Positions 1 through 64,000 of a DNA stretch of 64,000 bases are shown in pieces. A program made the translations under genes and the position numbers. Source of the stretch: an uncultured Opitutaceae bacterium (GTDB lineage Bacteria; Verrucomicrobiota; Verrucomicrobiia; Opitutales; Opitutaceae); assembly GCA_951813085.1 (NCBI GenBank), contig OX638348.1, positions 3,605,627 to 3,669,626 on the forward strand, read 5' to 3'. Within the stretch, counting starts at the first letter, position 1; each line of letters opens with the position of its first letter. Under the pieces are notes generated by a model. The model was not told the origin of the DNA and ran no database searches. It saw only the letters and a list, made by a program, of their open reading frames with translations.

Positions 1-795
1 TCCTACAGCTCGGAAAGCGATTTTCTCTCTCGTGGTTACGCCTATTCTCAAACCACCGAGGTAAACAAGCGCAACACGGGCATTAGCTATGGCATCTCAT
101 ACGTGGATGACACCATTCGGCCCGCATTCTTCGACAATCAAGAGGCGAAAGATAGCTACGACTATTTCGTTGGGATCAGCCAAGTGGTCGACCCCAATAC
201 GATCGTAGCCCTCAATTTCACGTATGGGGATTTCAGCGGCTATCTTAGCGACCCGTACAAGATCATTCGTCGGGAAACCGAGGTGGTTCCCGGAATCTCC
301 CTGCCGCTTACATTTGGCGAAAACCGACCGAGCGAGAGAGCCCGACGCATCTGGTTCTTTAACGTTAAGCGCTTTTTCGACAATATCGGGGGAAGCTTGG
401 ATTTCGACTATCGTTATTTCAGCGACAACTGGAGCGTCGAAAGCAATACATTCGATTTGGAGTGGTATCAGAAGATTGGCGAGAATCTGATCATACGCCC
501 GAAGTATCGCTACTACTCCCAGAACGCAGCCAGTTTCTATATACTCGATCTTACGGGAACGCCGATTGACCCGCGCGATTCTATAGCCGGCGTCGCTCCC
601 AACTATTCTTCAGATTATCGATTGGCGAAATTCGATTCGCATACCTATGGCGTTAAGGTAATCTATAAAATCAACGAACGCTATACTATCGACGCCGCTT
701 GGGAACGGTATGAGATGGAAGGCAAGGACGAAACTCCTCAATCAGCATTTCCGGATGCGGATGTGCTAACTCTGGGAGCATCGATATGGTTCTGA
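1..795 (+). CDS. DUF3570 family outer-membrane beta-barrel protein (5' end outside window)
   Basis: The reading frame is open from base 1, so the N-terminus lies outside the window. About 264 C-terminal residues remain. They show alternating polar and aromatic strands typical of an outer-membrane barrel and end in a terminal phenylalanine (LGASIWF), as barrel proteins recognised by the BAM machinery do. I assign DUF3570 from this pattern and from the neighbours: ApbE, a TlpA-type thioredoxin and a DUF4266 lipoprotein are its usual companions. Its stop overlaps the start of apbE, so the two are probably translationally coupled. The transported or bound substrate is unknown. The barrel assignment is firm and the family assignment is likely. 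Confidence 0.75.
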   Translation, partial: SYSSESDFLSRGYAYSQTTEVNKRNTGISYGISYVDDTIRPAFFDNQEAKDSYDYFVGISQVVDPNTIVALNFTYGDFSGYLSDPYKIIRRETEVVPGISLPLTFGENRPSERARRIWFFNVKRFFDNIGGSLDFDYRYFSDNWSVESNTFDLEWYQKIGENLIIRPKYRYYSQNAASFYILDLTGTPIDPRDSIAGVAPNYSSDYRLAKFDSHTYGVKVIYKINERYTIDAAWERYEMEGKDETPQSAFPDADVLTLGASIWF

Positions 796-1775
796 TGAGC
801 AAGCCAGAGCCGATGAAAATCGACGCTCGCGTCACATTGGACAGCAAGCGAGGTTTATACGATTTGCGATTCCGAGCCCTCGGAACGAATTGCCGTATTC
901 AGTATACGGCGACGAGCAATGATCACGCTGCAAGTTTCGCGAAAGAAGCGGTTCAATGGGTAGCTGCGTTCGAGACCAAGTATTCACGTTTCCGAGAGGA
1001 TAGCCTGATCAGTGAAATCAATCGCAACGCAGGAGTCCGATGGACTGAAATCGATGCGGAGGTCGAGTCGCTATTCGCGATCTGCGACGATTTGAATTTC
1101 ATGACGCACGGCGTGCTCGATCCAACCATGTTGCCGCTAATCAAGCTTTGGGACTATCGTGAGCGCCATACTTCGATTCCGTCAGACGATGCGGTTGCGT
1201 CGGTCAATGCGTTGGTAGGCTGGGGAAAGGTTCAGCGCAGACCCGGAGGCGTATACCTGCCGGAAGCGGGAATGAGCCTAGATCTGGGTGGATTTGGCAA
1301 GGAGTACGCGGTGGACAAGGTGGCCGCTATCGCAGTAGGACAGCGAATTCCTGCCTGCCTTGTCGATTTCGGAAGAGATATCCACGCCGTTGGGGCGCCG
1401 CCGAACGCGCCCGCCTGGCACATCAGACTGGAAGACCCGGAGCGTCCCGGTAGCTCTTGGGGGAGCCTTGCTGCCACTGATACAGGAATCGCTACCTCGG
1501 GTGACTATCGCCGCTTTTTCGAGCATAGCGGCCAGCGCTTTGGTCACATTCTCGACCCGCGTACAGGCAAACCCGTTTACAACGGGATCCTGTCGGTAAC
1601 AATTACGGCGAATTCTTGTCTAGAGGCAGGAGTTCTTTCGACTGCAGTATTCGTATTGGGCGAGGAAGAGGGATTAAAGCTCGTTGAAGGCGTTTTTGGA
1701 GCGGAAGGATGCATTGTCATGAATTCTGGAATACAGCAAACCACTAAATTCTATGAAAAGTTGGTTGATAATTAG
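786..1775 (+). CDS. apbE: FAD:protein FMN transferase (ApbE family)
   Basis: The 329-residue protein matches the ApbE family, which covalently attaches FMN from FAD to Thr/Ser of target proteins. Family motifs are visible: LDLGGFGKEYAVD near residues 165-177, TSGDYRR near 237-243, and HILDPRTG near 254-261. The ATG at 786 has a GGGAG at 774-778 with a seven-base gap, which favours it over the ATG at 795. The N-terminus shows no signal peptide or lipobox, so the enzyme may act in the cytoplasm, unlike many periplasmic ApbE proteins. It overlaps the genes on both sides. I see no clear (S/T)GA(S/T)-type flavinylation site in its neighbours within the window, so its target is unknown. Confidence 0.9.
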   Translation: MVLMSKPEPMKIDARVTLDSKRGLYDLRFRALGTNCRIQYTATSNDHAASFAKEAVQWVAAFETKYSRFREDSLISEINRNAGVRWTEIDAEVESLFAICDDLNFMTHGVLDPTMLPLIKLWDYRERHTSIPSDDAVASVNALVGWGKVQRRPGGVYLPEAGMSLDLGGFGKEYAVDKVAAIAVGQRIPACLVDFGRDIHAVGAPPNAPAWHIRLEDPERPGSSWGSLAATDTGIATSGDYRRFFEHSGQRFGHILDPRTGKPVYNGILSVTITANSCLEAGVLSTAVFVLGEEEGLKLVEGVFGAEGCIVMNSGIQQTTKFYEKLVDN

Positions 1776-2247
1776 TTTAATGGTCGGAGCGCTCATGCCG
1801 CTCTCCGCCTGGGCAGAAGGGTGGGCTCCGGACACAATCCTGCCATCGTCTCTCAAAGAGTATGGATTGGAAGGCGATTTGCCAGAGCTTGAGGGGAAAG
1901 TAACGCTCATCGATTTTTGGGCATCGTGGTGCGCTCCCTGCAAAGCCGCGTTCCCAGAGATGGAAAAGCTGTACCAAAGCTTTAATGACAAAGGATTCCA
2001 AATTGTCGCGGTAAGCGTGGATCAGAAAGCGAAAATGATGGATCGTTTCCTAGCCAAGCAGAAACCGAGTTTTCCGACACCGCATGATGCGAAGCAGCTC
2101 ATGGTTAAAGAAGCGGGTATACAAGTAATGCCATCGTCCTTTCTCGTGGATAAAAGCGGGAAAATACGCTTTGCTCACGAGGGATGGCACGGCGACAAAT
2201 CGGTTGAAAACTTGACCGCCCAAATTCAACAATTGCTCAGCGAATGA
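1753..2247 (+). CDS. TlpA-like periplasmic thioredoxin
   Basis: This 164-residue protein starts with a hydrophobic signal peptide ending near SAWAEG. It then has a thioredoxin fold of the TlpA/ResA type: WASWCAPC places the redox cysteines at residues 60 and 63, and the cis-proline loop is VMPSSF with Pro127. Such proteins reduce disulfides in periplasmic targets, often during cytochrome maturation. Here the operon partners suggest a target in the ApbE/DUF3570/DUF4266 set, perhaps the cysteines at the DUF4266 C-terminus (inference). The start overlaps the end of apbE by 23 bases and the stop overlaps the next ATG (ATGA), so expression is coupled. Confidence 0.88.
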   Translation: MKSWLIISLMVGALMPLSAWAEGWAPDTILPSSLKEYGLEGDLPELEGKVTLIDFWASWCAPCKAAFPEMEKLYQSFNDKGFQIVAVSVDQKAKMMDRFLAKQKPSFPTPHDAKQLMVKEAGIQVMPSSFLVDKSGKIRFAHEGWHGDKSVENLTAQIQQLLSE

Positions 2248-2474
2248 AAACGAAACTATCAAGTCGCATTAAAGCAGCGCTGATTGTGCTGGGGTCACTG
2301 GCGCTAGCAGCATGCTCTACTGTTGAACCCTATCAAAAAGGAAATTTGGCGGACTATACGATGCGTTCGGATCGAGATGAACTCGCGTCTGTAATGACTT
2401 CCCACATACAATTTTCCCGCGAAGCCTCCACTGGAGGCGAGGGAGTGGGCGGCGGCGGCTGCGGATGCAACTAG
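2244..2474 (+). CDS. DUF4266 small lipoprotein with GGGGCGCN C-terminus
   Basis: The 76-residue protein has a lipoprotein signal peptide with lipobox LAAC (lipidated Cys24). A short mature part follows and ends in a glycine-rich tail, GGEGVGGGGCGCN. This architecture is that of DUF4266 proteins, which accompany DUF3570 barrels. The function of the family is not established. The tail carries the only two cysteines other than the lipid anchor, two residues apart, and could bind metal or be a substrate of the thioredoxin encoded just upstream (inference). The start overlaps the previous stop (ATGA). It is the last gene of the four-gene operon. Confidence 0.8.
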   Translation: MKTKLSSRIKAALIVLGSLALAACSTVEPYQKGNLADYTMRSDRDELASVMTSHIQFSREASTGGEGVGGGGCGCN

Positions 2475-2520
2475 CCCCTCTTAGACATTCTTTCTTCTTA
2501 CCTACAGCCCAACTGACACT

Positions 2521-3720
2521 ATGAAACTCATGTGGATACAAATGAAACTGGCCCGCTCTCAAGTGGGCATTCTGATCCTCGCTGCGCTTTTGCAGCGTAC
2601 CCCCGTAATCAAATACGTATTTCAATTCGAAAAAGCCATTTCTGCCCCGGTCGCCAAGATCGTAAGAGCATTTACCGTTTCCGCGGCCTCGCTCGGGGGG
2701 ATGCATTCGATGTCCGGAGCGACCGAGTATGTGATTAACCCCGCCTCGCCCGCCTCTGCGACCGTAGGCGAAGAGTTCACCTTAGCGTTTTCGGTTATCG
2801 ATACACCCGCAAACGCGTCTTCCTGGAGAATTACCGGTACGATTCCACCTGGACTCTCGATCGAAGGATTGGTGAACGACAATATCAATACGGAGGACCC
2901 GGTCGTTATCATGGGAACGCCTACGCAGGCGGGGTCGTTCGATGTCATCGTTAAGCCATTTAACGGGATCAATCAGACCGCTCAAACGACGACGGCCACG
3001 ACGATCACAATAAATGTCGCAGCGACCGTTCCTGAGATCATCCGCGACCCAGTTTCGACCAAGGTGGCGACGGGGGCGCGGGCCCAGTTCTTCTTCGAGG
3101 CGACCGAGGGCGTGGAGACCGTCCAGTGGAAGAAGGACGGCGCCGCTATTCCGGGAGCCACGGCCTCGACTCTCGCCGTTAACGACGCCGGGCCTGGCGA
3201 CGAGGGCAGCTACACAGTGGAGGCGACCAATTCAGCCGGGTCGGTCGAGTCCGCCGCGGCGACGCTGACGATCGACGACGCCTCCAGCGCGGAGCTGTTC
3301 AACCTGGCGACGCGCGGCTTCGTGGGCACTGGCGGCGACATCCTAATCCCCGGGCTCACGGTCCTAGGCGGGACGTCCAAGACGGTGATCGTGCGCGGGC
3401 TGGGCCCAGCTCTAGAATCATTCGGCGTCTCCGGTTTCCTCGCCGATCCTGAGCTGAAAGTGTTCCAGACGATCTTCAACGAGTCCGGTGTGTCGGTGGG
3501 GAGCCAGCTTCTGGTGACCAACGACGACTGGGACGACGGAGCGGGCGTTGCTGAGCTGTCCGCGGCGCTGGACGAAGCGAATATCTTCCCCGCCCTGCAG
3601 GCGGGCTCAAAGGACGCGGCTCTGCTGCTGACCCTCAACCAGGGCGTCTACACCTTCCACCTGTCAGGGGTAGGCGGCTCAACTGGCGTGGGGCTGGTCG
3701 AGCTCTTCCTATTCGAATAG
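2521..3720 (+). CDS. Ig-domain surface protein, copy 1 (divergent N-terminal half)
   Basis: The 399-residue protein has four parts. Residues 1-65 are a hydrophobic N-terminal region with the motif ILILAALLQRTP, ending near SMSGAT, probably an export signal. Residues about 68-165 form a putative Ig-like domain with the IPPGLS pattern. Residues about 170-250 are a second Ig-like domain (VQWKKDGAAIPGA). The last 150 residues are the RGFVGTG...VRGLGPAL...SGVGGSTGV domain seen widely in Opitutae surface proteins. From base 3016 onward the DNA is identical to the two following copies, while the first half is only distantly related. The role is likely extracellular or adhesive, but no partner can be named. 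Confidence 0.75.
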   Translation: MKLMWIQMKLARSQVGILILAALLQRTPVIKYVFQFEKAISAPVAKIVRAFTVSAASLGGMHSMSGATEYVINPASPASATVGEEFTLAFSVIDTPANASSWRITGTIPPGLSIEGLVNDNINTEDPVVIMGTPTQAGSFDVIVKPFNGINQTAQTTTATTITINVAATVPEIIRDPVSTKVATGARAQFFFEATEGVETVQWKKDGAAIPGATASTLAVNDAGPGDEGSYTVEATNSAGSVESAAATLTIDDASSAELFNLATRGFVGTGGDILIPGLTVLGGTSKTVIVRGLGPALESFGVSGFLADPELKVFQTIFNESGVSVGSQLLVTNDDWDDGAGVAELSAALDEANIFPALQAGSKDAALLLTLNQGVYTFHLSGVGGSTGVGLVELFLFE

Positions 3721-3784
3721 ACATGTCGCCAACGAATCAGCGCCTATTTGTAACCCTAATCCGTTAGCGACCATTACCTAATCT

Positions 3785-3821
3785 GTTCGGTTCGGTTGAT
3801 ATTCTCTCTTTCAGGCCGAAC
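3785..3821 (+). promoter_or_regulatory. Possible 5' leader hairpin before the repeated Ig-domain genes
   Basis: The 116-base intergenic stretch before copy 2, repeated exactly before copy 3 at 5110-5146, holds GTTCGG at 3785-3790 and its complement CCGAAC at 3816-3821. These can pair around a 25-base loop. The ATG at 3837 has no evident Shine-Dalgarno sequence, so this leader may influence translation. The evidence is only the inverted repeat. Confidence 0.25.
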
Positions 3822-3836
3822 AAGCAGTTACGACCG

Positions 3837-5045
3837 ATGCCTTTTAAAACGCTGTATCTTAACTTCACTCGCTACCAATTCGCTATTCTTATTCTAGCTG
3901 CCTTGCTGCAGCGTTCGCCCGCGATTCGCTTGCTGGCGTCCTTGGAACGGGCCTTGGTCCAACCCGCATCGCAAATCATTAAGACGACTACTTGGGTGGC
4001 GACTTCACTGGGGCTATTCCACGCCACTGCGGGCGCTACGACATTTAGCACTGCGCCCGGAAATTCGCCTTATTCGGTGGAAGTCGGAGAATCGTTTAGT
4101 ATGAGTTTCACAGTCACGGGAGCCCCGGTTTCGCCATCACGTTGGGAGATCGCGGGAGCGGTTCCTCCCGGTCTGACAATGATGAATACGTCGAACGAGG
4201 TTCTATCGAACGGCCAGATAAATGGGGATGTAATTACCGTTAGCGGCGAGCCGACCACGGGTGGAATATACGTTTTTAGCGCCCAAGCGTTCAACGCGGC
4301 AGGCGATACAGACAACAACAAGTACGAAGTCCAAATCAACGTCGCAGCGACCGTTCCTGAGATCATCCGCGACCCAGTTTCGACCAAGGTGGCGACGGGG
4401 GCGCGGGCCCAGTTCTTCTTCGAGGCGACCGAGGGCGTGGAGACCGTCCAGTGGAAGAAGGACGGCGCCGCTATTCCGGGAGCCACGGCCTCGACTCTCG
4501 CCGTTAACGACGCCGGGCCTGGCGACGAGGGCAGCTACACAGTGGAGGCGACCAATTCAGCCGGGTCGGTCGAGTCCGCCGCGGCGACGCTGACGATCGA
4601 CGACGCCTCCAGCGCGGAGCTGTTCAACCTGGCGACGCGCGGCTTCGTGGGCACTGGCGGCGACATCCTAATCCCCGGGCTCACGGTCCTAGGCGGGACG
4701 TCCAAGACGGTGATCGTGCGCGGGCTGGGCCCAGCTCTAGAATCATTCGGCGTCTCCGGTTTCCTCGCCGATCCTGAGCTGAAAGTGTTCCAGACGATCT
4801 TCAACGAGTCCGGTGTGTCGGTGGGGAGCCAGCTTCTGGTGACCAACGACGACTGGGACGACGGAGCGGGCGTTGCTGAGCTGTCCGCGGCGCTGGACGA
4901 AGCGAATATCTTCCCCGCCCTGCAGGCGGGCTCAAAGGACGCGGCTCTGCTGCTGACCCTCAACCAGGGCGTCTACACCTTCCACCTGTCAGGGGTAGGC
5001 GGCTCAACTGGCGTGGGGCTGGTCGAGCTCTTCCTATTCGAATAG
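3837..5045 (+). CDS. Ig-domain surface protein, copy 2
   Basis: The 402-residue protein is built like copy 1. It has an N-terminal ILILAALLQRSP module ending near TAGAT, an Ig-like domain with VPPGLT, a second Ig domain, and the C-terminal RGFVGTG...SGVGGSTGV domain. Its last 235 residues are identical to copy 1, and the whole protein is identical to copy 3. The N-terminal Ig domain differs from copy 1, so binding specificity, if any, would sit there (inference). There is no clear ribosome binding site before the ATG. It is probably exported and displayed on the cell surface or secreted. Confidence 0.75.
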   Translation: MPFKTLYLNFTRYQFAILILAALLQRSPAIRLLASLERALVQPASQIIKTTTWVATSLGLFHATAGATTFSTAPGNSPYSVEVGESFSMSFTVTGAPVSPSRWEIAGAVPPGLTMMNTSNEVLSNGQINGDVITVSGEPTTGGIYVFSAQAFNAAGDTDNNKYEVQINVAATVPEIIRDPVSTKVATGARAQFFFEATEGVETVQWKKDGAAIPGATASTLAVNDAGPGDEGSYTVEATNSAGSVESAAATLTIDDASSAELFNLATRGFVGTGGDILIPGLTVLGGTSKTVIVRGLGPALESFGVSGFLADPELKVFQTIFNESGVSVGSQLLVTNDDWDDGAGVAELSAALDEANIFPALQAGSKDAALLLTLNQGVYTFHLSGVGGSTGVGLVELFLFE

Positions 5046-5161
5046 ACATGTCGCCAACGAATCAGCGCCTATTTGTAACCCTAATCCGTTAGCGACCATT
5101 ACCTAATCTGTTCGGTTCGGTTGATATTCTCTCTTTCAGGCCGAACAAGCAGTTACGACCG

Positions 5162-6370
5162 ATGCCTTTTAAAACGCTGTATCTTAACTTCACTCGCTAC
5201 CAATTCGCTATTCTTATTCTAGCTGCCTTGCTGCAGCGTTCGCCCGCGATTCGCTTGCTGGCGTCCTTGGAACGGGCCTTGGTCCAACCCGCATCGCAAA
5301 TCATTAAGACGACTACTTGGGTGGCGACTTCACTGGGGCTATTCCACGCCACTGCGGGCGCTACGACATTTAGCACTGCGCCCGGAAATTCGCCTTATTC
5401 GGTGGAAGTCGGAGAATCGTTTAGTATGAGTTTCACAGTCACGGGAGCCCCGGTTTCGCCATCACGTTGGGAGATCGCGGGAGCGGTTCCTCCCGGTCTG
5501 ACAATGATGAATACGTCGAACGAGGTTCTATCGAACGGCCAGATAAATGGGGATGTAATTACCGTTAGCGGCGAGCCGACCACGGGTGGAATATACGTTT
5601 TTAGCGCCCAAGCGTTCAACGCGGCAGGCGATACAGACAACAACAAGTACGAAGTCCAAATCAACGTCGCAGCGACCGTTCCTGAGATCATCCGCGACCC
5701 AGTTTCGACCAAGGTGGCGACGGGGGCGCGGGCCCAGTTCTTCTTCGAGGCGACCGAGGGCGTGGAGACCGTCCAGTGGAAGAAGGACGGCGCCGCTATT
5801 CCGGGAGCCACGGCCTCGACTCTCGCCGTTAACGACGCCGGGCCTGGCGACGAGGGCAGCTACACAGTGGAGGCGACCAATTCAGCCGGGTCGGTCGAGT
5901 CCGCCGCGGCGACGCTGACGATCGACGACGCCTCCAGCGCGGAGCTGTTCAACCTGGCGACGCGCGGCTTCGTGGGCACTGGCGGCGACATCCTAATCCC
6001 CGGGCTCACGGTCCTAGGCGGGACGTCCAAGACGGTGATCGTGCGCGGGCTGGGCCCAGCTCTAGAATCATTCGGCGTCTCCGGTTTCCTCGCCGATCCT
6101 GAGCTGAAAGTGTTCCAGACGATCTTCAACGAGTCCGGTGTGTCGGTGGGGAGCCAGCTTCTGGTGACCAACGACGACTGGGACGACGGAGCGGGCGTTG
6201 CTGAGCTGTCCGCGGCGCTGGACGAAGCGAATATCTTCCCCGCCCTGCAGGCGGGCTCAAAGGACGCGGCTCTGCTGCTGACCCTCAACCAGGGCGTCTA
6301 CACCTTCCACCTGTCAGGGGTAGGCGGCTCAACTGGCGTGGGGCTGGTCGAGCTCTTCCTATTCGAATAG
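5162..6370 (+). CDS. Ig-domain surface protein, copy 3 (identical to copy 2)
   Basis: This is a second exact copy of the 402-residue protein at 3837-5045, with the same 116 bases of leader. Domain order is the same: export module, two Ig-like domains, Opitutae-type C-terminal domain. The lack of any difference points to a very recent duplication, ongoing gene conversion or, less likely, an assembly duplication. It ends 21 bases from the stop of the convergent oxidoreductase gene, with no strong terminator hairpin visible between them. Confidence 0.75.
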   Translation: MPFKTLYLNFTRYQFAILILAALLQRSPAIRLLASLERALVQPASQIIKTTTWVATSLGLFHATAGATTFSTAPGNSPYSVEVGESFSMSFTVTGAPVSPSRWEIAGAVPPGLTMMNTSNEVLSNGQINGDVITVSGEPTTGGIYVFSAQAFNAAGDTDNNKYEVQINVAATVPEIIRDPVSTKVATGARAQFFFEATEGVETVQWKKDGAAIPGATASTLAVNDAGPGDEGSYTVEATNSAGSVESAAATLTIDDASSAELFNLATRGFVGTGGDILIPGLTVLGGTSKTVIVRGLGPALESFGVSGFLADPELKVFQTIFNESGVSVGSQLLVTNDDWDDGAGVAELSAALDEANIFPALQAGSKDAALLLTLNQGVYTFHLSGVGGSTGVGLVELFLFE

Positions 6371-6391
6371 GCAGTTGGCGTTGGGCTGGAG

Positions 6392-7465
6392 TTACAGCCC
6401 GCCAAATAGGTCGTCGAGGTCGCGAGCGGTCTTTATGGAAATCGCTTTCTTTTCTTTCGCGGAAAGGGCGAGCGCATCGAGCATCTTCATCAATGCAAGG
6501 GCGTCTTTCCCGCTATTGATTGGATCCCGATCTTCCCGGATAGACGCGACGAACTCTTCCGCTTGCGCGACGTAGTCCGGTCCTGGATTCGATGCGCAGT
6601 ACCGATTCACCTGGGCTTCAGGCTTTTTGGCGATCGTCTTTTCGCCTTTCATCAAATCGATCGATCCATTGGTTCCGAACAGCAATTGCGATTGGTCCTT
6701 TGGTGGGTTGGATTCGGGTCCGTGGCCTGCAAAGTGCCCGAAATAGGCTGCCGCCAGGCTAAGGCTCGCGCCGTTCTTGAAGCGGATCATTCCAAAGACC
6801 GAATCATCCGCTACGTAGTCGGGGTCCGGAACGATTTCCTTCAAATGGAGATTGTGGCCCGCCGCGATCGCTTCCACTGGATCTGGACAGCCCATGCTGT
6901 ACCAAAGGGCATCGATCGCTTGAGGTCCCAAGTTGAGGAGCGCACCGCCACCTGACTCCACGCTGCCGCGCCAATTGTCGTCGTCGTAGGGCCACCATCC
7001 AAGCCGACAAGTCGATTCTGCACGATAGATGTCCCCGAGTTCACCCGATTCGATCAATTTTCTAGCTCCGGAAATAAGTGGTGAAAATCGCTGGGGCATC
7101 GACCACATGTAGACTTTGCCGCAGAAGCCCGCGGAGGAGACTATGCGAGACATTTCGCTCTCGTTAAGGGACGGCGGGGATTCCGAAAGCACGTGGAGAT
7201 CCGCGTCGAACGCGTTGCCGACTGCTCTTTCTCGAGCGTGGTTGGGTAGGCAAACGATTACGGCGTCCACCGTTCCCGACTGGGTCATCTCCATGTGCGT
7301 ATCGAATCGATGCTCGATCGAAAATGTATCAATCAGTTCATTACGAGCGGACTCTTCGCATTCTGCGAGCGCTGTAAGCGCAACGCCATCAATCTGGCTG
7401 AGAGCAGCTGCGTGTTCTTTCGCATAGTTGGATCCTGAAATCCCGAATCGAATCGTTTCGCTCAT
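6392..7465 (-). CDS. Gfo/Idh/MocA family protein lacking the usual catalytic residues
   Basis: The 357-residue protein has the Gfo/Idh/MocA layout: an N-terminal Rossmann region (FGISGSN, residues 7-13) and a C-terminal dimerisation/substrate domain. These enzymes normally oxidise or reduce sugars and inositols with NAD(P). Three normally conserved positions are changed. The EKP lysine is Ser96 (SESPP). The Asp and His of the GGGALxDxGxH motif are Asn178 and Gln182 (GGGALLNLGPQAID). The fold looks intact, so the protein may bind ligand or cofactor without dehydrogenase activity (inference). It stands alone and converges on the repeated surface genes. Confidence 0.85.
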   Translation of the reverse strand: MSETIRFGISGSNYAKEHAAALSQIDGVALTALAECEESARNELIDTFSIEHRFDTHMEMTQSGTVDAVIVCLPNHARERAVGNAFDADLHVLSESPPSLNESEMSRIVSSAGFCGKVYMWSMPQRFSPLISGARKLIESGELGDIYRAESTCRLGWWPYDDDNWRGSVESGGGALLNLGPQAIDALWYSMGCPDPVEAIAAGHNLHLKEIVPDPDYVADDSVFGMIRFKNGASLSLAAAYFGHFAGHGPESNPPKDQSQLLFGTNGSIDLMKGEKTIAKKPEAQVNRYCASNPGPDYVAQAEEFVASIREDRDPINSGKDALALMKMLDALALSAKEKKAISIKTARDLDDLFGGL

Positions 7466-7568
7466 GGTGTTCTAGTTAGATCACTTAGGATAGGAATGGC
7501 AATACGCGCCATCATTTCATTTGCCAGGCGAGCCCTTAAATTGTGTGATCGGGCTTTTCTTGTCGTTC

Positions 7569-8195
7569 ATGAAACTGTGCATCCATGATTTTAGCTTCCT
7601 AGATTGGCGCAACCTCGATCTCGAGCTAGATGGACCTGAAGTCGTTTGCGTAATGGGTGATTCAGGATCTGGGAAATCACTCTTCCTGCGAGCGATTGCC
7701 GATTTGGTTGTAAGCGAAGGAGAGGCTATGTTGGGCGATGTTCGGAGAGACTCGGTGTCGGCGAGTGATTGGCGGAAGCGTGTGGGGTATCTTGCTGCAG
7801 AAATACTTTGGTGGGAAGAATCCGTGGGAGAGCATTTCCTGAAGGAGCCGGCGATTGGCCAGATAGAGCGACTGAGGCTTCCACCTGATTGCATGAATTG
7901 GTCGCCCAGCCGGCTTTCGATGGGCGAGCGTCAGCGGCTCGGAATTCTGCGATTGCTCGATAGGCAGCCAAAAGCGCTTCTCTTGGATGAGCCTACTGCG
8001 AACCTCGACGCGGCAAACGTGGACGTAGTCGAAAAAAAACTACTCGATTATATACGATCAAACGATGTTGTCGCAATTTGGGTTACGCATAGCGTGGATC
8101 AAGCGAAACGCGTGGGCGATCGCGTTCTCACAATGAAAGATCGAATGTTGAGTGAAGCGGGCAGAAAGGATAACGCGAAGTGGGCGAAACGGTAG
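7569..8195 (+). CDS. fetA: ABC transporter ATP-binding protein, FetA/YbbL-like
   Basis: From the ATG at 7569 the product is 208 residues. An in-frame ATG at 7521 is also possible but adds residues that do not fit the family. Walker A is GDSGSGKS (30-37), the signature is LSMGERQR (116-123), Walker B is ALLLDEP (136-142), and the H-loop is His174 (WVTHS). The next gene, overlapping by 16 bases, is a FetB/YbbM permease, so this is the ATPase of a FetAB-type pair, described in E. coli as an iron exporter. The substrate here is inferred from family only. Confidence 0.85.
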   Translation: MKLCIHDFSFLDWRNLDLELDGPEVVCVMGDSGSGKSLFLRAIADLVVSEGEAMLGDVRRDSVSASDWRKRVGYLAAEILWWEESVGEHFLKEPAIGQIERLRLPPDCMNWSPSRLSMGERQRLGILRLLDRQPKALLLDEPTANLDAANVDVVEKKLLDYIRSNDVVAIWVTHSVDQAKRVGDRVLTMKDRMLSEAGRKDNAKWAKR

Positions 8196-8974
8196 ATCTT
8201 TCTATTTGGGACATTCTTTTTTCGGCATCGATTGTAGTATGCCTGGGGATACTGCTGGCCTACTACCGATTGGGTATCACGAGGACGCTATTCATCGCTT
8301 CGGTGCGATTAGTGGTCCAGCTGCTTTTGGTTGGCTACGTTCTCAAGGTTTTATTTGCCGAAGGAAAGCTTGTCTACGTAGCTATCATGGCTGCGGTCAT
8401 GCTGCTCGTAGCCTCGAGAGAGATCATGGCTAGGCAAAAGCGACGCCTCAAAGGCTGGGGGGCTTTTGGTCTGGGCGCATCGACACTGTTTGTTTCTTCG
8501 TTTGCCATAGCGCTCTTCGGCCTCATGGTAGTGGTACGCCCGGATCCCTGGTACCAGCCTCAGTATGCGATCCCTTTGCTAGGCATGATCATGAGCAACA
8601 CGATGAGCGGGATTAGCTTGTCGATGGATCGTCTAACGTCCGCTCTGCACGACAATCGAGCTATCGTTGAGCAGCGATTGGCGTTGGGGGAGACCGCCCG
8701 GGAGGCAATCCTACCGTATATGCGCGATTGCATCCGCACGGGAATCATGCCCGTTGTCAACTCGATGGGCACTGCAGGTATCGTTGCGCTGCCCGGGATG
8801 ATGACAGGTCAGATCCTCGCTGGAGCGAATCCCACGGAAGCAGTTAAGTACCAAATAATTATATGGTTTTTTATTGCTGGAGGAGTTGGATTCGGCATGG
8901 CCGTTTCCTTAAGAATGCTGGAATCTCGATTGTTCGACAAGCGGCAGCGATTGCGTCTGGATCGGCTTCGATGA
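8180..8974 (+). CDS. fetB: ABC transporter permease, FetB/YbbM (UPF0014) family
   Basis: The 264-residue protein has about seven hydrophobic segments and family stretches such as YYRLGITRTLFIASVRLVVQ near the N-terminus and the central MIMSNTMSGISLSMDRL. It also has the family's RLALGETAREAILPYM cytoplasmic loop and MGTAGIVALPGMMTGQILAG. It is the membrane partner of the upstream ATPase, with which it overlaps, and lies in the inner membrane. An iron or metal export role follows from the E. coli homologue and is not proven here. Confidence 0.88.
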   Translation: MGETVDLSIWDILFSASIVVCLGILLAYYRLGITRTLFIASVRLVVQLLLVGYVLKVLFAEGKLVYVAIMAAVMLLVASREIMARQKRRLKGWGAFGLGASTLFVSSFAIALFGLMVVVRPDPWYQPQYAIPLLGMIMSNTMSGISLSMDRLTSALHDNRAIVEQRLALGETAREAILPYMRDCIRTGIMPVVNSMGTAGIVALPGMMTGQILAGANPTEAVKYQIIIWFFIAGGVGFGMAVSLRMLESRLFDKRQRLRLDRLR

Positions 8975-9077
8975 GATTACTAGGGGTCAAATTCGCCTAA
9001 AATTGAATCCAAAGAATCCTGGTCAACGAATTCGTTTTTGTTAAAATCGATCTCATTAGAGACCGATCCTGCCGTTA

Positions 9078-9674
9078 ATGATGAAGATGATGACCGCGAT
9101 GAGACTAGTTTTGGCGCTCCTGATATTGCCGGGATTCGCCTTGTCCCTTCATGGCGCCAAGAAAAAGGAGATCCCCTTCATCTACTTGAGTCGGAGCAAG
9201 GTGCTTTACGTAACGGTCATTGATAATGTCTACGATGACGGGAATGTCGCGGACCGGTTCTACGATATCGAAGATACTTTGGTGGGGGTCTTCAAGGAGG
9301 TGGATTTCCCGATGGACTATAAGATCGTGAGGTTCGGTTCGCGCGTGCCAAAAGACCAGCCGGAGATGCAGCTGGTAATCCTCAAGTGGGGCCAGAACGG
9401 GCTGGGCGAAATCGAGGTTCGTATGAACGCGTCGCTCAAAGAGACGCCCGCTGCCAGGAACCGGAATAAGCTCGGTTGGTTCCGTCATTCCGATGGGAGC
9501 TTCCCGATTGTATCTACCACGCGGACAATTGCGAAATACAACGAAGTATTGAGCAAGGCCCTTATGAAGTTAATGGCCGAATTGAATAATCACTTGGAAC
9601 TGGATTATAACGACTCCAACCCGAACGGCAGCAGGCTCGCTCCGAGCTTAGGCACGCCCGTTCCAGACCAGTGA
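9078..9674 (+). CDS. Hypothetical exported protein next to an ECF sigma gene
   Basis: I do not recognise the 198-residue product. It starts with a signal peptide (hydrophobic LVLALLILPGFALSLHGA). If translation starts at the later ATG at 9102, the signal is still complete. The mature part is a mixed alpha/beta sequence of about 165 residues with no cysteine motif or repeat. It lies 19 bases upstream of the sigma factor gene on the same strand, so it may belong to that operon or regulon (inference). The 103 bases before it hold no other gene. Confidence 0.6.
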   Translation: MMKMMTAMRLVLALLILPGFALSLHGAKKKEIPFIYLSRSKVLYVTVIDNVYDDGNVADRFYDIEDTLVGVFKEVDFPMDYKIVRFGSRVPKDQPEMQLVILKWGQNGLGEIEVRMNASLKETPAARNRNKLGWFRHSDGSFPIVSTTRTIAKYNEVLSKALMKLMAELNNHLELDYNDSNPNGSRLAPSLGTPVPDQ

Positions 9675-9693
9675 GCCGTGTACGGATTGGTTT

Positions 9694-10272
9694 ATGAGTG
9701 GATCGACGGATGACGCCAGCATCGAAGCCGAGCTAATTCGGCGCATAGCCGCCGGGGAGCGGGGTGCTTTCGATGAGCTCTACAACCGGTACTCTCGGCC
9801 GTTGTTCTCCTATGCATTCAAGTTCCTGCGCGATCGAATGATCGCCGAAGAGGTGCTCCAGGACGCATTCGTCAAGATATGGAGGACCGCGCCGCGCTAC
9901 AATCCAGCTCTCTCTCGCCCGTTTAGCTGGGCAGTACTGGTTACGAAGCGACTGTGCATCGATCAGTTGCGGCGCTTGAAGCCTGAGTCGATCGTCGAAG
10001 ACCCCATGGCTCTTCAATCGAACGAAGCAGTGCTCTCGCAACAGAGGGACCCTTCTGAAACCGTTGCGGTGAGCGAGGAAATAGGGCGAATGCGCACGAT
10101 GCTCGACAAGCTGCCGCAAGCTCAAAAAGACAGCCTGTCCCTAGCGATTAGCAAGGGACTCACTCAGCAAGAAATATCGGATGCGCTTGGGATGCCGCTT
10201 GGCACCGTGAAGACGTCCATGCGCCGCGGTATGCAACGACTCCGGCAGTTAATGTCACATTGTTATGAATAA
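9694..10272 (+). CDS. ECF-type RNA polymerase sigma factor
   Basis: The 192-residue protein has sigma region 2 (FDELYNRYSRPLFSYAFKFL through AEEVLQDAFVKIWR, residues about 25-70) and region 4 with a helix-turn-helix (GLTQQEISDALGMPLGTVKT, about 150-170). There is no region 1 or 3, as in extracytoplasmic-function sigma factors. The downstream gene overlaps by eight bases and encodes a membrane anti-sigma factor. The sigma is therefore likely held inactive at the membrane and released by an envelope signal. Its targets are unknown, and the exported protein encoded upstream is a candidate. Confidence 0.9.
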   Translation: MSGSTDDASIEAELIRRIAAGERGAFDELYNRYSRPLFSYAFKFLRDRMIAEEVLQDAFVKIWRTAPRYNPALSRPFSWAVLVTKRLCIDQLRRLKPESIVEDPMALQSNEAVLSQQRDPSETVAVSEEIGRMRTMLDKLPQAQKDSLSLAISKGLTQQEISDALGMPLGTVKTSMRRGMQRLRQLMSHCYE

Positions 10273-11137
10273 GGAAGAATTACATGAAAAAGCGCTCCAG
10301 TATGCGCTAGGAACTTTGCCCGCTTCGGAAATAGAGACCATCGAGTCGCGCCTCCATGCGGATAGAGAGCTGCAAATGGCAGTTCACGAGTGGCAACGCG
10401 TAAACGAAGAGGACGCACTCGAATGCGAGCAGCTTGAGCCATCGTTTCAGACTTACTCCAGGATCATGTCGAAGGTGGACGTAAAATCAGCTGAGGATTC
10501 GCCTGATGCGGACAGGGGCGGGTCGTCAATCGCATCGTTTCTCTCTTGGGGCGGTTGGGCCGCTGCCGCTGCGATCGCCTTGGTATTTGGAGTGACTTCG
10601 ATGCAAGAAGGCTCTCGGTCAGGAGGTGCCCAAGACCTCACCGCGTCGAGTGGTAGCGATATCGTATTGAATGACTTGGGAAATCCGGATCTGGCGAGCG
10701 CAGTTGCCGCTACCGATGAGGATCAAGAGGAATTCCAGGATCGCCTCCTGGAACTGACGGGATTGGCTGAGGCGTATTGGTTTTCACGTGATGGACTGCC
10801 GCCTGAATCGGAATCGAGTGTAGACTCGCAAGAGTTTGCTGGCGGATTTTCCATCTATGACCGAAAGATCAAGATAGGCGTAATCGGGATCGAGAATATC
10901 CCGGAAAGCCGCTTGGGCAAGTACTACAATGTTTGGGCAAAGTCTTCCGAAGACAGCGATCCCGTTTGGGCGGGCATGCTCAAGCAGGGCGAAGCCGGCA
11001 GTCGCTTGGCGTTTTTCGACCTGTCGTCGAACGATGCGATACAAGGCACAGATGCAGCCATCTCCTTTTTCGTTACTGAGGAAGATGAAAAACGCCCCGT
11101 CAGGCCCGAAGGCAAAGTTGTCTTGAGCGGAATTTAG
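10265..11137 (+). CDS. Membrane anti-sigma factor (RskA-like)
   Basis: The 290-residue protein has a cytoplasmic N-terminal part (1-90) with the YALGTLPASEIETIE pattern of anti-sigma-K-type proteins. One membrane helix follows near 92-111 (WGGWAAAAAIALVFGV), then a periplasmic C-terminal domain of about 180 residues related to RskA. I see no HxxxCxxC zinc motif. The start overlaps the sigma gene stop, which supports stoichiometric synthesis and a direct sigma/anti-sigma pair. Release probably depends on regulated proteolysis of the periplasmic domain (family knowledge). Confidence 0.85.
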   Translation: MNKEELHEKALQYALGTLPASEIETIESRLHADRELQMAVHEWQRVNEEDALECEQLEPSFQTYSRIMSKVDVKSAEDSPDADRGGSSIASFLSWGGWAAAAAIALVFGVTSMQEGSRSGGAQDLTASSGSDIVLNDLGNPDLASAVAATDEDQEEFQDRLLELTGLAEAYWFSRDGLPPESESSVDSQEFAGGFSIYDRKIKIGVIGIENIPESRLGKYYNVWAKSSEDSDPVWAGMLKQGEAGSRLAFFDLSSNDAIQGTDAAISFFVTEEDEKRPVRPEGKVVLSGI

Positions 11138-11248
11138 CGGCGTCGCGAAGACGCGATTCCCAATGAGGACGTCTCTTTCGCTGAATCGAAAGCGAGAACC
11201 GAGCTCCGTAGTTGCATTAAACTGACTGAAGGCTAGGTTGAGAGCAGT

Positions 11249-12160
11249 ATGAGAACCGAACCCACTTCCTGGATCCTTGTGAGCCTGGTATTGCTCTTCG
11301 CGAGCGGTTGCTCGATCAAGAAGATGGCCATGAATCAGGTCGGCGATGCTTTGTCGGGCGGAGGGACGGTATTTTCCTCCGACGAAGATCCGGAACTGGT
11401 AAAGGACGCGCTGCCCTTCAGCCTCAAGCTTATGGAAAGCATTCTAGCCGAAACGCCGGAGCATGAGGGATTGCTGATCGCCCTTGCGAGCGGTTTTACC
11501 CAGTACGGTTATGGATTCGTTCAGCTTGATGCGGATGAAATTGAGGATGACGACTACGATCGGGCGCTTGAGATCAGAGATCGAGCCCGGAAGCTCTATC
11601 TACGGGCTAAAGGTTATGGCATGCGAGGTTTGGAGATTCGGCATCCTGGTTTCGAGGGGTCGCTAAGGGAGGATGCGGTTGCGGCCTTGTTACGATTTCA
11701 GAAAAGCGATGTGGAGGGCCTATACTGGACGGGTCTCTCTTGGGCAGCAGCCATCGTGCTTTCATTGGATGATCCGGAAGCGCTCGGTGAATTGGCGCTC
11801 GCCGAAGCGATCATGGAACGGGCTTTGGAGCTCGATCCCGATTGGGAATCGGGGACCTTGCAGGGATTTTTCATTACGTATGAGATGAGCCGCATTGGAG
11901 GCGAGGGGGATCCCATCCAGAATGCGACTCGGCACTATCTTCGGGCCAAGGAGCTGTCGGGAGGATTGATGGCGTCAGTATATGTGGCCTACGCTGAATC
12001 TGTAGCGGTGGAAAAAGGCGACAAGGACCTATTCGTTTCACTGCTCAACGAAGCCCTGGCGATCGACCTGGACGCGCGACCAGATTGGAGGCTTTCAAAT
12101 CTTATCTACCAGCGACGGGCCAAATGGCTGTTGACGCGCCTCGATTGGCTGTTTTTTTAA
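11249..12160 (+). CDS. TRAP transporter TatT component lipoprotein
   Basis: The 303-residue protein starts with a lipoprotein signal (LVLLFASGCS, lipidated Cys21). The rest is helical, with TPR-like repeats such as ELALAEAIMERALELDPDWE and the TatT-typical stretch DRARKLYLRAKGYGMRGLEI. In Treponema, TatT forms a trimer in the periplasm that docks the TRAP substrate-binding protein. The downstream DctP and DctQM genes complete the set here. It is separated from dctP by 178 bases that may hold a second promoter. Confidence 0.85.
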   Translation: MRTEPTSWILVSLVLLFASGCSIKKMAMNQVGDALSGGGTVFSSDEDPELVKDALPFSLKLMESILAETPEHEGLLIALASGFTQYGYGFVQLDADEIEDDDYDRALEIRDRARKLYLRAKGYGMRGLEIRHPGFEGSLREDAVAALLRFQKSDVEGLYWTGLSWAAAIVLSLDDPEALGELALAEAIMERALELDPDWESGTLQGFFITYEMSRIGGEGDPIQNATRHYLRAKELSGGLMASVYVAYAESVAVEKGDKDLFVSLLNEALAIDLDARPDWRLSNLIYQRRAKWLLTRLDWLFF

Positions 12161-12208
12161 ATAACTGATAACCAAATATTTAAGATCGAAAATTTGATAT
12201 AAATTAGG

Positions 12209-12239
12209 TTGACGCGAAGAAGTCTTCTTTCCCCATAAT
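12209..12239 (+). promoter_or_regulatory. Candidate promoter and operator before the TRAP dctP gene
   Basis: TTGACG at 12209-12214 and CATAAT at 12234-12239 could be -35 and -10 boxes, although the 19-base spacer is slightly long. Within the spacer lies a perfect odd-length palindrome, AAGAAG-T-CTTCTT (12217-12229), which would suit a repressor. The surrounding 178 bases contain no gene. Confidence 0.35.
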
Positions 12240-12338
12240 TCTTGACTCGACACTTTTAATGAAACGATTTGCCGATTTGCCGTTCCTAGTACTTTAGGAC
12301 TGCGCATCTTTCGCTATCTCCTGAGAATCGAATTGAAT

Positions 12339-13358
12339 ATGAATCACCCTGCTCGAACTTTTCGCCGAGCCGCTGCTGCTGCTGGCCTGGCCTTTGTATC
12401 CATCGCAGTTTGCGTGGGTGCCCCATTGCGCCTGGCAACTCTCGCCCCCAAGGACACTTCATTTGACAAGACACTGCGCAAGATGGGTCAGTCCTGGAAG
12501 AAGGATACCGGCGGGAAAGCGAGTTTGATTGTTTACGTGGGCGGTAGCCAGGGAAGCGAATCGGAATTGATAGAGAAGATGCGGATCAATCGCTTGCATG
12601 CGGCTCTATTGACTGGAATTGGGCTTTCCGAAATCGACGATAGCGTGGCTGTGTTTCAAAAGGTGCCCCTTTTGTATAGGAGCTTCGATGAGCTGGAGCA
12701 TGTTATGGAGAACATGACACCCGTATTGGAAGAAAGAATACGTGCGAAGGGATTCGTTGTGCTTTGCTGGATCGACAGCGGGTGGGTACGTATTTTCAGC
12801 AAGAAACCCTTGATGACGCCGGATGACATGCGCCAATCGAAGCTCTTCACTTGGGCGGGCGATCCTAAGCAGACTGATCTTCTGAAGAAAATGGGTTTCC
12901 GCCCCATCGCGATCGAGAGCACTGAAATTGTTTCGAGCCTGACTACCGGTCTGGTGGATACAGTGCCAATGCCTCCATTTTATGCTTTGGCGAGCCAAAC
13001 TTACAATACAGCCCCTTACATGCTCGACTTCAACTATGCGCCGATTACCGGAGCGATTGTGATCTCGAAGCGAATGTGGGATCGCTTTACCGAAGAAGAG
13101 CAAGTAGCCATGAAGGCCGCTGCGGTGGACGCTGGCAAAGAAATGACTTCTGCCGGTAGAAGGGAGAGCGAGGAGTCGATCCGGGTGATGGCGGATAATT
13201 GGAATTTGAAATCGAGCCAGCTAGACGATGAGCAAAATTCCGCTTGGCAGGCGATTTCAACGGAAGCGTATGGACATATTCGCGACAATACGGTGCCTGC
13301 CGAAATATGGGATCAAGTGGCCCAACTGTTGGAGTCGTACCGGGCAGCCGAAAACTAG
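12339..13358 (+). CDS. dctP: TRAP transporter substrate-binding protein (DctP family)
   Basis: From the ATG at 12339 the protein has 339 residues. An in-frame TTG lies six bases earlier. A signal peptide (AAAAAGLAFVSIAVCVGA) precedes a mature start APLRLATLAPKDTSF, which is typical of DctP periplasmic receptors. Other family features are MRINRLHAALLTGIGLSEI and the long C-terminal helix after the EEEQ/KAAAVDAGKEM region. It delivers a small organic acid or related solute to the fused permease encoded 83 bases downstream and probably docks on TatT. The ligand cannot be told from sequence. Confidence 0.88.
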   Translation: MNHPARTFRRAAAAAGLAFVSIAVCVGAPLRLATLAPKDTSFDKTLRKMGQSWKKDTGGKASLIVYVGGSQGSESELIEKMRINRLHAALLTGIGLSEIDDSVAVFQKVPLLYRSFDELEHVMENMTPVLEERIRAKGFVVLCWIDSGWVRIFSKKPLMTPDDMRQSKLFTWAGDPKQTDLLKKMGFRPIAIESTEIVSSLTTGLVDTVPMPPFYALASQTYNTAPYMLDFNYAPITGAIVISKRMWDRFTEEEQVAMKAAAVDAGKEMTSAGRRESEESIRVMADNWNLKSSQLDDEQNSAWQAISTEAYGHIRDNTVPAEIWDQVAQLLESYRAAEN

Positions 13359-13441
13359 GAACGGGGACAACGCGCGATTGGCGATCGGTCTCTAGGCGGG
13401 ATTCCCCTTGCCTTTAAGGTCCTCGCAGGTAGCAATTCCCC

Positions 13442-15361
13442 GTGGAAAATGCGGATCCCTCAGTTTCTGCCGCTTCAGGCCAATCACGCATAGCCGAGTT
13501 CGCGAGCCGTTTGCATGCCGCTTGGGCGATCGTTGAGGATTGGCTGATCTCGATCGCTTTGGGGCTTATGATGATGCTCCCGTTGCTCGAGATTATCCTA
13601 AGGCGATTCAATACGGGGGTTTCCGGGTCTGCTGAAATGTTGCAGCACCTGGTGCTTTTTGTGGCGATGCTGGGCGGAGCCATCGCCGCGCGCGAAAATC
13701 GTTTGCTATCGCTATCCACGTTCACGGTTTTTCTAAAAGGCCCCTGGGCGATCGCAGCCAAGTCCTATAGCGCTTCAGTCGCCTTTTTCGTTACCGTTGC
13801 GATTGGAATTGGTTGTTACAAGTTTATCAATACGGATGGTATTGGCGACAGCATCCTGTTTGCGGGCGTTCCCGGATGGATGTTCATGACCGTGATGCCA
13901 ATTGGGTTCGCGCTGCTGGCGGCCCGTATCGCCTGGTTAAGTAGCGATAGGTGGCAATTGCGGCTCGTTCCTATCGTGGTAGGAGTAGGGCTCTTCTTGT
14001 TTACTACTCATCAATTTGAAGAGGTCGAGTCCTCTGTATGGCCACTACTGATGCTATTGATTACCGCCACGATAGCTGGAGCGCCCTTGTACGTGGCAAT
14101 TGGTGGGATGGCGCTTATCATGAACTGGGGATGGAGCGGCTATTTCCCGGAGGAGCGTGTTCCGATAACCATCGAGACCCAGGCCCAGACGTTGTATGGC
14201 TTCATTAGCAACCCCCTCTTGGTTACGCTTCCTCTGTTTACGCTTGCGGGGTATTTTCTAGCCCAGGGCGATTCATCGAAACGACTGATTCGCTTGATTC
14301 AATCGGTGTTTGGAGGAGTCCGTGGCGGCGCAGTGATCGTGACGGTTTTGGTGTGCGCCTTCTTTACGACATTCACAGGTGCATCGGGGGTGACGATTCT
14401 AGCGTTGGGGGGACTGCTGATGCCCGTTCTACAGTCGTCAGGCTATAGCGAACGTTCGAGCATTGGAATGCTCACCGGTGCCGGCTCCTTGGGAGTATTG
14501 TTCCCTCCTTGCTTGCCTTTGATCCTGTACGCCGTCGTTGCGACGAATACGAAGTTGGTGAGCCTTTCATTGACGGACGTTTTCCTAGGAGGTGCCATTC
14601 CGGGCGCTCTGCTTGTCTTAATGACGATCGCCTGGGGAATATGGAAGCAGCCGCAGGCGAATGTGGATAGCGCTCCGATAGATTGGAAGGAAGTGCGAAG
14701 CGCATTCGTCTCCGCCTTGGGCGAATTGATGCTGCCAGTAGTGGCGTTGTTCGCCTTGTTCAGCGGATACGCGACTCCAATCGAGGCGGCGTCCGTTTCG
14801 GCGTTCTATGCGTTTCTCTTGTACCTGGTAGATGCGAAATGGGTAAGGAGCGTAAATATCCGAAAAGAGCTGCCTCGCATGATGGCTGAGTGCGGATTGC
14901 TGGTAGGAGGGGTATTGCTTATTCTGGGCGTTGCGATGGGGCTGACCGACTACTTGATATTCGCTATGATCCCAGCTCGAATGGTTGAGTGGGCGGAGGC
15001 GACGATTGATTCGAAATACGTCTTTCTGCTCGCCTTGAATGGCGCCTTGATCCTCGTGGGCTGCCTGATGGATATTTTCTCCGCAATTATTGTGATTGTA
15101 CCGCTCATCGTGCCACTCGGAGTGTTGTTCGGCATCGATCCCGTACACCTTGGGATCATATTCCTCGCGAATTTGCAGCTTGGTTACCTGACGCCTCCAA
15201 TAGGAATGAACTTATTCCTCGCCTCCTATCGATTCGGGAAGCCGATGTCGGAGGTAATCCGGGCATCCCTACCACTGCTCGCTGTCTTTATTATTGGTGT
15301 GCTCTTAATTACCTACGCCCCTTTCTTAACGACCTGGCTTCCTGGCCTGTTTCAGAAGTAG
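13442..15361 (+). CDS. dctM: TRAP transporter fused permease (DctQ-DctM)
   Basis: The 639-residue protein begins at GTG 13442. Residues about 30-190 form the small four-helix DctQ part (EDWLISIALG, then AEMLQHLVLFVAMLGGAIAA). The remainder is the large DctM permease with family motifs such as FTLAGYFLAQGDSSKRL, GASGVTILALGGLLMP and PPIGMNLFLAS. It imports the DctP ligand with an ion gradient across the inner membrane. The fused layout is common with TatT systems. The next gene, rsmE, starts four bases after its stop, so they share a transcript. Confidence 0.92.
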   Translation: MENADPSVSAASGQSRIAEFASRLHAAWAIVEDWLISIALGLMMMLPLLEIILRRFNTGVSGSAEMLQHLVLFVAMLGGAIAARENRLLSLSTFTVFLKGPWAIAAKSYSASVAFFVTVAIGIGCYKFINTDGIGDSILFAGVPGWMFMTVMPIGFALLAARIAWLSSDRWQLRLVPIVVGVGLFLFTTHQFEEVESSVWPLLMLLITATIAGAPLYVAIGGMALIMNWGWSGYFPEERVPITIETQAQTLYGFISNPLLVTLPLFTLAGYFLAQGDSSKRLIRLIQSVFGGVRGGAVIVTVLVCAFFTTFTGASGVTILALGGLLMPVLQSSGYSERSSIGMLTGAGSLGVLFPPCLPLILYAVVATNTKLVSLSLTDVFLGGAIPGALLVLMTIAWGIWKQPQANVDSAPIDWKEVRSAFVSALGELMLPVVALFALFSGYATPIEAASVSAFYAFLLYLVDAKWVRSVNIRKELPRMMAECGLLVGGVLLILGVAMGLTDYLIFAMIPARMVEWAEATIDSKYVFLLALNGALILVGCLMDIFSAIIVIVPLIVPLGVLFGIDPVHLGIIFLANLQLGYLTPPIGMNLFLASYRFGKPMSEVIRASLPLLAVFIIGVLLITYAPFLTTWLPGLFQK

Positions 15362-15365
15362 AGCG

Positions 15366-16079
15366 GTGAATATCGTATTATTCGAGCCAAGCGAAATCGG
15401 GAAGCCGCTGCCTCGCGACTATGACCGCTCCAATCATATCATAGAAATTTTGGGCCGGAGCGTAGGCGATCGCTTCGATGCTGGAGTTGTGAACGGATTG
15501 CGTGGAAAAGGGACGGTGACGGCAATCCACGATGACCGCATAGAGTTTGAATTCGAAGAGGCAATCGAAGAGCCAGAGCTCTATCCGATTGACTTAGTTG
15601 TCGGGATGACGCTGCCTCAAACGTGTCGCAAAATCTTGCGCGATGCGACTGCTATGGGCGTACAGCGTATTTTCTTTGTCGCTACGGAGAAAGGAGAACC
15701 CTCGTATTCCAGCTCGAAGCTATGGACCACGGAAGAATGGCGATGTCAATTGGTGGCGGGCGCCGCGCAGGCATTTACGACACGGATCCCCAATGTTTCC
15801 ATAGATCTGAGCATTGAGGAAGCCATGGCGCTTGTCCAATCGGCGAACACTAAAGTTGCGTTGGACAACTATGAAGCGAGTTCGAGCCTGGCCAATATTG
15901 CTGGATCGAAAGGCGCGGTAGCGCTGGCCATGGGAGCCGAAAGAGGTTGGTCGAGCGCGGAGCGAGACTTGCTCAGGAGAAATGAATTCGAGTTGGCTCA
16001 TCTAGGTATTCGCCCGCTTAGAACCGAAACTGCAATCGTGGCGGGACTGGCGATACTCTCCCAGATCTTCGTGACGTAA
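15366..16079 (+). CDS. rsmE: 16S rRNA m3U1498 methyltransferase RsmE
   Basis: The 237-residue protein starts at GTG 15366. The N-terminal 70 residues are the PUA-like RNA-binding part (DRSNHIIEILGRSVGDRF). The C-terminal SPOUT domain has a knot region variant, AMGAERGWSSAERD, where most RsmE proteins have GPEGGFS, followed by the canonical LGIRPLRTETAIVAGLAIL. It methylates U1498 in 16S rRNA. It is co-transcribed with the TRAP genes by position only. Confidence 0.87.
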   Translation: MNIVLFEPSEIGKPLPRDYDRSNHIIEILGRSVGDRFDAGVVNGLRGKGTVTAIHDDRIEFEFEEAIEEPELYPIDLVVGMTLPQTCRKILRDATAMGVQRIFFVATEKGEPSYSSSKLWTTEEWRCQLVAGAAQAFTTRIPNVSIDLSIEEAMALVQSANTKVALDNYEASSSLANIAGSKGAVALAMGAERGWSSAERDLLRRNEFELAHLGIRPLRTETAIVAGLAILSQIFVT

Positions 16080-16158
16080 GTGGCTATCCCCCACGCTCAA
16101 CGCAGCGGCAAGCCCATCCGGCGAGCAACGATACACATTCTGATTCATTGGACAGTCT

Positions 16159-16743
16159 CTAAGATGAGTTGGATTGGGTCGGCAAAGAAGCTCGTTTGAA
16201 GACGCAGGCTGTAGGCTGATCGCGCCCTTTTCCTAGTCGTCTTTGAAGAGACCAATTGTCATGGGAGAGTTCAATCCGTCCTGGAGCTTCGAATACGACA
16301 AGCCCTGATTGGCTGACAAGGCGATCGAATGCATTGAAGAGAGCAGGAGCCATGGATTCGATGCGGTCGTAGGGAGGATCGACGAATATGAGATCGAAAT
16401 GCGGTTCTAGCAACGTTCCAGCCTTGGTCGCGTCGCCGCAAATAACTGAGCCTTGAAGTTTCGCTGATCCCATGCTTTTCGCCACGATATCGATGTTGGT
16501 CCGTATCATGGAGCATGCGGATCGATTGATTTCGACGAAGCTCGCGGAGGCAGCTCCTCGGCTCAGCGCCTCGAGTCCGTAAGAACCAGTTCCCGCGAAT
16601 AGGTCGGCAACGCGAGCATTTTCAATCCTAGCTCCCAGGCTGGAGAAGACGCCTTGCCGCAAGCGGTCCATTGCGGGGCGGTGTACTGATTTTTTAGAGA
16701 CACTCAATGCGACGCCTCTCGCTCTTCCACCTGAGACGCGCAT
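16159..16743 (-). CDS. rsmD: 16S rRNA m2G966 methyltransferase RsmD
   Basis: The 194-residue protein shows the RsmD N-terminus MRVSGGRARGVAL, SAM motif I DLFAGTGSYGLEALSRGA and the catalytic motif FVDPPYD. It methylates G966 of 16S rRNA. The stop faces rsmE 79 bases away, in convergent orientation. Its start is three bases after the exbB-like stop, so it is probably the last gene of the leftward transcript from the TPR genes. The C-terminal tail is not conserved. Confidence 0.88.
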   Translation of the reverse strand: MRVSGGRARGVALSVSKKSVHRPAMDRLRQGVFSSLGARIENARVADLFAGTGSYGLEALSRGAASASFVEINRSACSMIRTNIDIVAKSMGSAKLQGSVICGDATKAGTLLEPHFDLIFVDPPYDRIESMAPALFNAFDRLVSQSGLVVFEAPGRIELSHDNWSLQRRLGKGRDQPTACVFKRASLPTQSNSS

Positions 16744-16746
16744 CGA

Positions 16747-17481
16747 CTACGGTTCTTCTGTTGAATCAGCGTCGAGGTGCTCGCTAATCGAATTGGCCCG
16801 CTGCGCGCTTTCTACCAACTGGTTATTGAGGCGGTTGTTGAAATAGGAGTGAGCGACCATTGCAGAGATGCCGATGCAGAGACCGGTAGCTGTAGTGATC
16901 AACGCCTCGCCGATATTGCCCGCGAGCAGCTCGGGACGGCCCATTCCGCCAGTCGACATCGTTTGAAACGCACCAATCATGCCGTTCACGGTGCCAAGGA
17001 GTCCTACCATCGGCGATACCGTCGCAATCACATTGATATAGTGTATCCACTGACCCACGGAATGCTCCTCCAAATCAAAGCGCTCTTGAATGGTTTCCTC
17101 CACCTTTTCCTTGTTGGAATCTTCATTGGAAGAGACGAGTTTTGGGAGTCCTGCCGCGAGGGCCTTGCCGAGAACGGATGGCTCGAGCCGTGCCGCAGAG
17201 ATCGCATCCTCAATTCGACCTGCCTTGCACAATGATTCAATTCGGCTGCTGAAGAATTCGGATCCGAATTTCGAGGCATTCGTTTCGCGAGCGCAATGAA
17301 TGATAAGGTATATCAGCGCAAGCGAGCAGGCCCCCAATGGGTACATAGCCCATCCTCCCTGCGCGATCATGTTCCAAAGACTGGATTGGCTTTCAACCGA
17401 GCCTGTAGTTTCTTGAGCGAGTAGAGGGACTGCTGCAATGGCTGCGAAGAGCGCTATAGCGGCGCGATGCGAGTAGTTCAT
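16747..17481 (-). CDS. MotA/TolQ/ExbB proton-channel family protein
   Basis: The 244-residue protein has a signal-like N-terminus ending near LLAQE. A first membrane helix follows (GWAMYPLGACSLALIYLII), then two C-terminal helices with the ExbB/TolQ pattern VIATVSPMVGLLGTVNGMIGAF and GEALITTATGLCIGISAMVAH. Such channels energise outer-membrane processes with ExbD/TolR and TonB/TolA. No ExbD-like gene follows, since rsmD starts three bases later. Upstream are TPR genes, as in other gene sets that place TPR proteins with ExbB. The partner must be encoded elsewhere, if it exists. Confidence 0.85.
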   Translation of the reverse strand: MNYSHRAAIALFAAIAAVPLLAQETTGSVESQSSLWNMIAQGGWAMYPLGACSLALIYLIIHCARETNASKFGSEFFSSRIESLCKAGRIEDAISAARLEPSVLGKALAAGLPKLVSSNEDSNKEKVEETIQERFDLEEHSVGQWIHYINVIATVSPMVGLLGTVNGMIGAFQTMSTGGMGRPELLAGNIGEALITTATGLCIGISAMVAHSYFNNRLNNQLVESAQRANSISEHLDADSTEEP

Positions 17482-17497
17482 TCGTGGATTCCTTTTT

Positions 17498-18421
17498 TTA
17501 TGGCGCTCCTTCTACATGGCGCAGACGTGGGGATTCGTTTAGCGACCTATTGAGCTGCCGGGTTTCTTGCTCGGGGTCCATGGACTCCAAGCCACTGTTA
17601 GAGTTGAATTGAGATAGGAAAGCAGACCGTTTCATATCGATGGGCCAAGATAGATTGCGGTCTTTCATGTCAGAGTATAATTGAGCGGCGAATCGTTGCC
17701 TATCGAGCTGAGTGGCGGCGAATATTGCGGTTTCGTACGCTCTATCAAGAAATCTAGGATTATCGGGAAAGCTAAAAACGATTGGATTCAATGCGAGCCA
17801 AAGCGCGTGTTCAACGTTTCCTTCCTCGATTGCCACCTCTGCCAGAGTGGCCCATGGAAGCGCGGTCTCTTTAGCGGAATTCGCACGATCTAGCCAGCGC
17901 CTGCTATAGAATGCCGCTTCTTCGGCGTCTCCAAGGGACCAAGCTCCTAGAATCTGCAGCTCCTCGATACGGCGAATGGCTTCTGCGGATTTCAGCTTAA
18001 CGCGCCATAGCTTAGCCCAATCCAATGCATCGGCTATCCGTCCAGAACCAATGTAGGATTCGACCAGCATCGCGAAGAGAATTTCCTCCGATTCCGACAA
18101 TAGTCCTATATAGGGTTCTCTCGCGCGTACGAGCCGTTCAAGAATGGAAGTGGATTGATAAGGGTCGCTTGTGGCGTACTGTTCGATCGCTACTTGCCTG
18201 TCGGCTGTATCCGAAAATCGGATGAGCCTAATTTCGTCAGGATGGATTCTTAGCTCGGCTGAACTCCTCCCTTCCATTACTATAAGCGACACGAATGGGC
18301 CTGACCTGCCGTTCAGGGAGCCGACGCGTTCCTGGCCATCTACTAGTTCGACGATGTCGCGGTCCGCAAGTACGGTTCCGATGGCTGAGAGCAGAGTAGC
18401 AACGAACAATGAGGTTTTCAT
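17498..18421 (-). CDS. Exported helical-repeat protein of unknown function
   Basis: The 307-residue protein has a signal peptide (LFVATLLSAIGTVLA). A short beta-rich region follows (residues 22-75, with VELVDGQERVGSLNGRSG), then TPR-like helical pairs such as EEILFAMLVESYIGSGRIADA and LAEVAIEEGNVEHALWLALN. I do not recognise a named family. It sits 16 bases upstream of the ExbB-like gene and 23 bases downstream of the damaged TPR gene on the same strand. It is probably a periplasmic scaffold acting with both (inference). Confidence 0.65.
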   Translation of the reverse strand: MKTSLFVATLLSAIGTVLADRDIVELVDGQERVGSLNGRSGPFVSLIVMEGRSSAELRIHPDEIRLIRFSDTADRQVAIEQYATSDPYQSTSILERLVRAREPYIGLLSESEEILFAMLVESYIGSGRIADALDWAKLWRVKLKSAEAIRRIEELQILGAWSLGDAEEAAFYSRRWLDRANSAKETALPWATLAEVAIEEGNVEHALWLALNPIVFSFPDNPRFLDRAYETAIFAATQLDRQRFAAQLYSDMKDRNLSWPIDMKRSAFLSQFNSNSGLESMDPEQETRQLNRSLNESPRLRHVEGAP

Positions 18422-18444
18422 GATTTCGAAGCGATGGTGATGCG

Positions 18445-21217
18445 TTATTGAAAATCGAGGGCTTGCTTGTAGAAATCGGTATGGCGGTATTCGGATCGTC
18501 CGAGAAACTCCTCAATCGTTTCCTTGGCCTTTTCAATTTCATCGATTTCAGTGAGATAGAGGGCGCTTTTCAAATAACTTTCGGCAGCTTCATGAGTAGA
18601 ACCTGGATACAAAGTGAATACGCGTTGACAGTAGGCGATTGCTTGCTTCTTGTCGCCTTTGCGATCGCTAAGGGTCGCCAGCGAAAGGAGCCCTTGAGCT
18701 TTTTGGGCGCTGCTAGCCCAGCGATAGGAAAGGAGCGATGAGAGAATCTCGAGCGCGGCTGGATAATCGCCAAGCTTCGTCCTAATCGAACCTTCAAGCA
18801 GCATTGACTCGATGTAAACCTGGGAGTCGATCAAGTTGAGATCGATCCGATCCAGCCACCCGAGCGCAGTTTCGTTCCTCCCCGCTTCCGCTTCCTGGAT
18901 CGCATACCCGTAGAAGGCATACTGAATACATTGATTGCTGGGAAATTTCTCTATGAGATGATCGTGAAGCTCGGTTCCTCTATCGAAGTCGAGCTTGATG
19001 AGCTCGAGCCCGATCGGCCCGAGGCACTCGGGAGGAAGATCTTCAATCGCGATCTCATTCGCTAGCTTTAGATACCATTCCTTGGCTTGGAACTCTAGAC
19101 CTGAATCGTGCAGTTCGAAGGCCTTTAAAAGGCCGAATCGAGCCGCGAGCCGAAACGACTTGGATTCTAGCCCTTCGTCGTAGAGTGCGGCATAGTCACT
19201 ATCTCGATAGCCCACGATCTGCTGCATAGCGTCGATGATCCCGTCAGCAGACAAGGTGTCTCCGTGTGTTTCGATGGAAGTTTCCAAAGCCTTTGTTACA
19301 GCTTCCTCATTGCCTATCGATTGGTAGATATCTGCAGAGAGCAACTGGGGCTCGACGAACTCGGAAGGCTCTGAAGGGACTCCAATCTGCTTCCGTAGAA
19401 CCGCTATGGCGTCGTTAGGCTGGGACTTTTCGAGATAAGCATGAGCCGACTGGATGGCAGCTAGATGGCCCAGGACAGGGTAGTCTTCAGGTATCGACCG
19501 ATATTGCTGGAGGGCTTGTTCGAGCCTACTTTGAGCAAAGTAGCAATCTCCTAGCAGCATCAACGCTTCATACTCGCGGGAATGCCCGCGATATTCTTCT
19601 GAAAAGGCCTGAAGCGTATTCGCCGCAGACGTGTAGTCAAATAGCGCATACTATGAGCACGCGAGTCTATACAATGCTTCGCCTTTAAGTTCTATATTCA
19701 CTGCACGTTCGCTTAGGTTTTGGAGCAGATCGGCCGCGCTTTCGTAGTTACGTTCCAGAAAATGGCTAATCCCGATCCACAATTGGGATTTCTGCCCTAA
19801 GGGAGGGTTTTCAGCGCTTTCATGGACTTCAGTGAAATCGGATCTAGCTGAGGGGTAATTGGCCAAGCGCATATAGCATTGACCGCGGCGGAAAAGAGAA
19901 GCGAATCTCAAGTCGGATTCTACCGAATCGCGGCAAAGCTTCTCCAGAGCGACTATCGCTTCCCCGAATCGATGCGACTCAATTAGCGAATCCGCTATTA
20001 GATTGAGTGCAGAATTGATCGAGTCGGAATTTGGATACGTCAACAAGAACTCTTCAGCGATCGCAATCGCTTGAGGGAATCGTCCCAGTTCTTTCGCTGC
20101 GAGAATCCAATTCAAATGGGCCGCTTCAGCAAGAGATCCCTGTGAACGATTCGCGACACGCTCGAATAGGAGCCAGGCCTCGAATGGGCGCTTGAGCAGA
20201 AGCAAGGCTCGCCCCCGTCGCACGAGAAGAGGGTCCGAATAGTCTTCGGATTCCTTGAGCGCTTCGAGCTGGGAGCGAGATGACCGAATCAGTCTCTCGT
20301 AGAAATCTGTCCATACGAAACCGGATACGCCGATATCTTTCCTGCGTTCGGAAAAGGTTTTGGTCAGCGATTCGAGCTTCTCGGTTTGTTTAGCGATCAA
20401 GGATTCCTTCGACGGTACAAGTCGATAAGATTGCAGCGCTTCTTGAAGCATTCCCGCTTCGAGAAATGCATCGCCTGCTTCAATGGACAAGAAAGCGACC
20501 AATGCCATTTCAGGCATCGTATCTGATAGCCAAGGGGATCCGAGGAAGGCTTTGGAAGCCTCTTTCAAATAGATGGAGCTGAATCAATCTCAGCCGGGCC
20601 TGAGCGCGTACTCGCGCCGCCATATCCGCGTTTTCGAATACATGGTTCAACGATTCAGCGGCTTGATTTGGTTGATTCATCTCTTGAAGGATTTCAGTGT
20701 CATGAATCCTTGAAATGCCTTGTTGCGAAGGAGACAGAGACGTTGATCGAAACTGTTCAAATGCTTCGAATGCTTCCTTGAATTCGCCTTTTCGCTTGAG
20801 AGCGAGCGCGAGTGTGTAGGCGACGAATACGTCCTGGCTATAGGAAGAGCCTCCTTCGTGGATGTAGAGCTCCAGCGAATCGATCGCTTGGTTGTAGAGG
20901 CCCGCCCGCAGCGCGGCGTATCCGGCGAGAGGTATTAATGTCTCGTTAAGTCGGGCATCAGTCCACTCTTGTTCTTGCGAATAGGTTGCTTGAAGCTTCT
21001 CGAATGCCTGGGAGGCTTGGATATAGTCGCCCTTGGAAAAGGCATCCGTGCCGCGCTCGATAAGACCGGGCATCGTTTCGTATTCGATCGATTGCGACAG
21101 GCCAGACGCCAGGGATAGCCCAATAGCGATCCAGGCGAGGGGTCGGGCGAGGCCTGCGATCCTAGAGTAAAACAGCCGAGCGGGCTGGAATAGGTCGTTG
21201 AATGCTCGAAAGCGCAC
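18445..21217 (-). pseudogene. Large TPR protein gene, one frameshift and one amber stop
   Basis: The gene would encode about 920 residues: an N-terminal signal or membrane region (LARPLAWIAIGLSLASG) followed by many TPR repeats. It is broken twice. Near 20569-20573 the frame shifts by one at CTATTTGAAAG, and removal of one T restores it. At 19651-19653 an in-frame TAG interrupts a continuous TPR (GEALYRLACS, stop, YALFDYTSAANTLQ) with the same frame on both sides. The three pieces are 20510-21217, 19651-20568 and 18445-19563. TPR proteins beside ExbB-type channels usually support envelope transport. A sequencing error could explain the shift but less easily the TAG. Confidence 0.8.
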
Positions 21218-21257
21218 GATTGTTAGAGTCGAATTCCTTCAGGAAGGATTGGATCGT

Positions 21258-22122
21258 CTAAATGAGCATGGAAAAGAGGTTTTGGCGATCATTGAATTCG
21301 AACCGAATTTCATCGATTAGCCCGGCTCGTTCATCAGGATTGAAATTGAGTTCCTTGTACGCCCAGCGGGTGGCCATGGGTAATTTCGCCTCGAAGTCGA
21401 AAGAGGACAGGTTGTCTACAGCCCAAAGCGATAGCGTGAGTATGGCAGTCGATAGCACATGGGTGCTAGCGTACATGGGTCGTTTCTGCTGACGAATCGG
21501 CTGCCAGACGTCCGGCTCGAATTGCCAGTGCTTTAGAAGCTCATACCCTGCTTTCCGGCTCGTGAGTCCAAATGCAGCTATCTCGGCCAGGTGGAGGGCC
21601 TCGCGGCTTGGGGTTTCTTCCAAGGCGTATTCACAGTCGATTTTTTCCAGATAGAGATTGATCGCGAGCTTGCCGATCGCGTGCAGCAAACCCGTAATTA
21701 TAGGGAGCATTCATGTCCGCGCCCGCGCGCTTGGCGATGATTTCAGACGCTACCGCTACCGCGATGCACTCGACCGCATATTCAGTAGCGGTTACGCCAT
21801 AGACGGGGAGCGCCTGGTAAAATGAGTCGTGCGCGATCACCACGCTGAGCACTTTGTGGACTTCGTTGAAGCCGATCCGCGCGATTGCCGATTCAATGTC
21901 GTTGAGCTTGATAGCGCTGCCGTAATAGGCGCTGTTTGTCACGCGAAGGATGTGCGCGGCCAGGCTGGGATCCATCTTGACGATCGAGGCAACGTAGTCG
22001 AGTCCCGTGTCTTCGTTTTCGATGAGCTTGGACAACCTGGCGAAAATGCGCGTCGCCGCGGGCAGTTGAGAGGAAAACTCGAGCAAAAGAGGAATGGATA
22101 TCTGAGTATCTTCGTTTGACAT
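21258..22122 (-). pseudogene. HDOD domain protein, frameshifted
   Basis: The N-terminal piece (from 22122) holds the HDOD start: PLLLEFSSQLPAA, VASIVKMDPSLAAHILRVTN, SAYYG and IESAIARIGFNEVHKVLSVV. The C-terminal piece (to 21258) continues with ITGLLHAIGKLAINLYL, so the gene is one HDOD protein of about 287 residues. The frame shifts near 21703-21712, in the middle of the second conserved helix. HDOD proteins are non-catalytic HD relatives involved in signalling and motility control. The usual HD pair is HA here. It may be a pseudogene or carry a one-base error. Confidence 0.8.
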
Positions 22123-22270
22123 GCGGTCAGTCTAGAGGAAACAACGAATCCGTACACTTTTGCAAGCGGTGACAGGAAGCAATGTTTTGCGCGCGAAAAG
22201 CGCTCGCGCTCCTTTCGGTTGGATGGGCTTCTCGCTCCGGACGATAAAGGACCTGGGGGAACGGTGTGGT

Positions 22271-22356
22271 TCTCACTTCATTCGAAGTCCGGCGGCCCCG
22301 TGCTTCGTATGCCCCATCTGCGATCGCTTCGTCGAACCTTTTTTCGGTTCTCGTCC
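22271..22356 (+). repeat. tRNA-flanking structured repeat, copy B
   Basis: This stretch resembles the one at 30741-30838 in order and in ability to fold. Shared parts include AAGTCC, GCGG, CCCATCT and a following hairpin, here GAACC (22334-22338) and GGTTC (22346-22350), where the other copy has CCCC/GGGG. Both copies lie 60-70 bases beyond a tRNA 3' end, on the same side. The loops differ while the stems can still form, which suggests structure matters. Confidence 0.45.
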
Positions 22357-22424
22357 ATTCGCGGAGGACGGCTCCAGAATCGATGGGTTTTCTATCAATG
22401 CCCATCTTTCCACTGCTGGAAAAA

Positions 22425-22448
22425 TGGTCGGGGCGAAAGGATTCGAAC
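22425..22448 (-). other. tRNA-Pro 3' end fragment (possible att site)
   Basis: Read on the minus strand, 22448-22425 is GTTCGAATCC followed by TTTCGCCCCGACCA. This is the T-loop, acceptor strand and CCA of a tRNA whose 5' end would be CGGGGCG, as in tRNA-Pro. The rest of the tRNA is absent: the T-stem 5' strand no longer pairs, and no CGCCCCG partner follows on the plus strand. Such lone 3' ends are left by integration at a tRNA gene. The element would lie at higher coordinates. Confidence 0.6.
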
Positions 22449-22540
22449 TTGAGGACAAAAATGCGCAAGTACTTGGAATGCAGCGGGGTTATGAAATCGG
22501 CGTCTGTCGCTGCGCACAAATAGACTCACAAGGAATTGGC

Positions 22541-22639
22541 ACGGGTGATGCCGAATTGGCGCGAATCGTCGCAACATGGAGCAGGTTGCCAATGAATGTG
22601 AGACGAGCTATTCAGACACTTGTCGAAGCTAGCAATTAA
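22541..22639 (+). pseudogene. Possible C-terminal tail of a site-specific integrase
   Basis: The plus-strand frame ending at 22639 reads DAELARIVATWSRLP and then MNVRRAIQTLVEASN. This resembles the conserved tail (LA..V..W..LP...R..I..LV.A) of phage-type integrases in this phylum. No upstream recombinase domain is present, so it would be a remnant. It lies about 100 bases from the tRNA-Pro fragment, which fits an integration scar. The match is short and from memory, so confidence is limited. Confidence 0.35.
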
Positions 22640-22691
22640 TGGTGAATGGAAAATAAAGGGCTCACGCGAGCAATCATCCTAATTTTTGACA

Positions 22692-22722
22692 AGGGGTGGC
22701 AGGAGTCGAAGTGCTTAGAAGG
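22692..22722 (-). other. Possible tRNA-Arg(UCU)-like remnant
   Basis: On the minus strand this stretch reads CCTTCTAAGC, like the anticodon arm of tRNA-Arg(UCU). It is followed almost directly by TTCGACTCCTGCCACCCC, like a T-arm and acceptor strand. The variable region and T-stem between them are missing and no CCA follows. It may be a second, internally deleted integration remnant. The flanking 22640-22872 holds no gene that I can support. Confidence 0.3.
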
Positions 22723-22872
22723 TGGGCTGTTTTGACACGTGTTGTCGTTTAGTTTTACTTATTAGACACTTATGAAAATTCGAGGGTGTGGCAGTGTGTC
22801 ACAATTTGCCTTAGAAAGTAAGGTATCTAGCAAGCATTTAGCAAGTTTTAGCGTATTGATATTGATAATACG

Positions 22873-24018
22873 TTAGGCTACTGCTCTAGAATTTGCTGAC
22901 TTGCTTTGAGTATTCCGAACTGAAGCATGTATGAACTGCTGTATGCTCATTCCAAGTAAGTTGGCTAGCTTGCAAGGGACTCCGTTCCCGATAACTTTGA
23001 ATTTAGATGAAAGAGGAATGCTCTCAGGCATTTTGTAACTATCAGGAACTGTTTGGAGGCGAAGAGCTTCTCTCACAGACAATCTCCTAAGTTTGAAAGG
23101 GTGGAGATGGACCTCGTTATTGCCGTACCATGATGTGGGGCTGTATCGGTATCGGTGCAAGCGCTTGAAAGATTTGCTGGAAACATCGCCTTCGTCTCTC
23201 TCTGTAAATTTGTGAGAGTAAGCGTTGAAGTAGTCTAAGCCATTGGGAAGTTTCTCGGGGTCTGGCTTTTTGCAGACGGCTTGCCAGACGCAAAGCTCAA
23301 TCGTTAGTCCTCGAGGTTTACGCGGCGTTAGGCCAAATTTATTCCTTTTGGGCCAGTCATGGATTTCTTTTGCGTTTGGGTGGGACATTTCCGGCCAGCT
23401 GAAATTCTCCTCGAATAATTGTTTGAGTGAGGCTGACTCGGGATACCATTGCTTCAAAATCTCCTGATTAAAACCAACCGCAAACATTCTTCTCCTGTCT
23501 TGCGGGACGCCATAATTTATCGAGTTTAGAATGGAAACCTTTGTAAAATATCCAGCTCTTTGAAGCTTGCGGAGGAGCTTTTCGAATTCAGCTTTATGTC
23601 CAGCGTTGTTTAGGAGGTTTGGAACATTTTCGATTACGAAGAAGGATGGCTTCAAGCGGATCAGCATATTGATGTAAACGGAAGTAAGTGCGCCTGCTTC
23701 TCCACCGTGCCCGCGGTTTAATCCTCCTATGCTAAAGTCAGTACAAGGTGGACCACCGATCACTCCGAAAAAAGGTGGTTTTTGTCCTTCGAAAGCTCCA
23801 TCAATAACAGATTTTGCAGTTAGGCTCTGTATCTCAGCGGTTGATGAGATCTTAGCAGATTCTGCATTTGGATTTTGAGATTTTTTCCAACTAGTAGTCC
23901 CGGAGGCGTAGATTTCGGCAAATGTTGGATTGCACTCGTTCGTCCATGCTATGTCGAATCCTGCACTTTCAAAACCTAGATCGAGGAAGCCGCCTCCTGT
24001 GAATACTGGCCAATGGCG
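22873..24018 (-). pseudogene. Cytosine-5 DNA methyltransferase without a normal start
   Basis: The frame encodes a C5 methyltransferase. Motif I is FTGGGFLDLGFESAGF near 23995, motif IV is GGPPCTDFS with its catalytic Cys near 23745, the ENV motif is VIENVPNLL, and the C-terminal motif X region is KFKVIGNGVPCKLANLLG. No ATG, GTG or TTG precedes motif I in frame. The frame opens after a TAA at 24019-24021, and the first in-frame start, GTG 23763, would lose motif I. A one-base shift near 24005 would join an ATG at 24040 (MPGNSILTPLAS). Otherwise the 5' end was lost by recombination. No matching restriction enzyme is visible. Confidence 0.8.
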
Positions 24019-24674
24019 TTAGAATCGAATTTCCAGGCATAGCGATTCTTGATTTCCTCGCTTTCCATTTCCCTCACCACACCATCGCAAATGGAATCCA
24101 AGTTACTTTTCGAATTAAAAGCGCAAGCATTTGCGATCCAGAATAGAGATTCGTATACATTTGCTTCTCTCCCTCTTTCGGGATACCAGACTATTGGCTT
24201 CTCTGCCCAGAATTCGTAGCGGAGCATTCGGTTTAACAAATTTTCCGCTTTATCAATATCTCTCCCTGACAGAATACCGAGGCAATCAAACATTGAACGG
24301 ACCTCGACATGCTGCGCATCTGTCAATGCTTCGCTAGTGTATCCAATAACACGTGACTCTATTTTTTCTACGAGATTTGTGTCGCCTAAATAACCAAGTA
24401 TCCGCCAAATATTTGCTTCGTATTCAGATAATTCATCCTTTTCTAGATAGCTTTCCAGATAGTTTTGAGCTTCAGGATTTGCATATTGGTAAAGATTCAA
24501 TGCAGAACCTTCGTGCAATCTCAGAAATACAAGGCCTACGTTATCCTCAATAGATAGCGTGGATGACTGAACGCCCTGCAAATGTAGTGGAGCGATTCCA
24601 AACCCGAAAATTAGCAGCAAAGCAATTTTCGGAAAAACACGTTCAACAAGCTTAATCGAATAATTCTTATTCAT
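23976..24674 (-). CDS. Exported helical protein of unknown function, possibly truncated
   Basis: The 232-residue product has an N-terminal hydrophobic signal (KIALLLIFGFGIAPLHLQG). A helical body follows with HEAT-like spacing (IWRILGYLGDTNLVEKIESR, then VRSMFDCLGILSGRDIDKAE). I recognise no named family. Its ATG overlaps the stop of the giant beta-helix gene (ATGA), so the two are translationally coupled. The last 43 bases overlap the methyltransferase frame, and the end (QEAASSI) may be an accidental read-in caused by a recombination junction near 24005. Confidence 0.55.
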   Translation of the reverse strand: MNKNYSIKLVERVFPKIALLLIFGFGIAPLHLQGVQSSTLSIEDNVGLVFLRLHEGSALNLYQYANPEAQNYLESYLEKDELSEYEANIWRILGYLGDTNLVEKIESRVIGYTSEALTDAQHVEVRSMFDCLGILSGRDIDKAENLLNRMLRYEFWAEKPIVWYPERGREANVYESLFWIANACAFNSKSNLDSICDGVVREMESEEIKNRYAWKFDSNAIGQYSQEAASSI

Positions 24675-27600
24675 GGTCCATCATCATAGTTGTCTACATC
24701 GCGTTTCTGCAGTCGGTTGTTACCTACAATTGCGGTTCCCCACAAAATGTCGCCAGCCACATAGCCTACATGGAAAGGAGGGGTATTGCCAAGGCCAACA
24801 CCATGTCCAAATTCGTGCGCCAATGCAACAGACATCATGGCTGCTCCTGTTCCTGTCCACTGCGCAATGATCTTTTGCCAATCCCTCGCAGCCGTGGCGA
24901 GTGGGCCTCCTAAATAGCTGTTTATGAATACGATATCAGCAAATGGGTAGTGAAGAGCTTCCCCCGGCGTATTCCAAGTAACAGGGTCAGGTCGAGCGGC
25001 TCCAGGAATGAAAAATCCAGTACTCGCAACATTGAACGTAACGCAGGCCCTCCAGTCATTAGCGGAATCTTTCCTCAAAATTAAGTTTTGAGCTCCTGTT
25101 AGTCTCGCTTGGATTGTAGGGAGCACTCGCGTGTTGAAAGCAGCTTGAGTTTCTCCAGGACGACGGGAAACGGCAGGAGACGGTATAGCAGTCGAAACCT
25201 GAGTTGTGATACTGTGAACCTTTGATTTCATCACCCAAAATTCTTCGGAGTCCACATAAAGCTCACCTGAGTCAAGGGATCCATTTCCATTGGAATCGCA
25301 GTAGAATCGCACAAACACATCGCCTTCATCCACTCCGGTCGCCCAGGTGTGGATAGCCGTTAAACCTGCTCCGGCTGTAATGAGGTCATCGATACCGTCT
25401 AGATCCCAAATTTGCCAGGCGATGTTGCTCGTCGTCCCAATTGAACCACCTGTCAGCTGAAACGTAAACCGTCCTCCCACTTCAAAGTGTTCGCCACTTT
25501 TTACCGGGAATAAGGCTTCCGCGGGAGCGGATATTCTCTGCGCGTGAATACGGGAAAGTGTAAAATCCACTTCGTTCACCCGAATAGTTTGGGAAACTTC
25601 CCGAAGCAGGCAACGCGCCGATACCTGTGACTTGATACCTGATCCTGGGTCTGATGTTCGCTTCGAATCCTGGAGGATTCGTAGTGAACGAAATTCCAAA
25701 TTGATTGCTGGGACATATCCAAATCTGTCCTGGATTGGCCGGAGGCGTCCGAACTGAATTCGTCGTTGCCGTTCCTCCGTTCATCTCGGTGACCCGAATA
25801 TGGCTCACAGCAATCACATTGATGTTACCGGTCGTTGCAGTACAGGTTTCGGTACCCTTCGTGTAGTCGACTTTCAAAACGTAGATTCCTGGCTGCGTTG
25901 TCGTAAAAGTCGGATTAGGGCTTGTATTGTTTGGCGCGAAATTCACATTGCTAGGACCACTTACCATCGACCACTGGTAAGAACCTCCCGCAGCTGCAGC
26001 GGGAACCACATTCGATCCTAGCTGAACGGCTTCGTTCATGCAAACGTAGGCAGGAAAAGCTGTCGGCTGTGAAATGGCCACCTCCATTGCCACAATGTTG
26101 CTACTCGTCTCCTCAACGGTAACGCCGCCAAGGGTGTATTCAACTTTTAGGGTATAGGTACCCGGTTGATCGAATTGGACAGCCGGATCTTCGACATTAG
26201 CCGCAGGCGAGAAAGTCGCATTTCCTGGGCCAGAAACTTTGCTCCAGCGAAAGGTTCCGCCAGCCGTTCCCGCCGGAATGAGGGAGCTTCCCATATTCAT
26301 ATTCTTATTGATGCAGACATAATGCGGGAAGGCGCCGGGCGTATCGATACTGATGCCGAGCACCTTAATCAAAACTTGGCCTCGTCCAGACTCTTTTCCG
26401 CGTCGATCCTTGTATATAAGCGAGAGCGTGTAGTCCCCAGGAACGATGCCCTCCGCTCGATAGGTAAGAAAGCCTGCTCCAAATATCTGCCCTTGCGGTA
26501 TGACAGTTGAATTTCGTCCTACGGCTGGACCAATAGCGGGCACTCCGGCAGAATCAAAAACCCTAACGCCCAAAGGAGCGCCTCCTGCCCCGCTTGGGGC
26601 TAGCTCGAGCTCGACAGAACCTTCATTAAGTCGAGAATCAAGCTTATGCAGCCTAACCTCCGCCATGTCGGCATGGTCAGCAGCCGTATCTATAAATATA
26701 TTGGCATTGTCCGGGCCTAGAGGAAATCCGTCGTCGTCATTGTTAATGGGAATGACCTTTCCCGGCTGATTCATTTCTGCTGAATCGATAACGCCGACCA
26801 CTTCGAGATTCAGAAGCCCAAAACCGAATTCCGAGGTATTGTTGTTCGGATCGATCACAGTTATGGTGCTAGCCGCAGTGATTGGAACACCGAGAGGAAA
26901 GGAAAACAGCCGATCCGCTCCAACATTGCTTGTAGTGACAAAAGAGCGACCTTCACGATCGGCGTCGATGAATAGCTCCACCTTGCTTCCAGCTACCGCT
27001 TGGACGGGAGCCATACCCGTAGCGCCGGTTGGCGTGATATGAACAAAGATAGGAGCAGGAATTTCCGTATTGCCTCCAGACCACAGCTCGATGCCTCGCT
27101 CAGCATTGGTATGAATGCTATTGGTCGTTATCTTGTTCTGAATGCCGTTGGCGCTGCCAATAGAGACACCGCTGAACTGATTGAAGGCGATCTGGTTTCC
27201 CGGGCCGATTTCATTGTCTTTGCTATCCACCAACGATATTCCATGGCCTTGATTAGGAGTACGGGCTCCACTCGGATTAGAGCCCACGAAATTGTTCGAC
27301 ACAATCTGATTTGAACTCGCTTCAATATGAATGCCGATACCTGCATTATTTCCAACTGTGTTGCCCAATACTCGGTTTCGATTCTGCGAATCCTCAATGT
27401 AAATTCCACCCCCAATCCCCATCGCGCCATTCGTTCCAAGAGCCGCCTGATCAGAGGCTGAATTGCTGGTAACTGCGTTGCCTTTAGGCCCCAACCCACC
27501 GATCTGAGCCAACGCGTTAGAAACATGGATTCCGCCACCTCGCTTCGCCTGATTGCTTACAATCTGATTGGAGGCGACAATCCCTCGGTAATTAGCGACC

Positions 27601-30263
27601 GTCGATATACCTCCGCCGTTTCCGGCATTGGCTTCGTTTCCAATGATCTTATTGCCGCCCACCATGATGTTCCCTCCCTCAACATAGACGCCGCCGCCGT
27701 GACCCGCGACGGCTTTATTGAGAGTAATAACGTTGGCGTCCGCCGATCCCGGCTGTCCACCGATAATGCCAGTAGATCCCCGCACATAGACACCTCCTCC
27801 ATTTATTTGCCCTGAATTCTCGATTACATCATTAGAAACTAGATTAACGCCCAAAGCTGTAATCAAGGCCACCCCACCTCCATTGCTTGGCTGAATTGGA
27901 TTTGCAGACAGGGCTTGATTTTGGGATATCAGGTTGCCCTGGATTGTAACGGTTTGCGTTGTATCCCCCATTAAAAACCTCCACCTGCCCCTTGCATGGA
28001 CCTGTTTTTTTCTATTGTATTGGGCTTAGCGATACTTCCAATCGTAGCCTGGGAGTCAGTTACGGATATTCCACCCCCCGAGCTGAATGCTGTGTTGCTA
28101 AATATCTTGTTGTCCAAGATTTGCGGATTCGAATCGTCCCAGATGACAAAGCCTCCGCCCATATCCGGCGAGAAATTCTTATACACACCGATGTCCTCTA
28201 TAAGAATGTTTCCTGGAGATTTGTTAACGGCTATGCCGCTGTCCAAGTTGTAGGCAACCACCACATCTTCTTTGATCGTTCCCTTGGTGTTGTCCTCTAG
28301 ATCGATACCTCGACCTAAGTTGTCGATAACATCAGTTTTGGTTACCTCAATGGTAGACCTCTCTTTGGCGTACATACCTGCCCAAAGGTTTTCGTTAAGT
28401 TCCACGTCCTTTAGCTTTACGGTGGTTTCACTCGCCGAGATCCCATTCCGGCTATTCTCGTTTACAAATCCTTTATTAAGGACAATCGAGCTAGCGTCTC
28501 TTGCTCGAATTCCATCACGTCCATTGTTGGACACGGAAACTTCTTCGGCAGTGAGTTTACTTTGACGCAAGGAAACGCCATAGTTCGTATTGTCCTCAAT
28601 CGTAACCTTTTTGAGGGTGACCTCGCTCCGATCGTAAGCAACAATTCCGCTTCTATCATTGTCCAAGATCTTTGTCTTTTGATCAATCTCTATGGTAGAC
28701 TGCTGATCGATGAACATCCCGTTGCTTACGTTCTCATTGACTTCCGAATCGTAAACGTTTGCATGCGCGTCGTTGTGCAGCCTTAAACCCGACCAGGTGT
28801 TTTTGTGGAGGACTCCCTGCTCAATTGTAACGCGGCTCTGCCTTCCTGAGTAGCCATAGCGCCCGTTTTCCGTGGATTTGGTCCTGCGAATCACTCCATT
28901 GTTGCTGCCATTGCGAAAGATAATCCCGCTCCCTTTGCTATGATGAGCATGAGAATCTGATGGTCACCGGAATCGAGCTCTCAGCCCAGATTCCGTAGCC
29001 AGTCTGCATCGGCGGCATTCCCGCCAGAAACTCAGTGTTATCAACCGTTATTTGATCTAAATTGGCACCGGTATCTTTTACATGTATTCCGAAATGATGA
29101 TTCCGACTTAAATTTAGACTTCTCAAATTGGCAATCGCCGCGCTTCCGTTCGCGAAACGAGCGTCTTTCAACCACACCCCTCCCGCTTTGTTATCGTTTA
29201 TGGTCGATCGTCGAATAGCGGGACGCACAGGTTCATCCAAGTGGATGCCATGTCGCTCATTGTTATTGAACAGTGAATCCTCCACCAGGACCTGCACTCT
29301 CCGAAGCGCTCGCAGACCGTCGCATTTATTGTTGTAGGACTCGAAAGACGTTAGGTTGAAAATGCCTCCCCCTTGCATGAAAACTCCACTTCCACCGTTG
29401 TTGAAAATTTTAATCGAACGCACTCTTCCGGTCGAAGTACCTGCCGTGATGGAACCATTTCCATTCAAAAAGCTCGTATCCGACAAGGAGATACCGCTAT
29501 AGCCGCTCCCGGTATTGCCATTTCCGGAAATCTCAATATCGCCCCTCAAATCGAGTATCGTTCGCCTTACCCCGACAATCCCCCACTGGCCATTGTTTTT
29601 AACCTGCGTTCGATCAGCGACAACACGGGCGGAAAAAGGAAGCGAAGAATTAATATAGACGCCACTGCCACCATTGTCATGGATATTCATATTAATCATA
29701 TCCAAGACGGGACGGGTAGAAATTGACAGGGGTCCTCCTCCTGGAGCCAGGTATATCCCGTTTCTGCTTGCCCGGCATATTTCAAACCCTTTTAGCTCGA
29801 CGGCATTCGAATAGATGCTGAAACCATTGGTCCCGCCTTCCACAATGGGCGGAGTAGCAGGTCCCGCCTCAATGGTGACTTGCTTGCGGATAACTAAATC
29901 CCTGGATACGTTTGGATGCCAAGTTGGGCTGCTGATGTAAGCTGGCAAAGGCCCGTTAGTCACCAAAACAATTCTCGTATCTGTAACCAGCCCATTGTTC
30001 AATGCCCAAAGAGCGGTCTGAAGATAGGCAAAGCGTTTATTCCTCAAGCAGGCATCTGCCGGATCGGGAATTCGAACTCCCGAAGGAGAGGCCCAAAAAC
30101 CAGGTCCCTGAATACCCGGTCTTCTATTCGTGTCCTCAGGCGCATTAAGATCTACGACAATTTGCGCATGGGCATAGTTTCCCAGATAATCAAACCCCAG
30201 TATCCCAAGAAGGCTGCAATTCAGCAATGCGAATCTAACAAGAGCAACAAGAGGAGACTTCAC
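24671..30263 (-). pseudogene. Giant beta-helix repeat protein with HEXXH metallopeptidase end, three frameshifts
   Basis: About 1860 codons in four pieces form one gene. A signal peptide (LLNCSLLGILGFDYLGNYAHA) is followed by roughly 1000 residues of right-handed parallel beta-helix repeats (NGGSGVYI, NNGQWGIVG, SGGGISVTDSQ types). Two PKD/Ig-like repeats follow (GAFPHYVCINKNMNMGSS and TAFPAYVCMNEAVQLGSN). The C-terminal domain has the zinc peptidase motif HEFGHGVGLG (HEFGH at 24803-24817). Frameshifts lie near 28955-28962, at 27973-27977 (T5 for T6, sense strand) and at 25578-25581 (G3 for G4). Each is repaired by adding one base. If intact, it would be a secreted or surface protease-adhesin. 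Confidence 0.8.
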
Positions 30264-30720
30264 ACGAGCGTTTATATGCCAAAAAAAGAAAAATGCTACA
30301 TTTAAATTTAAAAACTCAAACGTAAATCCATCTACCCGCTCAAATGCCGAAAGCTATGACTATATAGTGGTATAAATAGATCCACCTCATATTTAACGCT
30401 AGCTTGTTACATTGCGTTTTTCCCTGTTTCGGACGCTTTCGACTATGTTCTTCTCCAAAACGCTTGCTTCAAAGCCTCCATCCTCGTTCCGCAAGATTTT
30501 GAGCGCATCCTATTTAACCAAAATATTAAAAAAAATACGCAATCTCTGCGCCATTAAGAATAAAGGGCTAAAAAATCATGCTCGAAGATTGGCGAGAAAT
30601 AGAAAGATGGATTCGTTCGCTCGCAGGCTTGCTACGTGGAACCCGGGGTTTCTCATTCCTGACAAAATCCACTCCGCAGGCCATACGTTCTTCGCTCTGC
30701 ATTACCACTTATTCAATTAA
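30264..30720. other. AT-rich intergenic stretch upstream of the giant gene
   Basis: These 457 bases lie between the start of the beta-helix gene and the tRNA-side repeat. They are AT-rich, with runs of A and T near 30290-30310 and 30520-30560, and should hold the promoter for the leftward gene. Open frames here are short and lack family signatures, so I assign no gene. Confidence 0.4.
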
Positions 30721-30740
30721 ACGGCGGAGAGAGGGATTGG

Positions 30741-30838
30741 TTTCCGCTTCGCTCCAAGTCCTGCGGACCCATGCTGCGCATGTCCCATCTTCAGTCGCTA
30801 TGCTCCCTACGTCAAACCCCCTCCGGGGCTTCTCATCC
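30741..30838 (+). repeat. tRNA-flanking structured repeat, copy A
   Basis: Three hairpins with three-base loops follow one another: GTCC-TGC-GGAC (30758-30768), CATGC-TGC-GCATG (30770-30782) and CCCC-TCC-GGGG (30818-30828). The block lies 56 bases beyond the 3' end of tRNA-Ser and resembles the block at 22271-22356. Just before it, at 30723-30737, is a short copy of the tRNA-Ser 3' end (GGCGGAGAGAGGGATT). The pattern suggests a repeat family tied to tRNA 3' flanks. Confidence 0.5.
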
Positions 30839-30891
30839 CTGCTGCGTCAATACGAAAAAAGCGTCCCAGGATTGGTGACGCTGTTGAGGAA

Positions 30892-30982
<91 letters not shown>

Positions 30983-31041
30983 TAGGTCGAAGGGAACGCA
31001 TAGGTGGCCCTCGCGCGAAGTCAACTCTTGAAAGCAATTGC

Positions 31042-32244
31042 TTAGATTCTTCCTTGGGCAGCTTTCCTGTCTCGTTGAACCAACCACAGCGCTCCGGTTC
31101 CCGCGATCAACAATCCTGGGAAGCAGGCCCAAATGAGCGTTTCCCATCCAAAGCGAAATAGAAACCAGCCCACTCCCAAAGAGCCAAGACCTTGAAATCC
31201 GAATACCACGAAGTCGTTAAATGCCTGAACCTTGAACCGCTCGGACTCGCGGTACACGCTAGGCAGCAAAGCCGTACCGCCAACGAATAGGAAATTCCAC
31301 CCGATTCCCAAAGCAATCAAGGCGCCCCAGAAATGAACCAGCTCCTGGCCTCGCAACGCAACGACCATCATTCCTGCATAAAGCGCGACACCGACGAGCA
31401 AGACACGCCCTACTCCAAATCGATTGATGAAGTAGCCGCCAAACAAGCTCGGTAGAAACATGAAAGCAATGTGTCCTTGAATCACCTGTTTCGTATTCGA
31501 AAGGCCTATACCGCAAATTTCATGCATATTGATTGGCGTCGCCGTCATTACGAGGCTCATGACACCAAATCCGATGGCGGCCGCGCCTACCGCAATTCCA
31601 AACAACGGGTTCTTCGCTAGGGTCAAAAGCGGGCGGGCTTCCTCGTGATGCTTGGATTCTTCAACAATCGGCTCCTCGAAAAAATAAAAGAGCCCCATCG
31701 AAATCAATATCACGATCGCAAGCAGCAAGAACGACCCCGCATATCCGTGTGGGGAGGGAATAATATCCTTGCCTACGAGACCCAGTTCCGGTCCCAGGAA
31801 AGCGGCTACGAGCCCACCCATCATCAATACCGAAAGCGCGATAGGAAAGTCGCTCGGATCCTCCAAGCTTTCCAACGCAGCAAAACGGTATTGGGCCGAA
31901 AACGCCATATTCACTCCCATAAGCGTCGCGCTGATCATATAGAGCCAAAAGCTCCCTAACAAAGCGGATTGCAGCGCGAGCAATGTTCCGCCCAACGCGA
32001 ACCCGTAGCCCACATAGGATCCCCGTTTTCTTCCGAGGCGCTTCATGACCATTGCTGCGGGAACCGAGGATAGAGATATTCCTAAAATGAGTCCCGACAA
32101 GGGAAGCGTCGCCCACTCGGGCGAAGGCGCGATTTCTCGGCCCAGCAGTCCACCCACAAATATCAGCATCGGAGACGTCGACATCGAAAGAGACTGGCAA
32201 AGAGCCAGGATCCAGACGTTTCGAGGGAGGCGTTTCAGCGACAT
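31042..32244 (-). CDS. MFS transporter
   Basis: From the ATG at 32244 the protein has 400 residues. An earlier in-frame start would add 15 residues unlike a membrane protein N-terminus. About twelve hydrophobic helices are visible, with the MFS loop 2-3 pattern (VMKRLGRKRGSYVGYGFALG) and a similar motif in the second half (FINRFGVGRVLLVG). A central loop is rich in charged residues (EEPIVEESKHHEE). It sits in the inner membrane. Substrate and partners are unclear. It follows tRNA-Ser at a distance of 59 bases and is not evidently linked to flagellar genes. Confidence 0.85.
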   Translation of the reverse strand: MSLKRLPRNVWILALCQSLSMSTSPMLIFVGGLLGREIAPSPEWATLPLSGLILGISLSSVPAAMVMKRLGRKRGSYVGYGFALGGTLLALQSALLGSFWLYMISATLMGVNMAFSAQYRFAALESLEDPSDFPIALSVLMMGGLVAAFLGPELGLVGKDIIPSPHGYAGSFLLLAIVILISMGLFYFFEEPIVEESKHHEEARPLLTLAKNPLFGIAVGAAAIGFGVMSLVMTATPINMHEICGIGLSNTKQVIQGHIAFMFLPSLFGGYFINRFGVGRVLLVGVALYAGMMVVALRGQELVHFWGALIALGIGWNFLFVGGTALLPSVYRESERFKVQAFNDFVVFGFQGLGSLGVGWFLFRFGWETLIWACFPGLLIAGTGALWLVQRDRKAAQGRI

Positions 32245-32357
32245 CGGTATCCCATCTAATCGCCGCCCAAACGCTCCAGGGCGATACAATTATATCATTC
32301 TCGTTAAAAAACTTGGCGAGCCGAGCTGGCGCATCAAAAGGTATCCAAGAGCGCGTT

Positions 32358-32564
32358 TCAACACGTCGCTATGAACATGCGGCTATCGGTGCCTTTGGCT
32401 CCTATTAGGACCTGGTAGCGTTTCCCGCAGCGTGGGCAACTGCCCACATAGGCATTTCTTGGGTCTTTCAGATAGAGCCGTCCATAAGCCTGGCAATTCA
32501 CGTACCGTACGCCCAGAAAGGGCTTTCCTTTCGAAGTCGCTCGATGTGAGACGCTCGATTTCAT
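32358..32564 (-). CDS. Small zinc-ribbon-like protein
   Basis: The 68-residue basic protein has cysteines at 24, 43, 46 and 68, with SCPRCGKRYQVLIG forming one knuckle of a likely zinc ribbon and VNCQAYGRLY the other side. I recognise no named family. It lies 12 bases downstream of the 172-residue gene and may be the last gene of the csrA-fliC transcript. A nucleic-acid or protein-binding role is possible but not shown. Confidence 0.55.
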   Translation of the reverse strand: MKSSVSHRATSKGKPFLGVRYVNCQAYGRLYLKDPRNAYVGSCPRCGKRYQVLIGAKGTDSRMFIATC

Positions 32565-32576
32565 TTTGAAAATCCG

Positions 32577-33095
32577 TTATTCGGCAGTTCCTCCTGCAGC
32601 GGCAAATTCATACTGCAATACCAACGTCTGCATGGCTCCGATCATCGAAATCCAATTGAGCTCATCACGTCCAAACGGTTCCCAGCATTCCACTACAGAG
32701 GCTTGTCCGAATGCTGCCACATCAGTAGGTAGTAAGTAGTCTAATCCTGGAGCCCCATCACTGAAATTCGCGCAAGCGGACAAGGATTCAACTTCCAAAA
32801 ATTCAAATACAGGATGATCCGCGCCCACTTCAGCTTGGAGAACATCCACCTGAGGACGCAGGCTATCGATGAAATCTGAATCAGATTCCTCTAGGGCGTC
32901 CCAAAGCGTTTCCTGGTACTTCGCGGTAGTTAGTACATTCACTTCTTCGCCAAAGGCGATGGAATAGACCCGCTCTGGTCCAGAAACTGGCACATGGATT
33001 AGGCTGGCGTAATCGCCCCCAATTTGATTGCCACGCTTGTGACCTGGCGTAAACGACAGCAAAGTCGAAAGATAACGGTCGATTTCAGCGTTCAT
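32577..33095 (-). CDS. Hypothetical protein downstream of flagellin
   Basis: I do not recognise the 172-residue acidic product. It has no signal peptide or membrane helix. Readable stretches include YASLIHVPVSGPERVYSIAF and DFIDSLRPQVDVLQAE, and it ends in a short helical part with QTLVLQYEFAAAGG. It starts 19 bases after the flagellin stop on the same strand, so it is probably co-transcribed and may serve filament assembly or regulation (inference from position only). Confidence 0.55.
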   Translation of the reverse strand: MNAEIDRYLSTLLSFTPGHKRGNQIGGDYASLIHVPVSGPERVYSIAFGEEVNVLTTAKYQETLWDALEESDSDFIDSLRPQVDVLQAEVGADHPVFEFLEVESLSACANFSDGAPGLDYLLPTDVAAFGQASVVECWEPFGRDELNWISMIGAMQTLVLQYEFAAAGGTAE

Positions 33096-33114
33096 AGAAT
33101 ACTTTTATCGAAAC

Positions 33115-34008
33115 CTAATTAAGAAGTCGCAGAGCGAGCCTAGGCAACTCGTTCGCTCGATGAAGCATCGACGTGCTAGCTTCCGTTGGAATTTGATTCT
33201 TCGCCATACGCGTCGTTTCTACAGCCACATCCACATCGCGAATACGGGAATTGGCAGCGCCCAAATTCTCTTCCTGCACTCTCAACTGGACATCAGCCAC
33301 TTCAAGCCGGGAAAGATCCCCTCCGATCTTGGCACGTTCAGTAGCGAGCTGCTGGATCGCATCGTTGATGGTGTCGATTACGTTAGCGCTATCGATATTG
33401 ATATCCCCTTGAGCGCCATCTACCGCGTTGTCCCAAAGCAAGTTCGAAATCGCTCCACCGATCGCTCTCAGATTATTTTCGCCAATCGACATCGTCTGGT
33501 CGCCTGTAGCGCCAACGACGATCGTCATGTCCTCACGTGCTCCGAATAGCACGATTCCATTGAAAGAGCCCGAGGGAGTCGCGCTACTGGTATTCCAATT
33601 AGGCAAAGCGTCGGTCCCGTTGTCACCATTTCCAACGATGTCGCGAAGCTGATCTTTAAGCTTGTGAAATTCCGTCCCGTACAACGCCTTATCGCTCGCG
33701 CTCTTCGTCGCGTCCTGGGCAAGCGTCGCCAGCTCGCTCATTCGATTGAGCGTGTCATTGATCGCTCCCAGAAATCCATCCGCCGTCTGCGTCAACGAAA
33801 TCGCGTTTTGGATATTTACCTGGGAGGCCTCGATCCGAGAGCTCTGAGCGAGCAATTTCTCGGAATTCGAAAGCCCCACTGCATCGTCAGACGGTTGGAC
33901 AATCTTGCTTCCCGTACTAAGCCGAGCCATCGAGCGATTCAGCGCCATCTGGCTTTTATGCAAAGTAGACGTTGCATCTACTGCGTTTTGATTTGTATTG
34001 ATAACCAT
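33115..34008 (-). CDS. fliC: Flagellin
   Basis: The 297-residue protein is a short flagellin. The N-terminal D0/D1 part is MVINTNQNAVDATSTLHKSQ with RLSTGSKIVQPSDDAVGLSN and NAISLTQTADGFLGAINDTL. The C-terminal part is EENLGAANSRIRDVDVAVET followed by TRMAKNQI and the terminal LALRLLN. The variable centre (about 150-210) is small, so the filament surface domain is minimal. It is the last core gene in the order fliW-csrA-fliC. A strong ribosome site, AAAGGAAGAGG at 34016-34026, precedes the ATG and contains an AAGGA that CsrA could bind. Confidence 0.95.
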   Translation of the reverse strand: MVINTNQNAVDATSTLHKSQMALNRSMARLSTGSKIVQPSDDAVGLSNSEKLLAQSSRIEASQVNIQNAISLTQTADGFLGAINDTLNRMSELATLAQDATKSASDKALYGTEFHKLKDQLRDIVGNGDNGTDALPNWNTSSATPSGSFNGIVLFGAREDMTIVVGATGDQTMSIGENNLRAIGGAISNLLWDNAVDGAQGDINIDSANVIDTINDAIQQLATERAKIGGDLSRLEVADVQLRVQEENLGAANSRIRDVDVAVETTRMAKNQIPTEASTSMLHRANELPRLALRLLN

Positions 34009-34015
34009 GTTACGA

Positions 34016-34026
34016 CCTCTTCCTTT
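34016..34026 (-). promoter_or_regulatory. fliC ribosome binding site overlapping a possible CsrA site
   Basis: On the minus strand the sequence is AAAGGAAGAGG, seven bases before the flagellin ATG. It is a strong Shine-Dalgarno sequence and includes AAGGA, which fits the ANGGA core that CsrA binds. With fliW and csrA just upstream, this matches the known Bacillus scheme in which CsrA represses flagellin translation until FliW removes it (inference). Confidence 0.45.
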
Positions 34027-34049
34027 AGGTTAATTGACGAGTTCGGACC

Positions 34050-34325
34050 TTACCTCGACCCCGTCTTTTCAGTTTCCTTTTTTGCGCTCGCCAATTTTTG
34101 GGCGAGTCCTGAAAGCTTTGGCTTCGCATCGGCAACGCCACCTGCAGCGATCGCTTCGCGATTGGTTGCGGTGACCTCTTCTACGAGCTCTTTTCGCACG
34201 ATGGGTATGGAACGCGGCGCGCCTATACCGAGCTTAACGATGTCTCCATCGATACGCGTTATTCTAATTTCAATGTTGTCGGCAACGACAATTGCTTCGT
34301 TCACCTTCCTGGATAAAATGAGCAT
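34050..34325 (-). CDS. csrA: Carbon storage regulator CsrA
   Basis: The 91-residue protein begins with the canonical CsrA sequence [20 protein letters not shown], then [21 protein letters not shown]. It has a longer C-terminal tail (about 35 residues after EEVTA) than the common 61-residue form. CsrA binds GGA motifs in mRNA leaders and blocks translation. It is placed between fliW and fliC, whose products form a regulatory loop with it in Gram-positive and other bacteria. Confidence 0.95.
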
Positions 34326-34343
34326 GGCTGGTTCCTTCCTGGG

Positions 34344-34793
34344 TTAGCCTTGTGTGGTACTTGATAGAATGGGATGCTTCATAGAGAATTTCATGTGATT
34401 TGAAACGATCACTTGCTTCCCCACCAACGTCTTGCGATTCAACAATATGGGACCAACAAGATTCGCAGTAGCGGACTCGATATCCTCGCCATCCCTAAGC
34501 GTTACGATGTTCAGTACAAGGGCATCCTCTGGGGATTCTATTCCCACTTCAGCGACATCGTCATCTGCGATCTCCACTTCATAATCTTCGAGAAACTGAG
34601 ACGGCTCGATAACTATAAATCCGAGCTCATGGAGATTTGCCGCGCGTATCCACATAAAGGGGAGCTCTTCCGCGTTAACCAGCAATTCGTATTGGTGCTC
34701 ATCAGGAAATCCAATCAAGCCCTTCGACAGTGTAAACTCCATCGGCTTGACCCAGACTTCCTTGTTCTCTTGGGACTCCGTCGCTAATTTCAT
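34344..34793 (-). CDS. fliW: Flagellar assembly factor FliW
   Basis: The 149-residue protein matches FliW: FTLSKGLIGFPDEHQYELLV, PFMWIRAANLHELGFIVIEP and NLVGPILLNRKTLVGKQVI are family signatures. FliW binds flagellin and CsrA, linking flagellin export to flagellin translation. It follows flgL by 26 bases and precedes csrA by 18 bases in one transcript. Length and sequence look complete. Confidence 0.93.
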   Translation of the reverse strand: MKLATESQENKEVWVKPMEFTLSKGLIGFPDEHQYELLVNAEELPFMWIRAANLHELGFIVIEPSQFLEDYEVEIADDDVAEVGIESPEDALVLNIVTLRDGEDIESATANLVGPILLNRKTLVGKQVIVSNHMKFSMKHPILSSTTQG

Positions 34794-34819
34794 AATTCGT
34801 ATTTCTAACTCCTTTTAGA

Positions 34820-35729
34820 TTAAATGTAGTTGAGAAGCGACGAGTTCAATACACGCCCCGCGCTCTGCAAAGTTGCCTGGTACGCATTCTGTATTTGCGT
34901 CAGCATGACTATCGTTTGGGATAGGTCTACGTCCGCTTCCGAAGATATGTTCTCTTCCAAATCGGTAAATCGCTGTTGATTCAGGTTGATATCGAATTCA
35001 ATTCTCAGCTGGATGGACCCTTGGCGGCTCAAAGCGAATATCAGCTCGTCTTCTGACGTTTCGAGTTCATCGCGCTCGTCACTGCATTTTGGCTACCGCT
35101 CTCCAGGGCATCTTTCAATTCAACCAAGCGATTGATGAAATCCGCCATCTGCTGATTCGTGGTCCCATCCGTAAAGGGAGTGACCTTTCCGGACTCGGAC
35201 AAATGAAACTCAGGCCCATTCGCGGCGCCGACATATGTGATTGCCGTACCTGCGCCCGCGCCATCGGGATCTTGAATCTTTCCATTCGCGTCCACATTAG
35301 AGGTGAAGGGCTCCGATCCACTCGCGATCCCTCCGAAAATATACTCGCCATTGAACTTTGCATTCGCGCCTTTCAAGGCATGCTCGAGCAGCTCGTCGAC
35401 CTCTTCCGCATAAGCCCTCAAACCATCGGGGCCTTGAAGGTCATTCGCCAAGACTGCAATCTCGTTTACTCGGTCAGAGATTTTGATGAGATCTTGCAGC
35501 TGAGAAATGGTGGTATTGTTGATATTCTGAGCGCGCGACGCGTTCTTCGAAAACTGAGCGATCTTGCCCTTCTCCTCCTGCATATTGAGGATGCGATTGC
35601 TCGCTGCGGAATCGTCGGAGATATGGGTGATTCGCTGGCCGCTTGCACCTGCAAGGCATTCATTTCCCTGGTGATGCGCTGCATATGGTTTAGCAGCGTA
35701 TCGGGATAGGTATTGTTGGTGACTCTCAT
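34820..35729 (-). pseudogene. flgL: Hook-filament junction protein FlgL, two frameshifts
   Basis: Three pieces form one FlgL of about 303 residues. The N-terminus is MRVTNNTYPDTLLNHMQRIT, the middle begins at ITHISDDSAASNRILNMQ, and the C-terminus contains DLSQTIVMLTQIQNAYQATL and LNSSLLNYI. One base is missing near 35643-35652 (expected reading VASGQRITHISDD) and one near 35058-35066 (expected SEDELIFALSRQG). Both shifts are of the same kind and each is repaired by adding one base. FlgL joins hook and filament, so loss would block filament growth if the lesions are real. Confidence 0.88.
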
Positions 35730-35764
35730 GGCAGGATAATGCGTTTGTATCTAAAAGTTCATAA

Positions 35765-37213
35765 CTAGATGAGCCTGTTGATTATCACATCCAACATCTC
35801 GTCGATGGCTCGGATGTGCCTACCTGTCGCTTCAAATGCGCGCTGAAATTTCATCATATCCGTCATTTCCTCGTCGATGGAAACGCCGGATACCGAGTCT
35901 TGCTCCTCCTTGAGCAGCTTGAGAACGATCCCTTCGTCCTCCAATCTTGAATTCACCGTAGCGACTTCTTGGGCGAGATCCGACACAGTAGCGCGATAGA
36001 AGCTGCTAAAGGAGCGATCTCCGAGATTCGCAATATCCGAACTGTCGAGCTCCGCTAGCGCGAGGGCCAAGCTATTGTCTCCCTGCTCCTGACCCGCGGC
36101 GTTCGTCGTCCGAAACGTCAAAGTGGAAAGCGTCGCGTCCAGCGAGATGCCTTTGGCCGTTTTCTCGGCGGGATCGCCCGTATCGGTAAAGAAATTCGTA
36201 TTACCTGGAGCAGCTCCGGAATTATAGAGCCCGTTTACCTGATCGACCAATTCGGATGCTAGCAGATCCAGATCGTCCCTATACTCTTGGATTGGGCCAT
36301 CGCGAGCGATTAGCAATCCATGAATGCTGCCGCCTTTCATGCTAGCCGTTTCCCCCGTGCGATCCGTTGTGAACGTGGGCAATCCTGCAATCGAGTCATC
36401 CAGCAATACCTTCTCGAATCGACCTTCGTCCACCAAGTCAACGGTACCGCTAAGCGTGTTAATGGTAACTTTTATCTGACCAGCGCTGTCCGGAATATTC
36501 GAAGTGCTGATCTGCATGTATTCAGAAAATTCTTCCAACCTGGCTTGGCGATTGTCTCTCAGTGAGAGAGCTTGACCGGCTCGATTGCCTTCAGCTCGGG
36601 CAATCTCCACATTCAACCGAGCGATCTCTTCAATAATGCGATTGGCATCATCCAAATTAGTAACGACCTCCGCGCTGAGGTCAGATTGCAGATCTTCAAA
36701 ACGCTCCGCGGTAACGTTAAGCTTCTGAACCAGAATCTCCGCTTTCTGTAGCAAGGATTCCTTCTCCGCATCCGAGCTCGGATTCGCTGATAGTGAATGA
36801 AATGCATTGAAGTAGTCGTTGAGCGTTTCTGCTAAACCACCCGATCCGGCGCCGTTGTTCGACGATCCATCGATAAAGGCGGAATCTCCCGTACGGTTGA
36901 TCTCCTGACCCATATTGGCCTCGGCCTTTCTCAAGGCGCTGCTTTGAGCATCGAGGGAGCTGTTGATGCTCGTCTCGCGTAGAACTTCCCGGTCGAGGAT
37001 TTGGTCTCGCATATGCGAGAAACCGAGCACCTCGACACCGAGTCCACGAATGCCTGCTACCGTTTGCACAGTACCGCGCTCCCCGAGGTCCGCGCGCTGC
37101 CGAGCATACTCAGGATTGTTTACATTGGCGATATTGGTACCCACCGTAGTCACGCCAAAACGATGCGCATTAAGCGCTTTCGTTGCATTGGCTAAATCTC
37201 CTAAGATACTCAT
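35765..37213 (-). CDS. flgK: Hook-filament junction protein FlgK
   Basis: Translation most likely starts at the ATG at 37213 (MSILGDLANATKALNAHRFG), giving 482 residues. An upstream extension in the same frame has a composition unlike a protein and overlaps flgN. The N-terminal motif VGTNIANVNNPEYARQRADL and the C-terminal VSIDEEMTDMMKFQRAFEAT with HIRAIDEMLDVIINRL are typical of FlgK. It caps the hook before filament assembly. It lies 37 bases after flgN. Confidence 0.95.
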   Translation of the reverse strand: MSILGDLANATKALNAHRFGVTTVGTNIANVNNPEYARQRADLGERGTVQTVAGIRGLGVEVLGFSHMRDQILDREVLRETSINSSLDAQSSALRKAEANMGQEINRTGDSAFIDGSSNNGAGSGGLAETLNDYFNAFHSLSANPSSDAEKESLLQKAEILVQKLNVTAERFEDLQSDLSAEVVTNLDDANRIIEEIARLNVEIARAEGNRAGQALSLRDNRQARLEEFSEYMQISTSNIPDSAGQIKVTINTLSGTVDLVDEGRFEKVLLDDSIAGLPTFTTDRTGETASMKGGSIHGLLIARDGPIQEYRDDLDLLASELVDQVNGLYNSGAAPGNTNFFTDTGDPAEKTAKGISLDATLSTLTFRTTNAAGQEQGDNSLALALAELDSSDIANLGDRSFSSFYRATVSDLAQEVATVNSRLEDEGIVLKLLKEEQDSVSGVSIDEEMTDMMKFQRAFEATGRHIRAIDEMLDVIINRLI

Positions 37214-37250
37214 CGTTTGCGGTGGCTTCGCTTCTGAATAGAAACGCTTT

Positions 37251-37760
37251 TTATACAAAGGCTTTGTAGGTAGCCGGCATATTGCCCGACATCCCGACTT
37301 TGCCCTTGCGCGAATAGGTTTTCGAAAAATTGTCTGGCTCCGACATACGGAGCGCTTCCTGGGTGATCTCCATCGTGCGGGAGAGCAGCAAGTAATTCTG
37401 ACGCGCCTTACGGCGGGTCCGTGACACCATGGCATTCACCTCATCAATCAACGCTTCCAGCATCGGTCGAATGTATTCAGGAAATCGCGGCAACATCTTC
37501 TTCAATGACAGATCTTCCTCGCATTGAACCTCCGTCGCCATCGCCCTCACCTTAGCTTCACGTTTTTCGCGCAGCGTATTCATTTGGCCCATATGCGTCT
37601 CGATGGCTCCATTCGTTCGCATGACAGAGTCTGGTTCGCCATTGAATATCTCATCCTGCTGCCGCTCCAGCAAATTATAGAGCCCTCCATATTCTTGCAC
37701 TTCCTCGCGCAGAAGATCCACGAGTGGATCCCATTCGTTCTTTTCAAATTCTTCGTTCAT
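37251..37760 (-). CDS. flgN: FlgN-like flagellar export chaperone
   Basis: The 169-residue protein is helical, with LVDLLREEVQEYGGLYNLLE and KQNYL-like coiled regions as in FlgN. It lies directly before flgK, whose product FlgN escorts to the export gate. Its ATG shares one base with the repaired flgJ stop (TAATG). The C-terminal tail (TYSRKGKVGMSGNMPATY) is unusual but could be a FlgN-specific extension. Family assignment rests on position and helical pattern. Confidence 0.75.
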   Translation of the reverse strand: MNEEFEKNEWDPLVDLLREEVQEYGGLYNLLERQQDEIFNGEPDSVMRTNGAIETHMGQMNTLREKREAKVRAMATEVQCEEDLSLKKMLPRFPEYIRPMLEALIDEVNAMVSRTRRKARQNYLLLSRTMEITQEALRMSEPDNFSKTYSRKGKVGMSGNMPATYKAFV

Positions 37761-38081
37761 TATTTATCCAATTTCTTGGGCTCTATATTCGAATCATCTC
37801 CGAGCTGCGCCTGCAGCACGGATGAAAGTCCAAACGACGTTCCCTGAGTAATGCTATTCGCTAACGTATCCTTGATAATATGATCGTACATCGGAACCCA
37901 GCAATCCGCCTTCGCCATCCGCGGTCTTGAGGGCTTCATCTAGGAATTGACGCATCAGAATTCCTTCGAACTGCTTCGCTGCCTCATCGATTTGCTGATT
38001 CTTGGCCAACTGCCCATTCTGCATGCTCAGTTTCCACTGCATGCTATCCAAAGCGGTTGGCGCTGTCGTAATAGGATCCAT
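37760..38081 (-). pseudogene. flgJ: FlgJ-like rod-binding protein, frameshifted
   Basis: The N-terminal piece (MDPITTAPTALDSMQWK, then AAKQFEGILMRQFLDEALKT and GGLLGS) is the rod-binding domain of FlgJ without a muramidase part. A one-base shift near 37888-37895 breaks it. The other frame continues with MYDHIIKDTLANSITQGTSF and ends at 37760. The repaired protein is about 107 residues and overlaps flgN by one base. FlgJ helps assemble the rod in the periplasm. Confidence 0.8.
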
Positions 38082-38083
38082 CG

Positions 38084-39172
38084 CTATTTAATTATAAGTT
38101 CTGCCTGAAGCGCTCCGACGCTTTTCATTTCCTGCAAGATGGACATCATTTCCCGCGTCGTTACACCGACTGCATTCAAGGCAGCTGCCACTTGCTGAAT
38201 GGTGGGGAACTCATTGATGATCTTGAAGCCACCCGCCATCTCGGTAACGCCTGTCTCGGTAGAGGGAGTCACCGCCGTCTCGCTAAAAGCGTTTGGCTGC
38301 GAGACATTTAAATTGCTGGTGATCGAAATCGTCAGAGCTCCATGGCTGATAGCCACAGTGGATACTCTCACCTCCGAAGTCGCTACGATCACGCCCGTAC
38401 GCTCATTAATCACAACACGAGCAGGTGTATCCGGATTCACATTGATTGCGCCGATTGAAGATATGAAGTCGACCTCGCGCCCCACATAGATTTCAGGTAT
38501 CGCTACCTTAACCGCCGCGGAATCGAGAGCTGTCGTACTGTGAGGATAAATTTCATTGATCGCTTCCGCCATTCGAGACGCCGTGCTATAATCGGGATTG
38601 ATCAGAAGCCAATTAACGTATCCGAGATCCGATACATTCATATTGATCTCGCGCTCCACGATCGCTCCATTGGATATCATACCCACGGTCGGATGGTTCT
38701 TCTGCACCGTAGCTCCTCCTGGCCCTGCGGCTCCCCCAATGAATCCTCCCACTTGAATGGGTCCTTGAGCGACTGCATAGACTTGCTGGTCCGCTCCCAT
38801 CAATGAGGATTTTATCAACACGCCCCCTTGCAGGCTTTCCGCATCTCCAATGGAAGAAGCCGTTACGTTGATCCGCGTGCCTTCGCGAGCGAAGGGCGGA
38901 ATATCCGCGGTAATCATCACCGCGGCTACGTTGTCTGCTCGTAACGTAGATGCATCCACTGTAAGGCCGAAATTCTTCATGGAATTGGCCAAGCTGTTGA
39001 GCGTAACGTCTGAAGAGCTGTCACCATCTCCAGCCAAGCCTACCACCAAGCCGTAACCGACGAGCTGATTGTCTCGGCTTCCTTCCAAAGTAGCCAAGTC
39101 CTTAATACGGCCTGCTTCGCACACGCTTGCCAAGCAAGCGATAAGAACGATTAAGCTGCAGATTCGTTTCAT
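38084..39172 (-). CDS. flgI: P-ring protein FlgI
   Basis: The ATG at 39172 is preceded by GAGG eight bases upstream and gives 362 residues with signal peptide SLIVLIACLASVCEAG. Family motifs are clear: RIKDLATLEGSRDNQLVGYG at the mature start, DSSSDVTLNSLANSMKNFG, and the end AALNAVGVTTREMMSILQEM. FlgI forms the periplasmic P ring. The repaired flgJ starts two bases after its stop. It looks intact. Confidence 0.95.
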   Translation of the reverse strand: MKRICSLIVLIACLASVCEAGRIKDLATLEGSRDNQLVGYGLVVGLAGDGDSSSDVTLNSLANSMKNFGLTVDASTLRADNVAAVMITADIPPFAREGTRINVTASSIGDAESLQGGVLIKSSLMGADQQVYAVAQGPIQVGGFIGGAAGPGGATVQKNHPTVGMISNGAIVEREINMNVSDLGYVNWLLINPDYSTASRMAEAINEIYPHSTTALDSAAVKVAIPEIYVGREVDFISSIGAINVNPDTPARVVINERTGVIVATSEVRVSTVAISHGALTISITSNLNVSQPNAFSETAVTPSTETGVTEMAGGFKIINEFPTIQQVAAALNAVGVTTREMMSILQEMKSVGALQAELIIK

Positions 39173-39183
39173 AAAAAGATCCT

Positions 39184-39792
39184 CTACCAAAAATTGGCAA
39201 CGTTTAGCAATCTGGCTATCCAGCCTTGCTTCTGGGAAGCGGCAATCGCGCCCTTGTCTAGAAATTCGACTTGAGCGCCCGCTATCTTACTAGACATCAC
39301 CGTATTGTTCGACATGATGTCGTCTCTACGTACGACACCGCGAATTACGATGTATTGCGTTTCCCCTGACAAGGTAAGCTCTCGAGCGCCCTCTATGATC
39401 AGATTGCCATTAGGGAGTTTATCGATGACAAGTACCGATGCGGATGACGACACCGTTTGATTGTTCGTGATACTTCCGCCACCGCTGTGAGAAGCGCTAG
39501 GACCGGATATATCGATTGACGGATATTCTCCGTTTCGCGTCGCAAATCCTGGATAGAAAAATCTGGTGACGTCAGCGCTTAAAGAACCCGATTCATTCGT
39601 CAACTTGTTCATCGACGTACTGATATTGACTGTTTCATCGACAGTGATCGTCAATATGTCACCTACGCGCGTTGCCGTTCGATCAGCAAACACGCTGGTT
39701 TCGTTATTGGATTTTGAAAGCCAAAGCGAATCCCCAAGAAGAATCGTAGGGCTCGCGGCTAGGGCCAATAGAATTAAAAAACGCTTTTTCAT
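39184..39792 (-). CDS. flgH: L-ring protein FlgH without a lipobox
   Basis: The 202-residue protein has the FlgH core: ADRTATRVGDILTITVDETV, LVIDKLPNGNLIIEGARELT and QYIVIRGVVRRDDIMSNNTV. The signal peptide LILLALAASPTILLGDS has no cysteine, and the whole protein has none. It therefore cannot be lipidated as most FlgH proteins are. It is expected to form the outer-membrane L ring. It sits between flgA and flgI, as usual. Confidence 0.93.
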   Translation of the reverse strand: MKKRFLILLALAASPTILLGDSLWLSKSNNETSVFADRTATRVGDILTITVDETVNISTSMNKLTNESGSLSADVTRFFYPGFATRNGEYPSIDISGPSASHSGGGSITNNQTVSSSASVLVIDKLPNGNLIIEGARELTLSGETQYIVIRGVVRRDDIMSNNTVMSSKIAGAQVEFLDKGAIAASQKQGWIARLLNVANFW

Positions 39793-39807
39793 TTCTCCGT
39801 CTCTCTC

Positions 39808-40698
39808 TTAAAAGGTTACTTCAACCCGACCTTCGTCGATAACTGTACCCGTAAATTCCTTACTGGATTCTATATTGCGAAGAAACACGACGTCTCCACG
39901 TATGCCATCTTGCTGCGCTTTCGCCCGCATGGTAATTCCAATCATCCCTTGATAAGCGATTACGTCTACGACCTGGCCCTTTCGCACCAATGAACGTTCA
40001 GCGAGATCATTCCACTCAAGTGGCTGACCTAGACGAACATCGCGGCTATATTCATGGCGCTGCAATGCTTCATGCGTCGCTTCTACCGCGTTTGGTTCGA
40101 TCAGAAGATCTACTTGACGCGCTTCGAAGTCTGATGCGGTTGCAAGTTCACCCTTGCGTAGGTAGGACTTCGTGTACCAAACCTCGTTAAACCGGTGCGG
40201 GCGGAACGGCACTTCCCATTTACCGATAACACCTGTTTCATTCTCTACGCGAAACCCCAGAAACATAGTGTTACGGGAAAGCCTACCCGGCAGGCGGGAA
40301 ACCTGCACATTGAAGGGCTGACTATAGCTCGAAAGATCTGGCAATGAGCGCAAGGGATCGAGTGACACGCGATTAGAAGGGCGAAAGTGGGCCTGTACGG
40401 CATCTTCAATCGACCGTAACAAATCTGCTTGAGAAATTGGATCCGCTGTCGTTTCAACGATTTCCGTATCCAAGATTTCAGACTCGATTTGAAATTCTCT
40501 GTCTATAACCGATTCATCCGCTTCTTGAACCACTTCCTCTATACTCGCTGTGCTTTCGGATGCAGGAGTCGGAGAAACGAAGACAGGTTTCGCTTGAGGG
40601 ATAACCGGGAGCGGCGCCAAAATATCATCAAGCGACCCCCGCAAGACAGTCGTCGAAACGATTGAGAATACGATTAAAATAATGGTATCTGCTTTCAT
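39808..40698 (-). CDS. flgA: P-ring chaperone FlgA
   Basis: From the ATG at 40698 the product has 296 residues, with a signal-like start (TIILIVFSIVSTTVLRG). An acidic linker (about 40-90) follows. The C-terminal SAF-type domain has YLRKGELATASDFEARQVDL, RDVRLGQPLEWNDLAERSLV and VRKGQVVDVIAYQGMIGITM. FlgA assists P-ring assembly in the periplasm. An upstream TTG at 40725 would overlap flgG and is less likely. Confidence 0.88.
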   Translation of the reverse strand: MKADTIILIVFSIVSTTVLRGSLDDILAPLPVIPQAKPVFVSPTPASESTASIEEVVQEADESVIDREFQIESEILDTEIVETTADPISQADLLRSIEDAVQAHFRPSNRVSLDPLRSLPDLSSYSQPFNVQVSRLPGRLSRNTMFLGFRVENETGVIGKWEVPFRPHRFNEVWYTKSYLRKGELATASDFEARQVDLLIEPNAVEATHEALQRHEYSRDVRLGQPLEWNDLAERSLVRKGQVVDVIAYQGMIGITMRAKAQQDGIRGDVVFLRNIESSKEFTGTVIDEGRVEVTF

Positions 40699-40705
40699 GT
40701 TAATT

Positions 40706-41483
40706 CTATCGTTTGATTTGTCCAATTTGCTGCATCATCTGGTCTGAAGTCTGGATCGACTTGGAGTTGATTTCGTAAGCTCTCTGAGCCACGATCATGT
40801 TCACCATCTCCTGCACAATATTAACGTTCGAATTTTCAAGGAACCCCTGACGAATAGTACCGAATGTTTCCGTACCCGGATTTCCGCTACTAGGTGTACC
40901 GCTCGCGGATGTTTCGCGGAAGAGATTACCACCCAGGGCAGCGAGGCCGGAAGGATTGTTAAACCGGTACAACTCTAGATTGACGGTACTAATCAACTCT
41001 GAATCTCTCAAAAATGAAATCGTGCCTGTCTCGCTTATCACGACGCTGTTCGCTTCGCCAGGAAAGGAAATACCAGGTTCCAGAATCATCCCTTGACTGG
41101 TCATCAATTGTCCATCCGCGCCCCTCTTAAGACCGCCGTCTTGCGTATAGAGCGTTTCGCCGTTTCGATCGGTAACCGCGAAAAAGCCTTCTCCCACAAT
41201 GGCTACGTCCAACTGTTCGTCAGTTCGGTTGACCTGTCCTTGGGTAAAGACTTTAGATGTCGCCACGACTTGGGTACCGCTTCCAACTTGGATACCTGTA
41301 GGGAGAAGATTCCTTCCAGTATCCGCTCCGACTGATTTCGGTACTTGATAGAACATATCTTGGAACTCGACTTTGCTCTTCTTGAAGCCAGTCGTATTCA
41401 CGTTGGCGATAGTTGGGAATCACATTCAGATTGGTCTGCTGCGCTTCCATGCCGCTGGCTGCTGAATACAACGATATACTCAT
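40706..41483 (-). pseudogene. flgG: Distal rod protein FlgG, frameshifted
   Basis: The N-terminal piece (MSISLYSAASGMEAQQTNLN) and the C-terminal piece (NTTGFKKSKVEFQDMFYQVP through AQRAYEINSKSIQTSDQMMQ) form one FlgG of about 259 residues. The frame changes near 41408-41418, exactly in the rod-protein signature NxIANxNTTGFK. The conserved residues are readable across two frames. FlgG builds the distal rod. A small indel, real or a sequencing error, explains the break. Confidence 0.9.
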
Positions 41484-41516
41484 AAGATGTCGTGGTTAAT
41501 TGAAAATTGACTATTG

Positions 41517-42277
41517 CTAGAAGCGTCCTCCCAAAGTCTGAATGGCTTTGCCGAGAAGTTCGTCTTTTCCTCGAATGACTTGCTGGTTCAATTGAAAGGC
41601 GCGGGATACGCTGATGAGATTGACCATCTCACCGGTATTGGATACATTGCTCTGTTCTAGAGCGCCGTGCCGGACGGAAATTTTATCGGAGTCGAGATGG
41701 AAGGCTTCCAGCTCTACACCATGGTCCAAGACGAATCCACCGTGAGTACGGATGAATGAGCTAGGATCGTGGGAGCTCCGGATTCCCAACATGCCGATCA
41801 CTTGATTCTTTTGGTTGATCGATCCATCGGGACCTCCCTTGATGGGTCCTCCATCTGGAAGGAGCTGGATGACATTACGTTCATCATCCATCACGAAGTA
41901 GCCTTGCTTGCTCACTAGCTGGCCCTGGTCGTTGACCTGGAACTGACCGTCACGCGTGTAGACGTATTGGCCATCTGGTGTGCGGAGTTCAAAAAAGCCG
42001 CCCCTTCCAACGCGAAGTCCGTATGGATGTCCGTGTTGAGGATCGCCCCGGTACTAAAGTCGCCGCCGCCCTTGCCGGTAGCGGCGATGGACTCGCGGTA
42101 AAGTGTTTTGTCGAATGATCCCTCGTAGCCAACCATCCCGTTCGCCTGGCCCTCGAATGAGAGTATCGCTTTCTTGTACCCTGGGGTGGACGACTGAGCC
42201 AAGTTCTGAGCGATCGCGTTATTCCACGATTCCAGCCCAGACATGGAGGCCGCATTTTGATAGATACCATTGAACAT
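41517..42277 (-). pseudogene. flgF: Proximal rod protein FlgF, frameshifted
   Basis: The N-terminal piece begins MFNGIYQNAASMSGLESWNN and the C-terminal piece includes NTGEMVNLISVSRAFQLNQQ. A missing base in a G4 run at 42001-42004 (sense strand) breaks the conserved LEGGGFFELRTPDGQYVYTR region. Adding one G restores a 253-residue FlgF. FlgF belongs to the proximal rod. A candidate sigma-54 promoter lies just upstream. Confidence 0.88.
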
Positions 42278-42292
42278 TTGGCAAATGACTAA

Positions 42293-42307
42293 GCAGTCGA
42301 CATGCCA
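42293..42307 (-). promoter_or_regulatory. Candidate sigma-54 promoter before flgF
   Basis: On the minus strand TGGCATGTCGACTGC has GG and GC separated by ten bases, as in -24/-12 promoters. The predicted start point would be only a few bases before the flgF ATG at 42277, which leaves a very short leader. Sigma-54 control of rod and hook genes is common in flagellar systems. The surrounding 42278-42417 holds no gene. Confidence 0.4.
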
Positions 42308-42417
42308 AATTCATAAATACTTGTCCTAAAGCGACTTAAGTTTTTCAAGTTCGCCTTGGGCATATTTTGCCGCCTCACGGGTCGGCAATTGCCTCCTAAA
42401 ATTGAGGGGAAAAGCGG

Positions 42418-42662
42418 TTAGGCCTCGTAATCGCAGTCAATTTCAGTGACTTGCCCGCAAGCGCAGGTGACGACAATCTTGGTCACGCGCCCCTCTTCCT
42501 TAATGTAGGCGACCTTGCTGCCCCCTCGCCTTGAGTCTCTTCTAGGGAAGCGCTTTCCGCTAGCTCGTTAAGATTGCTACTTTGGGAATTCTTGCTCGAA
42601 TCCGCCTTGGAGCTTTTTTGCTGGTCGCCAACTTGCTCCCGACCTGAAAGAAAGTTATCCAT
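42418..42662 (-). pseudogene. Small cysteine-containing protein between motB and flgF, frameshifted
   Basis: An 81-residue product starts MDNFLSGREQVGDQQ eight bases after the motB stop. The first half is polar and serine-rich. The second half, in another frame, reads KVAYIKEEGRVTKIVVTCAC followed by GQVTEIDCDYEA. The break is a G5 run at 42521-42525 (sense strand), and one added G joins the halves. The CAC...C cluster could bind a metal. I recognise no family. Its place suggests a flagellar role. Confidence 0.55.
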
Positions 42663-42670
42663 TCGCCTGC

Positions 42671-43435
42671 CTATTTGAACACCGATTCTGGCTCATTGTC
42701 GATTTCCAGAGTGTTAAAGGTCTCGGATAAAACAAGGCTTATCGAAATTTGATCGTTCGCGTCCGCGGAGGGATGCATAAAGGGCAACGGCTGCGTGTCT
42801 CCAAAGGCGCTGACTCCCTGGAATTGCTCGCCATCTACCCCGTAGTATTCCAGTAGCCTACGCGTCGAGTTCGCCCGATCGCTGGGAAGCTCCCAGGCAG
42901 AATAGTCGGGTCCGCGGCCTCTAAATCCATCGGACACGTATCCATCGATTCGTACCTTGAAAAAGTGCCGATGCACCAGCCATGACATCTGCTCGAGGAC
43001 GAACTTGCCCCAATCGGTGTAGTCCGCGGTATTCTCCACGAAAAAGGGATGGGCGTCCCGATCATAGAGCGTCACTCGCAAACCATCGGCCGTCACTTCC
43101 AAGTCGATTGACTTTTCTGGGTCGGAGCTGTCGACATTCAAGAGGTCCATGAATGCTTGGGCCATGTTCATCAGGACCTTAAGGTCCGATATCTTGGCCT
43201 TCCCTTTCTTCTCTCCCTCGGTGTCGCTTTTGGAAGTCCCCTCCTCTGGAAGAACCCCCCATGGAACTATCGAGAGGGGTATTGTATGGGTCCTGGAAGA
43301 ACTGAGCCATCTGGACTCGGTCCTCTTCGCTTTGCGAGGTGAGCCACAGGACCATAAGGCCATCATCGCAGTAACGAAGTCCGCATAGGCAACTTTCCAA
43401 GCGCCCTCATGGTGTTGATTGCTAGTCTGCGACAT
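42671..43435 (-). pseudogene. motB: Stator protein MotB with two compensating frameshifts
   Basis: The ends share a frame, but residues about 28-62 are read in the wrong frame. The N-terminus HHEGAWKVAYADFVTAMMAL contains the proton-carrying Asp. The missing stretch, in another frame, is MVLWLTSQSEEDRVQMAQFF and then QDPYNTPLD. One base is lost near 43352-43356 and one G is gained in a G6 run at 43255-43260 (sense strand). The OmpA-like end (DSDRANSTRRLLEYYG type, FQGVSAFGDTQPL) is intact. The unrepaired product would have a scrambled plug and helix end. Confidence 0.85.
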
Positions 43436-43454
43436 CGAAATTCAGGGAGCGGGA

Positions 43455-44315
43455 TTAGCCGCTAGTAGAAGACTTGAGTATGTTTTCAAGATCGTCCGCA
43501 TTGGGAACGAGCCCTGCTTCCAAGCTACGGCGGGCTAGCTCGACCGCCATGATCGGTGCCAATCCACGAGCGAAGGCTCCGATCGCGCGCGACATGCAAA
43601 TATAGTAGTTCTCTTCGGACTCGTTTCCGAACTCGATCAAATTACACAGAGGGTTGATGAAGCCGTACGCCGCGAAAATACCGTAGAACGTTCCACTCAA
43701 CGCCGCCGCCACCTTCTTACCGATCATCATGGGACCTTGGTCGATCACGCCCATGGTAACGATAATACCCATGACCGCCGCGACAATTCCGATACCAGGA
43801 AGGGAGTCGCCAACGAGGTGAAGCACGTTGATCGGACCGTGAGCCGCGTGCTTCTTGGCATCGATCTCCGCTTTCAGCAAGGGCTCGAGCTGGTCGGGCT
43901 TAATCTTGCCATCGATGATGGGGCGAAGCGCCGAGCACAGGAAGCTTACCCTGTCCTCGTCCGCTAGAAATTTCGGGTAGTTCTGAAAGATGGAGCTCGA
44001 TTCCGGAGCGCTGACATGCTCATCGAGAGCGAGGAGTCCATTACGACGGCCCAGCATGAACATTTCGTAGAGGATCTTCATCAGATCCAAGTACTCGTCC
44101 TTGCCCGGTCCGGTTCCTTTCAAGGCGCCCATAACCGCGCCAATAGTCTTCATTATTACGTCTTTGGACGCGCAAACGATCACGACCCCTAGAGTAATTC
44201 CGCCCAAAGCGACAACTTCTGACAAGTGGAACAGCGAGAGCGGTTTACCGCCTGCCAGTATGAATGCCGTAAGCGTCGACGCGATGACGACTATATATCC
44301 TATAATGATAAACAT
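43455..44315 (-). CDS. motA: Flagellar motor stator protein MotA
   Basis: The 286-residue protein has four membrane segments, at the N-terminus (IIIGYIVVIASTLTAFILAG, then VALGGITLGVVIV) and C-terminus (GIGIVAAVMGIIVTMGVI, then VAAALSGTFYGIFAAYGFIN). The cytoplasmic loop has the torque-related LGRRNGLLALDEHV. It forms the proton channel with MotB. The ATG has GAGGAG eleven bases upstream. It looks intact and follows fliA by 59 bases. Confidence 0.95.
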   Translation of the reverse strand: MFIIIGYIVVIASTLTAFILAGGKPLSLFHLSEVVALGGITLGVVIVCASKDVIMKTIGAVMGALKGTGPGKDEYLDLMKILYEMFMLGRRNGLLALDEHVSAPESSSIFQNYPKFLADEDRVSFLCSALRPIIDGKIKPDQLEPLLKAEIDAKKHAAHGPINVLHLVGDSLPGIGIVAAVMGIIVTMGVIDQGPMMIGKKVAAALSGTFYGIFAAYGFINPLCNLIEFGNESEENYYICMSRAIGAFARGLAPIMAVELARRSLEAGLVPNADDLENILKSSTSG

Positions 44316-44374
44316 AACTCTGGATCTCCTCTATCGACTGAAATCCGGAGAGCTTAACGGGGGATTTGCGGAAA

Positions 44375-45190
44375 TTACTTATGCATCACGCTCGTGATAT
44401 AGCTTCGCAAACTTATGATGGCCTGAGAGTGAATCTGACAAATCCGCGATTCCGTTAGGCTAAACACCTCTGCGATTTCCGCTAAACGCATATCCTGAAA
44501 GTAATACATCGCCAAAACCTTGCGAGGAACCTCTGGCAATTGGTTGATCCGCTCAGCCACCAACTGCGTGACTTCATCCTTCTCCATCTTAGAGGTGACC
44601 GGGACAATCCCTTCGTCGGGGATAATCTCGTTTAGGTCGGTCGACTCGGATTCGTCTCCTCCCGTCGAAGACGTATTGTCTAGCGGCAAGAAGCTGATCG
44701 GGCGCGCTTCCGCCATGAGCTGATTGTACTCCTTGTGCGCCAATCCGAGCTCAGCGCGGATCTCTTCCTCTTCCGCAGGACGTCCCAGCTTCTGCTCGAG
44801 TTCCTCGACGGTTTTACGAAGTTTTTTGAAATTCGTGTGCGCATTTCTGGGCATCCAATCCATACGACGTAACTCGTCCAATATGGCGCCGCGGATGCGC
44901 ATGGCTGCATAGGAGCCAAAAGATTTCTTCTGTTCAGGATCGTATTTCTTGAGAGCGTTGATCAGTCCGGTGATCCCGACGCTATTCAGATCCTGCTCAT
45001 CGATATGAGGGGGTAAATTGATTTTTATACGGGCGACAATCGACTTAACCAAGGGAAGATAGGTCTCGAATAGGGCTTCTTGCTGAACCGGCGGTTTCGA
45101 CGATTCATCGTTCTTTTCGTATACCTTGGCTGCCTTCGCCTTGTCCATTTTCGCTTCGTTTTTGGGGCTCTTAACTATCGTTTGGTTCAT
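44375..45190 (-). CDS. fliA: Flagellar sigma factor FliA (sigma-28)
   Basis: The 271-residue protein has sigma region 2 (LVKSIVARIKINLPPHIDEQ and DLNSVGITGLINALKKYDPE), region 3 (DWMPRNAHTNFKKLRKTVEE) and region 4 (LAMYYFQDMRLAEIAEVFSL and TESRICQIHSQAI). This layout is that of FliA/WhiG-type sigma factors, which transcribe late flagellar genes. No flgM is visible in the window. The N-terminal 30 residues are lysine-rich and unusual for the family. Confidence 0.93.
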   Translation of the reverse strand: MNQTIVKSPKNEAKMDKAKAAKVYEKNDESSKPPVQQEALFETYLPLVKSIVARIKINLPPHIDEQDLNSVGITGLINALKKYDPEQKKSFGSYAAMRIRGAILDELRRMDWMPRNAHTNFKKLRKTVEELEQKLGRPAEEEEIRAELGLAHKEYNQLMAEARPISFLPLDNTSSTGGDESESTDLNEIIPDEGIVPVTSKMEKDEVTQLVAERINQLPEVPRKVLAMYYFQDMRLAEIAEVFSLTESRICQIHSQAIISLRSYITSVMHK

Positions 45191-45227
45191 GGTGTAATGT
45201 CCCTATACGGGTTTCACTGCTTGCTCT

Positions 45228-45467
45228 TTAGTTTGTGCGCTCTTCAGCCTCGACCATCGTCGCAACGGCAGTCTGATGCTTCTTCATGAGCATTTGCTTT
45301 ACATTCCTTATCCAAATTAACGTGATCCAGCGGAACAGGAGCCCCACCGCCACACAGCCGACACTCGCCTGAAATAGCGACTCCGACGGCGTTTTACCCA
45401 CAGCTAGCGCCAGGGCGAAAACCGCTCCAAATCCTATCAATCCACCTAATGCCATAGCGAACTTCAT
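45228..45467 (-). CDS. Small two-helix membrane protein in the flhF-fliA interval
   Basis: The 79-residue product has two hydrophobic helices (ALGGLIGFGAVFALALAVG and SVGCVAVGLLFRWITLIWI) and a basic tail. Its ATG overlaps the flhF stop (ATGA). In many flagellar loci the gene after flhF is flhG/fleN, a MinD-type ATPase, but this protein is unrelated. I recognise no family. It may serve flagellar placement or be a membrane anchor (inference from position). Confidence 0.6.
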   Translation of the reverse strand: MKFAMALGGLIGFGAVFALALAVGKTPSESLFQASVGCVAVGLLFRWITLIWIRNVKQMLMKKHQTAVATMVEAEERTN

Positions 45468-46787
45468 GCGACCGCTACCACCTCTCTATCGACTGCCTTG
45501 GAATCATCCGCGGAAGTGTCGTTCTTTCGAGCGGACGCAATTTCACGCCCTTGGGGGAAGGTCCTTTCAAGCAAGTAGCTCATTGGATCCATAGAATAGT
45601 CCCCTGCTGGATTTGGCCCGTGACTGAAAAAGAGAGGATGAATATCGCGGGACAAAGCGTATTTCCAAAGCTTTCCTGCTTTCCGGGTCTCATCCAAGTG
45701 AGTAAATACCGCATGCGTCGCATCCAGATGCGCTCCTGCAACAAAGGATTCCGAAATGATGTCCGTCTCGTAGGCGGCATTGATGACTAGGACTCTGTCA
45801 TCCGCTCCGATCGCATCGAGCTGCGCCGCGCAGTTCCTGATCGCCTCCGCGTCGCTCCAATTCAAGCCGGGGGCATCTACATAGATTGGCTTCGTATCCG
45901 AGCGTTCCTCTATTTCGTCCGCAGATCGATACAGAGGGGCCCCATAATCTCGCAGAACGCCTCTAACCCATCCGATGAATTAGGCACCGCTCCATCAAGC
46001 TTCAGCACAATCGGCTCCAAGCCATTGATAAAAATGTCCGATGAAAGCGCCTTGCACATGGCTGCAGTCTTCCCCACTCCGCTTGCCCCGACAAAGGCGC
46101 TACAATCGCCTTTCAATGAGGCCCGTTCTTTGGGAAATTGATTTCGCAGCCAATCACAGATACGGCTATAAATTTGCATTGTAGGCAAATCGCCGATACG
46201 CTTAAAGTCTAGATCATAACGCACGCGCTCAATCATCATATCGTCAAACCTCACTGAGCGTAGCATCGAGATCGCCCGTTCGACATGCTCTATCGAATTG
46301 CCTCGTCGAATCGGATTGGCAGCCGAGCCTAACCTAGGTCCAGATGGCGATCGATCCTCCGCTTTGATTCCAGAAAAGTAGTCCGCCGTTGAATCGCTGG
46401 ACCCAGCCTTAGTGTACAAATTCGAAATTGGTGTCCCTGGTGTACTCCTCGAGTTCAGAGACTTTACGATTCAAGATTGTAGGTGATGATGCCGCCAAAG
46501 CGGTAAAAACGATCAAGGAGAAGTTTGGGGAATCAGCAAAGGTAATTTCTGTAGAACAATTGGAACCCTCGGGATTGACAGGTCTCCTGAAGAAGCCGCG
46601 CTTGGAGATAATTGTTGATGCGAAGCGACCAAGCAAAAGAGAAACCAATCCAGAATTGGAATCGATAGCGGATGCCAGGGACGAAGGTGAAGCGTCGCCG
46701 TCGAATGATATAGCGAAAGAAAACGCGCCCGCAGCAGATACATATCAATGTTTTCTAAAGTATCCATAACTCAATTTCGGTTGCGTT
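45464..46787 (-). pseudogene. flhF: FlhF GTPase gene broken by a 357-bp internal inversion and frameshifts
   Basis: The C-terminal GTPase half is on the minus strand: CDWLRNQFPKERASLKGDCS, then AFVGASGVGKTAAM (P-loop), and NWSDAEAIRNCAAQLDAIGA. A missing base near 45957-45962 splits it. The N-terminal domain (LRFKIVGDDAAKAVKTIKEK, KVISVEQLEPSGLTGLLKKP) is on the plus strand at 46428-46769. Inverting 46423-46779 places it in front of the minus-strand half, directly after flhA. A further one-base shift near 46760-46768 is then needed. FlhF positions the flagellum at the pole. Confidence 0.82.
46423..46779. other. Inverted segment inside flhF bounded by 8-bp inverted repeats
   Basis: CGAAATTG at 46423-46430 and CAATTTCG at 46772-46779 are exact inverted repeats. 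Between them, the flhF N-terminal coding sequence reads on the plus strand, opposite to every neighbour. The bases beyond the 8-bp arms do not match. The segment could be flipped by recombination at short homology or by an invertase, or be an assembly error. Confidence 0.8.
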
Positions 46788-48514
46788 CTAGTTGCTTTGG
46801 CTGACACCCGTTAGCTCGGGTTCCTGAGATCGATTTGCCTTTTCCGCCATTTCTTGCATCTGCGATTGAACGAATTCCGGGAACACGATGATAGAGTGGT
46901 TCTGTATCTCGGTTGCCGATGGCAGTTCTTGATAGCTGAGTATGTTCAGCTTCGGTAGAGAGGGTTCGAAGAAGCGCTTAAACGGCAGTCGTATTTCCGC
47001 TGCGGTTACAAGTACTGGCATCAATCCGTTCTCAATCATGTCGTTCGCTTTCAATGCCAATTCACGTAGCAGGTGCTGTGCCAATTGAGGATCCAATGAC
47101 AATGTATAATCTGTATTCGTTCTCTGGATTTTCGTGGCAATCACTTGTTCAAGACGGGGATCCATCGTAATCGCTTTGAGCACGCCCTTCTCCGACTCGT
47201 AATTAACGACGAAGAACTCGCCTAACCGCCTTCGTACATACTCAGACAGGTCATCGGGATTCTTGGATATATTGGCGAAATCGCCTATCGCTTCCAGGAC
47301 AAGGGTAAGGTTTCGAATGGATACATTCTCCTTAAGCAAATTCTGCAATACGCGGTGAATGACTCCAATGTTCACCAAATCTGGGAGCAACTCGGAAATA
47401 AGTGCCGGGTGATCCTCCTGCACGTGATCGATAAGCTTCTGTACGTCCTGACGACTCAGGAGATACATGGAGTTCGTTTTCAAAACCTCTGACAAGTGAG
47501 TTACCAGTACAGAGCTTGAATCGACGATGGAGAACCCATTGATTTCCGCCGTCTTTTTCGCGTCCTCATCAACCCAAACAGACTCGATGCCAAAAACCGG
47601 TTCTGTGGTAGGAATGCCATCCAATTGAATTTCGCTATTGGATACGTTCATCGCCATCCAGCGGTTCGGCATCACTTCGCCACGCGAGATTTCCTTATTG
47701 TGCAAGAGGAACCGGTATTCATTGCTTTCCAATTCAAGGTTATCGCGAACCGCAATAGGCGGTACGACAATCCCAAGCTCGCGCGCCAAGGTCTTCCGTA
47801 CGCCGGTGACTCGTTCTAGTAGATCTCCTCCTTGGGACTTGTCCGCAAGAGAGAGCAGATTGTATCCAATTTCCAAGGCGAACACATCAACCTCGATAAG
47901 CTTCTCAAATTCTGCCGGCATGCTTTTCCCTTCCTCGCCAACCGATTCGTCACCAGACTCAGCTGCCGCCTTCTCTTCCGCCTTTAATTTTTCTGCTTTG
48001 CGCAGGCTGAACATAATTGCGGCAAACACGCCCGCAGTAAGGGAAAACGGTGTCATTGGCATGCTCGAGATAAAACCGATCGCGACCAGCATCCCGGCTA
48101 GAATCCCTATCGCCTTAGGATAGGCTGAGAACTGTCCACCGATCTGATCTCCCAAGTTATTCGAATTCCCTGAAGTCCGGGTCACCAAGACACCAGCAGC
48201 CAGTGAAACGATCAGTCCAGGAATTTGCGAAACGTGCCCATCGCCAATCGATAGCTAAGTGAACTTTTGCACAGCGGCGCTAAACGCCAAGTCATGCTGT
48301 ATCATCCCGATCGCGATTCCTCCTAGAACATTGATCGCAGTAATGAGAAGCGCCTATGCTCCCAACCAGGAGGAGATCTAGCAACACCGCTGGCAAAGGG
48401 CATGAACAGCAGCAGCACCGTGCCAAATAGCCCGAGCGTGACAAGCGTGTCGCCCTTCTTAAAGAACCCTGGAATTTGACCGAGGTCGATGCCTCCGTTA
48501 GAACGCTCCTTCAT
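46788..48514 (-). pseudogene. flhA: Export gate protein FlhA with internal deletion, frameshifts and amber stop
   Basis: The N-terminal 52 residues (PGFFKKGDTLVTLGLFGTVL) reach the first membrane helix, then the frame changes near 48370-48380 (VLLDLLLV readable in another frame). The next recognisable FlhA sequence, LLITAINVLGGIAIGMIQHD near 48350, normally lies about 190 residues later. The region with membrane helices 2-5 and the FHIPEP signature is therefore missing. A TAG at 48255-48257 replaces a conserved Leu before SIGDG. The last 466 residues, with the cytoplasmic domain, are open. As written, no functional FlhA can be made. Confidence 0.85.
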
Positions 48515-49608
48515 TACTTACTGGTTTTAGCGGCTCTCCTAGCCTTCAGTTTGTGAAAATAGTATTTATGGACTCGATACACATAGGCGAATATCTCCGC
48601 TACTGATTGGTAGAGTTCAGCTGGGATCGATTTTCCTGGCTGACCCACCTTGTAAAGCATCCGCGCAACCAATTTGTTCTCCACTATCGGTACGCCATTC
48701 TCCTTAGCAACCTCCTTGATGCGTTGCGCAAATGGATTCTCCCCCTTCGCCAATACCATTGGAGCCTCATCGACTCCCTGTTCGTATTTCATAGCGATTG
48801 CGTAGTGCGTGGGATTCGCAACGACCACATCCGCAGTGGGCACGTCGTCCAGCATCTGATTTTGCATTAGGCGCATCGCCATAGCGAAACGAGCCTTCCT
48901 CAATTCAGGGCTCATATCCGCATCTTTTCTCTCTTGCTTGACCTCCTCTTTGGTCATCTTGAGATCGTTGGCCGTTTTGACGCGCTGATAAATATAGCTA
49001 ATCGCTACGAAGATGATCAGTCGAATGAACGCATATATCAACGTATCCGCGATGAACATGCCAATGTGATTAAAGTCGATTTCGGCATAGAAAATCGGAT
49101 CGTTGATGATCTTTAGGACTGCTCCGTATAGGATAATCCCAATCGCAGCGAGCTTCAGGAGATCGATTCCGAACTTAACTAAAGTATCCTTTGATACGAG
49201 ACGCTTGGTTCCCTTGATAGGATCCAATTTCTCAAATCCAAGCTTCAACGCTTTTGGGGTGAGCCTAAATCCCGATTGCAATCCACCGGCAAGGATAGCG
49301 CTGAACATCCCGGCCAACAAGAAAGGTCCAGAGAACCGTGATAACGCGGTCAGGGCGTGCATGGACCAATACTCAATCCCGTTCTCATTAATTTGAATAT
49401 TGGATAGGTTTCCGAATATAGATACCGATAAATTCAATACGCTTTCCGCGAGGTCTTGACCATACCACATGATGACGACGAGCCCAGCGAATAGCGTGAA
49501 TACAATGCTAACCTCCTGAGCCTGGGCGAAATTACCTTTCTCAAAGGCTTCCCGCACTCTCTTTGCAGACGCCTGCTCTGTCTTTGACTCTTTATCGGTA
49601 TCAGCCAT
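48514..49608 (-). CDS. flhB: Export gate switch protein FlhB
   Basis: The 364-residue protein has four membrane helices, the linker MTKEEVKQERKDADMSPELR, and the self-cleavage site NPTH in VVVANPTHYAIAMKYEQG. Cleavage there switches export from hook to filament substrates. It looks complete. Its stop overlaps the flhA start (TAATG), and fliR ends two bases upstream of its ATG. Confidence 0.95.
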   Translation of the reverse strand: MADTDKESKTEQASAKRVREAFEKGNFAQAQEVSIVFTLFAGLVVIMWYGQDLAESVLNLSVSIFGNLSNIQINENGIEYWSMHALTALSRFSGPFLLAGMFSAILAGGLQSGFRLTPKALKLGFEKLDPIKGTKRLVSKDTLVKFGIDLLKLAAIGIILYGAVLKIINDPIFYAEIDFNHIGMFIADTLIYAFIRLIIFVAISYIYQRVKTANDLKMTKEEVKQERKDADMSPELRKARFAMAMRLMQNQMLDDVPTADVVVANPTHYAIAMKYEQGVDEAPMVLAKGENPFAQRIKEVAKENGVPIVENKLVARMLYKVGQPGKSIPAELYQSVAEIFAYVYRVHKYYFHKLKARRAAKTSK

Positions 49609-49610
49609 TC

Positions 49611-50378
49611 TTAGAAAGCAGGTCGGAAGAAGATGAAACGCATCATCATTTCAGTGGTTCCCTCGGAGTACTTTACCATGTAGCCGATAACCATCATGAT
49701 CGAGAACGAGAAGATCGAGATCCCTGCGAGAATTCTCGCTGAGAAGCTCAAAATAAAGACATTTAATTTGGGTACTACCTTCCCCAATACAGCAAAGACA
49801 AGATTCACGAGGAAATTCACGGCTATCACGGGAGCCGCGATCAATATGCCCACCTTGAATATTCCAGCAGTCTGCCTGACAAGAAAGTCTGCCGCGTACG
49901 CGTTCGTATCCATGAAACCCACGGGAGCGATAGTGTAGCTCGAAAGATAGGCTTTAAGAATATCGTACTCGCTCCCTGAGAGCAATATCATGAGACCAAG
50001 AAAGTACATCATGCTGCCCATGGGATTAGCTCCCGATGCAGATGAGGGATCGAACTCCGCTCCAGGAGTCAGGCCAATCTCCACCGTTAGGATATGGGAA
50101 GCGAAATCCATCATGAAAAAGAGCATTCGCACCGCGAATCCCATCGCCAATCCTACCGCGAGCTCCTTACCCATCCATAGAATTAGAGGAAGCAAGGTTT
50201 CCGGTAGAGCGACGTTGATATCGACCAATGGAAAAATGATAATGGCAAAGGCTACTGAAAATCCCCCTTTCGCCATAAGCGGTATAGACTTATGCGAAAA
50301 GAAGGGAACGTACAGAAATAGCCCGACCATTCGGGTCAGGATCAGTATGAACGCGAATATATCGTTCGGAGCGAACAT
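49611..50378 (-). CDS. fliR: Export gate protein FliR
   Basis: The 255-residue membrane protein matches FliR: ILTRMVGLFLYVPFFSHKSI, a hydrophobic core with GKELAVGLAMGFAVRMLFFM, and VKVGILIAAPVIAVNFLVNL-like helices. FliR forms the FliPQR export channel with FliP and FliQ. It lies three bases after fliQ in the conserved fliP-Q-R-flhB order and appears intact. Confidence 0.94.
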   Translation of the reverse strand: MFAPNDIFAFILILTRMVGLFLYVPFFSHKSIPLMAKGGFSVAFAIIIFPLVDINVALPETLLPLILWMGKELAVGLAMGFAVRMLFFMMDFASHILTVEIGLTPGAEFDPSSASGANPMGSMMYFLGLMILLSGSEYDILKAYLSSYTIAPVGFMDTNAYAADFLVRQTAGIFKVGILIAAPVIAVNFLVNLVFAVLGKVVPKLNVFILSFSARILAGISIFSFSIMMVIGYMVKYSEGTTEMMMRFIFFRPAF

Positions 50379-50381
50379 CTA

Positions 50382-50651
50382 TTAAAAAGGGATCTCCGTT
50401 ATTTTAGAAAACACAGTCATTGTGAAATTCATCAGTGTCTTCATTAGCCAGGAGGCTGAGAAAACGAGGACTCCACCGACGGCGAAAAGCTTGGGAGCGA
50501 ACGAAAGCGTTTGCTCTTGAATACTAGTCACCGCCTGGATCAGGGAAATTGTAAGACCCACGACGATCGTCGTAATCAAGATCGGACTTACTAGCATCAG
50601 CGAATTGTATATCGCCTGACGGAACAACTCTATGGCCATCTCCAAACTCAT
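50382..50651 (-). CDS. fliQ: Export gate protein FliQ
   Basis: The 89-residue protein has two helices (ILITTIVVGLTISLIQAVTS and LFAVGGVLVFSASWLMKTL) and the FliQ loop SIQEQTLSFAPK. It is part of the FliPQR channel. Its ATG overlaps the fliP stop (ATGA). It appears intact. Confidence 0.95.
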   Translation of the reverse strand: MSLEMAIELFRQAIYNSLMLVSPILITTIVVGLTISLIQAVTSIQEQTLSFAPKLFAVGGVLVFSASWLMKTLMNFTMTVFSKITEIPF

Positions 50652-51409
50652 AACTGAAAACTCTGTACCAATGATTTAATTACAAGTGTCCATCCGTCTA
50701 CCAAAACGAACAGCAATAGCTTGAAAGGGAGTGATATAACGATAGGTGGCATCATCATCATACCCATCGCCATCAGCGTAGTGCCGACAAGAAAGTCTAT
50801 TAGAATAAAGGGGAGGAAGATCAGGAATCCCATTTGAAACGCGGTACGGATCTCGCTCATAACAAATGCAGGTACAACCACGCGCATGGGAAGCTCGGTC
50901 GTAGTGGTCGGTCCCATATTCGCCAAATCCAAGAAGAACTCTACATCGTCGATCTTCGTTTGCTTCAGCATGAAATCCCTAAGCGGCCCCGATCCTTTCG
51001 CTAGCGCTTCCTCGGTCGTAATCGCCTTGTCGAATAACGGTTGCAACGCGTTGGTATTCACTTCTTGGAATACCGGCTGCATGACGAAGAACGTGATTAC
51101 AAGGGCTAGCCCTACTATAAGCTGATTGGATGGCGCCTGGTGCACGCCCAAAGCGGTACGAACAAAACCGAGGACGATGATAATACGCGTAAAGCTCGTC
51201 ATCAGCACCACGATTGACGGACCCAGCGTGAGCAGGGTCATTAGCAGAAGTATCTGAATGGCAGCGCCTACATCCTGGCCACCCTCTTCCTCATCTCCCA
51301 TATTGATGCTTAAGCTAAGCCCAGATGGCGTTGTAGACTGACCGTACGAATCGTCCGCAAATGAGACGAAAAGAAAACCAACTAGCAGAAATGTGAGGAA
51401 CCGCTTCAT
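50648..51409 (-). CDS. fliP: Export gate protein FliP
   Basis: The 253-residue protein has a signal peptide (LLVGFLFVSFADDSYG) and the FliP core: TLGPSIVVLMTSFTRIIIVL, GFVRTALGVHQAPSNQLIVG and the C-terminal IVISLPFKLLLFVLVDGWTL. It is the main subunit of the export channel. Its ATG overlaps the repaired fliO stop. It appears intact. Confidence 0.95.
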   Translation of the reverse strand: MKRFLTFLLVGFLFVSFADDSYGQSTTPSGLSLSINMGDEEEGGQDVGAAIQILLLMTLLTLGPSIVVLMTSFTRIIIVLGFVRTALGVHQAPSNQLIVGLALVITFFVMQPVFQEVNTNALQPLFDKAITTEEALAKGSGPLRDFMLKQTKIDDVEFFLDLANMGPTTTTELPMRVVVPAFVMSEIRTAFQMGFLIFLPFILIDFLVGTTLMAMGMMMMPPIVISLPFKLLLFVLVDGWTLVIKSLVQSFQL

Positions 51410-51962
51410 GCCAACTCCCGAACTGCTGCGCTTTCGACCTGAGGTTCAATCGAAGGAAACTCATTCCGATAGCCATTTAAAGAGGTGAGATAATCGATTT
51501 TCCCTGGGCCGACTCCTAGCAGAACCTTGTTTTCTTCGTACTCGACCACCATAAGGTACTGTCGATTGCCAAGCATCTACTCTCGGCGACCTTTAGCTTG
51601 CCTTCGCTGTTGGAGAACGGCTTGCGAATAACGCCTCTCTTAAAGAGATACCAGGCAGCTACCGCCATTCCTCCCAGGATGACCAGGTAGCCTAAAGTCG
51701 TTACGACCATTCCAATCGCAGATCCGCTTTCCGACATCAGGTCAGAGTAGACCGCTTCGCTATCAGCGTTCGGAGCATCGTCGGTTGTCCGACTTGGAAA
51801 GATAACTTGAGGTTGCTCTTCTTCTGCTTCTTGGGCCATAGACGCCGGCGACCCTGCAGAAAAGCATACCGCCCAAAAGAGCAGAATTCCAATGCCCTGA
51901 ACGATGTTTAGTCGAAATCCAGCGTTTCGCCGGAATGGGCGTTCCAATAATTGATCGATCAT
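51406..51962 (-). pseudogene. fliO: FliO-like protein, frameshifted
   Basis: The product has a hydrophobic N-terminus, an acidic linker and a membrane helix (VVTTLGYLVILGGMAVAAWY), followed by the FliO basic region (KLKVAESR). One base is missing near 51576-51580. The other frame continues with MLGNRQYLMVVEYEENKVLL, GVGPGKIDYLTSL and ends at 51406, overlapping fliP. The repaired protein is about 185 residues. FliO assists FliP assembly. Confidence 0.78.
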
Positions 51963-52286
51963 GCCATTGCCTTAGCAAAGGCTATGCCCACCTACATCAA
52001 ACTATTGGTAAGTCATTGATTATAAGACAAATAAAAATGTCATTTTTCTCACGTATCGTTCAAACGACATTTCAGCGCATTTCTTGCCTACTTGCGTCGG
52101 CAGCCTATGCGGGCTCTCTTTCTAATAACGTATCAGCCAGCGAGAACTTTAGCATATTGAAGCGAAATTCTACTTAGCTGTAACTTTTTCTCGAATACGC
52201 ATTGTAGCGGACGCAAAAATAGGCCCTATATAACCTACGAGAATTATAAAATTGACCGCTTCCGGCGGTCCTGAACTAGCGACTTC
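51963..52286. other. Intergenic stretch between fliN and fliO
   Basis: This 324-base gap divides the flagellar operon into two blocks. It contains a terminator-like hairpin just after fliN. No coding frame with family similarity is visible. It is AT-rich near 52010-52040 and may hold the promoter for fliO-fliP and the following genes. Confidence 0.5.
52245..52270 (-). terminator. Possible terminator after fliN
   Basis: GACCGC (52265-52270 read on the minus strand) and GCGGTC (52254-52259) form a six-pair stem around the loop CGGAA, followed on the minus strand by AATTTTATAATT. The T tract is short, so termination may be weak. It lies 17 bases after the fliN stop. Confidence 0.45.
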
Positions 52287-52544
52287 TCAGCTGTTTGCCA
52301 TTTTAGTAATCTTAATTCCAAAATTGTCCTCTACAACGACAACTTCTCCGTAGGCGATAAGCTTGTCGTTAACGTAAAGTCCTACAGGATCCTTAGCTTC
52401 CTGATTCAGCTGTATCACCGATCCCGGCACAAGTTCCATGACCTCACGCATCGGCATCCTGCAAGACCCCAGCTGTACAGTCATTTTTACTCGAACATCC
52501 ATTAAAAGGCTCAAGTCCTTCTCTTGCTCAACTATTTCGCTCAT
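52287..52544 (-). CDS. fliN: Flagellar switch protein FliN
   Basis: The 85-residue protein is a short FliN with the SpoA domain: DVRVKMTVQLGSCRMPMREV, LVPGSVIQLNQEAKDPVGLY and IAYGEVVVVEDNFGIKITKM. FliN forms the lower C ring with FliM and receives the CheY signal indirectly. The ATG overlaps the fliM stop (ATGA). It is intact. Confidence 0.95.
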   Translation of the reverse strand: MSEIVEQEKDLSLLMDVRVKMTVQLGSCRMPMREVMELVPGSVIQLNQEAKDPVGLYVNDKLIAYGEVVVVEDNFGIKITKMANS

Positions 52545-53572
52545 TGTTCAACTTCTTTCTCTTCAAGTTTCTCGCTAATCCGAACGGCGACTCGATTCTT
52601 ATCCAAACCGATCTCGCCTTTAAATTTAATAGTATTGGTGAGTCGTATACGCGTTTCACTCAGTATATCCTTTGGAAATCGAATCACATCGCCAGGCCGC
52701 AAATGGGCGACCTCGTTCACGGTAAGGCTATCTGCATCCCATTCTGCCTTCACGGGAATATCCACCTTATCGAATGATCCCTGCCACTTCTTCTTGGAAT
52801 CCTCCAATTCAGGATTCATCTCCTTTTCCTTGTCCTCGTACATCTTCTTGATGATCGGCTCCAAGGTATAGTAAGGGATTCCAATCTGAATGGACTCGGA
52901 GCAATCTCCCACCCCGGCCTCCATCGCAAGCACAAGCATGATTGAGTCCGCAGGGGCCGTCTCCAAAAACCGACCATTGCTCTCATGTCCAATAATGGAG
53001 GCGTTGAGCTCCCGTTCCGTCTTCCACTGGCGACACCATTCATCGAGAACAATGTTCGCTACATCGTCTACGAGATTCATTTCAATCTCCGTCAAGTAGC
53101 GTTCACCATGTACTGAATGACCCTTTCCCCCGAGCATACGGTCAACCATAGTCAGAGCGAGACGCGGATTGATATCGATCGCGCCCACCCCATGCAGTTG
53201 ATCGAGCTTGAACAAAACCACGTGCGCGGGATTCGGAATCGTTTCCGTGTACTTGCTGTACGTTAGAGTCGCTAGACGCGACATCTTCAAAGAATATTCC
53301 AGGCGCAGAAAAATCGACAGTCGCGCTGCCAAGTAGCGTATGAACTCCTCATGACGAATCCGAACACGTCGCAGCTCAACCTCCGTAAGGAATACCGGAT
53401 TCCTGAAATCATAGGTCTCAATGCGGGGCCCCTTCTGAGTACGGACCTTATTCCCTTCGGGATCATAAATGATCTCTTCAGGCTCATCCATCGCTTCCAC
53501 GATGAGGGCATCGATATCGGTTTGATCCAGGAGCTCTCCGTCTAGAGACTCATCTTCGGGTTCATCAGGCAT
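52541..53572 (-). CDS. fliM: Flagellar switch protein FliM
   Basis: The 343-residue protein has an acidic N-terminus with LDQTDIDALIV, close to the CheY-binding LSQxEID motif. A CheC-like middle domain follows (RLALTMVDRMLGGKGHSV) and a C-terminal SpoA domain (LRPGDVIRFPKDILSETRIR). FliM joins FliG to FliN in the C ring and binds CheY-P. It lies 13 bases after fliL. It is intact. Confidence 0.94.
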   Translation of the reverse strand: MPDEPEDESLDGELLDQTDIDALIVEAMDEPEEIIYDPEGNKVRTQKGPRIETYDFRNPVFLTEVELRRVRIRHEEFIRYLAARLSIFLRLEYSLKMSRLATLTYSKYTETIPNPAHVVLFKLDQLHGVGAIDINPRLALTMVDRMLGGKGHSVHGERYLTEIEMNLVDDVANIVLDEWCRQWKTERELNASIIGHESNGRFLETAPADSIMLVLAMEAGVGDCSESIQIGIPYYTLEPIIKKMYEDKEKEMNPELEDSKKKWQGSFDKVDIPVKAEWDADSLTVNEVAHLRPGDVIRFPKDILSETRIRLTNTIKFKGEIGLDKNRVAVRISEKLEEKEVEQ

Positions 53573-53585
53573 AAAATACGTTCTC

Positions 53586-54113
53586 CTACTGGACTACGAA
53601 TTGCGTAAAGTAAATTTCGTCCACCATTGGCGGCTGAAGCACTTGATCGAATCCTTGCTTCAATTGATTTCTTACCGTATCCATAATATTAGGACGCTCA
53701 AGATCCGCCAACGTCAAATGCCTCAGTACGGTAATCGCGAGATCTTTCATCTCCATCTCATACTGATCAACCTTGTCTTGAATATCAGGATTCTGGCTTT
53801 CAATCGTGAAATTAACGCTCAGGAAGCGAGTCATGCTCACTCCGCTGATGTTCACAATAAGCGCAGGAAACTCAACGAGTATCTTTTCGCCAGACTCCAC
53901 TTGAATCTTGGAAGGGTCGATCTCTTCGTGGTGATCCTCCGCGGCTGGTTCCGGAACATGCTTAGCGATTTCCGGAAGAAATAGGAATTTGAACATCGCG
54001 AAAGAGATGACTGGCATCAACAGGATAACCAGTAGGGCGGGGAGCATGCCTCCACCGCCGCCACTCTTCGCGGACTGTTCATTGGCTTCCTGAGGTGTAT
54101 TCTCTTCTGCCAT
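53586..54113 (-). CDS. fliL: Flagellar basal-body-associated protein FliL
   Basis: The 175-residue protein has a cytoplasmic N-terminus, one membrane helix (LPALLVILLMPVISFAMFKF) and a periplasmic FliL domain (LVEFPALIVNISGVSMTRFL, ending VDEIYFTQFVVQ). FliL surrounds the stator units and supports torque. It looks intact and precedes fliM. Confidence 0.92.
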   Translation of the reverse strand: MAEENTPQEANEQSAKSGGGGGMLPALLVILLMPVISFAMFKFLFLPEIAKHVPEPAAEDHHEEIDPSKIQVESGEKILVEFPALIVNISGVSMTRFLSVNFTIESQNPDIQDKVDQYEMEMKDLAITVLRHLTLADLERPNIMDTVRNQLKQGFDQVLQPPMVDEIYFTQFVVQ

Positions 54114-54163
54114 ATTAGGGTCCGTTTCTATTTGGTTGGTTAACTACCTACGACTGGTAGAAA

Positions 54164-55651
54164 TTATCGTTTTAAGTTCACAACTTCCTGCAGGATGTCA
54201 TCCGATACAGTGATGATTCGAGAACCTGCCTGGAAACCACGCTGCGTGGTTATCATCTGAGCAAATTCCTCCGTCAAATCCACGTCGGACAACTCGAGGG
54301 CTCCTTGCTGAATTCGCCCAAGTCCTTCACGTCCTGCTACTTGCAGTGCCGATAAGGCCACGCTCGTGCGACTGACAACGTCCTGATCCGCAGATAGCCC
54401 TTTAAGCCCTGCTGCGCCGAAGCCGCTATACAGATTACGTCCTTCACAGATCAACGCAGAGGTGTCATTGAAATCGACCAACATGATTTGCCCCTTGTTG
54501 AAAGAAGCGCCATCGGAAAGGAAGAAGGTGATCATCCCTTCGGGGTCGATAGAGAAATTCGTGAGATCAGGCGCCTGATCATTGCGCACTTGGTTTATGC
54601 GCTTGATGCCTTCCAGCTGGGACTCCGCTGAAGTCGCCCCACTAGGGATCAAGCCTTGGATGGCAGCAACGTTATTAGCCTGCGCAGTGGCGTCTCCAAG
54701 GTGCAACAGATCAATTGTCGCCATCAGGTCCGATATCGCCGTACCGGTAAGACCTGTTGCCGCTGAATCAGCAGAGAAAATGGAATTAAACATATCCTTG
54801 GATACTGCTCCTCGAATGTCCGCATCGGAAACCGTATCCGCTTCGGTGGTACTTTGATTGCGTTGAGCAATGATAGCCTGCACAGCTTCACTAGCGAATG
54901 TATGCCAGCCAGGTACCTCATCAATCGTACCATCTGGGTTGAAAGTCATGGATCCCGCTCCTACATTGTGAGCGCCGTTCCAAACGAGATTTCCCGCTCC
55001 ATCGTTGGCAATCAAATTATTCGTATAGTAGATCGAATTTCGAGATACTCCATTTGGCGAATAGGGTCCGATAATCTCCTCCGCTTGAGTCTTATCGAAT
55101 CCCAGCGAAATATCGCCCAGATCAGAGGGTTCAATCGTTCCAGAAACAGCGTCGTTGTTCTTGGAGAACGTCCAGTTCCCATTGCCGTCGACAAATACAT
55201 TGTATCCAATCGCTCCATCATTCGAACCTTGGACCCGGAAACCCTCAGTCGTAACCAAATTTCCTTGGTCATCGATTCGGAAGTCCCCGCCTCGAGTCGC
55301 ATACTTCGTATCTTCGTTTCGCGCATCGCTTACGAGGAAGAAGCCATCGCCGGATACCGCTAGATCGGTTTTTTGATTCGTACTCGACAAGCCGCCCTGG
55401 TGAAACAAGCCCTGGATCGAGTCCACTTGTACACCCAAACCGACTTGAGATGCAGTTACGTTCGATCCTTGTCCATCTTGCGGCGACGGCGCCGACTGAG
55501 TGAGGATCTGATTAAAAGTTTCTGAGTACTTAACTCGAGATCCTTTGAAAGAAACCGTATTCACATTGGCAATATTGTTACCAATTACTTCCATTCCTTT
55601 CGCAAAACTGCGCAAGGCGCTGATTCCACTGCTTAATGCTCCAAATGCCAT
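54164..55651 (-). CDS. flgE: Flagellar hook protein FlgE
   Basis: The 495-residue protein has the hook N-terminus (ALSSGISALRSFAKGMEVIG, NNIANVNTVSFKGSRVKYSE) and C-terminus (ELSDVDLTEEFAQMITTQRG and FQAGSRIITVSDDIL). The centre includes DGFFLVSDARNEDTKYATRG and a long variable surface domain (about 230-400). It polymerises into the hook. It is intact, and 49 bases separate it from the flgD stop. Confidence 0.94.
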   Translation of the reverse strand: MAFGALSSGISALRSFAKGMEVIGNNIANVNTVSFKGSRVKYSETFNQILTQSAPSPQDGQGSNVTASQVGLGVQVDSIQGLFHQGGLSSTNQKTDLAVSGDGFFLVSDARNEDTKYATRGGDFRIDDQGNLVTTEGFRVQGSNDGAIGYNVFVDGNGNWTFSKNNDAVSGTIEPSDLGDISLGFDKTQAEEIIGPYSPNGVSRNSIYYTNNLIANDGAGNLVWNGAHNVGAGSMTFNPDGTIDEVPGWHTFASEAVQAIIAQRNQSTTEADTVSDADIRGAVSKDMFNSIFSADSAATGLTGTAISDLMATIDLLHLGDATAQANNVAAIQGLIPSGATSAESQLEGIKRINQVRNDQAPDLTNFSIDPEGMITFFLSDGASFNKGQIMLVDFNDTSALICEGRNLYSGFGAAGLKGLSADQDVVSRTSVALSALQVAGREGLGRIQQGALELSDVDLTEEFAQMITTQRGFQAGSRIITVSDDILQEVVNLKR

Positions 55652-55700
55652 AATATTTTTCGTTTAAAGTTATCGTTTGCGGATCAATGCATCAGCTCCG

Positions 55701-56132
55701 CTAGGGCTGTTCTATTTTATATACTAAATTCAGATCGTAGTCTTTTCCGTCGACGAAGATGCTCGTCTTTCCGTCTTTATACTCGATTCCTTCGGCGATA
55801 CCGGAAAGGTCCTCTCCATCCACGAGCAACGTCACTTTCTTTCCGATGTAGCCTTGGGAAGCCTGAAATTGCTGAAGGCTCGTAAACTCGCTGAAGTTGT
55901 CGTTGAGGTTAGACATCATCTCCAATTCGCTAAAGTTAGCCATCTGAGCGATGAAGGCAGTATCATCCATCGGCTCGAGCGGATCCTGGCTCGCCAATTG
56001 GGTAGTAAGGAGCTTAAAGAACTCCGCCTGTCCCAGCGCTTCTTGCTGCGCTGGCTTAAAGTTCGTTTCGTTAGGATCGCGCGCGACAAAGTCACTCGCT
56101 TGCGGTCCGGTCGCTGTTAGTAGGTCTGACAT
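55701..56132 (-). CDS. flgD: Hook assembly protein FlgD
   Basis: The 143-residue protein has the FlgD core ALGQAEFFKLLTTQLASQDP, LEPMDDTAFIAQMANFSELE and MMSNLNDNFSEF. A short C-terminal part (GYIGKKVTLLVDGEDLSG) lacks the larger Ig-like domain of some FlgD proteins. FlgD caps the growing hook. It starts four bases after fliK and is intact. Confidence 0.93.
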   Translation of the reverse strand: MSDLLTATGPQASDFVARDPNETNFKPAQQEALGQAEFFKLLTTQLASQDPLEPMDDTAFIAQMANFSELEMMSNLNDNFSEFTSLQQFQASQGYIGKKVTLLVDGEDLSGIAEGIEYKDGKTSIFVDGKDYDLNLVYKIEQP

Positions 56133-56136
56133 GGGT

Positions 56137-58224
56137 CTATGCGTAAGTTTTAAGTTCTTGATCCGATGAGAGATCGCTATCGTTGGAATCTGAAGCGGCT
56201 TGCTCGGTTTCTTGTTCCGATGCGCGCTTCGAGTTTCGTTGCTCGCGACGCTGGTCGCTTACCTTTGAATCGTTTGCCGACCCATCCTTGGACTGCCCAC
56301 CACGTTGTTCGAAGTGGGAAGCGTGCTCACTATCCAAAGCATTAAATTGAGGAATATTCGCCTTAATTCCCTTTTGACCTAGCTCATTGGCGAATTCCGC
56401 CCAGCTAGACTTTATAAGACTTTCAAGGCCTGATACATCGGTCTGCATCGCCGTGTTGACTTGCCCTGATTCCATGGATACGCGGAGGACTAAACTCCCC
56501 CCATGATCAAAATTAATCTTAATTGAAACTGAATCGCTTTTTGTGGATACAAGCTTATCCACGCTCTTTGCGAGAGCCGTATAGATTTCCTTTGTTTCAC
56601 CAGCGGTCTTGCTCGCATAGCTGGAAGGCTGAGCCTTCGCTACAAATGACGACTTTCGAGATGAGGAACTTTCTGCCTCGTTTAACTGGAACCCTTGAGA
56701 AGCCTCTCCCTTGGCGCTATTAGCTATCGGCTTGACGATGAGTTCGCCCTTCCCTTTCGAGTCAAAATTCTGACCCGTCCCTCTAGAGCTTGACAGATTC
56801 TCGACCTGAGTCGTAACAGAAGACGCTCCATTCAGGCCCGTCCCTGCTAGGCTTGAATGGACCGGATTCGCTGTCGTTCGCTGCGACACGACGCGAGGGG
56901 CCTGAGGCTTTAGATCAATGCCGCGCGCGATTCGATTGCTCTCCAAAGCAAGAGATCCATCCGATTTCCGAGCTGCGCTCGATTCCGCGGACCCGTTTTC
57001 TGGGTTTGCTGAACTCACGCTAGGCGAAAGTTTCTGGGCGTCAGCTCGCGAGGAGCTATTTTGTTGGCCCGCTGCGGGTTGAGATGCTTTGGACGGGCGA
57101 TTCTCCAAGCCTTTCACGCTTGGAGTATCGCTCCCGTCTTTAGTTAAATTGTTTTCGAAACGATCTGAGTTTCCCTGATTCGTGTTCAGCGAGGCCTGCT
57201 CTGACACAGGAGTAGCAGGAGCATTCGCTGTAGGGCCATTGCCTGCCTTCGCTCGAGCGTTCTCGACCGCCGCGGTCAAAGACTGCTTCGCCTTTTTTGG
57301 ATCAATCGCTAGTATATCAGCGTCGCTCTTTTTCACGTTCTCGAAGTCCTTCGACTTCAATGGGTGACTCGTCGCTTCCTTAGTGGCTCGACCTTCGTTT
57401 ACCAGCGCCTCACGACCCAAACGGTCATTCGCAACGCCTATCGACGCCAATGGCTGCTTAGGCCCCTTCCTAGAGACCTCATCCTAGGATACCAAAACGC
57501 CTGACTCCGTTGGAGCTGCGGGTTTCGTATTCTCGACTGTAGGGACTTGCGCCATGCTTCCCACCTGTTGAGCAGAGTTGATGCCAGAATCATTCTTTGA
57601 AATTTTATTATCCTGATTATCAACAACTAACGAATGTACAACATTTGAATTTAACAGTTGGTTGACATTCGTGCCTAACGGGAACTTTGCCTCATGGGCA
57701 GATTTTTCCGTTTTTGGCCCCTGCGATTCGCTATCTTCCTCTTCATCAAGATCGGAAACGCGAGCGCCCTCATGGCGATCCTCCGATCGAGCGACCTTCG
57801 CATGAGCCTGCTCTTCTCGATCAACTTGGGTCAAAGTCGACGGATCGGGCGACCGATTCGATTCAGAAGACCGAGGCAGCGGAGGCAATTGATTCGACCT
57901 CAACGACGATGGCGACCGACCAAATCCTGAATTGCCAAATCCAGGGAGGGATCCAAGACGTCTTGTCTCGAATCTATCCTTTGTTCGGTGTTCCGATTCC
58001 TCGTCTTCCGACGATTCAATACTATCGCTGGAGGCTCGTTTCGACGAAGATTCCAGGCCCAAAAGCTTTTGGGCTCCTATGAGAGCCTTATCCCAAAAAC
58101 TGCTAAATTGTCCATCCTTGCTACCGGTCGCGCTTCCTTGCGGGTCGCTCCAAACGTTTCGTTTCGTGCTGTTTTCATTCTCGCGTACCACCGGGTTGGA
58201 TACGCTAGTCGGCTCTATGGACAT
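56137..58224 (-). pseudogene. fliK: Hook-length control protein FliK interrupted by an in-frame amber codon
   Basis: The gene would encode about 695 residues. The first 246 (from MSIEPTSVSNPVVRENENST) are polar and disordered, and the remainder ends in the FliK C-terminal domain (SVSIKINFDHGGSLVLRVSM). A TAG at 57484-57486 separates them. The frame is the same on both sides (SGVLVS, stop, DEVSRKGPKQPL). Without readthrough the C-terminal half would need an internal start such as TTG 57450. FliK sets hook length and triggers the FlhB switch. Confidence 0.8.
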
Positions 58225-58254
58225 TAAATAATTGGTTACATACTAGGTGATTCG

Positions 58255-58848
58255 TTATTCTTTTGAAAGTCGGAGCATGTTTGAGAGTTTCGCAGCCCGT
58301 TTGATGAGCGCTTCCTTACCTCCATCTTGCAGAGCCATTTCCTGCAATATTTCCCCGATCGTATCGGGTTTCATAAATTTCAATATCTTTGCTACGGTGG
58401 CGTCGTCTAGTTCATTGAAGATGCTTACCGTTGCCGGACCATCCAGCTTGCTGTAGGTGTCCGCTAGGGTTTTGAGATTTTTCTTCTCCCACTCCTCAAC
58501 GGCTACAACGTCCTTTAACAAGGTTTCGCGCATTCGCTCGACCTCCGTCTTGATGTGGTTGATTTCCTCGCGATCGGACTTGAGGCGCGCTTCATAGCTG
58601 GCCAACTTCGCCTCCTCTTCCGCCACCTTCGCAATGCGATTGTCCAATTCCATCTTCAGCATTTCCAGATCGTCGCTGGAAAAGCTCCACTCGATGGGAG
58701 AGGGATCTTCACGCTTGATGACCAGTACATCCTTTTTCTGCGGAAATAATTGATCGCGATACATCACGTACGCGCCCACTTGCGTCCCGACCATTAACGT
58801 CAACGCAAGCACCGCTAGGAACCAAGGTTTGCTAATTAAACTATTCAT
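58255..58848 (-). CDS. MotE-like flagellar protein
   Basis: From the ATG at 58848 the product is 197 residues. It has one membrane helix (WFLAVLALTLMVGTQVGAYV) and a long coiled coil (about 70-125, RIAKVAEEEAKLASYEARLK). A C-terminal MgtE-N/FliG-like helical domain follows (LADTYSKLDGPATVSIFNEL, VAKILKFMKPDTIGEILQEM). This is the layout of MotE-type proteins found between fliJ and fliK. It probably acts in the periplasm near the motor. The start overlaps the repaired fliJ stop. Confidence 0.8.
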   Translation of the reverse strand: MNSLISKPWFLAVLALTLMVGTQVGAYVMYRDQLFPQKKDVLVIKREDPSPIEWSFSSDDLEMLKMELDNRIAKVAEEEAKLASYEARLKSDREEINHIKTEVERMRETLLKDVVAVEEWEKKNLKTLADTYSKLDGPATVSIFNELDDATVAKILKFMKPDTIGEILQEMALQDGGKEALIKRAAKLSNMLRLSKE

Positions 58849-59292
58849 ATGCTGCCCTTTCCATGCTACGAGCATTATAGATGGCTTCGATTTCCAAAAT
58901 CTCCTGGCGAGCAACTTCAGATCGATGCTCCTCCAGACGACGTTGCTTTAAATTCTCGACCACTTTCTTTTTCTGCATCGCGAGTGACATTTCCGCTAGC
59001 GCCTTATTTCTAGCATCAATAGCACCTTCAATGACGCCCGAGCCTCGTCAGCTTCCCGCCCAGCTGTTTCGATTGAACCCTGCATAGCAAGACGCTCATT
59101 TCTCGAGAAGCTCTCCGCCCTGCTTTCATTCCAACGGTCGCAAATCGCTTCGCGCGCCTGGTCCGCCGATTGCGCTTTTTCTTCCAATTGCGTCACTCGT
59201 TGAATGGCTCTATTCAAGCTCTGCCGCGCAATTTGCTCTTCCCATTCCTGCAATCCGAGAAGTCCCTTAAGCTTGAACTCAAATTTCTTCAT
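58841..59292 (-). pseudogene. fliJ: FliJ-like export protein, frameshifted
   Basis: The N-terminal piece (MKKFEFKLKGLLGLQEWEEQ) is a FliJ-type coiled coil. A missing base in a G3 run at 59037-59039 (sense strand) breaks it. The other frame continues GVIEGAIDARNKALAEMSLA, VENLKQRRLEEHRSEVARQE, and ends at 58841. The repaired protein is about 150 residues, as expected. FliJ links the FliI ATPase to the export gate. Confidence 0.82.
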
Positions 59293-60610
59293 CTAACAAC
59301 CTCCATCAGTTGCTCGTAGGAATCACGACTGCTGACATGCTCCATAAAATTCTGCTTGAGCAGATTCATAATTCGTTCGTGAGCAAGGATTGCGTTATCG
59401 ATTCTAGCGTTTACGCCTTTGTTGTAGGCACCTAGATTTATTATGTCTTCGTTCTTTCGATACAAAGCTAGATAGTCTCTCGCAATGCTCGCGAGTCCGA
59501 CTTCATCCGCTGAAGAAATGTCATTCACGAGTCGGCTAATGCTCTCCAGAACATCTATTGCGGGAAAGTGATTTGCAGTCGCCAATCGCCGAGACAGGAC
59601 AATATGCCCATCCAATATTCCCCGTACAGCGTCCGACACTGGTTCGTTAAGGTCATCGCCCTCGACAAGCACTGTGTAAAACGCGGTGATCGACCCCTTC
59701 GATGAATTGCCCGAACGCTCGAGCAGCTTTGGCAACTTGGAAAAGACTGAAGGCGTATACCCCTGCTAGCGGGCGGCTCCCCAATGGCAAGCCCGACCTC
59801 TCGCTGCACCATGGCATAACGAGTCACCGAGTCCATTAGAAACAGGACACGCTTCCCAGATTCACGGAAGTTCTCCGCAATGGTGGTAGCGAGATTTGCC
59901 GCTCTCAAACGAAGCGGTGCGCTTTGGTCCGAGGTCGCTACGACAACAACCGTCTTCCTGAGTCCTTCTGCGCCAAGGTCTTTCTCGATAAATTCTCTGA
60001 GCTCGCGACCGCGTTCCCCAACGAGAGCGATCACATTTACATCCGCGTCCGAACCTCTAGCCAGCATACCCATCAGCGTTGACTTACCCACGCCGCTTCC
60101 AGCGAATACTCCCAAGCGCTGACCGACCCCGACAGGACTGAATAGATCGATCGCCTTAACGCCTGTTTCAAAGCGGTCCGTGATACGTTCACGCAATAGC
60201 GGATTCGGTATCTTGCGATTTCGAGAATTTTCCTCTCTAAAGTGGATTGGCCCCAACTGGTCTATCGGATTTCCAAGCCCGTCTAGCACTCGGCCCAGAG
60301 CTTCAGACCCAACTGGGATTTGATTGACGCCGGCGCTCAACTGCACATGGCAGCCCGGATGTACGCCTTCCATATCTTCAAGAGGCATCAACAGTATCTT
60401 ATGGTCGCGAAACCCAACCACTTCCGCATGTATCCGTAAATTCGTACTCGGAGAGACGATATCGCAAATATCACCCAAGCTTGCTTGAGGACCTTCAGAC
60501 TCAACAACAAGGCCTGCTACCTGAACGACTTTGCCCAATCGTGTAACGGTATCCGAAGATTCCACACGGATTCCAATATCGGCGGCCCATTCTGGCAATA
60601 TCCTATTCAT
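59289..60610 (-). pseudogene. fliI: Export ATPase FliI, frameshifted
   Basis: The N-terminal piece has Walker A GVFAGSGVGKSTLMGMLARG, the GERGRELREFIEKDLG region, and Walker B-like GKRVLFLMDSVTRYA. After GEPPASRG the frame changes near 59755-59763. The other frame continues YTPSVFSKLPKLLERSGN, then GSITAFYTVLVEGDDLNEPV and RGILDGHIVLSRRLA. One added base restores a 440-residue FliI. FliI is the flagellar type III export ATPase. It overlaps fliJ by four bases and abuts fliH. Confidence 0.92.
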
Positions 60611-61203
60611 CAGTTCGGCTTTAGCCCATCCTTAAGGCGGTCAAGCTTAGTTGACATCAATCCGTCGACTTTTCCGAAACGGCTGCTTAGCATGCAATCG
60701 CCTCGCTTAAGTCCCTTGTCGGACTTGAACTCCAATCGAGGATGCTTTACCTTGAGATCCGCTTCGAGATCCTCGAGCAATTCCAGGTCCTGTGGATTCA
60801 AGCGAATTTCCATAGCTTCGTCGTCTAGTCCAGACTCCTCGATGACAGAATTCACTATGGAATGCACAATCTCAGAGCTAAGCTCAAGACCCCCTATAGC
60901 GCGGCTGACGCACTCATGCGTAAGAGTCATCAAAGCCTCCCTCGCTTCTTCACGGATAACGCCGAATTTGCTTTCCAAAGTAGAGAATGTCTGTTCGCGA
61001 AGGGCATTCACTTCTGATCGGAAATCGAGAATCTGCTGATTGTATTGCTGGCTCGCTTCGTCATACCCTTTCTGATACGATTCTTCCATAGCTGCTTTAT
61101 GAACACTCGCATCCACTCTCGCGTCTCCGTCATAGGAAACGCGAAGGCCAACTAAAGCCTCACCCAACTCAAGATTCGTCTTAGACTGTCTGACTGTCAC
61201 CAT
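60610..61203 (-). CDS. fliH: FliH-like export regulator
   Basis: The 197-residue protein has a central coiled coil (EESYQKGYDEASQQYNQQIL) and a C-terminal FliH/YscL-type domain (IVHSIVNSVIEESGLDDEAM, IRLNPQDLELLEDLE). It binds and restrains FliI. It overlaps the fliG end by 23 bases and shares one base with the fliI start. It is intact. Confidence 0.85.
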   Translation of the reverse strand: MVTVRQSKTNLELGEALVGLRVSYDGDARVDASVHKAAMEESYQKGYDEASQQYNQQILDFRSEVNALREQTFSTLESKFGVIREEAREALMTLTHECVSRAIGGLELSSEIVHSIVNSVIEESGLDDEAMEIRLNPQDLELLEDLEADLKVKHPRLEFKSDKGLKRGDCMLSSRFGKVDGLMSTKLDRLKDGLKPN

Positions 61204-62194
61204 CTAGGCTAATCTCCTCCTGCTCTTCCAATCGACGCACCACTTGTATAACGCGCTCCTGGGCTGCTTCTACCTCAGTCAGTTTCACCGGCCCCATCAT
61301 CTCAAGCTCTTCTAGGAGCGTTTCCGCTGCACGCTTCGAAACGGCCTGCATAATGAAATCCTTCAGCGGATCTGATGCAGACTTAAGGGAAACCGTAAGA
61401 TCCCCCGAATCGACCTCGCGCATGATGCGCTGCAGATCCGGCAGCTCGAGACGAATCAAATCATCGAAGCTGAACATCTTCTTTCGAATTTCCGATCCAA
61501 GAGTCGGATTTCGCTCTTCGCTCTTCGATATTCGCTAGAATCTCTTTGCTGTCTTCCTTTTCGAGAGTGTTGAGGAGGTCCGCAACCATTCTTACACCGC
61601 CGCTGCGATTCATGGTTACCTTGCCTCCTGTATCCAAATTCTTGCTTAGCGAATTCGCTACCTTGTTGATAATTTCAAGGGAGGTTGGCTCAAGCATGCC
61701 CAATCGCTCAATCACCTCTTCCCGCAGGTCTTGGTTGAACATGCCCAATATCGGACCCGCTTTGTCGTTTTCCAAATACGACAGGACAAATGCAATCGTC
61801 TGAGATTGCTCAGTCTTGATCATATTGAAGATCTGCCTCGGCTCCATTTGCTCAATTTCCTTGATCACCTCAGCCGAGTTGCTGGAAGGAGCGATGCGTT
61901 CGAGAATACTCGAAGCCTTGAAATCCCCTTTCGCAATCTCAAGAGTCTTTCTCGTGTAGAACGCCCCCCGAGCAGCGAGCCATAACTGGATAGGATCACA
62001 CCAGAAAATTCATCGATCGCCTTTTGCTGATCTTCCTCTTCGATCGCAGTTATTGCCGTCATTTCACGGCAAATAAGCTCAATCTCCTCGTCTTCAAACT
62101 GCTTGAGCACATGGGCCGCCGCTTCTGGACCGATAACGATCAGAAACGTAGCCAATTTCTGCGTACGAGATAGTTTTTCGCAAACTCCAGCCAT
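61181..62194 (-). pseudogene. fliG: Flagellar switch protein FliG with a frameshift and a 7-bp tandem duplication
   Basis: Three pieces make one FliG of about 337 residues: SRTQKLATFLIVIGPEAAAH at the N-terminus, TEQSQTIAFVLSYLENDKAG in the middle, and the torque domain MFSFDDLIRLELPDLQRIMR with AAETLLEELEMMGPVKLTEV. The first break is a G6 run at 61964-61969 (one more G is needed for SLLGGAFYTRKTLEIAKG). The second is a perfect 7-bp tandem duplication of GCTCTTC at 61513-61526. Removing one copy gives NIEERNPTLGSEIRKKMF. FliG connects rotor to stator. Confidence 0.92.
61513..61526 (-). repeat. 7-bp tandem duplication in fliG
   Basis: GCTCTTC occurs twice in a row on the plus strand. One copy restores the conserved FliG reading across the boundary to the C-terminal domain, so this is the likely frameshift mutation. 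It is not a homopolymer. Confidence 0.85.
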
Positions 62195-62199
62195 GATAA

Positions 62200-63761
62200 T
62201 TATCTATTCTCCGTTTCCCCGATCCATTCCCGAAGCGACACGCCTATATTGGCTGGCTTCTGACGTATAAGCTCATTGAGCATCTCTGGCGTTACGGTTC
62301 CATTGTCCTCCAGGTTCCGATTTTCGAGCATCTGCTCGGGTTGAAGCACTTCGATCGAAATTTCTTCCGGCTTGGTTTTCTTTAGCATCTGCAAGAAGAA
62401 GATGATTACTCCAACACCCAGAACTATTCCCAAGAAATTCTTGCCTAGATCTACCCATTTCTGGAAGTCGAACCCACCGGTAAGCGATTGCGTATGCAAC
62501 GCGACTGGATCGGGGGCGAACTCCATTTCATTTACGGTAACTAGCTGCTCAGCCGTTTCGCCATTGTTGAGCTGAATTCCGAGAGCATTGATTACAATCT
62601 GTCGAAGCTCGTTCAATTCCTCAGGTCCTCGAGGGATCGGATTTCCCTGCTCATCCAATCGCTTCGCTACCAAGAGCGACGCCGTTAGTCGACGAATCGT
62701 GCCTGGGCTTTGCACGCGATTGCTCACTACCTTCCCAATTTCATAGCTCTCAGTCTTTTGCTCTGTAGAATCTTCTCGATCCGTGAACGATCCACTCGAC
62801 CCGCCTTCCGCGCTAGGGACATTGGACTGGGTTCCTGCTACGCCTCCGTAGGCCCCTCCATTCTCTGTTTCCGAAGTCTTGGCCTCCTCAGTAACGGAAG
62901 AACGAAGTACCCCCTCCGGATCGAAGCTCTCTTCGGTGGTTTGAACCGTGGCGGTATCAACATCGACTGCGACGCGAACCTCCGATTGGTTTGATCCCAG
63001 CACGCGATCCAGCATACTCTGAACCTTCGTCGTAAAATAGGCTTCGAGCCCTTTGCGATACCGGATCACGTCATTCGACATTCCTCCTTCAATCCATCGC
63101 TTTTAAGTTCTTCGCTCAGAACGACTCCAGCGCTATCTACCACAACGACATCGTTCGCGTTCAAGCCTTGAATCGAGTTCGCGACCAACTGCCTGATCGA
63201 GTTTACCGCCGATAAAGTCATCCCGCCACTTGTATCCACGAAAACGGAAGCGCTCGCACGCTCGCGTCCTTCGCTGGTGACGATAATTCTATTCTCCGGC
63301 ATCACGACCATCACTCTTGCAGAGCGAACACCGCTGAACTGAGTGATCGTTCGTTCGAGCTCGCCTTTGATCGCTCTTAAGTAGTTCGTACGCTGAACGA
63401 AATCGCTGATCCCAAAGCTTCCCTGATCGAACAATTCGAATCCAGGACCGCTGCCTGAAGGCACCAGGCCTTCCGATGCGAGCTCCCAACGCAACTTGTG
63501 CACCATGCTCGACTGAACATAGATCGAATTTCCATTCTTGCCGGTTTCAAAACTGGCGCCCTTTTGTTCGAGCTTCGTTACGATCTCCCCCGCTTCTTCC
63601 GGGTCTAGATTGCCATAAAGCAGCTGCATGCTCGGTTGGCTCGCCCACACCATCAGGGCAATCATCGCTAGTCCGACCAAACCGGCAGCTAGAATAAGCG
63701 ATATTTTCTGATTGGCCCCAAGCGGGTTCCAAAGATCTTTAAATTGATTTAATAATGCCAT
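62200..63761 (-). pseudogene. fliF: MS-ring protein FliF, frameshifted
   Basis: The N-terminal piece has the first membrane helix (ISLILAAGLVGLAMIALMVW) and the FliF ring-building motifs (YGNLDPEEAGEIVTKLEQKG, LRAIKGELERTITQFSGVRS). The C-terminal piece begins in another frame (MSNDVIRYRKGLEAYFTTKV) and ends in a second helix (FLGIVLGVGVIIFFLQMLKK) and the FliG-binding tail. The break is near 63081-63090, in a GA-rich run, and one added base joins them. The repaired length is 520 residues. FliF is the base of the whole structure. Confidence 0.92.
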
Positions 63762-63783
63762 TCAATATTGTCTCCAAAATTAG

Positions 63784-64000
63784 CTACACTGGCATTTTCA
63801 TCAGTTCCTGATAAGACTGAACCAGCTTATTGCGTACCTCTACGAGCATCGTAAACGCCATTCCTGACTCTTGCATCGCAATCATAGATTGGTGAATGTT
63901 GTCAGTCTCTCCCAAGAGCAAGCGATTGGTCTCTTCCATCGCTATCTTGCCCTTCTCGTCTACATCCTTGACGAGATCGCCGATCATGTTTCCAAATGAC
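63784..64000 (-). CDS. fliE: Rod-MS ring adaptor FliE (5' end outside window)
   Basis: The frame is open to the edge of the window. The visible 71 residues include SFGNMIGDLVKDVDEKGKIA, LLGETDNIHQSMIAMQESGM and MLVEVRNKLVQSYQELMKMP. These match the FliE C-terminal half. FliE joins the MS ring to the rod. It precedes fliF by 22 bases. flgB and flgC are expected just outside the window. Confidence 0.88.
   Translation of the reverse strand, partial: SFGNMIGDLVKDVDEKGKIAMEETNRLLLGETDNIHQSMIAMQESGMAFTMLVEVRNKLVQSYQELMKMPV

Follow-up and report, generated by a model that had tools for sequence, protein, structure and literature searches.

The stretch of DNA analysed here, referred to as the window, comprises 64,000 nucleotides of an uncultured Opitutaceae bacterium and corresponds to positions 3605627-3669626 of its one-contig 4.85-Mb genome, which is listed as 97.04% complete. 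A flagellar gene cluster encoded on the minus strand spans about 31 to 64 kb of the window. Within this cluster, the 357-bp piece at window positions 46423-46779 represents a flipped part of flhF, as it encodes the N-terminal domain of FlhF on the plus strand while the remaining part of flhF and the neighbouring genes are located on the minus strand. The features at and around this piece are the following:

45464-45865, minus strand: end of the FlhF GTPase domain, in a frame which differs from that of the part at 45910-46419
45910-46419, minus strand: FlhF linker and start of the GTPase domain in native orientation; the frame is lost near 45940
46423-46430: left arm of the 8-bp inverted repeat, where the inverted piece joins the remaining flhF
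46428-46769, plus strand: FlhF N-terminal domain and start of the linker, inverted; stop codon at 46767-46769, ahead of the right arm
46772-46779: right arm of the 8-bp inverted repeat, 8 bases away from the stop codon of flhA
46788-48514, minus strand: flhA remnant with an in-frame TAG and a deletion of about 460 bp whose junction lies near 48345-48352

An earlier note on this DNA had described a segment of flhF inverted between 8-bp repeats whose arms mark the ends of the segment. Both observations are borne out, the N-terminal domain and the GTPase half being found on opposite strands and both arms being situated at the junctions. The plus-strand open reading frame at 46428-46769 encodes 113 amino acids, starts with TTG and matches positions 5-88 of the NCBIfam FlhF profile TIGR03499 (E-value 6.8e-07). 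Of the three FlhF pieces, this one reaches 29.6 bits and another 15.4 bits, with no match for the third, at a curated cut-off of 174.15; the whole FlhF orthologue of the relative G009, scoring 63.9 bits, also stays under this cut-off. The assignment of this putative gene as flhF is based on its best match, its position beside flhA and its colinearity with the genes of relatives. With FlhF from G009 as query, residues 14-98 are found on the plus strand at 46458-46730 and residues 114-435 on the minus strand at 46434-45467. Usable FlhF query frames were obtained from 20 of 28 relatives' loci, the other eight being on the opposite strand with a wrong frame or none. The N-terminal domain was found by 14 of the 20 usable queries, invariably on the plus strand, and the GTPase half by 19 of the 20 on the minus strand. 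An N-terminus encoded on the opposite strand of the piece was considered and discarded: the minus-strand frame leading into the GTPase half stops inside the piece and does not offer any FlhF-like start. A search of the whole genome for a second copy of flhF or flhA yielded none, each gene giving a single match.

The left arm (46423-46430) reads CGAAATTG and its complement is present at 46772-46779. The two arms, which are separated by a spacer of 341 bp, form a perfect 8-bp inverted repeat with the bases to either side mismatching. At the outer flanks, homology to G009 extends to within one base of both arms, and the inverted piece itself aligns from its base 33 (with G009) or 17 (with G005) to base 347-357 of 357. 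An inverted match of at least 8 bp between 30-bp stretches of the same spacing came up in 23 of 4000 placements drawn at random within the flagellar half of the window. Since the arm motif is not enriched within the window (3 occurrences found, 4.8 expected) and the surrounding 1.5 kb harbour 31 inverted pairs, it is only the position of the arms which is notable. At the same place, the arm pair is missing in all seven relatives examined, one of which (G003) has the motif once, at another site in flhF.

According to the earlier note, flipping the segment back would put the start of FlhF just after the flhA stop codon. This holds in so far as the N-terminal end of the piece would then adjoin flhA as it does in G009, where about 20 bases lie between the two genes; however, inspection by eye reveals TTG and GTG at the expected start of the piece but no ATG. 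In neither orientation is flhF intact, as the piece contains a stop codon and the GTPase half shifts frame near 45940. A search of 56 relatives located the N-terminal domain of FlhF in 28, and in 27 of these it lies within one open frame of 335-451 codons. In the comparison of flhF among relatives which the earlier note had suggested, the frame of the window is broken relative to the whole orthologues of nearly all matched relatives, as is expected of a pseudogene. In all six members of the genus in which both genes were found, flhF and flhA are encoded on the same strand.

Beyond flhF and flhA, the frame is disrupted in eight further genes of the cluster:

34823-35646, minus strand: flgL, frame changes near 35070
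37763-38081, minus strand: 109-codon gene of the cluster, frame changes near 37885
40709-41483, minus strand: flgG, frame changes near 41411
41520-42301, minus strand: flgF, frame changes near 41995
51409-51962, minus strand: fliO, frame changes near 51570
59295-60610, minus strand: fliI, frame changes near 59750
61184-62227, minus strand: fliG, frame changes near 61945 and 61525, with a 7-base tandem duplication at the latter site
62203-63761, minus strand: fliF, frame changes near 63091

The names flgL, flgG, flgF, flhF, fliO, fliI, fliG and fliF were adopted from the G009 orthologues, with the orthologue scores of flgF, fliO and FlhF lying under the cut-offs of their models. For the counts given below, a frame was considered if its best piece scored 100 bits or more and no less than half of the frame was covered; two false antisense reference frames were removed, the best-scoring frame being kept. 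Measured against G009, the cluster has 10 broken frames out of 36, and 12 frame switches, one of them being the inversion, are seen in 30,336 aligned bases. The corresponding figures for three control regions from this genome are 7 broken frames out of 66 and 7 switches in 92,364 bases, so that the pathway neighbours of flhF are broken above the genome background. The comparison of G009 with G010 over the same stretch does not reveal a single broken frame (0 of 55 and 0 of 56). The switch rate of 0.396 per kb in the cluster exceeds that of 0.076 per kb in the controls about fivefold (one-sided p = 0.0004), whereas the contrast at the level of genes is weaker (Fisher p = 0.049). If flhF is left out, 9 of 35 frames are broken with 10 switches, and the switch-rate contrast persists (p = 0.002) while that at gene level amounts to p = 0.083, i.e. 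it falls below 0.05 only with flhF included. Extension of the cluster by 20 kb results in 12 of 50 broken frames (gene-level p = 0.076) if G009 serves as reference and in 11 of 46 if G010 does. A gene with pieces on both strands is found once among the 50 frames of the extended cluster, namely flhF, and not at all among the 66 control frames. Taken singly, the control regions show 2 of 41, 3 of 19 and 2 of 6 frames broken, the last and smallest one being no cleaner than the cluster. The control stretch L046 was left out, as it gave only short scattered matches in G009, and the random stretches L041, L043 and L047-L050 were used for open reading frame lengths only; the mean length is 276 codons in the window compared to 296-756 codons across ten random stretches.

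The unbroken 26 of the 36 cluster frames include some highly conserved ones, such as the fliA frame with 97% identity to G009. Because so many frames are unbroken, either the decay is recent or some of the single-base lesions may be sequencing errors. The latter notion can be carried further by assuming that most frameshifts are read errors of an unpolished assembly, with flhF otherwise intact and its inversion being a real polymorphism. The breaks within the control regions would agree with this assumption, and so would the fact that, of the ten frameshift sites in flagellar genes which were aligned to a relative, six involve a single base, although by eye at most two of these are located beside a run of at least four equal bases. 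At the other four sites several bases are affected (7; 8 in two gaps; 2; the 7-base tandem duplication), and lesions in the control regions also include multi-base gaps. Moreover, the deletion of about 460 bp in flhA along with its TAG is not a read error, the flagellar cluster has about five times the switch density of the controls, and in a genome of such high listed completeness breaks affect the cluster whereas the majority of control frames are whole. Judged from the sequence, the mixed lesion sizes together with the flhA deletion and the TAG fit real decay better than read errors, and we regard an origin of the frameshifts mainly from read errors as very unlikely, even if individual single-base sites may be due to sequencing error.

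The genome seems to carry broken genes outside the flagellar cluster, too. One control region contains a large, well conserved gene (L086 near 8370, G000:C1 near 1728370; 1587 codons in G009, 92-94% identical) with a frame switch, and hence decay or sequence error reaches further than the flagellar genes. A further gene, situated beyond the flagellar genes of the window (L100 near 9940, G000:C1 near 3679570), changes frame compared to G009; its G009 orthologue matches PhoH2 models under the curated cut-off.

The earlier note had proposed a phase switch for polar flagellation, a one-off rearrangement or a misassembly. In the case of a reversible intragenic phase switch, a recombinase would flip the piece at the 8-bp arms and thereby turn FlhF and flagellation on and off. 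The exact position of the piece between the arms of a perfect inverted repeat and the restoration of the relatives' gene order upon flipping would be in line with such a device, as would ten matches to the tyrosine recombinase family (PF00589, nine over the cut-off) in the genome. None of these ten, however, is linked to the inversion site: there is no PF00589 match within 165 kb of the window, the nearest being 165 kb away, and the two strongest are presumably XerC and XerD. A serine recombinase (PF00239) gave no match in the whole genome, with the same search producing matches in 10 of 14 control genomes. The absence of the arm pair at this place from the relatives examined equally argues against a switch. 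There is no intact flhF either way, and the other broken genes of the cluster (flhA, fliF, fliG, fliI, fliO, flgF, flgG and flgL) include genes for export, switch and basal body. Hence, we rejected the phase switch, which appears extremely improbable. Invertons and intragenic inversions have reportedly been treated by Chanin et al. in 2024. In the excerpt of a study considered here (PMC11892184), invertons are described as having repeats of 10-40 nt at their ends and being flipped by an invertase. The flhF piece resembles the invertons and intragenic inversions of this excerpt in being a short intragenic stretch of DNA inverted between inverted repeats. It differs from them by its arms, which at 8 bp with mismatching flanking bases are shorter than 10-40 nt, by the lack of a recombinase nearby and by the lack of an intact product in either orientation (PMC11892184, same excerpt).

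A misassembly or strain chimera would mean that the piece is flipped in the assembly alone. The inversion is indeed read from the assembly sequence. Yet, microhomology is present at each of the two junctions, as would be expected after a real rearrangement, and the surroundings hold other lesions of several sizes. In addition, arms of 8 bp are far shorter than the overlap of any assembler and thus too short to mislead an overlap or k-mer assembly. For this reason, the misassembly put forward in the earlier note is distinctly unlikely.

Of the three options the one-off rearrangement fits best, with other lesions being present in flhF and in nine further genes. We conclude that the inversion within flhF very probably is a single unprogrammed event at an 8-bp microhomology in an Opitutaceae bacterium whose flagellum is being lost or is already gone. 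As flhF and several of its flagellar neighbours carry other breaks, the inversion looks like one scar of a decaying cluster and not like an on/off switch. To judge from the junctions, it may have arisen by template switching during replication or by end joining between the two 8-bp microhomologies, at a time when the gene would have been under little or no selection; it would since have been fixed in one orientation without switching, and the cell would be non-motile. According to the excerpt used of a study in yeast (PMC8604942), a spacer can be inverted by template switching between short inverted repeats. Our case is similar in that a spacer between short inverted repeats would have been flipped without a dedicated recombinase; in contrast to the excerpt (PMC8604942), it concerns a bacterium, has a spacer of 341 bp, and the mechanism is deduced from the junctions alone. 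It is scarcely credible that a slowly invertible flhF segment once switched, or still switches, flagellation in a branch of the genus, the lesions having been gained while it was stuck in the off orientation.

A single unprogrammed inversion turns the tempting interpretation as a phase switch into ordinary gene decay. An intragenic inversion between short arms alone is not evidence of a switch, and both the gene and its pathway should be checked for other lesions. In lineages losing motility, flagellar clusters can decay into pseudogenes. The present cluster resembles such cases in its separate frameshifts, deletion and nonsense codon, with the relatives' genes being whole, and in the lack of a FlhA or FliG match in other members of the genus. 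It differs from the usual decay in that its lesions include a few-hundred-base inversion, which belongs to a class rarer than small indels and deletions. Our literature search brought up no conspicuous paper on an inversion in flhF, which is no proof that none exists.

The lineage seems to be captured midway through the loss of its flagellum. Among 11 genomes of the genus, seven yield a FlhA match, six of them over the cut-off and the seventh being the window's own genome; FliG is matched in the same seven, with five over the cut-off. The same four of the 11 genomes are without a match to either protein, and since these are drafts of 85-97% completeness the absence could partly reflect missing sequence. 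Repeated loss of the flagellum within the genus is likely. In G007 (contig C335; L080 4082-5317), flhF is colinear and on one strand, but has a 130-codon frame and one in-frame stop codon, possibly a second, separate loss.

In a different part of the window, three tandem genes at 2521-6370 encode proteins of about 400 residues which, by appearance, we take to contain Ig-like domains. The second and third gene are identical in DNA, while the first has just the last 236 residues in common with them; this pattern points to a duplication of very recent date and an exchanged N-terminal half.
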